Program-made: the position numbers and the translations under genes
Assembly (NCBI GenBank): GCA_023248955.1
Contig: JAHFDP010000029.1
Span: forward strand, 1-44,157
Reading direction: 5' to 3'
Length of the DNA stretch: 44,157 nucleotides
Source of the DNA: Deltaproteobacteria bacterium
GTDB taxonomy: Bacteria > Myxococcota > Myxococcia > Myxococcales > JAHFDP01
Shown here: piece after piece, positions 1 through 44,157 of the stretch
How the letters are laid out: every line of letters begins with the position of its first letter
Position numbering within the stretch: the stretch's first letter is position 1
Notes under the pieces: generated by a model
Told to the model about the DNA's origin: nothing
The model's database searches: none
Seen by the model: the letters and a program-made list of their open reading frames with translations, nothing else

Positions 1-697
1 CTGGGGTCATCGGGATCAGCACGCGCGTCTTTACATTCGATGCCGGCAGGACGGTTTGCGCGTCGACGGAGCCAGACGAAAAGGCGTTCGATGCACCTTG
101 ATCGTCGATACCGCCCGATCCGGTGAGGCTGTGGATCTCCACCTTGATATTCTGCCCAGCGCCGCCGGCGGTGCGGATCATGTCCAAGGCGACGAACGTC
201 ACCATGCCCTGCGCCGCGCCACCGACCGGGGCTGTGGCTTGAAACGTCTGCGCCGCTCTCTGAACAACGCGTGTTGTATTCTGGATAGCGACGCCGTTTC
301 CGGCGAGTACTCCGTTGCCGCCGCCTCCGTTGGAAAAGCCGTTGACGCCCTTGGAGATGGTGACCGTCGCGCTCGCCGTGGTGTTGCCCGCCCCGGTGTC
401 GGTGACCGTCACCGTGTCGGTTGCGCCAGCCGAGCCCGGACCGCCCGAGGTGTAGAGGCCCGCGGTGGTGATGCTTCCAGACGGCGTTGACTGCAGCGCC
501 CAAGTAAAAGGTCCTGTGCCCGTCGCGACGAATTGTTGCTGCGCCCCCTGCGCTAGCGTCACGTTGGCCGGCGATAGCGTGGGGGCGACCGCGGAATGCC
601 TGGTGCCGAGGTCCGCTCCACGAACGGGATCCGGTCGACGGCTACAAGCCAAGAGAAGAAAAAAGAGAGTAGCCGCTACGATCGGTCGCCTACCCAT
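1..697 (-). CDS. Secreted lipoprotein, N-terminal part, cut by the window edge
   Basis: The first 232 codons of a minus-strand gene are visible; the rest lies beyond position 1. The ATG at 697-695 follows a good ribosome binding site (GGGAGGT, 3 nt before the ATG). The product starts with a lipoprotein signal: basic MGRR, a hydrophobic stretch, then LLAC with Cys18 as the likely lipidated residue. An Ig-like stretch (about residues 35-110) ends in ATVTISKG, followed by a Gly/Asn-rich segment and a beta-rich region reading GGIDDQGA and KTRVLIPMTP. The same order, and many of the same words, occur in the N-terminus of the 12568-16197 protein, so the two are paralogues. Outer-membrane or surface attachment is inferred from the lipobox. 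Enzymatic function is unknown. The visible part does not reach the TIG or LamG domains found in the paralogue. Confidence 0.85.
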   Translation of the reverse strand, partial: MGRRPIVAATLFFLLLACSRRPDPVRGADLGTRHSAVAPTLSPANVTLAQGAQQQFVATGTGPFTWALQSTPSGSITTAGLYTSGGPGSAGATDTVTVTDTGAGNTTASATVTISKGVNGFSNGGGGNGVLAGNGVAIQNTTRVVQRAAQTFQATAPVGGAAQGMVTFVALDMIRTAGGAGQNIKVEIHSLTGSGGIDDQGASNAFSSGSVDAQTVLPASNVKTRVLIPMTP

Positions 698-784
698 GCA
701 ACCTCCCTCATTTCCATGGCCCGCTAATCTCCAGAATACAGCCAATCCCGTTAATTGTGTTATAGGTGACATTCTCGTCTGCAA

Positions 785-1813
785 ATGCGCGCGCTCGCTC
801 TCGTTGCCCATGGTGGCCCGGAGGTTGCCCAGCTCCTGGAGCTGCCCGATCCGGTCCTGCCAATAGACGGTGCCATCATTCGCGTGAAGGCCTGCGCATT
901 GAATCACCTGGACCTTTGGGTGCGTCGCGGCTGGCCTGCGCTTCGGTTGACCTTTCCTCACATACAGGGAAGCGACATCGCCGGCGTCGTTGAGCACGTG
1001 GCGGATGGGGTGATAGCCGTCAAACCGGGCGATCGGGTGTTGGTTTCGCCGGGAACGTCGTGCGGGAACTGCGCGGCCTGCGGGTCCGGCAACGATTCGC
1101 TCTGCGCAAAGTATCACCTGCGCGGCGAGACCATGGCTGGAGGCGCCTGCGAACGCGTCGCAGCGGCCGCGAACGATCTGCTCCGCCTGCCGGACTCGCT
1201 TTCCTTCGAGGAGGCCGCGGCCACCAGCCTAACGTTCCTCACCGCGTGGCACATGTTGGTAGCGCGGGCGCATCTCGCTCGCGGCGAATGGATCCTAGTG
1301 CAGGCTGCAGGAAGCGGCGTCGGCAGCGCGGCGATACAGGTCGCCCGCTATCTCGGCGCGCAGATCATCGCCACGGCCGGCGACGACGCCAAGCTCGATC
1401 GCGCCAAAGCGCTTGGCGCCGCGCACGCCATCAACTACCGCACCGCCGATTTTCTGTCAGAGGTGCGCCGCATTACGGCCAAACGCGGCGTCGACGTGGT
1501 CTTCGAAAGCGTCGGCGGCGAAACTTTTGAAAAGAGCGTGCGCGCGCTGGCCCCTGGAGGACGACTGGTCACCTGCGGCGCCACCAGCGGCGCGGAAGCC
1601 AAAATCGATCTGCGCGTGCTCTTCTGGAAACAACTCTCGCTGCTCGGCTCTACGATGGGCGGCAAGCGTGAATTGGCGGAGGTGTTGCGGTTGGCTGGCG
1701 CCGGGCACTTCAAGGCGGTGATCGATCGCGTCTTTCCGCTCGAGAAGGCCCGCGAAGCGCTCTTCGCGCTGGAGTCACGTGAAGTGTTCGGAAAAATCGT
1801 GCTCGTCCCGTAG
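785..1813 (+). CDS. Zinc-type MDR alcohol dehydrogenase/quinone oxidoreductase family protein
   Basis: A 342-residue member of the medium-chain dehydrogenase/reductase superfamily. The N-terminal GroES-like domain holds HLDLWVRRGWP and the GSDIAG motif near residue 62. The structural zinc loop is visible as CGNCAACGSGNDSLCAK (about residues 93-109), with the four Cys of a typical lobe. The Rossmann fold follows, with AAGSGVGSAAIQVARYLGA and the conserved KALGAAHAINY. Family knowledge says it oxidises or reduces alcohols, aldehydes or quinones with NAD(P)H; the substrate cannot be read from sequence. Length is normal for the family. It is divergent from the lipoprotein at 697 and reads toward the vapBC pair. 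No strong ribosome binding site precedes ATG 785, so the start is the weakest part of the call. Confidence 0.9.
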   Translation: MRALALVAHGGPEVAQLLELPDPVLPIDGAIIRVKACALNHLDLWVRRGWPALRLTFPHIQGSDIAGVVEHVADGVIAVKPGDRVLVSPGTSCGNCAACGSGNDSLCAKYHLRGETMAGGACERVAAAANDLLRLPDSLSFEEAAATSLTFLTAWHMLVARAHLARGEWILVQAAGSGVGSAAIQVARYLGAQIIATAGDDAKLDRAKALGAAHAINYRTADFLSEVRRITAKRGVDVVFESVGGETFEKSVRALAPGGRLVTCGATSGAEAKIDLRVLFWKQLSLLGSTMGGKRELAEVLRLAGAGHFKAVIDRVFPLEKAREALFALESREVFGKIVLVP

Positions 1814-1851
1814 TTGCGACGGCCGCTGCGCGCGATTAAGATCGTCTTACC

Positions 1852-2133
1852 ATGTCTTACCCAAAACAGCCCGGAGCGACAACCCGCCTTTCGAGCAAGG
1901 GCCAGGTGGTTCTCCCGAAATCGGTTCGCGTGGCACACCAATGGGATTCCGGGACGGAACTGGCCGTCGAGGACACTGCGCGCGGCGTTTTGCTTCGCTC
2001 AATCAAGTCGTTCACACCGACCACACTGGAAGCGGTTGTTGGATCGACAGGCTACCGCGGTCCCTCCAAGTCGAACGCTCAAATGCGGGCGGCGATTACC
2101 AGAGGGGCGCGCGCGCGGCATGGTCGCGGTTGA
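1852..2133 (+). CDS. AbrB/SpoVT-type antitoxin (VapB-like)
   Basis: A 93-residue protein. Residues about 9-55 form a swapped-hairpin AbrB domain (TTRLSSKGQVVLPKSVR, then WDSGTELAVEDTARGVLL), the DNA-binding fold of many type II antitoxins. The C-terminal half, rich in Arg and Gly, is the part expected to bind and block the toxin. Its stop overlaps the start of the following PIN-domain gene by 14 bp, the usual antitoxin-first arrangement with translational coupling. By analogy with the family it should neutralise the nuclease and repress its own promoter. No clear operator was found in the 38 bp upstream. Confidence 0.87.
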   Translation: MSYPKQPGATTRLSSKGQVVLPKSVRVAHQWDSGTELAVEDTARGVLLRSIKSFTPTTLEAVVGSTGYRGPSKSNAQMRAAITRGARARHGRG

Positions 2134-2509
2134 CACCAACGTGATCGTTCGGCTTCTGGTGAACGACGAGCCGAAGCAAGTCCGGAAGGCCGCGGCCTTG
2201 TTTGAGACAGAAACGATTTTCGTGTCCAAAACCGCGCTGCTGGAAACGGAATGGGTGCTCCGCTACTGCTACGATCTCGACAGCGAAGCGATCCTGCGTG
2301 GCCTTCGATCGCTGGCGGCGTTGCCCAATGTGACACTGGAGTGCGAATCCGACATTACGATAGCGTTCAACTGGTTCGAGCGAGGCCTCGATTTCGCCGA
2401 CGCTTTGCACCTAGCGAGCAGTCGGAGCGCGAGACGATTCGTGACCTTCGATCGACCGCTTCGAAATGCAGCGAAGCGCCTCACGAGCATTTCGATCACG
2501 GAGCCATAG
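2120..2509 (+). CDS. vapC: PIN-domain ribonuclease toxin (VapC family)
   Basis: A 129-residue PIN-domain protein starting at ATG 2120, inside the end of the antitoxin gene. The acidic metal site expected of PIN nucleases is present: Asp5 in VAVDTNVIVRLL, the Glu of LLETEWVLR, the Asp of DFADALHLA and the Asp of FVTFDRPL. VapC toxins are Mg-dependent endoribonucleases that cut tRNA or rRNA when free of antitoxin; the target here is unknown. A longer in-frame start upstream would read through most of the antitoxin gene in another frame and is unlikely. The stop codon lies in the left arm of the 16-bp inverted repeat described at 2507-2615. Confidence 0.9.
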   Translation: MVAVDTNVIVRLLVNDEPKQVRKAAALFETETIFVSKTALLETEWVLRYCYDLDSEAILRGLRSLAALPNVTLECESDITIAFNWFERGLDFADALHLASSRSARRFVTFDRPLRNAAKRLTSISITEP

Positions 2510-2615
2510 ACAAAATGGTTGGACCCGAAGTTCACGCGTAACGTGGGTTGCGCGACTTGGAATTCGCCAAGGCGCGTAGAGCCACAGCGGGAGACAAGAC
2601 CAACCATTTTGTCTA
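2507..2615. repeat. 109-bp element bounded by a perfect 16-bp inverted repeat
   Basis: The left arm TAGACAAAATGGTTGG (2507-2522) is exactly reverse-complementary to 2600-2615. The 77-bp interior holds its own hairpin at 2551-2576 (CGCG, mismatch, CTTGG, loop AATTCG, CCAAG, mismatch, CGCG). The left arm includes the vapC stop codon. It could be a bidirectional terminator or structured RNA 3' of vapC, or a small non-autonomous mobile element. No T-tract follows either arm. Confidence 0.75.
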
Positions 2616-2709
2616 GAGTCAGGAGCCTTTCGGTCAAGGCCTCGACTGCGGCGACGCATTGATCGCCGGAAGACGGATCGTCGCAGCTCGACACAAATAG
2701 GACGTACTC

Positions 2710-3876
2710 ATGACCCGACTTCTAGCTATCACCCTTGTCGCGCTCTGCTCCTGCCGATCGAGCGAGAAAATTTGCTCTCGGACCCTCTGCGGCACCAGTT
2801 GCGTCGATTTGCAATCGAGCCTTACCGATTGTGGCCTTTGCGGCCAGGCCTGTGCAGCGCCAGTTGGCGGCACTGTGGCCTGCGTCAGCGGCCATTGCGA
2901 TCCCTCCTGCCCCTCTGGATGGAAACTCAACGGCGCGTGCCTGAATTACGACGCCGACCCCGCCAATTGCGGCGGGTTCCGAAACGTCTGCGATGCCCCC
3001 GCCGGAGGAACCGCCACCTGCGTCTCTGGCAAATGTGCCGGAAGTTGCCCCGCTGGACGCGCCCTGTGCCACGCCCGCGTTTCGGGCGGCGGCACCTGCG
3101 TCGACAGACTCGCCGATCCTCACAATTGCGACGTTTGTGACGCCGTCTGCCCCGCACCGGACGGTGGAAGTGGGATCTGCGCAGGCGGTCACTGCGACAT
3201 GGGCTGCCCTGCATCTCAGTCTGTGTGCAGCACACCCGCGGGTTCGTTCTGCACCGATCGCTCGACCGATACCAAAAACTGCGGAGCCTGCGGCAAGACC
3301 TGCGCTACGGGCGAACTCTGCTGCGCAGGCGCCTGCCGCGCCACGAGCAACGATCCCACCAGCTGCGGCTGCGGTGCGGTTGCCTGTGGTGCACTCTCCG
3401 ACTGCGTTGCGGGCCAATGCGTTTGCCCAGTGCTGACCAACAAGAGCCCCGGTAGTGGCTCCTCGAGCGGCTACTGTGCGCCGGACGGTTGCTACGCGCT
3501 CTGGTACGCCTCGAAATCCTTTACGGAAACGTTCCATTTGGCGACCTTCGATGCTTCGAGTCTCACGTCCGTCGATCTCATTCTTCGCGCCGTTCTCGAC
3601 GATCATTCCACCGAGAAGGTTCCGTATTGCATCGCTATCTCGGTCAACAAAGGCCCAACCACCACGGTCGACCTGGATGACGTCCCCCACGGCGCGCCCT
3701 ATTCCGGACCGTTCACCAATTTCATGGATTGGACATGGACGCTGCCGCCCGCGGTCCAAGCGTCGTTAGTATCGGGCGACAACTCTTTTGAATATACCCT
3801 CGGCTGTGCGGAACCAATGTCTGACTGGATCCTCCTCGACAAGTCGCAGCTGCGACTCTTCCACCACGGCTGTTAG
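2710..3876 (+). CDS. Cysteine-rich secreted lipoprotein with C-terminal beta-sandwich-like domain
   Basis: A 388-residue exported protein. It starts MTRLLAITLVALCSC, a short signal ending near Cys15, so lipidation is likely though the box (LCSC) is not perfect. Residues about 20-245 are repeats of roughly 35-40 residues with the pattern C-x3-C..DCGxCGxxC..PxGGxxxCxxGxCxxxC, a style common in myxobacterial surface proteins and probably disulphide-bonded. From about residue 265 the cysteine content drops and a domain follows with alternating beta-like segments (TETFHLATFDA, SVDLILRAVLDD, SFEYTLGCAEP) that resembles carbohydrate- or ligand-binding beta-sandwich modules. No catalytic motif was recognised. 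The gene stands alone on the plus strand. Confidence 0.82.
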   Translation: MTRLLAITLVALCSCRSSEKICSRTLCGTSCVDLQSSLTDCGLCGQACAAPVGGTVACVSGHCDPSCPSGWKLNGACLNYDADPANCGGFRNVCDAPAGGTATCVSGKCAGSCPAGRALCHARVSGGGTCVDRLADPHNCDVCDAVCPAPDGGSGICAGGHCDMGCPASQSVCSTPAGSFCTDRSTDTKNCGACGKTCATGELCCAGACRATSNDPTSCGCGAVACGALSDCVAGQCVCPVLTNKSPGSGSSSGYCAPDGCYALWYASKSFTETFHLATFDASSLTSVDLILRAVLDDHSTEKVPYCIAISVNKGPTTTVDLDDVPHGAPYSGPFTNFMDWTWTLPPAVQASLVSGDNSFEYTLGCAEPMSDWILLDKSQLRLFHHGC

Positions 3877-3944
3877 CGGGGCTCTTTCCGGGCGGAAGCC
3901 GATGCGCGGCAGCCTTCCACGGATGGCTGCCGCGCCCAACCCCA

Positions 3945-4454
3945 CGCCGCGCGATTTTTGTCATGCACGAGCTCGATTGCCAGCCCGCGCCCGAGATTGC
4001 TCGCGCCCTGGAGATCCCGGTGAACACGGTCTACTCACGGCTTCGGACTGCGCGCAGTGAATTCGTCGCCGCGGTGAAACGCTTCCAGGCGCAAGAGGAA
4101 CGCCTACGCGACGCGGATCTCGACGCCGAACGCGCGCTGATAGAAGCCGCCCAGACAGCGCTTGGCCGCGCTAATCCAAATACCCATGCCGTGACCTGGT
4201 CCTATTTGACCGGTCCCGAACCGGGCGACCCGGCGCAATTTCGCGGCGTGCAAGGGTTCCCTGTGGTTGACGCTGAAGGAACTGTTTATGCCGGTGCGGT
4301 CGATCACCGTATGTATGCCCTCGACAAGTCGGGGGTGCTCAAATGGTCACTCCTGATCGACGAACGCCCGTCGGAATCATCGCCCGCGCTAAGCGCGGAC
4401 GGAACGCTCTACTTCACCGCCGGCAACGGGTACCTGTACGCGATTCGCGACTGA
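3945..4454 (+). pseudogene. Chimeric remnant: ECF sigma factor region 4 joined to PQQ-propeller blades
   Basis: One open frame joins pieces of two unrelated families. The 5' part reads RRAIFVMHELD then EIARALEIPVNTVYSRLRTAR, the sigma-70 region 4 helix-turn-helix of ECF sigma factors; the homology begins upstream of the only ATG (3963), and region 2 is absent. After about 30 linker residues the 3' part (from about 4190) reads GFPVVDAEGTVYAGAVDHRMYALD and SSPALSADGTLYFTAGNGYLYAIRD, two blades of a PQQ/WD-like beta-propeller that normally needs six to eight. A deletion fusing an ECF sigma gene to a propeller gene explains this best. An ATG at 3963 would give a 163-residue protein, so expression cannot be excluded. 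Confidence 0.6.
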
Positions 4455-4474
4455 ACGGTAGCGTGCATCGCAAG

Positions 4475-5518
4475 CTACCTGAGGTAAGGCACCCCACACC
4501 AAGAGGCATCGTGCTCCGGCCTTAGCAAGTTCTGGGAAACCGAGAAGACCTGTACACGGCCCCTTCCGCTATTTCTTGAGGCCATCTTGAGGCTCTGTCC
4601 TCTGACGAGAACACGGTCGCCGTTCGCATTCTTGCCGTCCACGCAAACCTGATAGCAGTTGACGCTGAGCTCGACGGCGAAGCCACCGTTTACTTTCTTG
4701 ATGTTCCCATCAGGGCTGCGCCACCACTCCTTTTGGGTAGCGCCACCGACCACGTACTGAAGTGCCCGACCAGGGCAGCGCAAATCGTCGGCCCTAAAAA
4801 TGGCCTGGGCGGGTGTTTCATCCGTGACGGCGGAAAAGGCGCCCGGCCCGTACGTGTCAGGATCTTCGGGATCGGATGCGCTCGCGCAGAACCCCGATTC
4901 TTCGGCGGCGATGGGATCGCAATTGAGGTCTGCTACACAGGCCGTTTCATCGTTGTTCACGCAACTCTCATCGAAACTCGCATCCACGCCAAGGCAAGCG
5001 AAGTTCTGAGGAGGTAAACGCTGGCAATCGTCCGCGTTCGAACGGCACGCAGCTTCGGGATCCAGTGCAGGATCGAGGTTCTCGTTGAACAGCAGGCAAT
5101 CGGTTTTGCAATCTCCCTGGGAAGTGTCTGGATCCCAGTTGCAGCCATCGGCGGTCGCACAACCAGCGGCGTCTAGTCCCAAGCAGGTATCGTTCCCGGA
5201 GCAGGTTCCGGCTTCCGGGTTTTGGTACCACAAGCAGCCGTTTCCACAGCTTTTAGCGTTCTTGTTCTCCCTGCAAACCAACGATCCGGACTCGGGAGGA
5301 TCTACACAGATCCCCTTGCTGTCGTCGTCGGCGTCTGTCGGTGTCCACTCGCAGCTAAGCTCGGCACACTTGCCCGCGTTGTCTGTCTGCAGCGCGCATT
5401 GTCCGGGGGCGACATGCGCCGACGCCTTGCCCACCTTGTCGGCGGCCTTTTTTGCACAGCCCAAGCACGCGGCGAAAAAAATCAGGGCGAACAGCGACCA
5501 GTGCCGGATCAGGTGCAT
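4475..5518 (-). CDS. Cysteine-rich lipoprotein, third gene of the lipoprotein operon
   Basis: A 347-residue exported protein. ATG 5518 is chosen over a longer in-frame start because it follows a strong ribosome binding site (GGGGAGGA) and opens a signal peptide, MHLIRHWSLFALIFFAACLGC, with Cys18 or Cys21 as the lipidation site. Residues about 40-230 hold short disulphide-type repeats with Cys spaced every 5-15 residues and words such as ELSCEWTP, GCNWDPD and LNCDPIAAE. The C-terminal third (about 235-347) has few Cys and a compact beta-rich look (QYVVGGATQKEWWRSPDG, FAVELSVNCYQVCVDGKN). No enzymatic motif was found. It follows the haem-motif lipoprotein gene by 41 bp and is probably co-transcribed from the promoter near 8020. 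Confidence 0.82.
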   Translation of the reverse strand: MHLIRHWSLFALIFFAACLGCAKKAADKVGKASAHVAPGQCALQTDNAGKCAELSCEWTPTDADDDSKGICVDPPESGSLVCRENKNAKSCGNGCLWYQNPEAGTCSGNDTCLGLDAAGCATADGCNWDPDTSQGDCKTDCLLFNENLDPALDPEAACRSNADDCQRLPPQNFACLGVDASFDESCVNNDETACVADLNCDPIAAEESGFCASASDPEDPDTYGPGAFSAVTDETPAQAIFRADDLRCPGRALQYVVGGATQKEWWRSPDGNIKKVNGGFAVELSVNCYQVCVDGKNANGDRVLVRGQSLKMASRNSGRGRVQVFSVSQNLLRPEHDASWCGVPYLR

Positions 5519-5559
5519 GTTTTCCTCCCCACGTAGCAGCATGAGCAGCAAATTGTCCG

Positions 5560-7167
5560 CTAGTCCCGCGGTGGCGGCGGCGGACCGACGACCTCGCAGG
5601 TGCCCCGCTCGTTTCCTGCCGGGATCACGCAACTTCGCGTTTCCGGATCCCTGCAGTTGTCGTCCGCTCCGCAGCTGTTCTCACAAACGCCATCGTTGAG
5701 GCAGTAAGCCCCATCGTTGTGATCGGTGCAGTCCCGATTGGTGTTGCACTTGTCTGAGCAGGTGCCGTTGATACAGTAGGGCTGTTTCGAGTCGCGACAA
5801 GGGCAGGCCGACGGGTTGTTCAGGGCCGCCGGATCGGGAGGAGGCAACGAGTTAATCCATTCGGAGATTACCTTAATTCCCTCTTCGTCAGGAACGTTCG
5901 TTCCGATGTAGGGCATTTGGAAATTATCTTCGACCGGATGCTCTGCAAAGGCTCCGGTGTACGAAGATGTATCGTCGGAATTGGAGGAATCGTATTTGTA
6001 ATTTCCCCAGCGTTGCTGCCGATTCTCGGAAAATTCGCGGCGGATCTGCATCCGAAAAACGACGGCGCTTCCTTTCGCACTACCTCCGCGGATGCGATAG
6101 CTGTCGTTCCTGGGGAAGAGCGCCTGGAGCTCTGGGTCGTCATAGGGCGGAACGTCAAAAAGGCCCGGATTTTCTTTGTCGCTTCCTGGATACTTCGCAT
6201 TGCGTGAGACGTATTTTCGCTTGTTGTCGGCCATGAACGCGCTCGCGAACCGATTGACGATCTGACGATAGCAGGCCTCCTGCTCGATGCTCCGCGCGCT
6301 CGATACGTGGCGGAAATGGGGGCCATCGTCGAAGGCCACGAATGGCGCGATCGACCCGCGCTTGTCCTCGTTGTGGCAGCTTCCGCAGTTGCCGTGCAGA
6401 TAGCCCATGGCTGTTCGAGCCACGCCCTCTGCCTGGATACGTGGCCAAGGATCCGACGACGGAGGATCGCTAAGAAGCTTGTTGTCGATCAGTTCTTTTA
6501 GCGTCACATAGCCAGGCTCAAGCGGATTTTTTGCATGGGAAGCCTGCTCGTCCCGATCGGGCGAGAGCTGCAACACATCGAATCCGAGAATCGGATCGCC
6601 ACCACGCTGGTGGCAGTCGAGACAATCGACGCGTGGAGGAATATCGTGCTTAACCTGGTTTCCGGAATCCGAATAGGTCGCTCCCGGAATGTCGGCAACG
6701 CCGTTCATGCCCTCATCGGGAACGAGGGTGGCCTCCGTTCCATCGTCGTTCCAGTGGAATGATCCATATTGCCAGCATTCAATGTCGTCCCGATCGCACT
6801 TCTTTTCGAAATAGCGGGTTTCGATTTTCTTGCCCTCAATCCGGAACTCTTTCCAGAATTTCGTTCCCACTGGAAAAATCCAACGATCGATGTCGCTAGT
6901 GTTGACCTGCTCACCTGGCGGAATGAAAGCCCAACGCAGCTTATCCGCGCCATCCGACCAGAGCGGATACTGCGGCTCGAAGCGCAGAATTTCGATAGTC
7001 GTACAACTTCCATCGTAGAAGCATTCTTGAAAACCAGTCTCGCTCAGGTTTTCGTAACTCGGTCTTGGCTCGGCGTGGGCTCGTTTCCTTCCAACCGAAT
7101 TCGTCTTGTGGCAGCCTAGAACGAGCAGCGCACCGAATAGAATTGAGCCGAATCGCCGGTTCCTCAT
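5560..7167 (-). CDS. Secreted lipoprotein with two CxxCH haem motifs (HNE_0200/SO2930-like)
   Basis: A 535-residue exported protein starting at ATG 7167, 5 bp after the upstream gene. The signal MRNRRFGSILFGALLVLGC ends in a good lipobox (VLGC, Cys19). The body carries words typical of a family of c-type cytochrome-like proteins: YPLWSDGADKLRW, FPVGTKFWKEF and IETRYFEK. Two haem c attachment sites are visible, CLDCH (about residue 182) and CGSCH (about 261). The last 80 residues are Cys-rich with repeats such as CSDKCNTNRDCTDHNDGAYC. It probably carries electrons or acts as a redox protein at the outer membrane; partner and substrate are unknown. Family name is from memory of the motifs, so moderate certainty. 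Confidence 0.83.
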   Translation of the reverse strand: MRNRRFGSILFGALLVLGCHKTNSVGRKRAHAEPRPSYENLSETGFQECFYDGSCTTIEILRFEPQYPLWSDGADKLRWAFIPPGEQVNTSDIDRWIFPVGTKFWKEFRIEGKKIETRYFEKKCDRDDIECWQYGSFHWNDDGTEATLVPDEGMNGVADIPGATYSDSGNQVKHDIPPRVDCLDCHQRGGDPILGFDVLQLSPDRDEQASHAKNPLEPGYVTLKELIDNKLLSDPPSSDPWPRIQAEGVARTAMGYLHGNCGSCHNEDKRGSIAPFVAFDDGPHFRHVSSARSIEQEACYRQIVNRFASAFMADNKRKYVSRNAKYPGSDKENPGLFDVPPYDDPELQALFPRNDSYRIRGGSAKGSAVVFRMQIRREFSENRQQRWGNYKYDSSNSDDTSSYTGAFAEHPVEDNFQMPYIGTNVPDEEGIKVISEWINSLPPPDPAALNNPSACPCRDSKQPYCINGTCSDKCNTNRDCTDHNDGAYCLNDGVCENSCGADDNCRDPETRSCVIPAGNERGTCEVVGPPPPPRD

Positions 7168-7172
7168 GACCT

Positions 7173-7982
7173 CTACCGAACCTCCGCTGGCGGCGCACAG
7201 AAGCCGTCCGTACCCCCTTCGTTCTTGAAACAGCAAAGCCCACCGTTGCACTTGAGTTTGCCGTCACACTCCGAAGTCACGTCGCCCGGAGCGCCGTCCG
7301 CGTCGTCGCTGTTGGTGGCGCACTGGCCATCGGCACAGTTGAAGGATAGGCAATCGCCGTTGGTGGCACACGAGGAGTCGCAGGCGTTGGCCTTAGACGT
7401 TGTGTCGACGACGTCTGTCGCCGGGTCGACCGCGTCACCGCCGCATCCCCAGGTGTCATCGTAGAATTTAACCTGCCACTTTGGCTTTTCGCCGTCGCCG
7501 TAAACGCCAAGAACGAAGTTGCAAAGAACTCTATTGGAATATTTGCTTTGGATGTCTTGAACCGACATCAGGCCCGCGAGGTCATCCTGGGTGAAAAGCA
7601 ACCGGGGATCGACCGCCTGGTCGTCGGTGACACGAAGGTGGGCGCTTCTGACCGATCCGTCGCGGCCGACGGGAACTTCCGCAAACATCGGCGGCGACGC
7701 ATTGGCGCGAAAACCCCATGACCACTTGTAGAGAACTTCGCTGCCGTCCTTAGAGAAAGTTCCCCAGCCGCTGAGGGCGTAACCCTTGACCTCGTAGTCA
7801 TGGCTCCCGTTATCGTCCATGGATGTTTTGGCCTGGGCTTGTGCTGCAGCATAGATGCCAAGGAGGTCTAACGTCACCTCCTCGTGACCCCTGACCTTGC
7901 CTTGGGTAGTCGACTTTTTTCCACACGCAACGGCAAGCGCAAACATCAATGCAGCAGAGGTGAGGCGACTCGGGACGGTCAT
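7173..7982 (-). CDS. Secreted lipoprotein with Cys-rich C-terminus, first gene of the operon
   Basis: A 269-residue exported protein. ATG 7982 is preferred over an upstream in-frame start because it has a clear AAAGGAG ribosome binding site 6 nt ahead and opens a signal peptide, MTVPSRLTSAALMFALAVAC, with Cys20 as likely lipid anchor. Residues 30-185 are Cys-poor and mixed alpha/beta (VTLDLLGIYAAAQAQAKTS, YALSGWGTFSKDG, KWQVKFYDDTWGCGG). Residues about 195-269 form Cys-rich repeats (CDSSCATNGDCLSFNCADGQC). No family was recognised. Its stop is 5 bp before the start of the haem-motif gene, which indicates one transcript and possibly one complex. Confidence 0.8.
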   Translation of the reverse strand: MTVPSRLTSAALMFALAVACGKKSTTQGKVRGHEEVTLDLLGIYAAAQAQAKTSMDDNGSHDYEVKGYALSGWGTFSKDGSEVLYKWSWGFRANASPPMFAEVPVGRDGSVRSAHLRVTDDQAVDPRLLFTQDDLAGLMSVQDIQSKYSNRVLCNFVLGVYGDGEKPKWQVKFYDDTWGCGGDAVDPATDVVDTTSKANACDSSCATNGDCLSFNCADGQCATNSDDADGAPGDVTSECDGKLKCNGGLCCFKNEGGTDGFCAPPAEVR

Positions 7983-8015
7983 GGGCGACTCCTTTGGAAA
8001 CCTAAAAACGTTCAA

Positions 8016-8044
8016 ATTATAACATTAAACGATCTGGTACAAAA
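8016..8044 (-). promoter_or_regulatory. Predicted extended -10 promoter of the lipoprotein operon
   Basis: On the minus strand TGTTATAAT (8024-8016) is a perfect extended -10. TTTTGT (8044-8039) lies 17 bp upstream as a weak -35. The predicted start of transcription is near 8010, about 28 nt before the ATG at 7982. The AT-rich block stands out from its GC-rich surroundings. Confidence 0.55.
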
Positions 8045-8251
8045 CGAGAATTAAAGAGACGGAAGTTGCGAGCAGGTTCTGACCACGGGTGCGTGGACGT
8101 GCAGCGATCGGCTGGAAACAAAAAGACATATTGAATCTTGTGCTGGCCTTGCCTTAACTGTCAAAAAATCGACAATTGATTCGGAAATGGCGCATTTCGG
8201 CGCTGCCGCTGCCATCGGAGATGGCTGTCGACGCCCTTCGAAACGATATCC

Positions 8252-11200
8252 TTAAAACGGTACCGTCGGCACCAGTTTCGAAAGTCCCCAACACACGATC
8301 TGACCACCGGCCATGGCGCACGTCTGACTCTCGCCCGTTGCAATGGCCTGAACACCCGACGTGAGTCCGATTACCGCAACTGGGTTTTTACTGTCCACGG
8401 TTGAGTTATTTCCAAGCTCGCCCGTGGCATTTCTGCCCCAGCACGAAACGCCTCCGTTCACCAGTGCGCAGGTGTGCGATCCGCCCGCTGCGATAGCGTG
8501 AACCCCAGAAGTGAGCCCCACCACGGTGACTGCCGAAGTGCTGTCGTTGAGCGTCCCATCACCGAGCTGTCCGTAATTATTGGTGCCCCAGCAGGAGACG
8601 CCGCCTTTGACGAGCGCGCAGTTGTGATCGAGACCAGCCGTGATGGCCTGAACACCAGCACCGGCAGCCAATCCGCTGACCGGGTAGACGCCGCGATACG
8701 GATAGTTGTGATTGCCACCCCACGAACTGTTGCCCCAGCAAAAAACGCCTCCACCTGTTAGGGCGCAGGTATTGAAGTCGCCCGCCGCAAGGGTCTGAAC
8801 ATCGGAGAGGCCGCACGGTTGATAGCTGCCGGGAACGAATTGGGCACCGTAACAAGCAGAGATCTGGTTGTAAAAGTCGTCGCCGAAGCAGACCGGAGTT
8901 CCCCGCCAGAGCGCGCATGCATGGAGCGATCCCGCGGTAACGGACTGCAAGTCCCAGTTAAGACCGCCCCAAACTCCGCTCGAGTCAAATCCGCCCCAAC
9001 ACCGGACGGTGCCATCGACGAGCGCGCAGGTGGTTTTGCTGTTCGCCGCGATGCTCTGGACGCCGCCCGCAAAAGGGGATCCGTAGATGGTTGAGGTTCC
9101 GTTTGTGCCGAGCTGCCCCTTGTCGTTCTTTCCCCAACAACGCATGCCGCCACCGCTGGCCACACAAAAGTGGCCATCTCCGACCGCGAGCCCGGTAAGC
9201 AGTTTGCCGAAACCGCTGACCTGCACTGGGCTGTTTTGCTGCGTCCCGGAGTTGTCGCCCAAATCGCCGAATAGGTTATCGCCCCAGCATTTGAGCGCGC
9301 CATTGGCCACCGCGCACGTGTGGCCATAACCAGCGGTGACAGCCTGCACGCCGCTGGTTAGGCCCGCCACATTCACGGGCACCAAACTCGAGTTCGTGGA
9401 GTTGTTTCCGAGCAGACCCACCGCGTTGTTGCCCCAACATTGCAATCCGCCGCTCACCACCGCGCAGGTGTGCAGCTGCCCCGCGGCGATGGATAGCGGC
9501 GCGCCGGTAGCGTACTGCGTCGGGTGCACGGAGACGAGCGCGACCTGGAGTGGAGCGCTACTTGGTGTGGTCTTGTTGTTGCCCAGCTGGCCAGCGCTGT
9601 TGTCACCCCAGCACCAGAGGCTCCCATTGGAAACCGCGCAGCTGTGGTTTTCGCCTAGCGCGAGAGTCTGCGCACCGCTTGTCAATGCGCTCACCGAAAC
9701 GGGAACCAGGCGGTCGATCGCACTGTTGTCACCAAGCTGCCCATAGAGATTACTGCCCCAGCACTTGAGGCCCCCATTCGCAACTGCACAAGTGTGGCCT
9801 CCCGCGGCGGCGAGCGTCTGCACGCCCGAGAGGCCGGCGACGGAAACAGGGATGTTGCTACTCACGGTGTTGTTGTTGCCGAGCTCGCCTTCGTCGTTGC
9901 GGCCCCAGCACTTGACGGTGCCGTCGACCAACGCGCAGCTGTGGTATTGACCCGCAACGATGGCTTGTACACCTGCACCGAGCCCAGACACCGGAGCGGG
10001 CGTAGCGCTCGATATGTTCGTGTTGTTGCCAATCTGGCCCTCGCTGTTTCGGCCCCAACAGAGAACAGCGCCATTCACCAACGCGCAGGAGTGGCCCTCG
10101 CCTGCCGCGACGGCCTGAGCACCGTCGCTAACACCGACCACCTGAACAGGCACAGCGCTCTGGGACAGTCCAGACACTGTTCCAAGCTGACCATAGCGGT
10201 TGTCGCCCCAGCACTGGACGCCGCCATTGGCCAAGGCACAGGTGTGGTAGGCGCCAGCGGCAAAGCTCGACGCGCCAACCATATTGGTGACCAGATTGAC
10301 CGTCATAAGCGCCACGTTCGAAGCGCCACCGCCCGGCGACGGATTGATCACGCTCACCGCGTAGCTTCCGCCGTTCAGTACATCGATCGCTGAAATCGAA
10401 GCCACGAGTTGCGAAGCAACCAGCGTTGTGGCGCGCTTGGCGCCGGCCCAGACGATTTGGGAACCGGACAAGAAGTTGCTGCCATTGACCGTGAGCGTGA
10501 ATGCCGTCGCGGGGTCCACGGCCGTTGGGGAAAGGCTGGAAATGATCGGCAGGGGATTTCCCACGGTGAACGGCATCGAAGCGGAACCGCCACCAGGAGA
10601 AGCGTTGATCACTGAAATGTTGAACGTTCCCAGTTTGGATAGCTGGATGGCCGGGATCGTAGCGGCATATTGAGTGGGCCCAACATATTGCAACGCACTA
10701 CAGGCGCCCGAACCGCACATCAATTGGGAGCTGCCAAAGAATCCGGTTCCGTGAATCGTGATGGCGAGGCTGGCGGAACCGACTACCGCCGAATTGGGTT
10801 CGACGCTGCTGATCGTCGGTTGGGGATTGGTCACGCCAAAATAGAGAGACGGGCTCGACACGCCGCCACCCGGCGTCGGATTCGTCACCGTCACGGGGTA
10901 AGCACCGATCCCTGCCGAAGCAATGTCCGCTGCCAGGATGGTGGCGATGAGGGTCGTGCTCGATTGGAAAACCGTGGCCCGCGGCGCACCGTTCCAGTTG
11001 ACGGCCGAGGTGAGTACAAATTTCGTACCGGTCACCGTCAGCATGAAGTCTGGGCCGCCGGTCGTTGCTGCGTTGGGCGCAAGCAGCGTTGCGGTGGGTA
11101 GCGGATTCGTCACCAGAAACGTCAACGCAGGCGTCGACGTCCCGCCACCGGGAATGGGGTTTGTTACCGTGACCGGAACCGACCCTCCGCCGGCGATATC

Positions 11201-12544
11201 CGCGGCGGCGATTTGCGCCACGAGCTCTGTCGGGGAACCGAACGTGGTCGTCTTGGGGGCCCCGTTCCAATTCACCGCCGCGCCCGGCACGAAATTCTTT
11301 CCGGTCACGGTGAGGGAGAAGCTGGGCCCCGCGGCGATCGAAGCAGTGGGTGCAGCACTCGAAACCAAGGGCGTCGGATTGTTCACCGCGAACTTCACTG
11401 TCGGATCGGACAGACCACCCCCTGGCGTGGGGTTTTGCACCGCCAGCGTCGCGTAACCCCCAGCAGCAACGTCTTCTGCTGCGACGTCAAGCAAGAGTTC
11501 ACTTTTCGACTTAAATGTCGCCTGGCGCACGGTGCCGTTCCAGGCCACTGAAGAACCTTCGACGAAATTTATACCCGTGAGGGTTAACGTAAACGCCGCC
11601 GCGCCCATCTCGACGGACTGCGGCGAAACACTACTTAGCGTTGGGACAGGGTTTTCGACCGTGAAGCGAGTCGCATTGGAGGTTCCGCCACCCGGCGTAT
11701 CGTTCTGCACGGTCACATCGACCAACGCTGCCGTCGCAAGATAAGCAGCTGGAATCTCCGCGGTCAGGCGAGTCGCGTCGACAAACGTGCTCTTGCATGG
11801 CTGGCCTCCCCACTGCACCATAGATCCAGCCACAAAATGGGTGCCGGTCACCGTCAAGGCGAGCGCTGCTGCGCCCAGCGTCACCGAGGCCGGATCGACC
11901 GCACTGGTCGTTGGTATGGGGTTCGCCACGGCGAAATCGAGGGTGCTGACGCTCAGACCGCCGCCAGGCGTCGGGTTCTGTACCGTAACCTTCACCACCT
12001 TCGCGATGGCCACGTCGTTCGCGGAGATGGTGGCCGTCAAGTTTCCCTGCACCAATAGGGTGGGGCGGACCCGGTCGGCCCACTGCACCTGCGATCCAGC
12101 CACGAAGTTGGTGCCCATCACGGTGAGCGTGAAAGCGCCGCTGTCCACGAGGAGTGTTGCGGGCCGCAGCGCGGTCGGCGCCGGCAGCGGGTTGTTGACG
12201 ACGAAGGGGAGAACCTCCGATTCGCCTCCACCGGGTGCTGAATTCGAAGCGGTGATGTTAACGATGCGTGCGGTGGCAACATCCACCGCGCTGACCGCGA
12301 GCGTCAGCTGCTTTTCGCTCACAAAAATGGCGGGCCGCAGCTTGTTGTTCCAACGGATCGTCGTCCCATTCACAAAACCAGTCCCGTTGATCAGGAGATT
12401 GAAATCCTTCTCGCCGGCAGTGGCCGCGGCGGGAACGAATCCGTCAATGGTAGGCACCGGATTGGTCGCACGAGAGGCGCCACCACCGTGACAAGCTTCC
12501 GCGACGAAGGCAAGACACAACAAGGCAAAGACTTGGCGGAACAC
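8252..12544 (-). CDS. Giant lipoprotein with 8 TIG/IPT and 14 RCC1-like repeats
   Basis: A 1430-residue exported protein. The start is GTG 12544, 4 nt after GGAGG. The signal MFRQVFALLCLAFVAEAC points to Cys18, though AEAC is a poor lipobox. Residues about 29-750 contain eight Ig-like TIG repeats of about 90 residues, each opening NPxPT and closing NPTPGGG. Residues about 755-1425 contain 14 repeats of about 45-55 residues with the core HTCALxNGGVxCWGxNxxGQLG, an RCC1/BLIP-II-like seven-bladed propeller unit; fourteen suggests two complete propellers. The paired Cys in each blade could form disulphides. The role is probably adhesion or protein binding at the surface. It is co-transcribed behind the LamG-like lipoprotein gene, 23 bp upstream. 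Confidence 0.88.
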   Translation of the reverse strand: MFRQVFALLCLAFVAEACHGGGASRATNPVPTIDGFVPAAATAGEKDFNLLINGTGFVNGTTIRWNNKLRPAIFVSEKQLTLAVSAVDVATARIVNITASNSAPGGGESEVLPFVVNNPLPAPTALRPATLLVDSGAFTLTVMGTNFVAGSQVQWADRVRPTLLVQGNLTATISANDVAIAKVVKVTVQNPTPGGGLSVSTLDFAVANPIPTTSAVDPASVTLGAAALALTVTGTHFVAGSMVQWGGQPCKSTFVDATRLTAEIPAAYLATAALVDVTVQNDTPGGGTSNATRFTVENPVPTLSSVSPQSVEMGAAAFTLTLTGINFVEGSSVAWNGTVRQATFKSKSELLLDVAAEDVAAGGYATLAVQNPTPGGGLSDPTVKFAVNNPTPLVSSAAPTASIAAGPSFSLTVTGKNFVPGAAVNWNGAPKTTTFGSPTELVAQIAAADIAGGGSVPVTVTNPIPGGGTSTPALTFLVTNPLPTATLLAPNAATTGGPDFMLTVTGTKFVLTSAVNWNGAPRATVFQSSTTLIATILAADIASAGIGAYPVTVTNPTPGGGVSSPSLYFGVTNPQPTISSVEPNSAVVGSASLAITIHGTGFFGSSQLMCGSGACSALQYVGPTQYAATIPAIQLSKLGTFNISVINASPGGGSASMPFTVGNPLPIISSLSPTAVDPATAFTLTVNGSNFLSGSQIVWAGAKRATTLVASQLVASISAIDVLNGGSYAVSVINPSPGGGASNVALMTVNLVTNMVGASSFAAGAYHTCALANGGVQCWGDNRYGQLGTVSGLSQSAVPVQVVGVSDGAQAVAAGEGHSCALVNGAVLCWGRNSEGQIGNNTNISSATPAPVSGLGAGVQAIVAGQYHSCALVDGTVKCWGRNDEGELGNNNTVSSNIPVSVAGLSGVQTLAAAGGHTCAVANGGLKCWGSNLYGQLGDNSAIDRLVPVSVSALTSGAQTLALGENHSCAVSNGSLWCWGDNSAGQLGNNKTTPSSAPLQVALVSVHPTQYATGAPLSIAAGQLHTCAVVSGGLQCWGNNAVGLLGNNSTNSSLVPVNVAGLTSGVQAVTAGYGHTCAVANGALKCWGDNLFGDLGDNSGTQQNSPVQVSGFGKLLTGLAVGDGHFCVASGGGMRCWGKNDKGQLGTNGTSTIYGSPFAGGVQSIAANSKTTCALVDGTVRCWGGFDSSGVWGGLNWDLQSVTAGSLHACALWRGTPVCFGDDFYNQISACYGAQFVPGSYQPCGLSDVQTLAAGDFNTCALTGGGVFCWGNSSWGGNHNYPYRGVYPVSGLAAGAGVQAITAGLDHNCALVKGGVSCWGTNNYGQLGDGTLNDSTSAVTVVGLTSGVHAIAAGGSHTCALVNGGVSCWGRNATGELGNNSTVDSKNPVAVIGLTSGVQAIATGESQTCAMAGGQIVCWGLSKLVPTVPF

Positions 12545-12567
12545 GCATCCTCCGGTTGTCTAAGATC

Positions 12568-15500
12568 TTACGGTGCTGCGTTCTTATAGGGATGTCCCGA
12601 CGGGAGCGATCCTTGCAAGCCCCATTTCCAGGCCAGTTCGCCCTCGACGAATTGACGTTCGGACGTGGTGACGACGCGGTTGAAGACGCGAACTTCGGCG
12701 AAGTAGGAATCGACATACTGAACCTGGTGTGAATCGACGGCATTACCGGTGCCGCCGATGCCACACCAATCCCCGGCGCTCCCTGAGCCGAGGACAATGT
12801 TCCAGGCAGCGTCGCTCCCCGATGGGTAGCTGATGGTGGCCGCGGTGCCGTTGGACCAGACATTCGATCCGTGTGTGCTGCTGGATGTCCAGTCGAGCAC
12901 CTGCCACGATCCGGATCCGGCGATTCCCGTCAGAGTGGCCCGTGTATCCGCGTTCCAACCGCCAAGGATGTCAAAGGCATTGGCGCTTTGCCCCCCGTAA
13001 TACCCAATTTCTATACCGATACAGGCGCCGGCACCGGCGGCACAGGTGCCGCTTCCGAAGTTGAGCGGGTAATAGCCAGTCGTGTAGGTCAACGCTGTAG
13101 GGAGCTGGTAGACCGAAAAGACGCTCAAGTTGCTCAGCGCAGACGTGGTCGGGAACTGCAGGATCTGCGAGCTAGAAGCGGTGAAGGAGAGAACGGTGTT
13201 GCTGTTGAGCGCCACCGAACCGTAGTTTGGCTTCTTCGAGCTGGTGGCCTGCGTTGCGTTGTAGCCATTACCGCTCTTGTCGGCCCAGGTCGCGACGCGG
13301 TTGCTGCCATCTTTGGTGATGGTGGTGCTATCGGCGGCGTCCAGGAAGAGGAACGTTCCCGAAGGCTCGACATAGTATTTTACCGAACCGCTGGTGCCGC
13401 CGCCCGGCGTCCCGTTCGTAACGGTGATGGCGTTGGTTCCGACGCTGGTGATGTCCGAGGCGTTGATGGTCGCGGTGAGCTGCGTGGCGCTGACCGCCGT
13501 GCTGGTCCGAGCCGAGCCGGCCCAGTTGACGCTGGAGGTGGCGACGAAATTGGTCCCAGAAACGGTGATCGTGAAGGCGCTTCCGCCGGCCGATCCCCAG
13601 GTTGGGCTGACGCTGGTCACTGTGGGCGACGGATTGGTGGCGCTGACGGTGAAGGTCAGCCCGTTCGAGGTTCCACCCGGTGAAGGGGTGCTGGTTGCCA
13701 CGGTGACGCTGGGTGTTCCTGTCGAGGTGAAATCCGACGAGGGAATCGTCGCCGTGACTTGGGTGGGGCTTACGTAGGTTGTGGTGCGCGCGGATCCGCC
13801 CCAATTCACCGTGGCCGACGCGTTGAAGTTGCTGCCGTTGACCGTGAGGGTCAGCTGCGATGCATTTTGTAGCGCGAACCAGGGCGTGATTCTGGTGACC
13901 GCTGGCGCGGTATTCGAAGGCGTGGCGTTTTTCCAGGGATGGCCACTGGGGAGCGAGCTCTGCAGGCCCCACTTCCAGGCCTCCACGCCCTCGAGAAGTT
14001 GCCGTTCGGAGGTGGTGAGCACGCGGTTGTAGACGCGCACTTCGGCGAAGTAGGAATCGACATACTGAACCTGGTGTGAATCGACGGCATTACCGGTGCC
14101 GCCGATGCCACACCAATCCCCGGCGCTCCCTGAGCCGAGGACAATGTTCCAGGCAGCGTCGCTCCCCGATGGGTAGCTGATGGTGGCCGCGGTGCCGTTG
14201 GACCAGACATTCGATCCGTGTGTGCTGCTGGATGTCCAGTCGAGCACCTGCCACGATCCGGATCCGGCGATTCCCGTCAGAGTGGCCCGTGTATCCGCGT
14301 TCCAACCGCCAAGGATGTCAAAGGCATTGGCGCTTTGCCCCCCGTAATACCCAATTTCTATACCGATACAGGCGCCGGCACCGGCGGCACAGGTGCCGCT
14401 TCCGAAGTTGAGCGGGTAATAGCCAGTCGTGTAGGTCAACGCTGTAGGGAGCTGGTAGACCGAAAAGACGCTCAAGTTGCTCAGCGCAGACGTGGTCGGG
14501 AACTGCAGGATCTGCGAGCTAGAAGCGGTGAAGGAGAGGACGTTGATTCCATTGAGTGTATAGGACCCGTAGAGCGGCTTCTTCGAGGTGGTTGCTTGGG
14601 TCGCGTTGTAGCCGTTTCCGCTGGAGTCGGCCCAGGTCGCAACGCGGTTGCTGCCGTCTTTGGTAATGGTGCTGTTGTCCGAGGCGTCAAGCAACAGAAA
14701 GGCGCCGCTGGGATTCACCAGAAAGTTCTGCGCGCCGCTCGCACTGCCTCCGGAATTGTTCGCGGTGATGGCGAAGGAACCCGCGCTGGCAACATCGGAT
14801 GCGTTAATCGTGGCGGTGAGTTGCGTTGCGCTGACGAAGGTGGTGGTGCGGCCAGACCCGGCCCAGTTCACCGAGGCGCCGGAAAGAAATCCCGAGCCGT
14901 TCACGGTAAGCGTGAAGCCGGCCGCGCCGGCGGTCGCCGAAACGGGGGTGATGTTGTTGACGGTAGGCGTGGCCGTACTGGCGGTGAAATTCTGACCGCC
15001 GCTGGTACCGCCGCCTGGAGCCGGCGTGGTGACTGTAACGCTGGTAGTCGCCGCCGAAGCGATGTCCGACGCCGTGATCGAAGCGGTGAGCTGTGTCGCG
15101 CTCACGTAGCTGGTCGTCCGACTGCTGCCACCCCACTTGACCGTGGAGGCCGCGAAGAAGTTGGTGCCATTCACGGTCAGCGTGAATCCAGTGCCACCGG
15201 CCGTTCCCGACGTTGGGCTGATGCTGCTCGTGGTGGGCGCCGAGTAGATCTCGCCGATAAAAACGTTGGCTGAAATGTTGTGGGAGCCATCCTGGGTGTA
15301 GTCGGCGGGGTTCGATGTAGTGATACCACGCGCGACAAAGCCGCCCGCGTGGTAGCGCTTGCTGTACCACCAGGCCAGGCCGCCGTTGGGGTCATTGGCG
15401 GGGGTAGCGCTGACGTAGCCCATCAACGTCCCGGCGATATCGGGCTTGACGGTCAGCGCGTACATCGTGCCCACGGTCAGTGCCGTCCCCGGTGTCATGG

Positions 15501-16197
15501 GGATGAGAACGCGCGTTTTCAGGTTGAGCGTCGGGAGCACGGTCAGCGCACTCACGGATCCTGTCGCGTAAGCGTTGGTGGCTCCCTGGTCGTCGATGCC
15601 ACCCGAGCCAGTCAGGCTGTGAATTTCCGCCTTGATGTTCTGTCCCGAGCCACCCGCGGTCCGGATCAGATCCAACGCGACGAAAGTCACCATGCCTTGC
15701 GTGGCACCCGAACTTGGCGCCTGTGCTTTAAAGGTCTGCCCCACTTTTTGGAGTACACGGGTGTTGCTCTGGAGCGGAAAGCCGTTGCCCGAGATGACGC
15801 CGTTGCTGCCACCGCCGTTGGAAAGGCTGTTGACACCCTTGGAGATGGTAACCGTGGCCGTGCCGGTAGTGTTGCCCGCGCCGGTGTCGGTGACCGTCAC
15901 CGTGTCCGTTGCACCCGCTTGGCCGGGGCTGCCGGCGGTATAGAGACCAGTCGAGTCGATGCTACCCGCGGGGGAGGGTTGCAGCGCCCAGGTGTAGGGG
16001 CCGGTGCCCGTCGGCGTAAACAACTGCGTCTGCCCCTGCGCGAGCGTGGCGTTAGCGGGCGAAAGGATTGGATTTACGGCAGAAACGCGATGGCCGAGCG
16101 CTGAACCGTGGGGCATGCTTGGCTGCGCACAGGAAAAAAGGAGGAGCACGGCAGCGCCTGAAGGGATTACCTGCTGCAGAATAGGCTTAGAAGGCAT
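12568..16197 (-). CDS. Giant lipoprotein with TIG repeats and duplicated LamG-like domains
   Basis: A 1209-residue exported protein. ATG 16197 is preferred over an ATG 39 nt further up because it directly opens the signal MPSKPILQQVIPSGAAVLLLFSC (Cys23), and a possible -10 (TATGAT, 16224-16219) would put the transcription start downstream of the longer start. Order of parts: an Ig-like domain ending TATVTISKG, a beta-rich domain shared with the partial gene at 1-697, two TIG repeats, a LamG/concanavalin-like domain (FLLLDASDNSTITKDGSNR to EAWKWGL), two more TIG repeats and a second LamG-like domain of nearly the same sequence. LamG-like folds usually bind glycans or proteins, so a surface adhesin is likely. 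It heads an operon with the TIG/RCC1 gene. Confidence 0.87.
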   Translation of the reverse strand: MPSKPILQQVIPSGAAVLLLFSCAQPSMPHGSALGHRVSAVNPILSPANATLAQGQTQLFTPTGTGPYTWALQPSPAGSIDSTGLYTAGSPGQAGATDTVTVTDTGAGNTTGTATVTISKGVNSLSNGGGSNGVISGNGFPLQSNTRVLQKVGQTFKAQAPSSGATQGMVTFVALDLIRTAGGSGQNIKAEIHSLTGSGGIDDQGATNAYATGSVSALTVLPTLNLKTRVLIPMTPGTALTVGTMYALTVKPDIAGTLMGYVSATPANDPNGGLAWWYSKRYHAGGFVARGITTSNPADYTQDGSHNISANVFIGEIYSAPTTSSISPTSGTAGGTGFTLTVNGTNFFAASTVKWGGSSRTTSYVSATQLTASITASDIASAATTSVTVTTPAPGGGTSGGQNFTASTATPTVNNITPVSATAGAAGFTLTVNGSGFLSGASVNWAGSGRTTTFVSATQLTATINASDVASAGSFAITANNSGGSASGAQNFLVNPSGAFLLLDASDNSTITKDGSNRVATWADSSGNGYNATQATTSKKPLYGSYTLNGINVLSFTASSSQILQFPTTSALSNLSVFSVYQLPTALTYTTGYYPLNFGSGTCAAGAGACIGIEIGYYGGQSANAFDILGGWNADTRATLTGIAGSGSWQVLDWTSSSTHGSNVWSNGTAATISYPSGSDAAWNIVLGSGSAGDWCGIGGTGNAVDSHQVQYVDSYFAEVRVYNRVLTTSERQLLEGVEAWKWGLQSSLPSGHPWKNATPSNTAPAVTRITPWFALQNASQLTLTVNGSNFNASATVNWGGSARTTTYVSPTQVTATIPSSDFTSTGTPSVTVATSTPSPGGTSNGLTFTVSATNPSPTVTSVSPTWGSAGGSAFTITVSGTNFVATSSVNWAGSARTSTAVSATQLTATINASDITSVGTNAITVTNGTPGGGTSGSVKYYVEPSGTFLFLDAADSTTITKDGSNRVATWADKSGNGYNATQATSSKKPNYGSVALNSNTVLSFTASSSQILQFPTTSALSNLSVFSVYQLPTALTYTTGYYPLNFGSGTCAAGAGACIGIEIGYYGGQSANAFDILGGWNADTRATLTGIAGSGSWQVLDWTSSSTHGSNVWSNGTAATISYPSGSDAAWNIVLGSGSAGDWCGIGGTGNAVDSHQVQYVDSYFAEVRVFNRVVTTSERQFVEGELAWKWGLQGSLPSGHPYKNAAP
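12692..13191. repeat. Perfect 500-bp direct repeat, copy 1
   Basis: By reading, this segment is identical to 14039-14538 (offset 1347 bp). It encodes most of the second LamG-like domain of the 12568-16197 lipoprotein. On both sides the homology continues at protein level but the DNA diverges at once, for example at 13192 versus 14539. Confidence 0.9.
14039..14538. repeat. Perfect 500-bp direct repeat, copy 2
   Basis: The partner of 12692-13191, in the same orientation and frame. It encodes most of the first LamG-like domain. The sharp edges of identity suggest recent gene conversion or homogenising recombination. Confidence 0.9.
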
Positions 16198-16354
16198 ATT
16201 TAATCTTGTGTTCAAGCTATCATATCTGTCATCCAATCAACAAATAGACCCGTTGATCGAAAGTGATCACCAAAAGTCACCCGCACTATTCGGCGCCCTA
16301 GCGCCTCTGCCAGAAAATTTTGACGCCAGCTGAATTGGGCAGACAATCCCGCGC

Positions 16355-17782
16355 ATGCGCGCTCAAGTTTCCGAATCCGCTTCGTCCGATCTCGGTTCCG
16401 TAGGGTCGCCGTCGGTTCGCCAGGTGCGGCTGAACCGCATCGTCGTGAAGGACGGAGGCTGTGTCGTAGAAATCGACGGAAAGCAATTTTCCGTCGCCAA
16501 TTACAGTGCGTTCGGCTTGGCGATTCAGGTGCAGAATCCACGCGATCTGAAAGACGAGTACCGAGACGTTCCGCTCTTCTTGGAAGGAACGCTGATTGAT
16601 CGGCTCGCGCTGAACAGGGTCCGGGACGAGGCGACGGAGGGTGGATATACCGTTGCGTTTGAGATTCTGGGGGAGCCGCTGAAGTTGGCGAAGATGATGG
16701 CGATCGATCGCGCGCACCTGGTGATTCGGGAACACGCGACGGCGCTCGCGCGAGACGAAACTGTACCGGACACTTTCCGCGATCTCGTGTATCGAATTAA
16801 GGACTCCCTTGAGCACATCGAGAGTCTCGTCAATGGGCTGCGCAAGGGACAAGATCTCACGTCGGCCGAAGATGTTCTGGCCTTCGAGAACACCGTCACC
16901 GACGTCATCTCCGGACACATGAATGCGCTCCTTGCTCCGACGTTTGAGTCGCTGGCCAGGACACTCAAGAGCGCTCAGCCCAAGAGCGCGAAGATCGCCT
17001 ACGAGTTTTTTCGGGAACAACTCAAACACCTCATTTACCAGTCGCCGCTCTCCGAACGGGCCTTTCGAAAGCCTCTCGGATATCCGGGTGATTTCGAGAT
17101 GATGAATTTCATCTACCGTGCTGAAGATCACGGCGAGAGTCTCTTTGGAAAATGCCTTCACCAGTACTTCGTTCGTCATCCAAACGCGCAAGCTGTCAGA
17201 AATAGAGCGGACTATCTCAAGGCCCAAATTCGAGATGTGCTTGCGCGGCACAAGACAAAGGAGCCGCTGCAAATTCTTTCAGTCGCTTGTGGTCCGGCGC
17301 TGGAAGTTCAGATGCTCCTGAAGGAAGGTATCGATCGGAATAAGATCGAAATTCATCTCTTAGACCAGGACCTTTCCGCCCTCCAACACGCCCAACTTCA
17401 ATTGAGGACTACCGGAAAACGAATCGGTAATGGCCCACAAATTCACTACATTCACAAAACAATTAAAGAAGTGATCATCGGGGGCCTGAGCCGCAACTAC
17501 GACTTCATCTATTCCGCCGGGCTCTTCGATTACTTTTCAGACCCTGTTGCGCGTCTAGCTGCCGCGAAACTTCTCTCTCACGTCTCACCAGGTGGCCAAT
17601 TGGTGATCGGAAATTTCGCGGCGTCGCCGGGCCATCAGGGGCTCATGGAATTAGCGTTCGATTGGAATCTTATCTATCGAACTGAACAGGACCTGCGGCG
17701 ACTCTATCGCGATCTTGGCGAGAACGTGCGGGTCGACCACGAGCCGGAGCGAATCAATCTTTTCTTCGTCATTTCGAAATAA
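16355..17782 (+). CDS. PilZ-like domain fused to class I SAM-dependent methyltransferase
   Basis: A 475-residue cytoplasmic protein. Residues about 22-125 look like a PilZ domain: a beta-rich stretch with NYSAFG at 49-54 matching the [DN]xSxxG c-di-GMP motif, preceded by several Arg (RQVRLNR) that do not give a clean RxxxR. A helical segment follows (135-300) with the marked word KPLGYPGDFEMMNFIY (239-254). The methyltransferase core is at 305-475: motif I as LSVACGPALEV, an acidic end of strand 2 (HLLDQD), and YDFIYSAGLFDYFSD before SPGGQLVIGNF. The layout recalls fatty-acid methyltransferases such as PhcB, which makes 3-hydroxy fatty-acid methyl ester signals; that link is from memory and unproven. 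The cyclase gene follows after 9 bp. Confidence 0.8.
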   Translation: MRAQVSESASSDLGSVGSPSVRQVRLNRIVVKDGGCVVEIDGKQFSVANYSAFGLAIQVQNPRDLKDEYRDVPLFLEGTLIDRLALNRVRDEATEGGYTVAFEILGEPLKLAKMMAIDRAHLVIREHATALARDETVPDTFRDLVYRIKDSLEHIESLVNGLRKGQDLTSAEDVLAFENTVTDVISGHMNALLAPTFESLARTLKSAQPKSAKIAYEFFREQLKHLIYQSPLSERAFRKPLGYPGDFEMMNFIYRAEDHGESLFGKCLHQYFVRHPNAQAVRNRADYLKAQIRDVLARHKTKEPLQILSVACGPALEVQMLLKEGIDRNKIEIHLLDQDLSALQHAQLQLRTTGKRIGNGPQIHYIHKTIKEVIIGGLSRNYDFIYSAGLFDYFSDPVARLAAAKLLSHVSPGGQLVIGNFAASPGHQGLMELAFDWNLIYRTEQDLRRLYRDLGENVRVDHEPERINLFFVISK

Positions 17783-17791
17783 CTGGAACAA

Positions 17792-19249
17792 GTGGGCGGA
17801 CTCTTCTCAATTTTAAGACAACGGCCATTCGAGACGCTCCCACGCATTGCCTTCCCTGCGGAACCGACGCTCGACGAACTCCGCGATCGGGATCGCCTCG
17901 AGGAAATTCGCGAATTCGTAGCAGTTTGCAGCAACTGGCTAGCATTGCCTCTCTATCTCGTTTTTTGGCTCTGCGACCTGATTTACGTCCCCGAACATAA
18001 ATGGGAGTTTTTAGCCGTTCGTACAGCCATGGCGCTCAGCTGCCTCGGCATTAACTATGAGATCAAGCGCCCCGGTAACACGCTTCTCCGCACTGAACTC
18101 ATCGGAATTCTGTGCTGCGCCTGTAATAGCGTCACCATCACCTATTTGATTTTTCGTTCAGGCGACATCGATTCCCCTTATTACGCCGGACTCAATCTTG
18201 TTGGCTTCGGGCTAATTACATTCGTTCCGTGGAGACGCCCGACACTCATTGCAATCGTAACACTCACGTATGGTCCATTTCTTTTTATCTCGGCCGCGAC
18301 CCAACTGAATGCGAGCACCTTCCGCCCTTTCATCGTCCACTTCTTCTTCATCGTCGGCACCATCGTCATCGCCTTGGTGGTTCGCCACTTCACCGAAAAT
18401 CTCCGCCGGCGCGAAACCGATCTCCGCATGCGCAACGAGCTCGAAGTCCGCCGCAAGACGCAAGAAGCCGTCCGCCTTCGCGCGCTCAACCGGCAATTCA
18501 GCCCGCAAATCGTCTCGGCAATTCAGTCCGGCCGCATCAAGCTCGTCGACGCGCCGCACACCGCGTCCATCTGCACCATCTTCATCGACGTCGTGAACTC
18601 GACGCAGCACGTGAAAGACATGGCGCCCGAACAGGCCAACAAGGTCATCGCCATGTTCCTCGACGACACCATGCGAACGTTCCTCAAGTACAACATCACC
18701 ATCGACAAATTTCTCGGCGACGGCGTCCACGGCATGGCCGGCGATCCGGTTCCGCGTACCGATTACGTCGAGTCGGTCGTCGATTGCGCGCTGGAAGTGC
18801 TGGCGCGAATCCGCGCCAAGGAAGGAAATTATCGCGCGCTCTGGACCGATGATATGCAAGTACGCGTCGGCATCGCGATGGGCGACGCCAGCGTTGGCTT
18901 TTTTGGGAGCGAGGACTACTTCAAGAGCTACACTGCGATCGGTCGTCCAGTGAACTTGGCTTCACGTCTCTGTGCAGCCGCCGGCACCAACGAAATTCTC
19001 ATCAGCGAAAGGGTCGCGAGGCGAATCATGGAAACCAGAAACTACACACTGCGCAGCGCCGGGGCATTGAAGCTCAAGGGGTTCGAGTCCGAGAAGATCG
19101 GCGCCTTCGAGGTAACCAGCGACGACATCAGCACGATCACCGAAATTCCGATTTGCCCGGAAGGTCACGGCGTGCTGCACCTCGACAACGCCGGCGGCGT
19201 CTACGTCTTTCAGTGCCACTCTTGCGATTTTCTTCAGCGGGAGTTGTAG
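17792..19249 (+). CDS. Membrane-bound class III adenylate/guanylate cyclase
   Basis: A 485-residue protein starting at GTG 17792, 9 bp after the methyltransferase gene, so probably translationally coupled. Residues about 45-200 hold six predicted membrane helices (such as LALPLYLVFWLCDLIYV and IVHFFFIVGTIVIALVV), forming the sensor part. A short helical linker (200-245) leads to the catalytic domain at 255-440. The metal-binding Asp are D266 (FIDVVNST) and D310 (KFLGDGVHG), with K306 at a purine-contact position. The transition-state Asn/Arg are N388 and R392 in VNLASRL. It should make cAMP or cGMP as a dimer. The last 35 residues carry a His and three Cys (ICPEGHG, QCHSC) that could bind a metal. 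Confidence 0.88.
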   Translation: MGGLFSILRQRPFETLPRIAFPAEPTLDELRDRDRLEEIREFVAVCSNWLALPLYLVFWLCDLIYVPEHKWEFLAVRTAMALSCLGINYEIKRPGNTLLRTELIGILCCACNSVTITYLIFRSGDIDSPYYAGLNLVGFGLITFVPWRRPTLIAIVTLTYGPFLFISAATQLNASTFRPFIVHFFFIVGTIVIALVVRHFTENLRRRETDLRMRNELEVRRKTQEAVRLRALNRQFSPQIVSAIQSGRIKLVDAPHTASICTIFIDVVNSTQHVKDMAPEQANKVIAMFLDDTMRTFLKYNITIDKFLGDGVHGMAGDPVPRTDYVESVVDCALEVLARIRAKEGNYRALWTDDMQVRVGIAMGDASVGFFGSEDYFKSYTAIGRPVNLASRLCAAAGTNEILISERVARRIMETRNYTLRSAGALKLKGFESEKIGAFEVTSDDISTITEIPICPEGHGVLHLDNAGGVYVFQCHSCDFLQREL

Positions 19250-19256
19250 GCGACGC

Positions 19257-20102
19257 TTACGGCTTCACCGTAAACGTCCGCTCGGTGTGGTTGAAAACGT
19301 TCTCGACGGCGTTGCCCTTCTTGTCGAGGAGATCGAGCGCGACCTTGTGCTCACCGGGCGCAAGACCCTCGAGCCAGAGCGGCTTCCACACCGTGATGAG
19401 CGGCCACTCTTTTCCGTCGACCGTCATCCGAACCTTGTAGGCCTTCGGTCCGAGTTTGGCCTTGGTCAGCCAGAAGTCGACCATGATTCGCTCCGCATCT
19501 TTGCCGGCGTACTCGCCCTTCGGACGTGAATAGGTCAGCAGCGGCTTGCGCAGATCAGGCCATTTGCCTTTCGTCGCTTCTTTCTTGCCGACGAAAAACC
19601 GCACCATGGCGAACGCGCCGGGCGCCTTAATCGACTCGTGCCAAGGCCGCGAAGGAAACGCGCGAACGGTGTGCGCGCCAGGCGTGAGGCCCTTGAGCAC
19701 GAACGGCCGCGTGGCGTCGTAGTCCGCTTGATAGGGTTGGTTGTCGAGGATGACGTGAACGTGCGGCGCCTTCTCTCCCGGCGCAGGCGGCGCGCCAGGC
19801 GTCTTGTACCCGCTCAGACGAAACACCACGTCGAGGTTCGGGCTATCCGCGCCGACGCTGTTTTCCTTCGGGCTCACGAACTCCAATTTGACGTCTTTGA
19901 AAATTGGTGCGTCGCCGCCGATCCCTGTGTCGTACTCAGCGCCATCGTGCACGTGTTCCGCTGGAGCGGCGACGGGAGCGTCGGGCAACGCAGCCTCGGG
20001 CTTCTTTGGTGCATCGGCGGAGTCCTTCGGGGACTTTTGGACCGGCTGCGCAGTCGCGAGAAGCGGGACGAAAAGCAGAGTCAGCAGCATGTTGGCGCGC
20101 AT
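19257..20102 (-). CDS. Secreted protein of unknown function with Ig-like halves
   Basis: A 281-residue protein. ATG 20102 follows GGAG at 5-nt spacing and opens a cleavable signal (MRANMLLTLLFVPLLATAQP). A Pro/Ala/Lys linker (20-50) precedes two beta-rich halves. The first holds PHVHVILDNQPYQADYD and LTPGAHTVRAFPSRPWHES; the second holds YKVRMTVDGKEWPLITVWKPLW and LAPGEHKVALDLLDKKGN. The paired patterns suggest two Ig or fibronectin-like domains. The HVHVILDN segment recalls small periplasmic domains of unknown function; no enzyme motif is seen. It is convergent with the cyclase gene (7 bp apart) and divergent from the mannosyltransferase gene. A periplasmic or surface location is inferred. 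Confidence 0.78.
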   Translation of the reverse strand: MRANMLLTLLFVPLLATAQPVQKSPKDSADAPKKPEAALPDAPVAAPAEHVHDGAEYDTGIGGDAPIFKDVKLEFVSPKENSVGADSPNLDVVFRLSGYKTPGAPPAPGEKAPHVHVILDNQPYQADYDATRPFVLKGLTPGAHTVRAFPSRPWHESIKAPGAFAMVRFFVGKKEATKGKWPDLRKPLLTYSRPKGEYAGKDAERIMVDFWLTKAKLGPKAYKVRMTVDGKEWPLITVWKPLWLEGLAPGEHKVALDLLDKKGNAVENVFNHTERTFTVKP

Positions 20103-20193
20103 GCGATCTCCTGGATGCCTTGGTGTGCGCGGAGCATAATGCCGGCGCGCTGGCGCGCAAGTTGTGTCCGAAAAGAGTAATAAGTGTATTATT

Positions 20194-21909
20194 ATGAATG
20201 TGGACGACAGACGGCCCTCGCTGACCTCGCACGAGCTGGCACTCCTCCTCCTCGCCGTCGCGGCAATCGCGCTGGGCTGTTACGCACGGCTGGCAATGCT
20301 CAGCTATCCGAATCACGAATCGTTCGACGAGGCCCATTACCCGCGAGCGGCCGAAATACTGGTCGAACGCCAGCCCTATGGGAACATCTATCACCCGCCT
20401 TTTGGAATCATGTTGATGGCGACCGGGATTCTCCTCCTCGGCAAAACGCCGTTTGGCTGGCGATTCCCTTCCGCGATGGCCGGCCTCTTGACCATCGTGC
20501 TCGTCTCCGTCGCCGCGCATCAGGTAACCCGAAGTCGCGTTACCGCGCTCCTCGTCGCCTGCATGATCGCCATGGACGGCCTGTTCATCACGTTTTCCCG
20601 GACAGCACTGCTCGACAGCTTTCTCGTCCCGCTCATCTTCGCCGCGGTAGTGCTGAGCGATCGGGTGCGGCGGAGCACGGCTTTCGTCTTCGCCGTTGGA
20701 ACCCTCGTTGGCCTGGCGATGGCGACGAAATGGAGCGGTCTCTTTGTGCTAGCGCCCATCGCATGGATTGCCTGGCGGCGGGGATGGACGCGGTGGGTTC
20801 CCTTGCTAGCAATGTGGGCCTTCTTGATTTACGCGGCGCTGGTCGTCTTCAATGAAATCCTCCAGAAATCGCCCCATCCCATTCAATCAGCCTGGGCGTG
20901 GCAGATCGAAACGTGGCACTACCACCACCATTTAACCGAAGGGCATTTCTATGCGTCCCGCTGGTATCAATGGCCGTTCATGCTGGTACCCGTTCTTTTC
21001 GACAAAGGAGAACAGGAGGGGCTCTTTTGCACAATCATGTCGCTGGCCAATCCGTTCCTCCTCTATTCGTCGACGCTGGCCGTTGGAGGCACACTGGGAT
21101 TTGCGCCGCTTCAGCTTCACGAGCCCACCTTCCGGAAGCAGTTTCGAGAATCCTTTTTCCCAATTCTCGTCGGTTATGCCGCATTCTTTTTGCCCTGGGC
21201 CGTCATTAGTCGCCCGGGCTTTTTTTATTACTATCTTCCCGCTTATGGGTTTGCGCTGATCCTAATAGCAATACTTCTTACCCATCTTTGGGAAAACATC
21301 GGTTGGGGCAAATACGCCGTTCTCTGTTTCCTGTCGGTAGCGAGCGCCTGCACCGTTTATCTGCTTCCGCTCAATGTCGGCACTCCTCTAACCGATGCTG
21401 AATTCCGATCCAGAATGTGGCTGTCTTCCTGGGACGATCCCTCGAGATTCCATGACATGGGAACGTTACCAATCATCATCGATTTCGGAGCGCCGAACGT
21501 CGAGTCGTGGAGCGATCCGGAGGCGGCACCACAAATCCAAGATCTCGCGGAATTTGGATCTCTTTGGACGAACAACAACCATGTGTTTTTCCCATTTACA
21601 CGCGAAGGCCAGTCGGCGCGATTCAGTTTTGAATCAGCGGAAGCGTGCGTAGCGAATATCGATTTGTATGCAACGTCGGCCTCCGATTATGGAGTAATTT
21701 CCATTCGATTAAGTGGCGCGAAACGGCACGCGACCACGGCCGATCTTTATTCGAGCCAAGGAATTGGGCAACAAATTCTTCGTTTTTCCCACGTTGCTTT
21801 AAGGGCGGGAAAAAACGAACTCGAGGTGCGAATCACGGGCAAGAACGCAAGCTCTGGTGGATACCAGGCCGGATTCGATCGACTCGAATTTCGCTGCGAG
21901 CGTCCGTAA
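20194..21909 (+). CDS. PMT-family protein mannosyltransferase-like glycosyltransferase
   Basis: A 571-residue polytopic membrane protein of the GT39/PMT type. The first periplasmic loop holds FDEAHYPR, whose Asp-Glu (about residues 45-46) are the catalytic pair of PMT enzymes, and HPPFGIML. FSRTALLDSFL and, in the C-terminal four-helix part, ASRWYQWPFM and FFYYYLPAYGF also fit the family. Such enzymes move a mannose from polyprenyl phosphate to Ser/Thr of exported proteins. After the last membrane helix (about residue 390) some 170 soluble residues remain with a beta-sandwich look (ARFSFESAEACVANIDLYA, LEVRITGKNASSGGY), possibly a glycan-binding domain. GTG 20164 is an alternative start; neither start has a good ribosome binding site. 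Confidence 0.85.
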   Translation: MNVDDRRPSLTSHELALLLLAVAAIALGCYARLAMLSYPNHESFDEAHYPRAAEILVERQPYGNIYHPPFGIMLMATGILLLGKTPFGWRFPSAMAGLLTIVLVSVAAHQVTRSRVTALLVACMIAMDGLFITFSRTALLDSFLVPLIFAAVVLSDRVRRSTAFVFAVGTLVGLAMATKWSGLFVLAPIAWIAWRRGWTRWVPLLAMWAFLIYAALVVFNEILQKSPHPIQSAWAWQIETWHYHHHLTEGHFYASRWYQWPFMLVPVLFDKGEQEGLFCTIMSLANPFLLYSSTLAVGGTLGFAPLQLHEPTFRKQFRESFFPILVGYAAFFLPWAVISRPGFFYYYLPAYGFALILIAILLTHLWENIGWGKYAVLCFLSVASACTVYLLPLNVGTPLTDAEFRSRMWLSSWDDPSRFHDMGTLPIIIDFGAPNVESWSDPEAAPQIQDLAEFGSLWTNNNHVFFPFTREGQSARFSFESAEACVANIDLYATSASDYGVISIRLSGAKRHATTADLYSSQGIGQQILRFSHVALRAGKNELEVRITGKNASSGGYQAGFDRLEFRCERP

Positions 21910-21939
21910 CCTTGCACGCTAGGCAGCGCGTAAGGTGCA

Positions 21940-22278
21940 TTAGGTGTCGAGCAACAACGCGGCAATCTTTCGCTGCACCTCGACCACGACGGATCTCGGG
22001 ACGCGCCCCTTCGGCTTCATTTTTCGGGCCCGCCAATCGAGGTTTTTCAAGTGATCCGCAAGAACCGCGCCCTGAACAGGTAGCCCTGCCAATAAAGGAA
22101 CCTCAAACGGGTAGCCTTTGACATGAGAGGTAATCGGGCAAACTACCGCAAGCCCTACTTTTTCGTTGTACGCCTTCGGAGAGAGAACCAGCGCGGGCCG
22201 ATGGCCAGCCTGCTCGCGACCTGCCTGCGGCATGAAATTCAGCCAGACCAGATCTCCTCGGTCCGGTACGTAACTCAC
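21940..22278 (-). CDS. mazF: MazF endoribonuclease toxin
   Basis: A 112-residue toxin very like E. coli MazF: YVPDRGDLVWLNF, EQAGHRPALVLSP, CPITSHVKGYPFEV and DHLKNLDWRAR all have direct counterparts. The catalytic Arg (in GHRP) and Thr (in CPIT) are present. MazF is a ribosome-independent mRNA interferase; E. coli MazF cuts at ACA, but the site preference here is not readable. The start is GTG 22278, sharing GTGA with the antitoxin stop, so the two are translationally coupled. It is convergent with the mannosyltransferase gene, whose stop is 30 bp away. Confidence 0.95.
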   Translation of the reverse strand: MSYVPDRGDLVWLNFMPQAGREQAGHRPALVLSPKAYNEKVGLAVVCPITSHVKGYPFEVPLLAGLPVQGAVLADHLKNLDWRARKMKPKGRVPRSVVVEVQRKIAALLLDT

Positions 22279-22514
22279 CAGACCTCGCCTCCGACCCGTT
22301 CACCGGTATCGGTTTCGCCGTGGAGGTTATCGGCGGTCACTCCTGCCAGCAACGATTTCAGCGTCGGCTGCGGTTCGATGGGGACAACAATGAGACGCCT
22401 GCCGCGAAGTTGCAGATCGACGTTGGATCCATCTTCGATGTTCGCCCCTTGCGCGAAAGATCGCGGGATGCGCATCGCCAGGCTATTGCCCCATTTTTGG
22501 ATTTTGCCTCGCAT
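22275..22514 (-). CDS. mazE: MazE antitoxin
   Basis: A 79-residue antitoxin. ATG 22514 is chosen because it follows GGAG at 6-nt spacing and the protein then starts MRGKIQKWGNSLAMRIPR, the classic MazE AbrB-fold opening; a longer frame upstream adds 39 residues unlike the family. The C-terminal tail (LAGVTADNLHGETDTGER and a final GGEVW) matches the E. coli MazE segment that wraps around MazF. It should neutralise MazF and repress the operon. It overlaps mazF by 4 bp. Confidence 0.93.
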   Translation of the reverse strand: MRGKIQKWGNSLAMRIPRSFAQGANIEDGSNVDLQLRGRRLIVVPIEPQPTLKSLLAGVTADNLHGETDTGERVGGEVW

Positions 22515-22536
22515 GGACGGCTCCGTGTCTACTTTG

Positions 22537-22565
22537 AAGATACATCGATTTTTGGTGACACGCAA
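22537..22565 (-). promoter_or_regulatory. Predicted promoter of mazEF
   Basis: On the minus strand TTGCGT (22565-22560) and TATCTT (22542-22537) are separated by 17 bp. The predicted transcript start is about 15 nt upstream of the mazE ATG at 22514. GTGTC/GACAC arms surrounding the -10 could form part of an operator. Confidence 0.4.
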
Positions 22566-22685
22566 ACCGTCTTTGCGTTCCGAGCGTGCCACTGCTGCTG
22601 GCGATTTGGCGCCCCCCACGCTGTATTGCAACCGCCATGACGACAGCCCGCGCCTCGACCGCTAAGCGACTGTGCGGGCGACGCA

Positions 22686-23165
22686 TTAGACGCGGGTCGC
22701 GCGCAGCGCCCGGCGTTCTAGACGGTGCGCCCGGCGCTCGCCTGCTTCTTCTTGGCGACGCCACTCGTCGGCGGTCTCGGGCACCAGCGGCGGCACCGGA
22801 ACCGTACGGCCCTTCTCGTCGCGCGCCACGAACGTCAGGTAGGCAGTGGCCGCGTGTTTGCGCTCGCCGGTCAGCGGATTTTCCGCCAGCACGCGCACGC
22901 CGACTTCCATCGACGAATGCCACGCCGCGTTTACCTGCGCCAGAAGCACCACCACTTCGCCCTGCTCAATCGGCGCCACGAAGTGAATGTCATCCATGGA
23001 CGCGGTCACCACCACGCGCCGGCAATGGCGCTGCGCCGCGATGCCGCCGGCGATGTCGACCCAGGAGATGATTCGCCCGCCAAACGCCGTTCCCAGCGCG
23101 TTGGCATCGCTCGGAAGAACGATTTCCGTCTTTTCCACCGCTGAAAGTCGCGGCGGACGGGACAT
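22686..23165 (-). CDS. Acyl-CoA thioesterase, hotdog fold (YciA-like)
   Basis: A 159-residue hotdog-fold protein. The conserved segment NALGTAFGGRIISWVDIAGGIAAQRHC (about residues 23-48) holds the Asp of the YciA/cytosolic acyl-CoA hydrolase family, and TASMDDIHFVAPIEQGE, AAWHSSMEVGVRV and AATAYLTFVA follow in family order. It should hydrolyse acyl-CoA to free acid and CoA in the cytoplasm; chain length is unknown. ATG 23165 is chosen; GTG 23192 would start right after the ExbD stop and add nine residues. As the last gene of the exbB-exbD-exbD operon it recalls the thioesterase ybgC beside tolQR in enterics, though the subfamily differs. Confidence 0.88.
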   Translation of the reverse strand: MSRPPRLSAVEKTEIVLPSDANALGTAFGGRIISWVDIAGGIAAQRHCRRVVVTASMDDIHFVAPIEQGEVVVLLAQVNAAWHSSMEVGVRVLAENPLTGERKHAATAYLTFVARDEKGRTVPVPPLVPETADEWRRQEEAGERRAHRLERRALRATRV

Positions 23166-23192
23166 GTTTATATTGAATGTAGAAGCTGACAC

Positions 23193-23762
23193 TTATGGCT
23201 TAGCAGCTGCGGGCTGCGGCGCTTCCGAGCCTTTGCTAAGCGCGGCGAAATTAAGATTGCCGTAGCCAGCCTGGTTGCACGAAAACATTACGCGCTTGAT
23301 CACCTTGAACTGCACCTTCCGATCGGCCTGGATATTCACCACGCCACGGAACGGTTTGTCGTCGCCCTGGTGCGCCTGCTCGTACTTACGCTTCTCATCG
23401 CGAAGCGCCTCTTCGAGGGCGGGAACGTTCCACACGTCGCCCTTCTCAAGCTCGCCAGAGTCGGCCACGCGCGTACCGTCGAGCGAAAGCGTTTCCGCCG
23501 AGAGCGAAACCACCGGGGCCCGTTCGATCTCAGCGCCATGGTGTGCTTCCGGAAGGCGAATGTCCTTCGACATGAAGAGAATTTCGCCGTTGGCGTTGAA
23601 GTTCGCGAGAAGGAAGATGACGATCATCGTCATCACGTCCACGAGGCTGGTCAGCTGCAGCGCCGCGTAGGGATTCTTCTTGCCGCGGCCAAACTTCTTG
23701 CCGAAGACTTTCGACTTCGCCAGCCGCTCGCCGGGGCGTTTGCCTGGAGTGACGATCGGCAT
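23193..23762 (-). CDS. ExbD/TolR-family biopolymer transport protein, second copy
   Basis: A 189-residue protein with one N-terminal membrane helix after a basic tail. The helix reads LQLTSLVDVMTMIVIFLLANF (about residues 36-56), with the Asp that carries protons in ExbD/TolR/MotB-type motors. The periplasmic part ends in a fold containing RGVVNIQADRKVQFKVIKRVMFSCNQAGY, close to the ExbD ligand-binding core. The start ATG shares one base with the stop of the first exbD (TGATG). It should form a stator with the ExbB upstream and use the proton motive force to drive an outer-membrane process; no TonB or TolA gene is in the window. The Ala/Pro tail is unusual but short. Confidence 0.9.
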   Translation of the reverse strand: MPIVTPGKRPGERLAKSKVFGKKFGRGKKNPYAALQLTSLVDVMTMIVIFLLANFNANGEILFMSKDIRLPEAHHGAEIERAPVVSLSAETLSLDGTRVADSGELEKGDVWNVPALEEALRDEKRKYEQAHQGDDKPFRGVVNIQADRKVQFKVIKRVMFSCNQAGYGNLNFAALSKGSEAPQPAAAKP

Positions 23763-24241
23763 CAGTTCACCGCCGCGCTAACGGAAACATCTGGAAATTG
23801 CTCGCCGACGCAGGTGTCCACCGTGGAAACGAGGTCGTCGTAATTCACGCCGTCCTCGGGGAGCACGGTGAGCGTCCGCTGCTCGGGCAACGCGGCTTTC
23901 ACGGTCTTGAGCTTTTCGGCGAGCATCTTGTAGTCGTACCGTTGCTCGCCGTTGCCAGCGATGCGCGGAATCTCGTTGGTGGTGCCCGGGAGCACGAGCG
24001 AAAAACCGCGCTCGGTCACCATCACTTTGATGTCCACGTTTTTCTGCTCTTCCTGCTGTTCTTGCGGCGGGCCGCCCGATTGCGAAACCTGCAACCGGGA
24101 AACCTGAGTCCAGACCGCCGTGATCAAGAGAAACGAGATGCAGCAAGAGAGCAAGTCGATGAACGGAACAACGTTCAGCTCCGCGTCGAGTGGCTTTTTG
24201 CCCTTTTTACCGCCTGAGTCTACCGGTGCTGCGCCGCCCAT
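23762..24241 (-). CDS. ExbD/TolR-family biopolymer transport protein, first copy
   Basis: A 159-residue ExbD-like protein. After a Lys/Gly-rich cytoplasmic tail comes ELNVVPFIDLLSCCISFLLI (about 20-40), with the motor Asp in the FID word. A Gln/Glu-rich stretch (75-90) links to the periplasmic domain (VDIKVMVTERGFSLVLPG, TLTVLPEDGVNYDDLVSTVD). The ribosome binding site GAGGAG lies 5 nt before ATG 24241, inside a 20-bp-period AT-rich direct repeat. With the second ExbD it may make a heterodimer around the ExbB pentamer; two different ExbD genes after one ExbB is common in Myxococcota-like genomes. Confidence 0.92.
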   Translation of the reverse strand: MGGAAPVDSGGKKGKKPLDAELNVVPFIDLLSCCISFLLITAVWTQVSRLQVSQSGGPPQEQQEEQKNVDIKVMVTERGFSLVLPGTTNEIPRIAGNGEQRYDYKMLAEKLKTVKAALPEQRTLTVLPEDGVNYDDLVSTVDTCVGEQFPDVSVSAAVN

Positions 24242-24249
24242 GGAATCTC

Positions 24250-24282
24250 CTCAATATATATTATTTATTCTCAATATATATT
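24250..24282. repeat. Short AT-rich direct repeat between exbB and exbD
   Basis: CTCAATATATATT occurs at 24250-24262 and 24270-24282, 20 bp apart. It fills the 40-bp gap between the exbB stop and the exbD start and is very AT-rich compared with its surroundings. One copy adjoins the exbD ribosome binding site. It might be an mRNA processing or translation-tuning site. Confidence 0.7.
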
Positions 24283-24941
24283 TAGGCTTGCGGCAACTTC
24301 ATCTTTTCGCGGTTCTGCATGATCAGGTTCAACACGCCCACGGTGGTCTCGTTGATGTCGTCCACCATGTGCTGCGTGCGGCCCTGGAGCAGCGAGAAGG
24401 CGACCAGTGCTGGAATGGCCACGATGAGTCCGAAGGCCGTGCAGTTCATGGCTTCGGCGATACCGGCCGAGAGGACTTTTGCCTTTTCCGAAGCGTCGAC
24501 GCCGGCCACGGCCGCGAAGCAGCGAATCAGACCGGCGATGGTGCCGAGCAGGCCGAGCAGCGTGGCCACGTTGCCGATCATCGCGAGGTAACCGGTGCGC
24601 TTTTCGATCATCGGCAGCTCGCGGAGGCTGGCTTCGTCCATGGCGGCCTGAACTTCAGCCTCGCCCTTGGGAACGTTGAGCAGGCCCGCTTTGACGATGG
24701 ACGTCAGCGGCGTCGGCTTTTGACCGGCGGTGTAGCTGATGGCCTGGTCGAGATCACCGGCGAAGATGTGCTTCTTCAGCCCGCGGAGAAACGCCTCTTT
24801 GTCGATGTTGGCGCGGAAAAAGAGAACGGCGATGCGATCGATGGCGACGGCCAGGAAGAAAACCAGCATGACCGCGATCGGGTACATGCCCCAGCTGCCA
24901 CCCTCCCAAGCTTCCGCGACAACTTCAAAGAAACGGCCCAA
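24282..24941 (-). CDS. exbB: ExbB/TolQ/MotA-family proton channel protein
   Basis: A 219-residue membrane protein with three predicted helices: WGMYPIAVMLVFFLAVAID (about 17-35), GNVATLLGLLGTIAGLIRCF (about 123-142) and AFGLIVAIPALVAFSLLQ (about 168-185). GLLGTIAGLI is the family signature. The start is TTG 24941, five nt after a perfect AGGAGGT. It builds the pentameric stator that, with ExbD, converts proton flow into work across the envelope. It is the first gene of the operon with two exbD genes and a thioesterase. A 15-bp palindrome lies 32 bp upstream and may be an operator. Confidence 0.93.
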   Translation of the reverse strand: MGRFFEVVAEAWEGGSWGMYPIAVMLVFFLAVAIDRIAVLFFRANIDKEAFLRGLKKHIFAGDLDQAISYTAGQKPTPLTSIVKAGLLNVPKGEAEVQAAMDEASLRELPMIEKRTGYLAMIGNVATLLGLLGTIAGLIRCFAAVAGVDASEKAKVLSAGIAEAMNCTAFGLIVAIPALVAFSLLQGRTQHMVDDINETTVGVLNLIMQNREKMKLPQA

Positions 24942-24973
24942 AGCAGACCTCCTAGAGGGAATTTGAATCTAAA

Positions 24974-24988
24974 CGGGCACAGTGCCCG
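24974..24988. promoter_or_regulatory. Operator-like palindrome upstream of exbB
   Basis: CGGGCACAGTGCCCG is a perfect 15-bp palindrome around a central A, 32 bp upstream of the TTG start of exbB. Position and symmetry suit a repressor site or a 5'-UTR hairpin; no regulator is known. Confidence 0.4.
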
Positions 24989-25117
24989 CCGCCACGACAA
25001 TCTGAACCCCATCAAGACAACCGTCAATCGGACGAACGACCGAGCACGCAAACCGATGCTTGGACCGAGGGACGCTAGCACCGTGATTTCCGGAGTGTCA
25101 AGGCGCATGCAGTGAAT

Positions 25118-25828
25118 TTAAGCGAGGCGCCGTCCGCCGTCGATCGGGAGGATGGCGCCCGTGATGTGCTTGGCTTGAACGAGAAAAAGTACCGCGCGCG
25201 AAACATCATCTGGTGTGCCGTGTTTGCCGAGGGGAATGTGCGATTCGCGGCGCGCGATTTCTTGGGCATCCATCGTTTTGGCGGGAAGAACGAGGCCCGG
25301 AGCGATGCCGTTCACACGGACGTTCGGCGCGAGCTCCAACGCTAAGACTTCGATGGCGGCGGCGAGACCAGCGCGTGCAGCGCAGTAGGCGGCATAATTT
25401 TTCCACGGCCGCTCCACACCGCCGATGTCGAGGACAAACAACAGCGCGCCCCGGGTCCGCGTGAGTTGCGAAGCAGCGGCGCGCGCGACCAGAAGTGGCG
25501 CTAAGAGATCAGCGGCGATCACGCTTTCGATCATGGCGGCGCTCGTGGTGGCCAGCGGCGTTTTTTCAAAGACGCTCGCGGCGTGAACGACGACGGCAGC
25601 GTCACCGAGCGTGCTCGCAAAGAGTGTTTCGGCTTCCTCTTCCTTGGTCAGGTCGGCCGCAACAACGGTAGCTCGCCGTTTTAAGGCCTCGACGAGCCGC
25701 GCCGTTTCGCGCCCACCCTGGAGATTCGTATGCACGTGAACGACCACGTCGTAACCGGCCGCTGCCAACTCTAGCGCGATCGCTCGTCCCACGCGGGCGC
25801 CAGCTCCGGTAACCACGGCGGTCGGCAT
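25118..25828 (-). CDS. Pteridine-reductase-like short-chain dehydrogenase with Lys-to-Arg in the catalytic motif
   Basis: A 236-residue SDR. ATG 25828 opens MPTAVVTGAGARVGRAIAL; the TGAGARVGRA nucleotide loop with its Arg suggests NADPH and fits the pteridine reductase/FolM group. The segment GGVERPWKNYAAYCAARAGL matches the region of the active-site Tyr in that group (RPxxxYxxYxxxK), but the Lys four residues after Tyr is Arg here. VRVNGIAPGLVLPA and ITGAILPIDGGRRL complete the fold. It may reduce dihydropterins, or be altered in activity because the Lys normally lowers the Tyr pKa. It is divergent from the coiled-coil/RelE gene, 53 bp away. Confidence 0.87.
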   Translation of the reverse strand: MPTAVVTGAGARVGRAIALELAAAGYDVVVHVHTNLQGGRETARLVEALKRRATVVAADLTKEEEAETLFASTLGDAAVVVHAASVFEKTPLATTSAAMIESVIAADLLAPLLVARAAASQLTRTRGALLFVLDIGGVERPWKNYAAYCAARAGLAAAIEVLALELAPNVRVNGIAPGLVLPAKTMDAQEIARRESHIPLGKHGTPDDVSRAVLFLVQAKHITGAILPIDGGRRLA

Positions 25829-25881
25829 GGGGCTCTTCTCGCCGACGTCCCGCACGCGAGCAAGCTATAATTCGCGTTGCG

Positions 25882-27126
25882 ATGCCCGACGAATCGCCAC
25901 CGCCGGACGAAGCACCCGCGCCGCTGACGCCGTTTCCGCTCGAGCTTTTTTCGGCGGAGCAGCTGGGCCATTTCTTGGAACTGGCCTTCGACGATCCTGG
26001 GCTGGTACGGCTGGCGCGGGAGCTCCAAGTGTATTCGCCTGGTTACCGTCTGGAGGCCATGCCGCCGCAAGATGTGGCGCAGCTTCTGGCGGACGAGGCG
26101 CTGACCTCAAAAGATGTGCGCACCGAGCTGTCCATGAAACTTTCCGAGCAGCTTTTGGGTGCGCCGCCGTTTGCGGAGTTGCCGTTCGATGCGCTTGATT
26201 TGGGCGATCTGGGCGTGCTGGTGACGGGGGAGCCATTTCACAGTCTGGCGCAAACCATTTGGCGCGGGCTCGCGGACGAAGATGAAAAACTGCGCAAAGC
26301 CGCGCTGGCGCTGCTCGAGGACGGCGTCGCGCTGCTCGATAAATCCGCCGCGCCAAAAAAGACGGAGAAGAAACCAGCGCCGACGGCCGAAGAACGTGAC
26401 GCCAAGAAAGCGATCGAGCGGGCGGAGCGGGCAGAGAAGGAGCGAGAAGCGGTGAAAGCGCTTCTGGTGCAAACGCGCGGCGAGAGCGCGCACAAAGATC
26501 ATCGCTTGGCCGAAGCGCGGACCGAGTTGCGAGCGGCGGAAGAGCGTTTGGCCCATGCGCGAGCAGAGGTGGCCCGGCTCACCACGGAGGGCGCGGATGG
26601 ACGGCGCGCGCTTGCGGACGAAAGGCGTGCCGAGGCACAGGCACGAGCGTCCGCGCACAAGGCGGAGGAGCTGACCGTCGAGGTTGCCGATCTAAAAATG
26701 CAGCTTGCCTTGGCGCGCAAGGAGGCGCGATCGACAAAAATCGCCAGTGACGGAAAGGGCGACCCCGGGGGAGGAGCCAGCCCAGCTTTGCTAGGCGGAG
26801 GAGGGGGGGAGATACCCTTCTCTGACGAAGCTGAAAGTAGTGACTTTCTAGTGCCCCACTTCACACGCGAATTCTACGATTCGATTGAGCGGTGGGACCG
26901 TCGGTTGCAACGCGCGGCGTTCGATAAGGCGCTCATGCTGGCGCGCGACTGGCGGCATCCGTCGCTGCGGGCCATCGCGCTGGAAGGCGCAGAAGGATAC
27001 TACCGGATTCGCGTGGCAACGGATGTGCGACTTATCTACCGGCGGATCGGTAATACCGTGGAAATATTATCATTAATAGATCGCGAAGATCTGGATCGTT
27101 ATGTGAAGCAGGCCAAGTCGCGATGA
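25882..27126 (+). CDS. Coiled-coil protein with C-terminal RelE/ParE-like domain
   Basis: A 414-residue soluble protein in three parts. Residues 1-155 are acidic and helical (ELFSAEQLGHFLELAFDDPG, PQDVAQLLADEALTS). Residues about 165-285 form a long charged coiled coil rich in Ala, Glu and Arg. A Gly-rich linker (about 290-312) leads to residues 325-414, which look like a RelE/ParE fold: FTREFYDSIERWDRR, then GYYRIRVATDVRLIYRRIG and VEILSLIDREDLDRYV, the usual end of such toxins. No antitoxin gene adjoins; the upstream parts of the same polypeptide might do that job. It overlaps the DUF423 gene by 4 bp. Family assignment of the C-terminus is by pattern only. Confidence 0.75.
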   Translation: MPDESPPPDEAPAPLTPFPLELFSAEQLGHFLELAFDDPGLVRLARELQVYSPGYRLEAMPPQDVAQLLADEALTSKDVRTELSMKLSEQLLGAPPFAELPFDALDLGDLGVLVTGEPFHSLAQTIWRGLADEDEKLRKAALALLEDGVALLDKSAAPKKTEKKPAPTAEERDAKKAIERAERAEKEREAVKALLVQTRGESAHKDHRLAEARTELRAAEERLAHARAEVARLTTEGADGRRALADERRAEAQARASAHKAEELTVEVADLKMQLALARKEARSTKIASDGKGDPGGGASPALLGGGGGEIPFSDEAESSDFLVPHFTREFYDSIERWDRRLQRAAFDKALMLARDWRHPSLRAIALEGAEGYYRIRVATDVRLIYRRIGNTVEILSLIDREDLDRYVKQAKSR

Positions 27127-27494
27127 ACCGCTTCGCCGTTATCGGCTCTGTCGCTGCGTTCTTGGCCGTTGCGCTCGGCGCGTTCGGCGCGCACGCGCTA
27201 AAATCGCGGCTTTCCGCGGACCTTCTGGCGGTCTTCGAAACCGCGGTCCGCTACCAGATGTACCACGCGCTAGCGTTGCTTCTGCTCTCCGGGCTGGCCG
27301 CGCGAACGCCCGATCCGCTCTGGAGCACGGCGGGGTGGCTCTTCACGCTGGGCATCCTCCTCTTTTCGGGAAGCCTCTATGCGCTGGCGCTCTCGGGGAT
27401 CCGGGTGCTCGGCGCCATCACGCCACTGGGTGGACTAGCCTTTCTCGCCGGATGGGCTGCGGTGATCGTGGCGACACTCCGCGGATCGCGCTAG
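27123..27494 (+). CDS. DUF423 small membrane protein (YgdD-like)
   Basis: A 123-residue protein with four predicted membrane helices. AFLAVALGAFGAHALKSRL near the N-terminus, FETAVRYQMYHALALLLL, and ALSGIRVLGAITPLGGLAFLAGWAAV at the end match the DUF423 family, including the GAFGAHAL and YQMYHAL words. Function is not established. It starts in the ATGA overlap with the upstream coiled-coil gene, so it is probably co-transcribed with it. Confidence 0.92.
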   Translation: MNRFAVIGSVAAFLAVALGAFGAHALKSRLSADLLAVFETAVRYQMYHALALLLLSGLAARTPDPLWSTAGWLFTLGILLFSGSLYALALSGIRVLGAITPLGGLAFLAGWAAVIVATLRGSR

Positions 27495-27503
27495 TGTGCG
27501 ATC

Positions 27504-27893
27504 ATGGACAATGCGGCGATGGTGGGTATCATTTTCGGGCTCTTGCTGATCCCAATCGTTGTTTTCGAGGTGGTCGCAGGATGGAAGGTCTTCGTCAAAG
27601 CGGGCCAACCCGGATGGGGCTGCCTCATCCCCATCTACAGCTACATGCTGATCGACAAGATCGCCGGCAAGCCTGACTGGTGGGTCTTTCTTTACTTCGT
27701 CCCGTTCGTGAACATCGTGGTCTGGATCAAGGTCAGTCTCGCCTTCGCGCGTGCGTTCGGAAAAGACACGGCGTTCGGCGTGGGCCTCATGCTCTTCGCA
27801 CCCATCTTCGTCCCAATCCTTGCGTTCAGCGACGCGAAATACATCGGGATGCCCGGCGCACCAGGCATCCCGCAGAATGGCGGCTTCGCTTAA
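27504..27893 (+). CDS. Small membrane protein, DUF5684-like
   Basis: A 129-residue protein with three or four predicted membrane helices: VGIIFGLLLIPIVVFEVVAGW at the N-terminus, WWVFLYFVPFVNIVVWIKVSLAFA and FGVGLMLFAPIFVPILAFSD. WKVFVKAGQPGWGCLIPIYSYM fits the DUF5684 family, often named signal-peptidase-like without evidence of peptidase residues; none are seen here. It ends YIGMPGAPG. It lies 9 bp after the DUF423 gene. The stop codon TAA overlaps the outer stem of the structured repeat at 27895. Confidence 0.82.
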   Translation: MDNAAMVGIIFGLLLIPIVVFEVVAGWKVFVKAGQPGWGCLIPIYSYMLIDKIAGKPDWWVFLYFVPFVNIVVWIKVSLAFARAFGKDTAFGVGLMLFAPIFVPILAFSDAKYIGMPGAPGIPQNGGFA

Positions 27894-27894
27894 A

Positions 27895-28069
27895 CCGGAA
27901 ATCCACAGTTGCCGTGGAACCGAGACGGCCGAGCGTGGCTCGGCTGCGAGGCGCGGACGAGGAGCCCCCGGAAGCGCACTTTTCGGTGCGCTGAGGAGGC
28001 ACCGGAGGAGCACCGAAGTAGACGGGCCGCGATCGGCCGTCGTAGGTAACGGCAATTGTGCTTTTCCGG
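27895..28069. repeat. 175-nt structured dispersed repeat, copy 1
   Basis: The element opens CCGGAAATCCACAGTTGCCG and closes with its imperfect reverse complement (CGGCAATTGTGCTTTTCCGG), so the ends pair as a stem of about 20 bp. Inside are hairpins GCCGAGC-GTG-GCTCGGC, AGCGCAC-TTTTCG-GTGCGCT and GGCCG-CGAT-CGGCC. A second copy is at 39125-39361. It sits between convergent genes. It could be a MITE-like element or a structured RNA. The strand cannot be decided. Confidence 0.8.
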
Positions 28070-28146
28070 TTAAAAACTACGCGCGCCGCTAATTCCCCTC
28101 GATAAGCCAGTTCCACGTCTTGACGTCGTCCTTCGAATTCTCCAAC

Positions 28147-28491
28147 CTACGGCGCGAACATCTCGCCGAGCAGTTGCAGAACGTGGCGCGCGGTCGGTTC
28201 ACCGATTCGTCCTTCACGGCGGACGAGGCGATCCCGATCGATGGTTCGGATCTGATCCAGCACGATTTGACCCGATTTGCTTCTGAACCGAACCGCGACG
28301 CGCGTCGGATATGGCCGTCCCTTCGTCGTCATCGGCGCAACGATCACCGTCGCGATGTTGCGGTTCATCTCGTCGGGCGAGACGACGAGGCACGGACGCG
28401 TCTTGCGAATCTCGCGACCTTCAGTCGGGTCGAGGCGCACCAAGAAAACGTCGAAGCGTTTCGCTACCACTTCCACTCGGTCCGGTCCCAT
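28147..28491 (-). CDS. MazF/PemK-type endoribonuclease toxin, second locus
   Basis: A 114-residue toxin of the MazF/PemK/ChpB family. FDVFLVRLDPTEGREIRKTRPCLVVSPDEMN holds the conserved loop and Arg, followed by IVAPMTTKGRPYPTRV (with the catalytic-type Thr) and GQIVLDQIRTIDRDRL. It probably cleaves mRNA. The ATG at 28491 overlaps the antitoxin gene by 28 bp; GTG 28470 is a shorter alternative that starts just before the antitoxin stop. It is only distantly related to the MazF at 21940, so this is not a local duplication. Confidence 0.93.
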   Translation of the reverse strand: MGPDRVEVVAKRFDVFLVRLDPTEGREIRKTRPCLVVSPDEMNRNIATVIVAPMTTKGRPYPTRVAVRFRSKSGQIVLDQIRTIDRDRLVRREGRIGEPTARHVLQLLGEMFAP

Positions 28492-28712
28492 GACGTTTCG
28501 ATACCGCGCTGGAGAAGCGCGTCGTCGCCCGATTCGGCCATACTTCGGAATGCTTCATCCCAACCGGCGCGTGCCCGAGCAGCCGGGAGGACGGCCAGGT
28601 GGTCACGACGTACCTCGAGTTCGACCTCTCGCTCGAGGTGGCACTGCTCAAGCAACTTCTTCGGGATGCGAATACCCCGAGAGTTGCCAATGCGGACGAG
28701 GTTAGCCCTCAT
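28464..28712 (-). CDS. AbrB/MazE-type antitoxin, second locus
   Basis: An 82-residue antitoxin. The N-terminal half reads NLVRIGNSRGIRIPKKLLEQ and VELEVRRDHLAVLPA, a SpoVT/AbrB DNA-binding fold as in MazE. The acidic tail (WDEAFRSMAESGDDALLQ) is the likely toxin-binding part. It precedes and overlaps its toxin gene. Two adjoining 12-bp palindromes lie just upstream of the ATG and are a plausible autoregulatory operator. Confidence 0.92.
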   Translation of the reverse strand: MRANLVRIGNSRGIRIPKKLLEQCHLEREVELEVRRDHLAVLPAARARAGWDEAFRSMAESGDDALLQRGIETSWDRTEWKW

Positions 28713-28719
28713 GGGACGA

Positions 28720-28742
28720 TTGTAATTACAAAGTAATTACTT
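28720..28742. promoter_or_regulatory. Twin palindromic operator upstream of the second antitoxin gene
   Basis: TTGTAATTACAA (28720-28731) and AAGTAATTACTT (28731-28742) are both perfect 12-bp palindromes sharing one base, with centres 11 bp (one helical turn) apart. They start 7 bp upstream of the antitoxin ATG. This fits cooperative binding by an AbrB-type antitoxin or its toxin complex. Confidence 0.7.
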
Positions 28743-28791
28743 CGCAAACGAAGCGGCTTCGCGCCTGCCGGCAGCCACTTCGAGCAAGCGC

Positions 28792-30252
28792 TCACAAATG
28801 TTCCAAAAACTCGTCGTTGCTGTCGAACTCGCCGAGTCCTTTGATTAGCCGCTCCATCGCCTCGATCGGCTTCATCCCGTAGAGGCTCTGCCGCAGCTTC
28901 TTCACCTTCTCGTACTCCTTGGGGGTGAACAGCTTCTCTTCCTTGCGCGTGCCCGACGCCGGAATGTTGATGGCCGGAAAAATGCGCTTCTCGGCGAGGC
29001 CGCGGTCCAGCACCACTTCCATGTTTCCGGTGCCTTTGAACTCCTCGAAGATCACCTCGTCCATGCGGCTGCCGGTGTCGACGAGCGTGGTTCCGAGAAT
29101 GGTCAACGAGCCGCCTTCTTCGGCGCAGCGTGCCGCGCCGAAGAGCCGTTTGGGCCGCTCAAGCGCACGCGAATCGACGCCGCCAGACAACGTGCGCCCG
29201 GAGGACTCGACCTCTTTGTTGTAAGCGCGCGCCAGTCGCGTAATCGAGTCGAGCAACACGATCACGTCCTTGCCGCGTTCCACCATGCGCTTACTGCGCT
29301 CGAGCACCATCTCGGCGATGCGCAGATGTTCGTCGGTGGGTCGGTCGGCGGACGATGCGAAGACTTCGCCCTTCACCGATCGCTTCATGTCGGTGACCTC
29401 TTCCGGCCGCTCGTCGACGAGCAACAGCATTAGCATCGCTTCGGGATGGTTTTCGCTGATGCCGTGCGCGATGCGCTGCAGCAGGATCGTCTTGCCCGCT
29501 TTGGGCGGCGACACGATCAAGCCGCGCTGACCGAATCCGATCGGCGCCACCAGATCGAGCACGCGCGTCACCATGTCCGGCGCGCCGCGGCCCGTCGAGA
29601 GGTGAATGCGGCGCAGCGGGTCGATCGACGTGAGGTTCGCGAACTGGGTATGTTCCCAGGCCTTCGAGAGCGGCTCACCTTCCGCGCTGTCCACCTTCAC
29701 GACTTGCAAGCGGCCGTTGCGGCGCTGCGCCTGCGCGGTGAGCATGACGCCCATGCGCAGCCGCTCGCGATCGATAAGGTGGCGCGGCACTTCCGCATCA
29801 TCGTGCGTCGGCAAGAACGTCCGTTCGCGACGGCGCAAGAAGCCGTTGCCGCGATCGTTGATTTCCAAAATTCCTTCGACAGCTACGGTGGAAATCGGTT
29901 GCTGGGCGGGACGCGGCGCACCGTTCATTTCGCCATTCGGCGCAGGCGGCGTCACTACGTTTCCGCTGGTCGCGTTTCCATCGACGGGCGCAGCGTCCAC
30001 GTGCGGCCGATCCTCGTGATGCGAACGGTTGTCATGCGAACGGTTGTCCGAATCGCCACCGCCTCCCTCGCCTCGTCCTCGGCCCCGCCGGCGACGGCGC
30101 CGAAACCGCCGCTTGCCTTGCCCCGGCGCGCCCGGCTGCCCTTGTCCCGGCCGCTGATTTTGCGACGGCGGCGACTGCAGCGAGTTGCCGATCGAATCCG
30201 CATCCACGGGTGCTGCCGCCGTGTTGCCGGGCGTGTTTCCGTTACTCTCCAT
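28792..30252 (-). CDS. rho: Transcription termination factor Rho
   Basis: A 486-residue Rho. ATG 30252 follows GAGGAG at 4-nt spacing. Residues 1-120 are an extended, disordered, Asn/Gln/Gly and Arg-rich tail with an unbroken run of Arg, in place of a recognisable N-terminal helical domain; such inserts are known to add RNA affinity in some bacterial Rho proteins. The cold-shock-like RNA-binding domain (GILEINDRGNGFLR) is at about 127-186. The ATPase core has Walker A SPPKAGKT (248-255), LLLVDERPEEV, Walker B VIVLLDS (330-336) and the Q/R loop regions SGGVDSRALERPKRLFGAAR. It forms the hexameric helicase that ends untranslated transcripts. It is last in an operon after sppA and a J-domain gene. 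Confidence 0.98.
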   Translation of the reverse strand: MESNGNTPGNTAAAPVDADSIGNSLQSPPSQNQRPGQGQPGAPGQGKRRFRRRRRRGRGRGEGGGGDSDNRSHDNRSHHEDRPHVDAAPVDGNATSGNVVTPPAPNGEMNGAPRPAQQPISTVAVEGILEINDRGNGFLRRRERTFLPTHDDAEVPRHLIDRERLRMGVMLTAQAQRRNGRLQVVKVDSAEGEPLSKAWEHTQFANLTSIDPLRRIHLSTGRGAPDMVTRVLDLVAPIGFGQRGLIVSPPKAGKTILLQRIAHGISENHPEAMLMLLLVDERPEEVTDMKRSVKGEVFASSADRPTDEHLRIAEMVLERSKRMVERGKDVIVLLDSITRLARAYNKEVESSGRTLSGGVDSRALERPKRLFGAARCAEEGGSLTILGTTLVDTGSRMDEVIFEEFKGTGNMEVVLDRGLAEKRIFPAINIPASGTRKEEKLFTPKEYEKVKKLRQSLYGMKPIEAMERLIKGLGEFDSNDEFLEHL

Positions 30253-30272
30253 GTTGCTCCTCAAATGGGGCC

Positions 30273-31700
30273 TTAACCCCGCGTAGAATTCTCTGCTGCG
30301 CCCGCGCCGGCCAACCGCTTCAGCTCCGCGAGGGCGATGACATTCTTCGGATCCAGCTCTAGCGCGCGGTCCAAATGGCTGCGCGCCTCGTCGACAGCGC
30401 GGCGGCCGCGTAAGAGCGCCACCGCAAGCTGCGCGTGAAAATCGGCCTCCGCCGAATTGAGCGCGAGCGCCTCGCGGAATGCCGCCTCTGCTTCGTTTGC
30501 TTTCCCCGTGCGCAGAAGCGCCGTTCCGCGCTGAAAAACCGATTCTGCTTTCAATATCGCGCCAACATCCGTCGGCAGTCCGCGTGCTTTGCGATCAACG
30601 TAAACATCATATTCCTTGCGCTTCGCCGCATCGGCCAACGTCCCGTGCGCTTCGCCGATACGCTGGAAGACTTCGGTAAGTACACGCGTCGCACTGCCAA
30701 GGGAGAGACCGGAGTAAGCATCGCTGTGAAAACGACGCGCGAGCGCGAAGTAGGCGGATTTGATCTCGGCGGTCTGAGCGCCATGCGCAACGCCGAGGAC
30801 TTGGTAGTGATCCAAATTTTTCTGGCGATCGCGCTCGGCGAAGACGACCGCGCGCGCTTGGGATTCCGGTTCGGTGAACGTGCAAGCGGCATCGTCGTTT
30901 GGCGTTGCTCGATAAGCAGCGTGTGGCGCGCTACCCGGGACGGTTGCGGTGGTCGGATTGGTTGTCGCAGCAGGATGAGCCGCGGCCGCTTCGCCCAACC
31001 CCGTCACTACAATCGCGGCGAGCAATCCCAGATCGTCTTCCCTAAGCTTCCCTACAATATCCGATACCGAATATTTTCCATTAAGTAGAGCGATCGTCTG
31101 CTCGCCGTTCCACAAGTTCCGAATCGTAAAAAGTTCTCGCTCCAACTCCGCCGTTCGCTCGAGCTGCAACGCCTCGTGTCCACGCAACAAAGTCCGCGCG
31201 ACGCTCGGCGTAAACGCCCGCTTCGCTCCCGTCAGGGCCAGATGCACCGCGCTCACCCGCACATCCGGCAGCCGATTCAGCTTCGCCGCCTCCGCCGCCA
31301 CGAAGCTAAACGTCCCCTCCGTCCAACCGACAAAACCGGTCGCCACCTCGATGGTTTGCCGCTTGAGCGCCGCCGTCACATCCTGCGGCGTCATGGCTCG
31401 CGTCTGCACCAGCGCCTCGTGCAGCGCAATACCAGCCTGCTTCGCAAACGCCACCGCACGATCAAACGTCGCAGCCTTGAGCTTGCCCTCGTCCACCTCG
31501 CGGCCGCCCGCGTTCTCGCTGCGCACGTTCGACTGCGCGTAGCGAACGAGCCCGTCCTGAAAAAAGATCCGCGCCTTCACCGTGCCACGCGTCAGCTCGA
31601 GCAGCCCGGAGGCCTTCTGCCGCGCCAACGACGCCAGAAGACCGGCTGGAGCCGTTTTGGCGAGATCGCCGCTCTGAACGCTGGGTGCCGCTTGAATCAT
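30273..31700 (-). CDS. DUF4388-like protein with degenerate J domain and TPR repeats
   Basis: A 475-residue cytoplasmic protein. Residues about 18-60 (GLLASLARQKASGLLELTRG, RIFFQDGLVRYAQS) look like a DUF4388/PATAN domain, found in many myxobacterial gliding and regulatory proteins. A helical middle (80-235) follows. Residues 296-370 form a J domain (HYQVLGVAHGAQTAEIKSAY to DAAKRKEYDVY), but the HPD that activates Hsp70 is HSD at 325-327. Residues about 385-465 are two TPR repeats. The ATG follows directly on the sppA stop (TAGATG), and rho starts 20 bp after its end, so the three are one operon. Function may be scaffold or regulator; DnaK stimulation is doubtful. Confidence 0.83.
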   Translation of the reverse strand: MIQAAPSVQSGDLAKTAPAGLLASLARQKASGLLELTRGTVKARIFFQDGLVRYAQSNVRSENAGGREVDEGKLKAATFDRAVAFAKQAGIALHEALVQTRAMTPQDVTAALKRQTIEVATGFVGWTEGTFSFVAAEAAKLNRLPDVRVSAVHLALTGAKRAFTPSVARTLLRGHEALQLERTAELERELFTIRNLWNGEQTIALLNGKYSVSDIVGKLREDDLGLLAAIVVTGLGEAAAAHPAATTNPTTATVPGSAPHAAYRATPNDDAACTFTEPESQARAVVFAERDRQKNLDHYQVLGVAHGAQTAEIKSAYFALARRFHSDAYSGLSLGSATRVLTEVFQRIGEAHGTLADAAKRKEYDVYVDRKARGLPTDVGAILKAESVFQRGTALLRTGKANEAEAAFREALALNSAEADFHAQLAVALLRGRRAVDEARSHLDRALELDPKNVIALAELKRLAGAGAAENSTRG

Positions 31701-34262
<2,562 letters not shown>

Positions 34263-34453
34263 TCGGATGTCCTTTGGAGATGAAAAAGGCTGAAGCGAGG
34301 GAGCGGGCAATTTCGCCGCGCTAACTTTCGGCGCACCCACTCGATGCGCAATGAGCCTAGCATGGCGCAACGTGAAACGGAACAACCTCGATTGACCTTC
34401 CCGTATGGCCACGCTACGCAGCCGCCCTACTCTCAACCCACACGAGGACCACC

Positions 34454-35242
34454 ATGCCCGAAGTGACCACGTACGTTCCCGGAATGCTCTGTTGGACCGA
34501 TCTCCAGACCAGCGACCAGCCTGCGGCCAAGCGCTTTTACTCGGAGCTCTTCGGCTGGAAGCTCAACGACCTGCCCGTCGGTCCCAACATGACCTACACC
34601 ATGGCCACCGTCGGCGGAAAAGACGTCGCGGCGATGAGTGGCATGGACGTGGAGATGCGCAAAGCCGGCGTTCCGCCGCACTGGAACCTCTACTTCGCGG
34701 TGAAGAACGTCGACGAGATGGCCAGCAAGGCCGCGAAGGTCGGCGGCAAGATCGTCGCCCCAGCATTTGACGTGATGGACGTGGGCCGCATGGCCGTGGT
34801 GCAAGATCCGTCGGGCGCGATGTTTTGTCTCTGGCAGGCCAAGAAGCACATCGGCGCTGGTCGCATCGGCGAACCCGGCGCGATTGCTTGGGGCGAGTTG
34901 ATGACGCGCGATGTGGCTGCCTGCAAGGCGTTTTACACCAAGCTCTTCGACTGGAACGCGCAGGCCATGCCGTCCAGCGGTTTTGAATATACGATGCTCA
35001 ATGTTGGCGACAAACCGAACGTGGGCATGATGCCAATGATGCCGGAAGTTCCCGCCCACGTTCCGTCGCACTGGAACATCTACTTCGCGGTGCAGAGCTG
35101 TGACGAGACCGTGAAGCGCGCCAACGCGATGGGCGCGAAGACCATGGTGCCGCCGCAGGACATTCCAAACATGGGTCGATTCGCCATGATGTTTGACCCG
35201 CAAGGCGCGGCGTTCGCGATTTTCCAGTCGGCGCGGACATAG
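34454..35242 (+). CDS. Two-domain VOC (glyoxalase/bleomycin-resistance superfamily) protein
   Basis: A 262-residue protein with two similar halves. The first starts PGMLCWTDLQTSDQPAAKRFYSELFGWK and ends GRMAVVQDPSGAMFCLWQ; the second starts GAIAWGELMTRDVAACKAFYTKLFDW and ends GRFAMMFDPQGAAFAIFQ. This is the vicinal-oxygen-chelate fold, close to the hydroxylase-like VOC proteins of actinobacteria. Substrate is unknown. ATG 34454 follows GAGG. It is divergent from sppA across a 190-bp gap and ends before an 11-bp-stem hairpin. Confidence 0.92.
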   Translation: MPEVTTYVPGMLCWTDLQTSDQPAAKRFYSELFGWKLNDLPVGPNMTYTMATVGGKDVAAMSGMDVEMRKAGVPPHWNLYFAVKNVDEMASKAAKVGGKIVAPAFDVMDVGRMAVVQDPSGAMFCLWQAKKHIGAGRIGEPGAIAWGELMTRDVAACKAFYTKLFDWNAQAMPSSGFEYTMLNVGDKPNVGMMPMMPEVPAHVPSHWNIYFAVQSCDETVKRANAMGAKTMVPPQDIPNMGRFAMMFDPQGAAFAIFQSART

Positions 35243-35255
35243 TTCAGAAGCGGTC

Positions 35256-35284
35256 GGCCGGCGCTCTGATAACGAGCGCCGGCC
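35256..35284 (+). terminator. Hairpin 3' of the VOC gene
   Basis: GGCCGGCGCTC and GAGCGCCGGCC form a perfect 11-bp stem around TGATAAC, 13 bp after the stop codon. No U-tract directly follows; a T-run lies about 25 bp further on. It may act as a terminator or an mRNA end protector before mfd. Confidence 0.6.
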
Positions 35285-35329
35285 CCGTGGGTCGCCTAAC
35301 GCTCTTTTTTTCGTTATCTCTGCGCGCCG

Positions 35330-38300
35330 ATGGACGCCGGTGCCGCCAAACTTTCTGATCTGATTGCTTCGTTGCGCGTCGACGCCGCGCGCGTAGAGGT
35401 GCACGGCCTCTTCGGCGCGGCGCGAGGTCTGACGTTGGGGCGCATCGCGACCGAGCTCTCCGCGCCGGTGGTTGCGGTGACCGCCGACGAGGAAGCGGCC
35501 GATCGACTCGAGCGGGATTTGCGGTTTTTCCTCGGCGCCGGCGACAGCGTGCTGCGCATTCCAGCCGACGAGATTTTACCGTACGACGATCTCACGCCCG
35601 ATCGCGGTGTCGAGTTGGCGCGGCTCAAAGCGCTCTTCTTGTTGCATCTGCAAACGCCGCGCGCGGTGGTGTTATCAGCCCGGGCGCTCGCGCGGCGCGT
35701 GGTTCCGCGACGCATGCTCGACGAGCGATCGCTGCTCGTGGCGAAAGACCAGACGCTCGATCGCGACGAGTTGGCGCGCAGGCTCACGGCGGCCGGCTAT
35801 GCGCACACGCCGCTGGTGGAAGACCCGGGCACGTTTGCGGTACGCGGCGGTGTCGTCGACGTGTGGAGTCCTCTCGCGGATGCGCCGGCGCGGCTAGAAT
35901 TTTTTGGCGACACGATCGAGTCGCTGCGCCTTTTCGATGTGGCCACGCAGCGCACGGTGCGGACGTTGGACGAATTGGCGATCTGTCCGGCGCGTGAATT
36001 CGTGCTCGACGATCGGACGCGTGCACTGGCGGTGGCCGCGCTGCGGGCCGCGGCGGATGCGGTGGACCATCCGAGCCGCGCGCTGCGGGAACTGATCGAC
36101 GAAGTGCAAGCCGGCCAGCCATCGTTTGGACTGGAGGCCGTGCAACCGGGACTTTACGAAGAGGGACTTTCGCCGGTCGGCGACTATTTGCCGAAGGGCG
36201 CGATCTTTTTCTTCGACGATCCCACGGCCATCACGACGGCGATCGATTCGCTGTGGGCCGACCTTTCGCGCGAGTTTGCCCGCGTTCGCGCGGACGGCGG
36301 ATTGGCGTTGGAGCCGGAACGACATTTTGTCAAGTCGGTGGGTTTGGCTGCGCAGTGGAGCGGGGCGCGGCAGATCTGCTCCCCCCACCCTAGCCCTCCC
36401 CCGCAAGGGGGGAGGGGATTTCTTTCGGCGAGTGAATTTCTTTCGGCTAATGGAATTTTTTCGTCATCTATCCCCTCCCCCCTTGCGGGGGAGGGTCAGG
36501 GTGGGGGGGCCGTCAATCTCCACTTCCTCCCCACCGCCGATCTCCGCCAAGAGATCCTCCAGCACCATGGCGAAGACGGCGCGCTCGTTCCATTGGCGCG
36601 ACGGCTTCACGACTGGCGCAACCGCGGTATTGCATCGGTTATCGCTTGTCATACGTCGGGGATCGCCGAGCGACTCCGACGCATGCTCTTCGATCGCGAT
36701 CTGCACGCCAAATTGCACGACGGTGCGGTACCTCCCGATGGTCACGCGCTCTTCGAAGATCACCTCCACGCGCATCTTTTCGTCGGCGAGATCAGCGCCG
36801 GATTCGTCGATGCCGAGAGCGGGCTGGCCATCGTCTCCGACGAAGAGATTTTCGGTCCGCGGGCGCAGCGAAAATCGCGACGTGCGCGCAGCGAACATCC
36901 CTTCATCGCCGAATTCCGCGAGCTGAAAGAAGGCGACCTCGTCGTGCACGTCGATCACGGCGTAGCCCGTTACGACGGGCTCACGCGGCTCTCGCTACGC
37001 GACATTCCCGGCGACTTTCTCGTCTTGCAATTTGCCGGCAAGGACAAGCTCTACCTTCCGGTAGCCCGACTGCGGCAAGTGCAGAAATACAGCGGTGCGG
37101 ATCCCGAAGGCGTCAAGCTCGATGCGCTCGGCGCCGTTGGGTTCACCAACCGAAAAAAGAAAGTCAAAGAAGAGCTGCTCAAGATGGCGGCGGAGCTGAT
37201 CGATCTTTACGCCGCGCGCGCCGCGCATCCGGGCCACGCGTACGCCGCGCCGGATGCGATGTACCGGCAGTTCGAAGCAGATTTCGAATTCGAGGAGACC
37301 GCCGATCAGCAGAAGGCCATCGACGACGTGCTCGCCGACATGCAGAAGCCGCGGCCGATGGATCGCCTGGTGTGCGGCGACGTCGGCTACGGCAAGACGG
37401 AAGTGGCGCTGCGCGCGGCGTTCAAGGCCATCGAGGACAAAAAGCAGGTCGCCATTTTGGTGCCGACCACCGTCCTTGCCGCGCAGCATTTTCACTCCTT
37501 CAAAGCGCGCTTCGCGGACTATCCGGTCATCGTGGAAATGGTGTCGCGGTTTCGTTCGCCGAAGGAGACGCGCGATGTTTTGCACCGTCTGGCCGAGGGA
37601 AAAGTCGACGTCATCATCGGCACGCACAAACTCCTGTCGAAGGATGTGGCGTTCAAGTCGCTGGGCCTGGTGGTCATCGACGAGGAGCAACGCTTCGGCG
37701 TGAAGCACAAAGAGGCGCTCAAAAAACTGCGCAAGCTGGTGGACGTGTTGACGCTGACGGCGACGCCGATTCCGCGCACCATGCACATGGCCATGAGCGG
37801 CTTACGCGATCTCTCCATCATCGCCACGCCGCCATCCGATCGCCGCGCCATTCGCACCTTCGTGACGAAATTTTCGCCGGCCACGATCAAAGAAGCGATC
37901 GATCGCGAGCTGGCGCGCGGCGGGCAGGTTTTTTTCGTGCACAACCGGGTGCAGTCGATCGGTGGGATGGAGCATTTCCTCTCGGAGCTCTGTCCGCGCG
38001 CACGCATCGCGGTGGCGCATGGGCAGATGCCGGACCATCAGCTCGAGGAAGTGATGACCGGATTTATCGAGCGCAAAAGCGACATTTTGCTGTGCACGTC
38101 GATCATCGAAAGCGGCCTCGACATTCCGAGCGCCAACACGATTTTGGTCAACCGCGCGGACCATTTCGGCCTGGCGCAGCTCTACCAAATTCGCGGACGC
38201 GTCGGCCGCAGCCGCGAGCGCGCGTATGCGTATCTCCTCGTACCCGCGCGTCGGCCGGTCACGCGCGATGCCAAAAAACGTCTGGCCGCGCTGCAAGAGT

Positions 38301-38929
38301 TCACCGAGTTGGGCGCTGGTTTTCAGATCGCCAGCCACGACTTGGAAATTCGCGGCGGCGGAAATCTCCTGGGGCCGGATCAGTCGGGAACGATCGCCGC
38401 GGTCGGCATGGAGCTCTACACCGAAATGATGGCGGAGGCGGTGGCCGAGCTGCGCGGCGAACCGGTGCGCGAAGAGATCGATCCCGACGTGCAGCTGCCG
38501 GTGCCCGCGCTGCTGCCCGAAGAATTTCTGCCCGAGGTGCCGCAGCGGCTCGCCTATTACAAGAAGCTGGCGCAAGCGCAGACCGAGGATGAGCTCGACG
38601 ACATCAAGGGCGAACTGCGCGATCTCTGCGGCGAGCCGCCGCCCGAGGTTGACAACCTGGTCGAGCTGATGAGCGTGAAGATGCAGATGCGCCAGCTTCG
38701 GCTGCGCGCCATGGAGAGCGGACCCGGACGGCTGGTGCTGACACTCGGCCCGGACGCGCAACTCGATGGCGCGAAGCTCACGGCGTGGGTAGGTGCGAAC
38801 GCGAAGAAGGGAACGCGGCTAACGCCAGAGTTGAAGTTGGTGTGGCCGCTGCCGGCGAATGATCAAGCGTGGCTCTCCGCGGCGCGGCGGTTGCTGCGCG
38901 AGCTGTCGGCAGCGGCGGGCGGCCTGTAG
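35330..38929 (+). CDS. mfd: Transcription-repair coupling factor Mfd
   Basis: A 1199-residue Mfd, about 50 longer than E. coli Mfd. The UvrB-like N-terminal module (RDLRFFLGAGDSVLRIPADE, FAVRGGVVDVWSP) is followed by the RNA-polymerase-interacting domain (EGDLVVHVDHGVARYDGL, about 534) and the RecG-like translocase with Walker A GDVGYGKT (about 682), DEEQ box (about 784) and TLTATPIPRTMHMA. The C-terminal domain (from about 1020) blocks UvrA binding until a stalled polymerase is met. It removes stalled RNA polymerase and recruits UvrA. Residues about 351-393 are encoded by a palindromic insertion that keeps the frame open and accounts for most of the extra length. Confidence 0.97.
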   Translation: MDAGAAKLSDLIASLRVDAARVEVHGLFGAARGLTLGRIATELSAPVVAVTADEEAADRLERDLRFFLGAGDSVLRIPADEILPYDDLTPDRGVELARLKALFLLHLQTPRAVVLSARALARRVVPRRMLDERSLLVAKDQTLDRDELARRLTAAGYAHTPLVEDPGTFAVRGGVVDVWSPLADAPARLEFFGDTIESLRLFDVATQRTVRTLDELAICPAREFVLDDRTRALAVAALRAAADAVDHPSRALRELIDEVQAGQPSFGLEAVQPGLYEEGLSPVGDYLPKGAIFFFDDPTAITTAIDSLWADLSREFARVRADGGLALEPERHFVKSVGLAAQWSGARQICSPHPSPPPQGGRGFLSASEFLSANGIFSSSIPSPLAGEGQGGGAVNLHFLPTADLRQEILQHHGEDGALVPLARRLHDWRNRGIASVIACHTSGIAERLRRMLFDRDLHAKLHDGAVPPDGHALFEDHLHAHLFVGEISAGFVDAESGLAIVSDEEIFGPRAQRKSRRARSEHPFIAEFRELKEGDLVVHVDHGVARYDGLTRLSLRDIPGDFLVLQFAGKDKLYLPVARLRQVQKYSGADPEGVKLDALGAVGFTNRKKKVKEELLKMAAELIDLYAARAAHPGHAYAAPDAMYRQFEADFEFEETADQQKAIDDVLADMQKPRPMDRLVCGDVGYGKTEVALRAAFKAIEDKKQVAILVPTTVLAAQHFHSFKARFADYPVIVEMVSRFRSPKETRDVLHRLAEGKVDVIIGTHKLLSKDVAFKSLGLVVIDEEQRFGVKHKEALKKLRKLVDVLTLTATPIPRTMHMAMSGLRDLSIIATPPSDRRAIRTFVTKFSPATIKEAIDRELARGGQVFFVHNRVQSIGGMEHFLSELCPRARIAVAHGQMPDHQLEEVMTGFIERKSDILLCTSIIESGLDIPSANTILVNRADHFGLAQLYQIRGRVGRSRERAYAYLLVPARRPVTRDAKKRLAALQEFTELGAGFQIASHDLEIRGGGNLLGPDQSGTIAAVGMELYTEMMAEAVAELRGEPVREEIDPDVQLPVPALLPEEFLPEVPQRLAYYKKLAQAQTEDELDDIKGELRDLCGEPPPEVDNLVELMSVKMQMRQLRLRAMESGPGRLVLTLGPDAQLDGAKLTAWVGANAKKGTRLTPELKLVWPLPANDQAWLSAARRLLRELSAAAGGL
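36381..36508. repeat. Palindromic element inserted in frame in mfd
   Basis: Arms 36381-36419 and 36470-36508 are 39 bp each and reverse-complementary at 37 positions; each arm is itself a hairpin (CCCTCCCCC, GCAA loop, GGGGGGAGGG). The 50-bp centre is AT-richer. The translated words PPPQGGRG and PLAGEGQGGG are familiar from dispersed palindromic repeats in other Proteobacteria (recollection). No clear target duplication was seen. Confidence 0.88.
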
Positions 38930-38969
38930 CAGCTAGCCGCCCTGCTCGAATAGATCTGAGCCGGAAATC

Positions 38970-39009
38970 CACAGAGGTTGTGAAAAAATCCTCACAACCT
39001 CTGTGTTTT
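38970..39009 (+). terminator. Hairpin and T-run after mfd
   Basis: CACAGAGGTTGTG (38970-38982) pairs perfectly with 38993-39005 across an A-rich loop and is followed by TTTT. The 13-bp stem lies 40 bp after the mfd stop. It fits an intrinsic terminator with a short U-tract. Confidence 0.65.
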
Positions 39010-39124
39010 GAAGGGTCGGGCCGCTGCCCGCCCCTCTGCGCCGAGTGAATCGGCGCATTCACCCCACCTGCCGCCGCAGCTTTCGCCGCGGCGCTATGAG
39101 CGAAAAATTAATTTTTTACAGGCT
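38975..39124. mobile_element. Possible 150-bp insertion splitting repeat copy 2
   Basis: Copy 1 of the structured repeat opens CCGGAAATCCACAG-TTGCCGTGG. In copy 2 the first 14 bases are at 38961-38974 and the rest resumes at 39125 after a repeated CACAG, so 150 bp appear inserted with a 5-bp duplication. The ends are loosely inverted (AGGTTGTGAAAAAAT and the complement of the end, AGCCTGTAAAAAAT). The interior holds hairpins such as GCGCCGA-GTGAA-TCGGCGC. No gene is seen here. Confidence 0.4.
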
Positions 39125-39361
39125 CACAGTTGCCGTGGTACCGAGACGGTCGAGCGTGGCTCGGATGCGAGGCGCGCAGGAGGAGCCCCCGGAAGCGCAC
39201 TTTTCGGTGCGCTGAGGAGACACCGCACGAGCCCGCTATGTGATCGAGCGCTTCCAGCGCCACCAATCGGGCCGGCCGCGCTCCCAACATGCGCGCGGCA
39301 AGCACTGAAGCAGACGGGCCGCGATCGGCCGTCGCAGGTAACGGCAATTGTGGTTTTCCGG
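39125..39361. repeat. Structured dispersed repeat, copy 2
   Basis: About 90 percent like copy 1 (27895-28069) over the shared parts by eye, same orientation, with the same AGCGCAC-TTTTCG-GTGCGCT and GGCCG-CGAT-CGGCC hairpins and the same 3' end. It carries about 62 extra bases near 39230-39305. It lies between mfd and the parvulin operon; open frames across it are not thought to be coding. Confidence 0.8.
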
Positions 39362-39444
39362 CTGAGCTCGGCGCATCCCGATCCGTAGATTGCGCGCGCT
39401 TTCCATCGGTGCTATCGACCAGCGTTTCGCTAGGAGAAATGCCA

Positions 39445-40476
39445 ATGCGCATTCACACACTTTTCGCCGTCGTCCTTCTTGCCGCTTGCAGCGGTCAGCC
39501 GTCGTCCTCTTCGTCCGCAGCGCAGCCGCACACGGGCGCAGTCGTGGCCCACGTCGGAAGCGACGTCATCACCGCCGATGACGTGAAGAAAAAACTCGAG
39601 GAGCAGAGCCCATTTCTTCGCGCGCGCTACAACACCATCGAGCGCAAAAAAGAATTCGTCGACAACCTCGTGCGCTTCGAAGTGCTCTCGCAAGAGGCCG
39701 TCAAGCGCGGCATGGACAAGAATCCGGAAGTTCAGGACACGCTGAAAAAAGTAATGGTGCAGCAGCTCATCAAGCAGCAGTTTGATGAGAAGCAAGGCCA
39801 GGCCGCGATTCCAGAGCCGGACCTGCAAAAATTTTACAACGATCACATCGACGACTACGTGAAGCCGGAGCGCGTGCGCGCCAGCCACGTTTTCCTGAAA
39901 GCCGCGCCGGGCGACAAAGGCGCTCGCTCGGCGGCGAAGAAGAAAGCCGAGTCGCTCGTGAAGGAGCTGCTCGAAGCGAAGGGCAAGGGAAACCTCAATG
40001 CGTTTGCCGAAGCCGCGCAGAAAAACAGCAACGACGCGGCCACGGCAGCGGTCGGCGGCGACATGCGTTACCTGTCGAAGGACGAGATGACCAAAGCCTA
40101 TTCGGCACAGCTGACGGACGCGGCGTTCGCGCTCAAGGATCCAGGTGACATGTCGCTGGTCGTGGAAGTGCCCGAAGGATTCGAGATCGTGAAACTGCAG
40201 GGCAAGCAGCCGGCGCTTTCGCGGAAGCTCGACGATGTTCGCGAGCAGATCCGCAGCCGCCTCGCGCGCGAGAAGCGGACCAAGGACTTCGAAGAGTTCG
40301 TAAAGGGATTGAAGGAAAAGGCCAACGTGACCATCGACGAAGCAGCGCTCGGCGCGGTTTCGGTTCCGGCCGAGCAGGCCGCGCCGCCGTCGCCGTTCGG
40401 AACGCCGCCGCCCATGCATCCCGGAGCCGCTGGGCCGGGGATGATGCCCAAGCCGCCCGCGCCACCCACGCATTAG
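39445..40476 (+). CDS. Lipoprotein peptidyl-prolyl isomerase, parvulin type (PrsA/SurA-like)
   Basis: A 343-residue lipoprotein. ATG 39445 is chosen because GGAG lies 8 nt ahead, and the protein then opens MRIHTLFAVVLLAAC with a clean lipobox (LAAC, Cys15); ATG 39439 is too close to that site. A Ser/Ala linker precedes the SurA-N-like helical domain (VVAHVGSDVITADDVKKKL, about 35-145). The parvulin domain (about 155-275) starts RVRASHVFLKAAPGDKG and ends EGFEIVKLQG. The tail is Pro/Ala rich. It should fold exported proteins in the periplasm. It is the first of three such genes in a row, with 8 bp to the next. Confidence 0.9.
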   Translation: MRIHTLFAVVLLAACSGQPSSSSSAAQPHTGAVVAHVGSDVITADDVKKKLEEQSPFLRARYNTIERKKEFVDNLVRFEVLSQEAVKRGMDKNPEVQDTLKKVMVQQLIKQQFDEKQGQAAIPEPDLQKFYNDHIDDYVKPERVRASHVFLKAAPGDKGARSAAKKKAESLVKELLEAKGKGNLNAFAEAAQKNSNDAATAAVGGDMRYLSKDEMTKAYSAQLTDAAFALKDPGDMSLVVEVPEGFEIVKLQGKQPALSRKLDDVREQIRSRLAREKRTKDFEEFVKGLKEKANVTIDEAALGAVSVPAEQAAPPSPFGTPPPMHPGAAGPGMMPKPPAPPTH

Positions 40477-40484
40477 AACCACGG

Positions 40485-41414
40485 ATGAAGCGGGTCGCTT
40501 TCGCCCTGCTTGTCGCGGCTTGTTCGCGCCACACGCCATCGACTTCCGTTGCGGACGTCGATGGCGTTTCCATTTCGGTGGTCGCACTCAAGCGCGAGCT
40601 CGCACGTGCACGGAAGGGAGCCGATGCGCCAGTGGTGCCGGATGCGCTTCTGCAACTCAAGCGGACGTTGCTCGAGGGCCTCATCGATCGGCAGCTGTTG
40701 CTAGCGGCGGCGCACGCACACGGCATTCAAATCGGCGGCGCGCGGCTGGAACGTGCGGTGTCGCGAGCGCGCGCCGAGCATGACGGACAGCCGCTCGAGC
40801 AGTGGCTAAGCGCCGAGGGTATTTCGTCCGGGGAGTATCGCGACGATTTGCGCGAGCAACTCACGATCGATCAGCTCATCGCGGATGAAGTGCTGGCGCG
40901 CGTGGCGTTGGCGGCTGGCGAAGCGCGGGCCTACTACGAGAGCGAGCTCAAAAAAAATCCGCAGGCGTTCGATGAACCAGACAAGGTGCGTGCTGCGCAG
41001 ATCGTGGTGAAAACGAACGAAGAGGCGGCCGCGTTGCTCGCCGAGCTAAAAAAGGGCGCCGACTTTGCGCAGCTGGCACGCACGCGCTCGCTCTCGCCCG
41101 ATGCCAGGCAAGGCGGCGATCTGGGCTGGTTCTCCGCGAGCGAGATGCCGCCGGAAATTGCGAACGCCTGCTTTGCGCTCGAGCGGCCGGGGCAACTTTC
41201 GCCCGTCACGCCCTCTGCTTTCGGCTTCCACCTCTTTCGGTTGGAGGAGCGCCATGTCGCGCGGGTGCGGACATTCGACCGGTCGCTGCAAGACACGCTG
41301 GAGACCGTGCTCCGACGCGAAAAGGGCGAGCAGGGGCAACGTGCTTTCCTGGAGCGACTGCGTGCGAAGGCCGGCATTCGGATCGACGAGGCAGCGCTTC
41401 TCGCGATTGACTAG
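40485..41414 (+). CDS. Second lipoprotein peptidyl-prolyl isomerase, parvulin type
   Basis: A 309-residue lipoprotein opening MKRVAFALLVAAC (Cys13). The helical chaperone domain (ADVDGVSISVVALKRELARA to EVLARVALAAGE, about 22-150) is followed by a parvulin domain (about 165-265) with RAAQIVVKTNEEAAALLAELKKG, QGGDLGWFSASEMPPEI and SAFGFHLFRLEE, close to the SurA/PpiC consensus. It is likely a periplasmic folding factor working with its neighbours. It lies 8 bp after the first parvulin gene and 9 bp before the third. Confidence 0.92.
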   Translation: MKRVAFALLVAACSRHTPSTSVADVDGVSISVVALKRELARARKGADAPVVPDALLQLKRTLLEGLIDRQLLLAAAHAHGIQIGGARLERAVSRARAEHDGQPLEQWLSAEGISSGEYRDDLREQLTIDQLIADEVLARVALAAGEARAYYESELKKNPQAFDEPDKVRAAQIVVKTNEEAAALLAELKKGADFAQLARTRSLSPDARQGGDLGWFSASEMPPEIANACFALERPGQLSPVTPSAFGFHLFRLEERHVARVRTFDRSLQDTLETVLRREKGEQGQRAFLERLRAKAGIRIDEAALLAID

Positions 41415-41423
41415 GATGCACCC

Positions 41424-42365
41424 ATGCGGACTTTTTTCGTTCTTGCGTTTTTGTCAAGCTCCGCCGTGCACGCCAAGTTGGTCGACGGCATCGCGGCAAT
41501 TATCAATGGCGACGTGATCACGTTTTCCGAAGTGGACGAGCGCACGTCACTCGCGCACCAGGATCGCGCGCACGCGCTTGCGGACCTCGTGGGCGAGCGT
41601 TTGCTTGAGGCGGACGTGAGGTCGCTCCACCTCGAGGTAACGCCGGACGAGCTCGATCGCGCGGTCGATGAAGTACGCAAAGAAAACAACCTCGATGCGG
41701 ATCGATTCGAGCAGGCGCTCAAATCGCAGGGGCTCACGATGGAGCGGTACCGCGCGCAGCTGTCGAAACAGATCGCGCGGATGAAACTGATGCAGGTGAA
41801 GGTGAAGGGCAAGGTCACGATTTCCGACGAGGACGTGAAGACGACGTATCGGCAGGAGACGGCAACGGCGGCGTCTTTGGTGCATGCGCGGCATCTTTTT
41901 GTCGCGGTGAAGGAAGGGTCGCCGATCGCCGACGTTCAAGCTGGGCGCACCAAGGCTGAGCGCGCGCTAGCGGAAATCAAAGCGGGCAAAGAATTCGCGG
42001 TGGCGGCGAAACAATATTCCGATGCACCAACCGCGCACCTCGGCGGTGATCTCGGGTTCATTCGTCGCGGCGAGCTGTTGCCGGAGATCGAGCAGGCCGC
42101 GTTTGCGCTGGCGCCGGGGCAGGTGTCGGAGGTCATCCGCGCGCGCGGCGGGTTTCACCTCGTGAAAGTCGAGGAGAAAAAACTCGATGCACCGCCGGAT
42201 TTCGAGCACGCCAAGGATGCGATTCGTGAACGGCTGATGCGTGCGGCGCTTGAGAAAGAGGCGCAGCGGTACGTGCAACAGCTTCGCAAAGAAGCCAGCG
42301 TCGAGGTGAAGTTGCAGGGTGCGGACGGGAAAGCGATCGAGCTTCCGGCACCCGCGGGACCGTGA
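41424..42365 (+). CDS. surA: Periplasmic chaperone/PPIase SurA
   Basis: A 313-residue exported protein with a cleavable signal (MRTFFVLAFLSSSAVHA) and no lipobox. SurA-N follows: LVDGIAAIINGDVITFSEVDERT to KLMQVKVKGKVTISDEDV. One parvulin domain (about 150-255) carries HARHLFVAVKEG, HLGGDLGFIRRGELLPEIEQAAFALAPGQ and GGFHLVKVEE. E. coli SurA has two parvulin domains; this has one, as is usual outside gammaproteobacteria. It helps outer-membrane proteins fold. The following pdxA starts in a GTGA overlap, the same surA-pdxA order as in enterics. Confidence 0.92.
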   Translation: MRTFFVLAFLSSSAVHAKLVDGIAAIINGDVITFSEVDERTSLAHQDRAHALADLVGERLLEADVRSLHLEVTPDELDRAVDEVRKENNLDADRFEQALKSQGLTMERYRAQLSKQIARMKLMQVKVKGKVTISDEDVKTTYRQETATAASLVHARHLFVAVKEGSPIADVQAGRTKAERALAEIKAGKEFAVAAKQYSDAPTAHLGGDLGFIRRGELLPEIEQAAFALAPGQVSEVIRARGGFHLVKVEEKKLDAPPDFEHAKDAIRERLMRAALEKEAQRYVQQLRKEASVEVKLQGADGKAIELPAPAGP

Positions 42366-43309
42366 AACCCGTCGTCGCCATTTCGCTCGGAGATCCTTCC
42401 GGCATTGGTCCGGAGGTGATCGCTCGGGCGATCGTGGATTCGCGCGTTCAAAGTGCACTCGTGCCGTTCGTCGTTGGTGATGAAGGCGTCGTGCGACGCG
42501 CCGCCAAGACCTGCGGCGTTTCACTGCCGGCCCTCCGCCTCGATGCCGTGACGACGCTTTCCGAGAATGACGCGACGCCAGGCCATCCGTCCTCCGCCGG
42601 CGCACGCGCGCAACTGGCCTATCTCGAATCCGCGCTGGCCCACGTCCGCACTGGTCGCGCCGCTGCGCTCTGCACCGCGCCAGTCAACAAGGCGGCCATC
42701 GCGCGCACGGGGATCGAATTCACCGGCCACACCGAGTGGTTGACAAAATGTCTAGACGCCAAACATGTGGTCATGATGCTGGCCGGCGAAAAACTGCGCG
42801 TCGCGCTGGCTACCACGCACTTGGCGTTGGCACGTGTGCCCTCGGCGATCTCGGTGGAGTCGATCGCGGAAACGATCGTGGTGACCGATCGCGCTTTGCG
42901 CATGCAATTCGGAACTTCCGCGCCGCGTATTGCGGTCTGCGGGCTCAATCCCCACGCGGGCGAAGACGGCGCGTTCGGCGACGAAGAGTCGCGCATCATC
43001 CGGCCCGCGCTGGACGCAGCCGCGCGACGGGGCGTCGACGTACGCGGACCCTTTGCCGCCGACGGACTTTTCCCGCGCGCGGCACTAGGCGCCTTCGATG
43101 CGGTGGTCGCGCTCTACCACGACCAGGGATTGATTCCGGTGAAGCTGCTCGAATTCGAGAAGGCGGTGAACGTCACGCTGGGGTTACCGATCGTTCGCAC
43201 CAGCCCCGATCACGGCGTGGCCTACGACATCGCCGGCACGGGGCGCGCGCAGGCGGAGAGCATGATTTCGGCGTTGCTCTTGGCGGCGAAACTCACCAGC
43301 GCGCGGTGA
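42362..43309 (+). CDS. pdxA: 4-hydroxythreonine-4-phosphate dehydrogenase PdxA
   Basis: A 315-residue enzyme of the DXP-dependent vitamin B6 pathway. It oxidises 4-phosphohydroxy-threonine with NAD to a product that PdxJ uses to make pyridoxine phosphate. GDPSGIGPEV opens the protein. The three metal-binding His are visible in EFTGHTEWL, ALYHDQGLIPVKLL and TSPDHGVAYDIAGTG, and CTAPVNKAAI is also conserved. The start is GTG 42362, sharing GTGA with the surA stop. The 3' end overlaps the convergent gene by 17 bp. Confidence 0.96.
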   Translation: MKPVVAISLGDPSGIGPEVIARAIVDSRVQSALVPFVVGDEGVVRRAAKTCGVSLPALRLDAVTTLSENDATPGHPSSAGARAQLAYLESALAHVRTGRAAALCTAPVNKAAIARTGIEFTGHTEWLTKCLDAKHVVMMLAGEKLRVALATTHLALARVPSAISVESIAETIVVTDRALRMQFGTSAPRIAVCGLNPHAGEDGAFGDEESRIIRPALDAAARRGVDVRGPFAADGLFPRAALGAFDAVVALYHDQGLIPVKLLEFEKAVNVTLGLPIVRTSPDHGVAYDIAGTGRAQAESMISALLLAAKLTSAR

Positions 43310-44141
43310 GCGTGCTTCGCCACTGTCCATAATAAAAAGGCCAGCCGCGCAATTGCGTAAACGGCAACGCGACGTCCGCGAAGACGATGGACCACGACGG
43401 ACCGCCGCCTTCATGCGGTAGGAGAATTTCTCCCAACGTAAATCCAATGAATGGATTCGTCTGCCCCGGCCGCGTGGCGACGTGTTCGAAGAGAAGCGTG
43501 GTGGTGCCGAGGGAGAGCGCGAATCGTGCGGCCGCGCCGCCAATGGGATGACGGTAACCGCTTTGCAAATAGGCATTGAGCGCGCCGGGATCGAACGCGT
43601 GGCCGCCGAATTCGTCCCACGCATACCAAGGATTCCATTCAGCGATTGCGCCGACGTCGAAGGACTCGAAAGCCCACGACCAGCCGCCGCCGATTGCCGC
43701 GGCGGGATTGTCGAGGGAGATCGAAGCGCGAGCGGTCCAGTGCGCGCCTGGCGCGAGTGGCGCCTCGTCGGCGCGGGCGGCGCCGGCAACAAGTATAAGA
43801 ACGATCACGTGGATGGCCGGGTCGAGCCCGGCCATGACAGCTCTCCCTTTACGCAGCACGAAGAACAAGAGAACGAGCACTGCTGCGATTCCCGCTTCTC
43901 CGCCACTCGAGCAACCGTGCTTTGGCAAATCCGCGCTCCACGGGCCGTGGCCGGGCGTGCCCTCGATGAGCTCTTTGTAAACGGCGCTGCCACAATATTT
44001 ATTGTCGACGGTGCATCCCGATTTTCGCGTGAACCATTTCGTGAAAAACAGATCGAGTTGCGCCCGTCGTGCGTCGATCGCGGCGGGGGCGAGAAGAATG
44101 TCGTAGAGCTCACGCGAAGCTTGAATGGCCGCGGTTTTCAT
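43293..44141 (-). CDS. Exported protein; possible fusion of two genes at a palindromic repeat
   Basis: A 282-codon frame, open beyond 44141 to the window edge, so the true start may lie outside. Residues 1-100 end in CSSGGEAGIAAVLVLLFFVLRKGR: Cys, a membrane helix and basic residues, like the C-terminal sorting tail of GlyGly/MYXO-CTERM type proteins. The next codons lie in a palindrome (43809-43838) and read VMAGLDPAIH. From Met103 (ATG 43835) the sequence looks like a new signal peptide (MAGLDPAIHVIVLILVAGAA, cut near ARADEA) and then a beta-rich domain resembling an outer-membrane barrel (GGGWSWAFESFDVGAIAEW, YLQSGYRHPIGG) ending in Trp. Two genes, 43835-43293 and an upstream one lacking its stop, may thus be merged. 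No family was recognised. Confidence 0.6.
   Translation of the reverse strand: MKTAAIQASRELYDILLAPAAIDARRAQLDLFFTKWFTRKSGCTVDNKYCGSAVYKELIEGTPGHGPWSADLPKHGCSSGGEAGIAAVLVLLFFVLRKGRAVMAGLDPAIHVIVLILVAGAARADEAPLAPGAHWTARASISLDNPAAAIGGGWSWAFESFDVGAIAEWNPWYAWDEFGGHAFDPGALNAYLQSGYRHPIGGAAARFALSLGTTTLLFEHVATRPGQTNPFIGFTLGEILLPHEGGGPSWSIVFADVALPFTQLRGWPFYYGQWRSTLTARW
43809..43838. repeat. REP-like palindrome
   Basis: ATGGCCGGG (43813-43821) and CCCGGCCAT (43827-43835) form a perfect 9-bp stem around TCGAG. Its minus-strand translation, MAGLDPAIH, is a familiar product of dispersed palindromes in alpha- and other Proteobacteria (recollection). It supplies an ATG within the last minus-strand gene. Confidence 0.75.
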
Positions 44142-44157
44142 CGCCGCCGCACTCGGT

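Follow-up and report, generated by a model that had tools for sequence, protein, structure and literature searches.

The locus and its genomic setting

Within the window, by which we mean the whole 44,157-nucleotide stretch of DNA that was analyzed, two genes lie on the plus strand separated by a gap of 9 bp: a methyltransferase gene (P0001; 16355..17782, 475 aa) and a cyclase gene (P0002; 17792..19249, 485 aa, GTG start). The open reading frames confirm the pair as it had been described in an earlier reading made from the sequence alone (the “sequence-only reading”). Downstream of P0002 come a DUF6130 gene on the opposite strand and then a gene for a PMT-type mannosyltransferase, both recognized by Pfam. 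Promoter and terminator scans at the locus gave results at chance level.

The host assembly, which is assigned to the order Myxococcales, measures 3.8 Mb, is 96% complete, and encodes 7 GGDEF domains and 15 cNMP-binding domains. Among 145 genomes of the window's class, no full-length P0002-type cyclase was found elsewhere, and the GC content of the pair (0.54-0.57) is lower than that of the window (0.61); because of these two observations, a lateral gain of the pair by its host fits the data. The same observations would also suit mis-binning, in which the contig belongs to a Bdellovibrionota genome and the presence of the pair in a Myxococcales-order assembly is an artefact. Against this, the surrounding genes are ordinary ones (Mfd, a SurA/PdxA cluster, and a DUF4388-DnaJ gene) with fairly uniform GC, a nearby gene at 20164-21909 is equally low in GC, and the best relative found shows only ~40% identity. 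We therefore regard mis-binning as improbable; lateral transfer explains the data equally well, and the system is real in both cases.

Some other genes of the window are worth recording. On the minus strand, 12568-16236 encodes a TIG-repeat surface-type protein with a big, near-identical internal duplication, which the translation shows and which shared antisense ORF starts (12871 and 14218) also reveal, while 8252-12544 (minus) combines TIG and RCC1 repeats in one protein of 1430 aa. Two overlapping genes at 21940-22278 and 22275-22631 (minus) look, by eye, like a toxin-antitoxin pair of the MazF and AbrB/MazE types. The product of 2710-3876 (plus) has a Stig1-like Pfam match, a family whose name comes from plants.

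The methyltransferase and its N-terminal domain

The class I methyltransferase domain of P0001 occupies residues 300-475 (17252..17779, plus strand) and is recognized by its ACGPALE loop, D337, an FDY motif, Pfam, and the AlphaFold model of the protein (pLDDT 92.9). The Pfam matches are Methyltransf_20, above its cut-off, and Methyltransf_25, at its cut-off; the SAM-binding loop reads ACGPALEV, and both it and the NxSxxG motif of the sequence-only reading are indeed present. Upstream of this domain, residues 235-246 (17057..17092, plus strand) carry a signature, RxxxKPxGYxGD, in which R235, P240, G242, Y243, G245, and D246 are invariant in an alignment of 68 sequences of the methyltransferase family. 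A fold search with the whole protein returned only methyltransferases, of many kinds, and the predicted fold does not fix the substrate, as class I methyltransferase folds take many. Pfam CheR matches P0001 partially and below threshold (21 bits, where 27 are required; E 2.5e-4); a sequence search of the PDB with the family profile has, all the same, a CheR as its best relative (E 1.6e-5).

Because the whole-protein search returned only methyltransferases, the N-terminal domain (residues 1-140) was folded alone. The resulting model, a barrel with a helix (AlphaFold pLDDT 86.6), has Foldseek matches to YcgR, MapZ, MotI, PA4608, MrkH, Alg44, PlzA, and BcsA, and nearly all the leading matches are PilZ proteins; MapZ within its CheR1 complex is among them. 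The scores are modest: the top PDB match is an uncharacterized Legionella protein at E 2e-4, with the others at 6e-3 and weaker. The suspected PilZ-like region is thus borne out as a predicted PilZ fold, a six-stranded barrel plus helix, covering residues 28-135 (16436..16759, plus strand). Pfam PilZ does not match P0001 itself and does match 7 of 22 members of the methyltransferase family.

Of the PilZ motifs, [DN]xSxxG is present as NYSAFG (residues 49-54) and is conserved across most of the clade. The RxxxR motif for c-di-GMP, which would lie upstream, is absent from P0001, where only R25xxR28 is found; four positions before R28 stands V, and a hydrophobic residue in most close homologues, so that the first arginine is missing. 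The proposal that c-di-GMP gates the methyltransferase is accordingly left unsupported.

The cyclase

An alignment of P0002 with homologues (eight in all) shows six hydrophobic peaks between residues 50 and 197. They lie in a sensor region, residues 27-222 (17870..18457, plus strand), that shares homology with six-helix receptors of the PhcS type; a search of the PDB with a six-helix profile found no relative of this domain. The class III cyclase catalytic domain follows at residues 254-432 (18551..19087, plus strand), with a Guanylate_cyc Pfam match at E 1.4e-15 and all six catalytic and ATP-specificity residues in place (D266, D310, K306, T381, N388, and R392). Six helices and a class III core had both been proposed from the letters, and both hold.

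An output of cAMP or cGMP had also been proposed, and this can be narrowed: the K306/T381 specificity pair points to an adenylate cyclase, and so to cAMP, while the cGMP part falls away. In two cyclases of the genus Bdellovibrio (L092 6415-7857 and L086 6414-7856), the position equivalent to N388, the transition-state Asn, is occupied by P, and cyclase activity in that genus may be low or altered.

The protein ends in a Cys tail (CPEGHG...CHSC; residues 455-478, 19154..19225, plus strand), which is probably a zinc ribbon. The tail noted earlier as Cys/His is conserved; its type is better given as a CPxx..CxxC Cys tail, with Cys4 or Cys/His in homologues.

Conservation of the pair

A P0002 profile was searched in 291 Bdellovibrionota genomes, 35 of which had a match at E<=1e-50, and 34 of these were examined. 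The methyltransferase gene lies immediately upstream, on the same strand, of 29 of the 34 six-helix cyclases; of the five cyclases that lack it, one is cut by a contig end. Full-length copies of both genes are found together at seven named or MAG loci (three of which are also counted within the 29), including the complete chromosome of B. bacteriovorus kdesi. The Cys tail occurs in all 29 methyltransferase-paired cyclases, as it does in that of the window and at four more paired loci, and is absent from all five unpaired ones (L191-L194 and L196). We treat a functional association of the tail with the methyltransferase as a lead, as the correlation may reflect one divergent clade.

Starting from the methyltransferase, a single-sequence search of genome contigs with P0001 gave no match, and a profile search gave 562 candidates. 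From named genomes, 80 loci were taken as the sample for neighbourhood counts, and a homologous six-helix receptor gene lies directly downstream at 64 of them. As 11 of the 80 have no six-helix neighbour, the family could have other jobs besides this pairing. Of 40 methyltransferases from the window's class that score at least 120 bits, 35 are directly followed by a homologous six-helix receptor; among the five exceptions, two sit at contig ends. By record titles, the pairing of methyltransferase and six-helix receptor spans more than 10 phyla, among them Bdellovibrionota, Myxococcota, Pseudomonadota, Thermodesulfobacteriota, Verrucomicrobiota, Spirochaetota, Acidobacteriota, Planctomycetota, Nitrospirota, Neomarinimicrobiota, Calditrichota, and others.

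These counts answer the question of co-occurrence raised by the sequence-only reading in favour of a conserved pair. They also refute the idea that P0001 and P0002 are chance neighbours with unlinked functions, which we reject and to which we give practically no weight.

Relation to Phc quorum sensing

Ralstonia and Cupriavidus are known to carry synthase/receptor pairs of the Phc type. The product of Ralstonia PhcB is methyl 3-hydroxymyristate or methyl 3-hydroxypalmitate, and the sensor is PhcS (PMC11960443). As a stand-in for Ralstonia PhcB and PhcS, homology was tested on a plasmid operon of Paraburkholderia graminis that encodes a methyltransferase, a six-helix histidine kinase, and two response regulators, matching the phcBSRQ layout (PMC2842291). 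P0001 is 30% identical to the methyltransferase of this operon over 262 aa (E 6e-34) and has the KPxGYxGD signature in common with it. A membrane-domain profile, built from the cyclase-type clade and one kinase-type sister, matched the PhcS-like Paraburkholderia kinase over the whole domain (E 9e-14) and gave no match to the host genome's other three cyclases. What had been drawn as an analogy with PhcB is thus a homology, for the methyltransferase and for the receptor.

Published Ralstonia mutations correspond only in part. R22C in PhcB, outside the methyltransferase domain, weakens the cell-density response (PMC6989110), and R22 is also found in the Paraburkholderia methyltransferase, within the N-domain. 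The Ralstonia register was rejected as proof for the Paraburkholderia operon: R22 matches, the kinase histidine is 233 rather than 230, and two other published Ralstonia positions have no direct match in the operon numbering.

A kinase/response-regulator output was tested for in the window and is absent; we therefore place the pair outside the Phc system, as a Phc-type variant with a swapped output.

One alternative is that the two genes are linked in function through a non-ligand target, e.g., a lipid or quinone that is altered by the methyltransferase, with the six-helix domain sensing the resulting membrane state. Myxobacteria do have shorter and more remote relatives of the methyltransferase that lack such receptors, and the many kinds of methyltransferase matched by the P0001 fold would allow it. 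We consider it quite unlikely, given the close same-strand pairing with one receptor family across so many phyla and the presence of a family member in a Phc-like operon.

Exchange of outputs

By manual count, the 64 paired receptors comprise 42 with kinase-type outputs, 14 with SpoIIE phosphatases, 7 with cyclases, and 1 that is truncated. In genomes of the window's class, the partners assigned by Pfam are SpoIIE (12) and HisKA kinases (4), with a cyclase in the window alone. A rarer output near relatives is a CheA-like Hpt/HATPase protein at L134. SpoIIE pairings are frequent in Myxococcota, Desulfobacterales, and Spirochaetota, and kinase pairings in Verrucomicrobiota (L044-L062 and L096-L158); the open-access papers searched mention neither of these. 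In Rhizobium leguminosarum (L165 2712-4709, minus strand), a GGDEF-EAL protein with a weak six-helix match is encoded divergently from a related methyltransferase and is a possible further swap.

In a tree of 82 methyltransferases, P0001 falls in a clade (support 100/96) of mostly cyclase-paired Bdellovibrionota genes. Nested within this cyclase-type clade, with starred support, is the methyltransferase of an Ectothiorhodospiraceae locus (L084), whose partner joins the membrane domain of P0002 (35% identity, E 9e-40) to a kinase-receiver-Hpt output. It follows from the nesting and the shared membrane domain that output domains were swapped without separating the synthase from the sensor.

The variety of partners also matters for a CheR-like reading, in which the methyltransferase, gated by PilZ, would methylate carboxyl groups of the cyclase or its linker and so set its sensitivity, with no diffusible signal. 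CheR is among the weaker Pfam matches of P0001 and is the best PDB relative of its family, MapZ-CheR1 is a known PilZ-methyltransferase pair whose complex appears among the fold matches, and a Cys tail found only with a methyltransferase partner would suit docking. However, the kinase and phosphatase partners share the six-helix domain alone, with no common cytoplasmic methylation helix or Cys tail, and inspection of P0002 revealed no methylation region of the MCP type. Moreover, the family member from the phcBSRQ-like operon is expected to produce a small ester, as PhcB does. On balance, adaptation of this kind is unlikely, if still worth keeping in mind.

Proposed mechanism

We favour, as the probable though by no means certain reading, that P0001 and P0002 form a Phc-type pair, the first making a signal and the second receiving it, in which an adenylate cyclase stands where Phc has a histidine kinase. 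P0001 would O-methylate a small, probably fatty-acid-like substrate to give a membrane-permeable ester, which the cognate six-helix domain of P0002 would bind. Binding would raise or lower the cAMP output of P0002, to which cAMP receptor proteins would then respond; the host genome does encode cAMP-binding proteins, and c-di-GMP synthases as well. The PilZ domain may sense an intracellular input, possibly c-di-GMP or mere protein contact, and so tune the methyltransferase. A c-di-GMP step would be the weakest part of this scheme, because the first RxxxR arginine is replaced in P0001 and in most of its clade.

More broadly, and more tentatively, the pair may belong to a widespread, previously unrecognized signalling class, in which PilZ-equipped PhcB-like methyltransferases work with one six-helix receptor family whose outputs are freely swapped (kinase, SpoIIE, adenylate cyclase, and perhaps GGDEF-EAL). 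In predatory and related bacteria, a methyl-ester signal would then set cAMP directly and would itself be tuned by an intracellular second messenger. This wider proposal is a serious possibility that we hold short of probable. The conserved pair also offers a candidate chemical signal for Bdellovibrio, where the c-di-GMP phosphodiesterase Bd1971 is stimulated by cAMP (PMC6717892).

Comparison with known systems

In CqsA/CqsS and LqsA/LqsS, a signal synthase is encoded with a six-helix receptor kinase; CqsA and LqsA are PLP enzymes, not methyltransferases, and we liken these systems to the window pair by description, not by sequence.

It has been proposed that the six-helix anchors of adenylate cyclases, those of eukaryotes included, act as receptors for which no ligands are known (PMC4821796). 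In an artificial chimera, the quorum receptor CqsS placed on the adenylate cyclase Rv1625c gave 4.8-fold stimulation by ligand (PMC4821796); a six-helix quorum receptor can therefore drive a class III cyclase. P0002 resembles the Rv1625c type in its six-helix anchor on a class III cyclase. It differs from that type and from the chimera in that the cyclase is naturally joined to a Phc-type sensor and the putative ligand synthase is encoded alongside. Here, then, is a natural six-helix cyclase that has a probable ligand synthase as its neighbour and a sensor in common with quorum receptors of the Phc type, and for this reason a receptor role of six-helix cyclase anchors becomes testable.

For the PilZ domain, the comparison is with Pseudomonas, where the PilZ protein MapZ inhibits the methyltransferase CheR1 when c-di-GMP is present (PMC6370697), so that a PilZ protein is able to control a methyltransferase. 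P0001 likewise brings together a PilZ domain and a SAM methyltransferase. Unlike MapZ-CheR1, it does so in one polypeptide, without RxxxR, and with a PhcB-like methyltransferase rather than CheR.

The closest comparison is with Phc itself. The sequence-only reading held that no system with this pairing had been described. For the version with a cyclase this stands, in that the open-access literature yielded no account of a cyclase output in a Phc-type pair, nor of the SpoIIE version or of the methyltransferase family across these phyla. For a methyltransferase with a six-helix receptor it does not, as that is the Phc arrangement. As in Phc, a methyltransferase gene of the same family is directly followed by a gene for a homologous six-helix receptor. 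Unlike in Phc, the output of P0002 is a predicted class III adenylate cyclase with a Cys tail and there is no histidine kinase, no PhcR/PhcQ-type genes follow P0002, and the PilZ motif is clearer in P0001 than in the Phc-like protein. The counts also extend synthase/receptor pairs of the Phc type from the Burkholderiaceae to more than 10 phyla.
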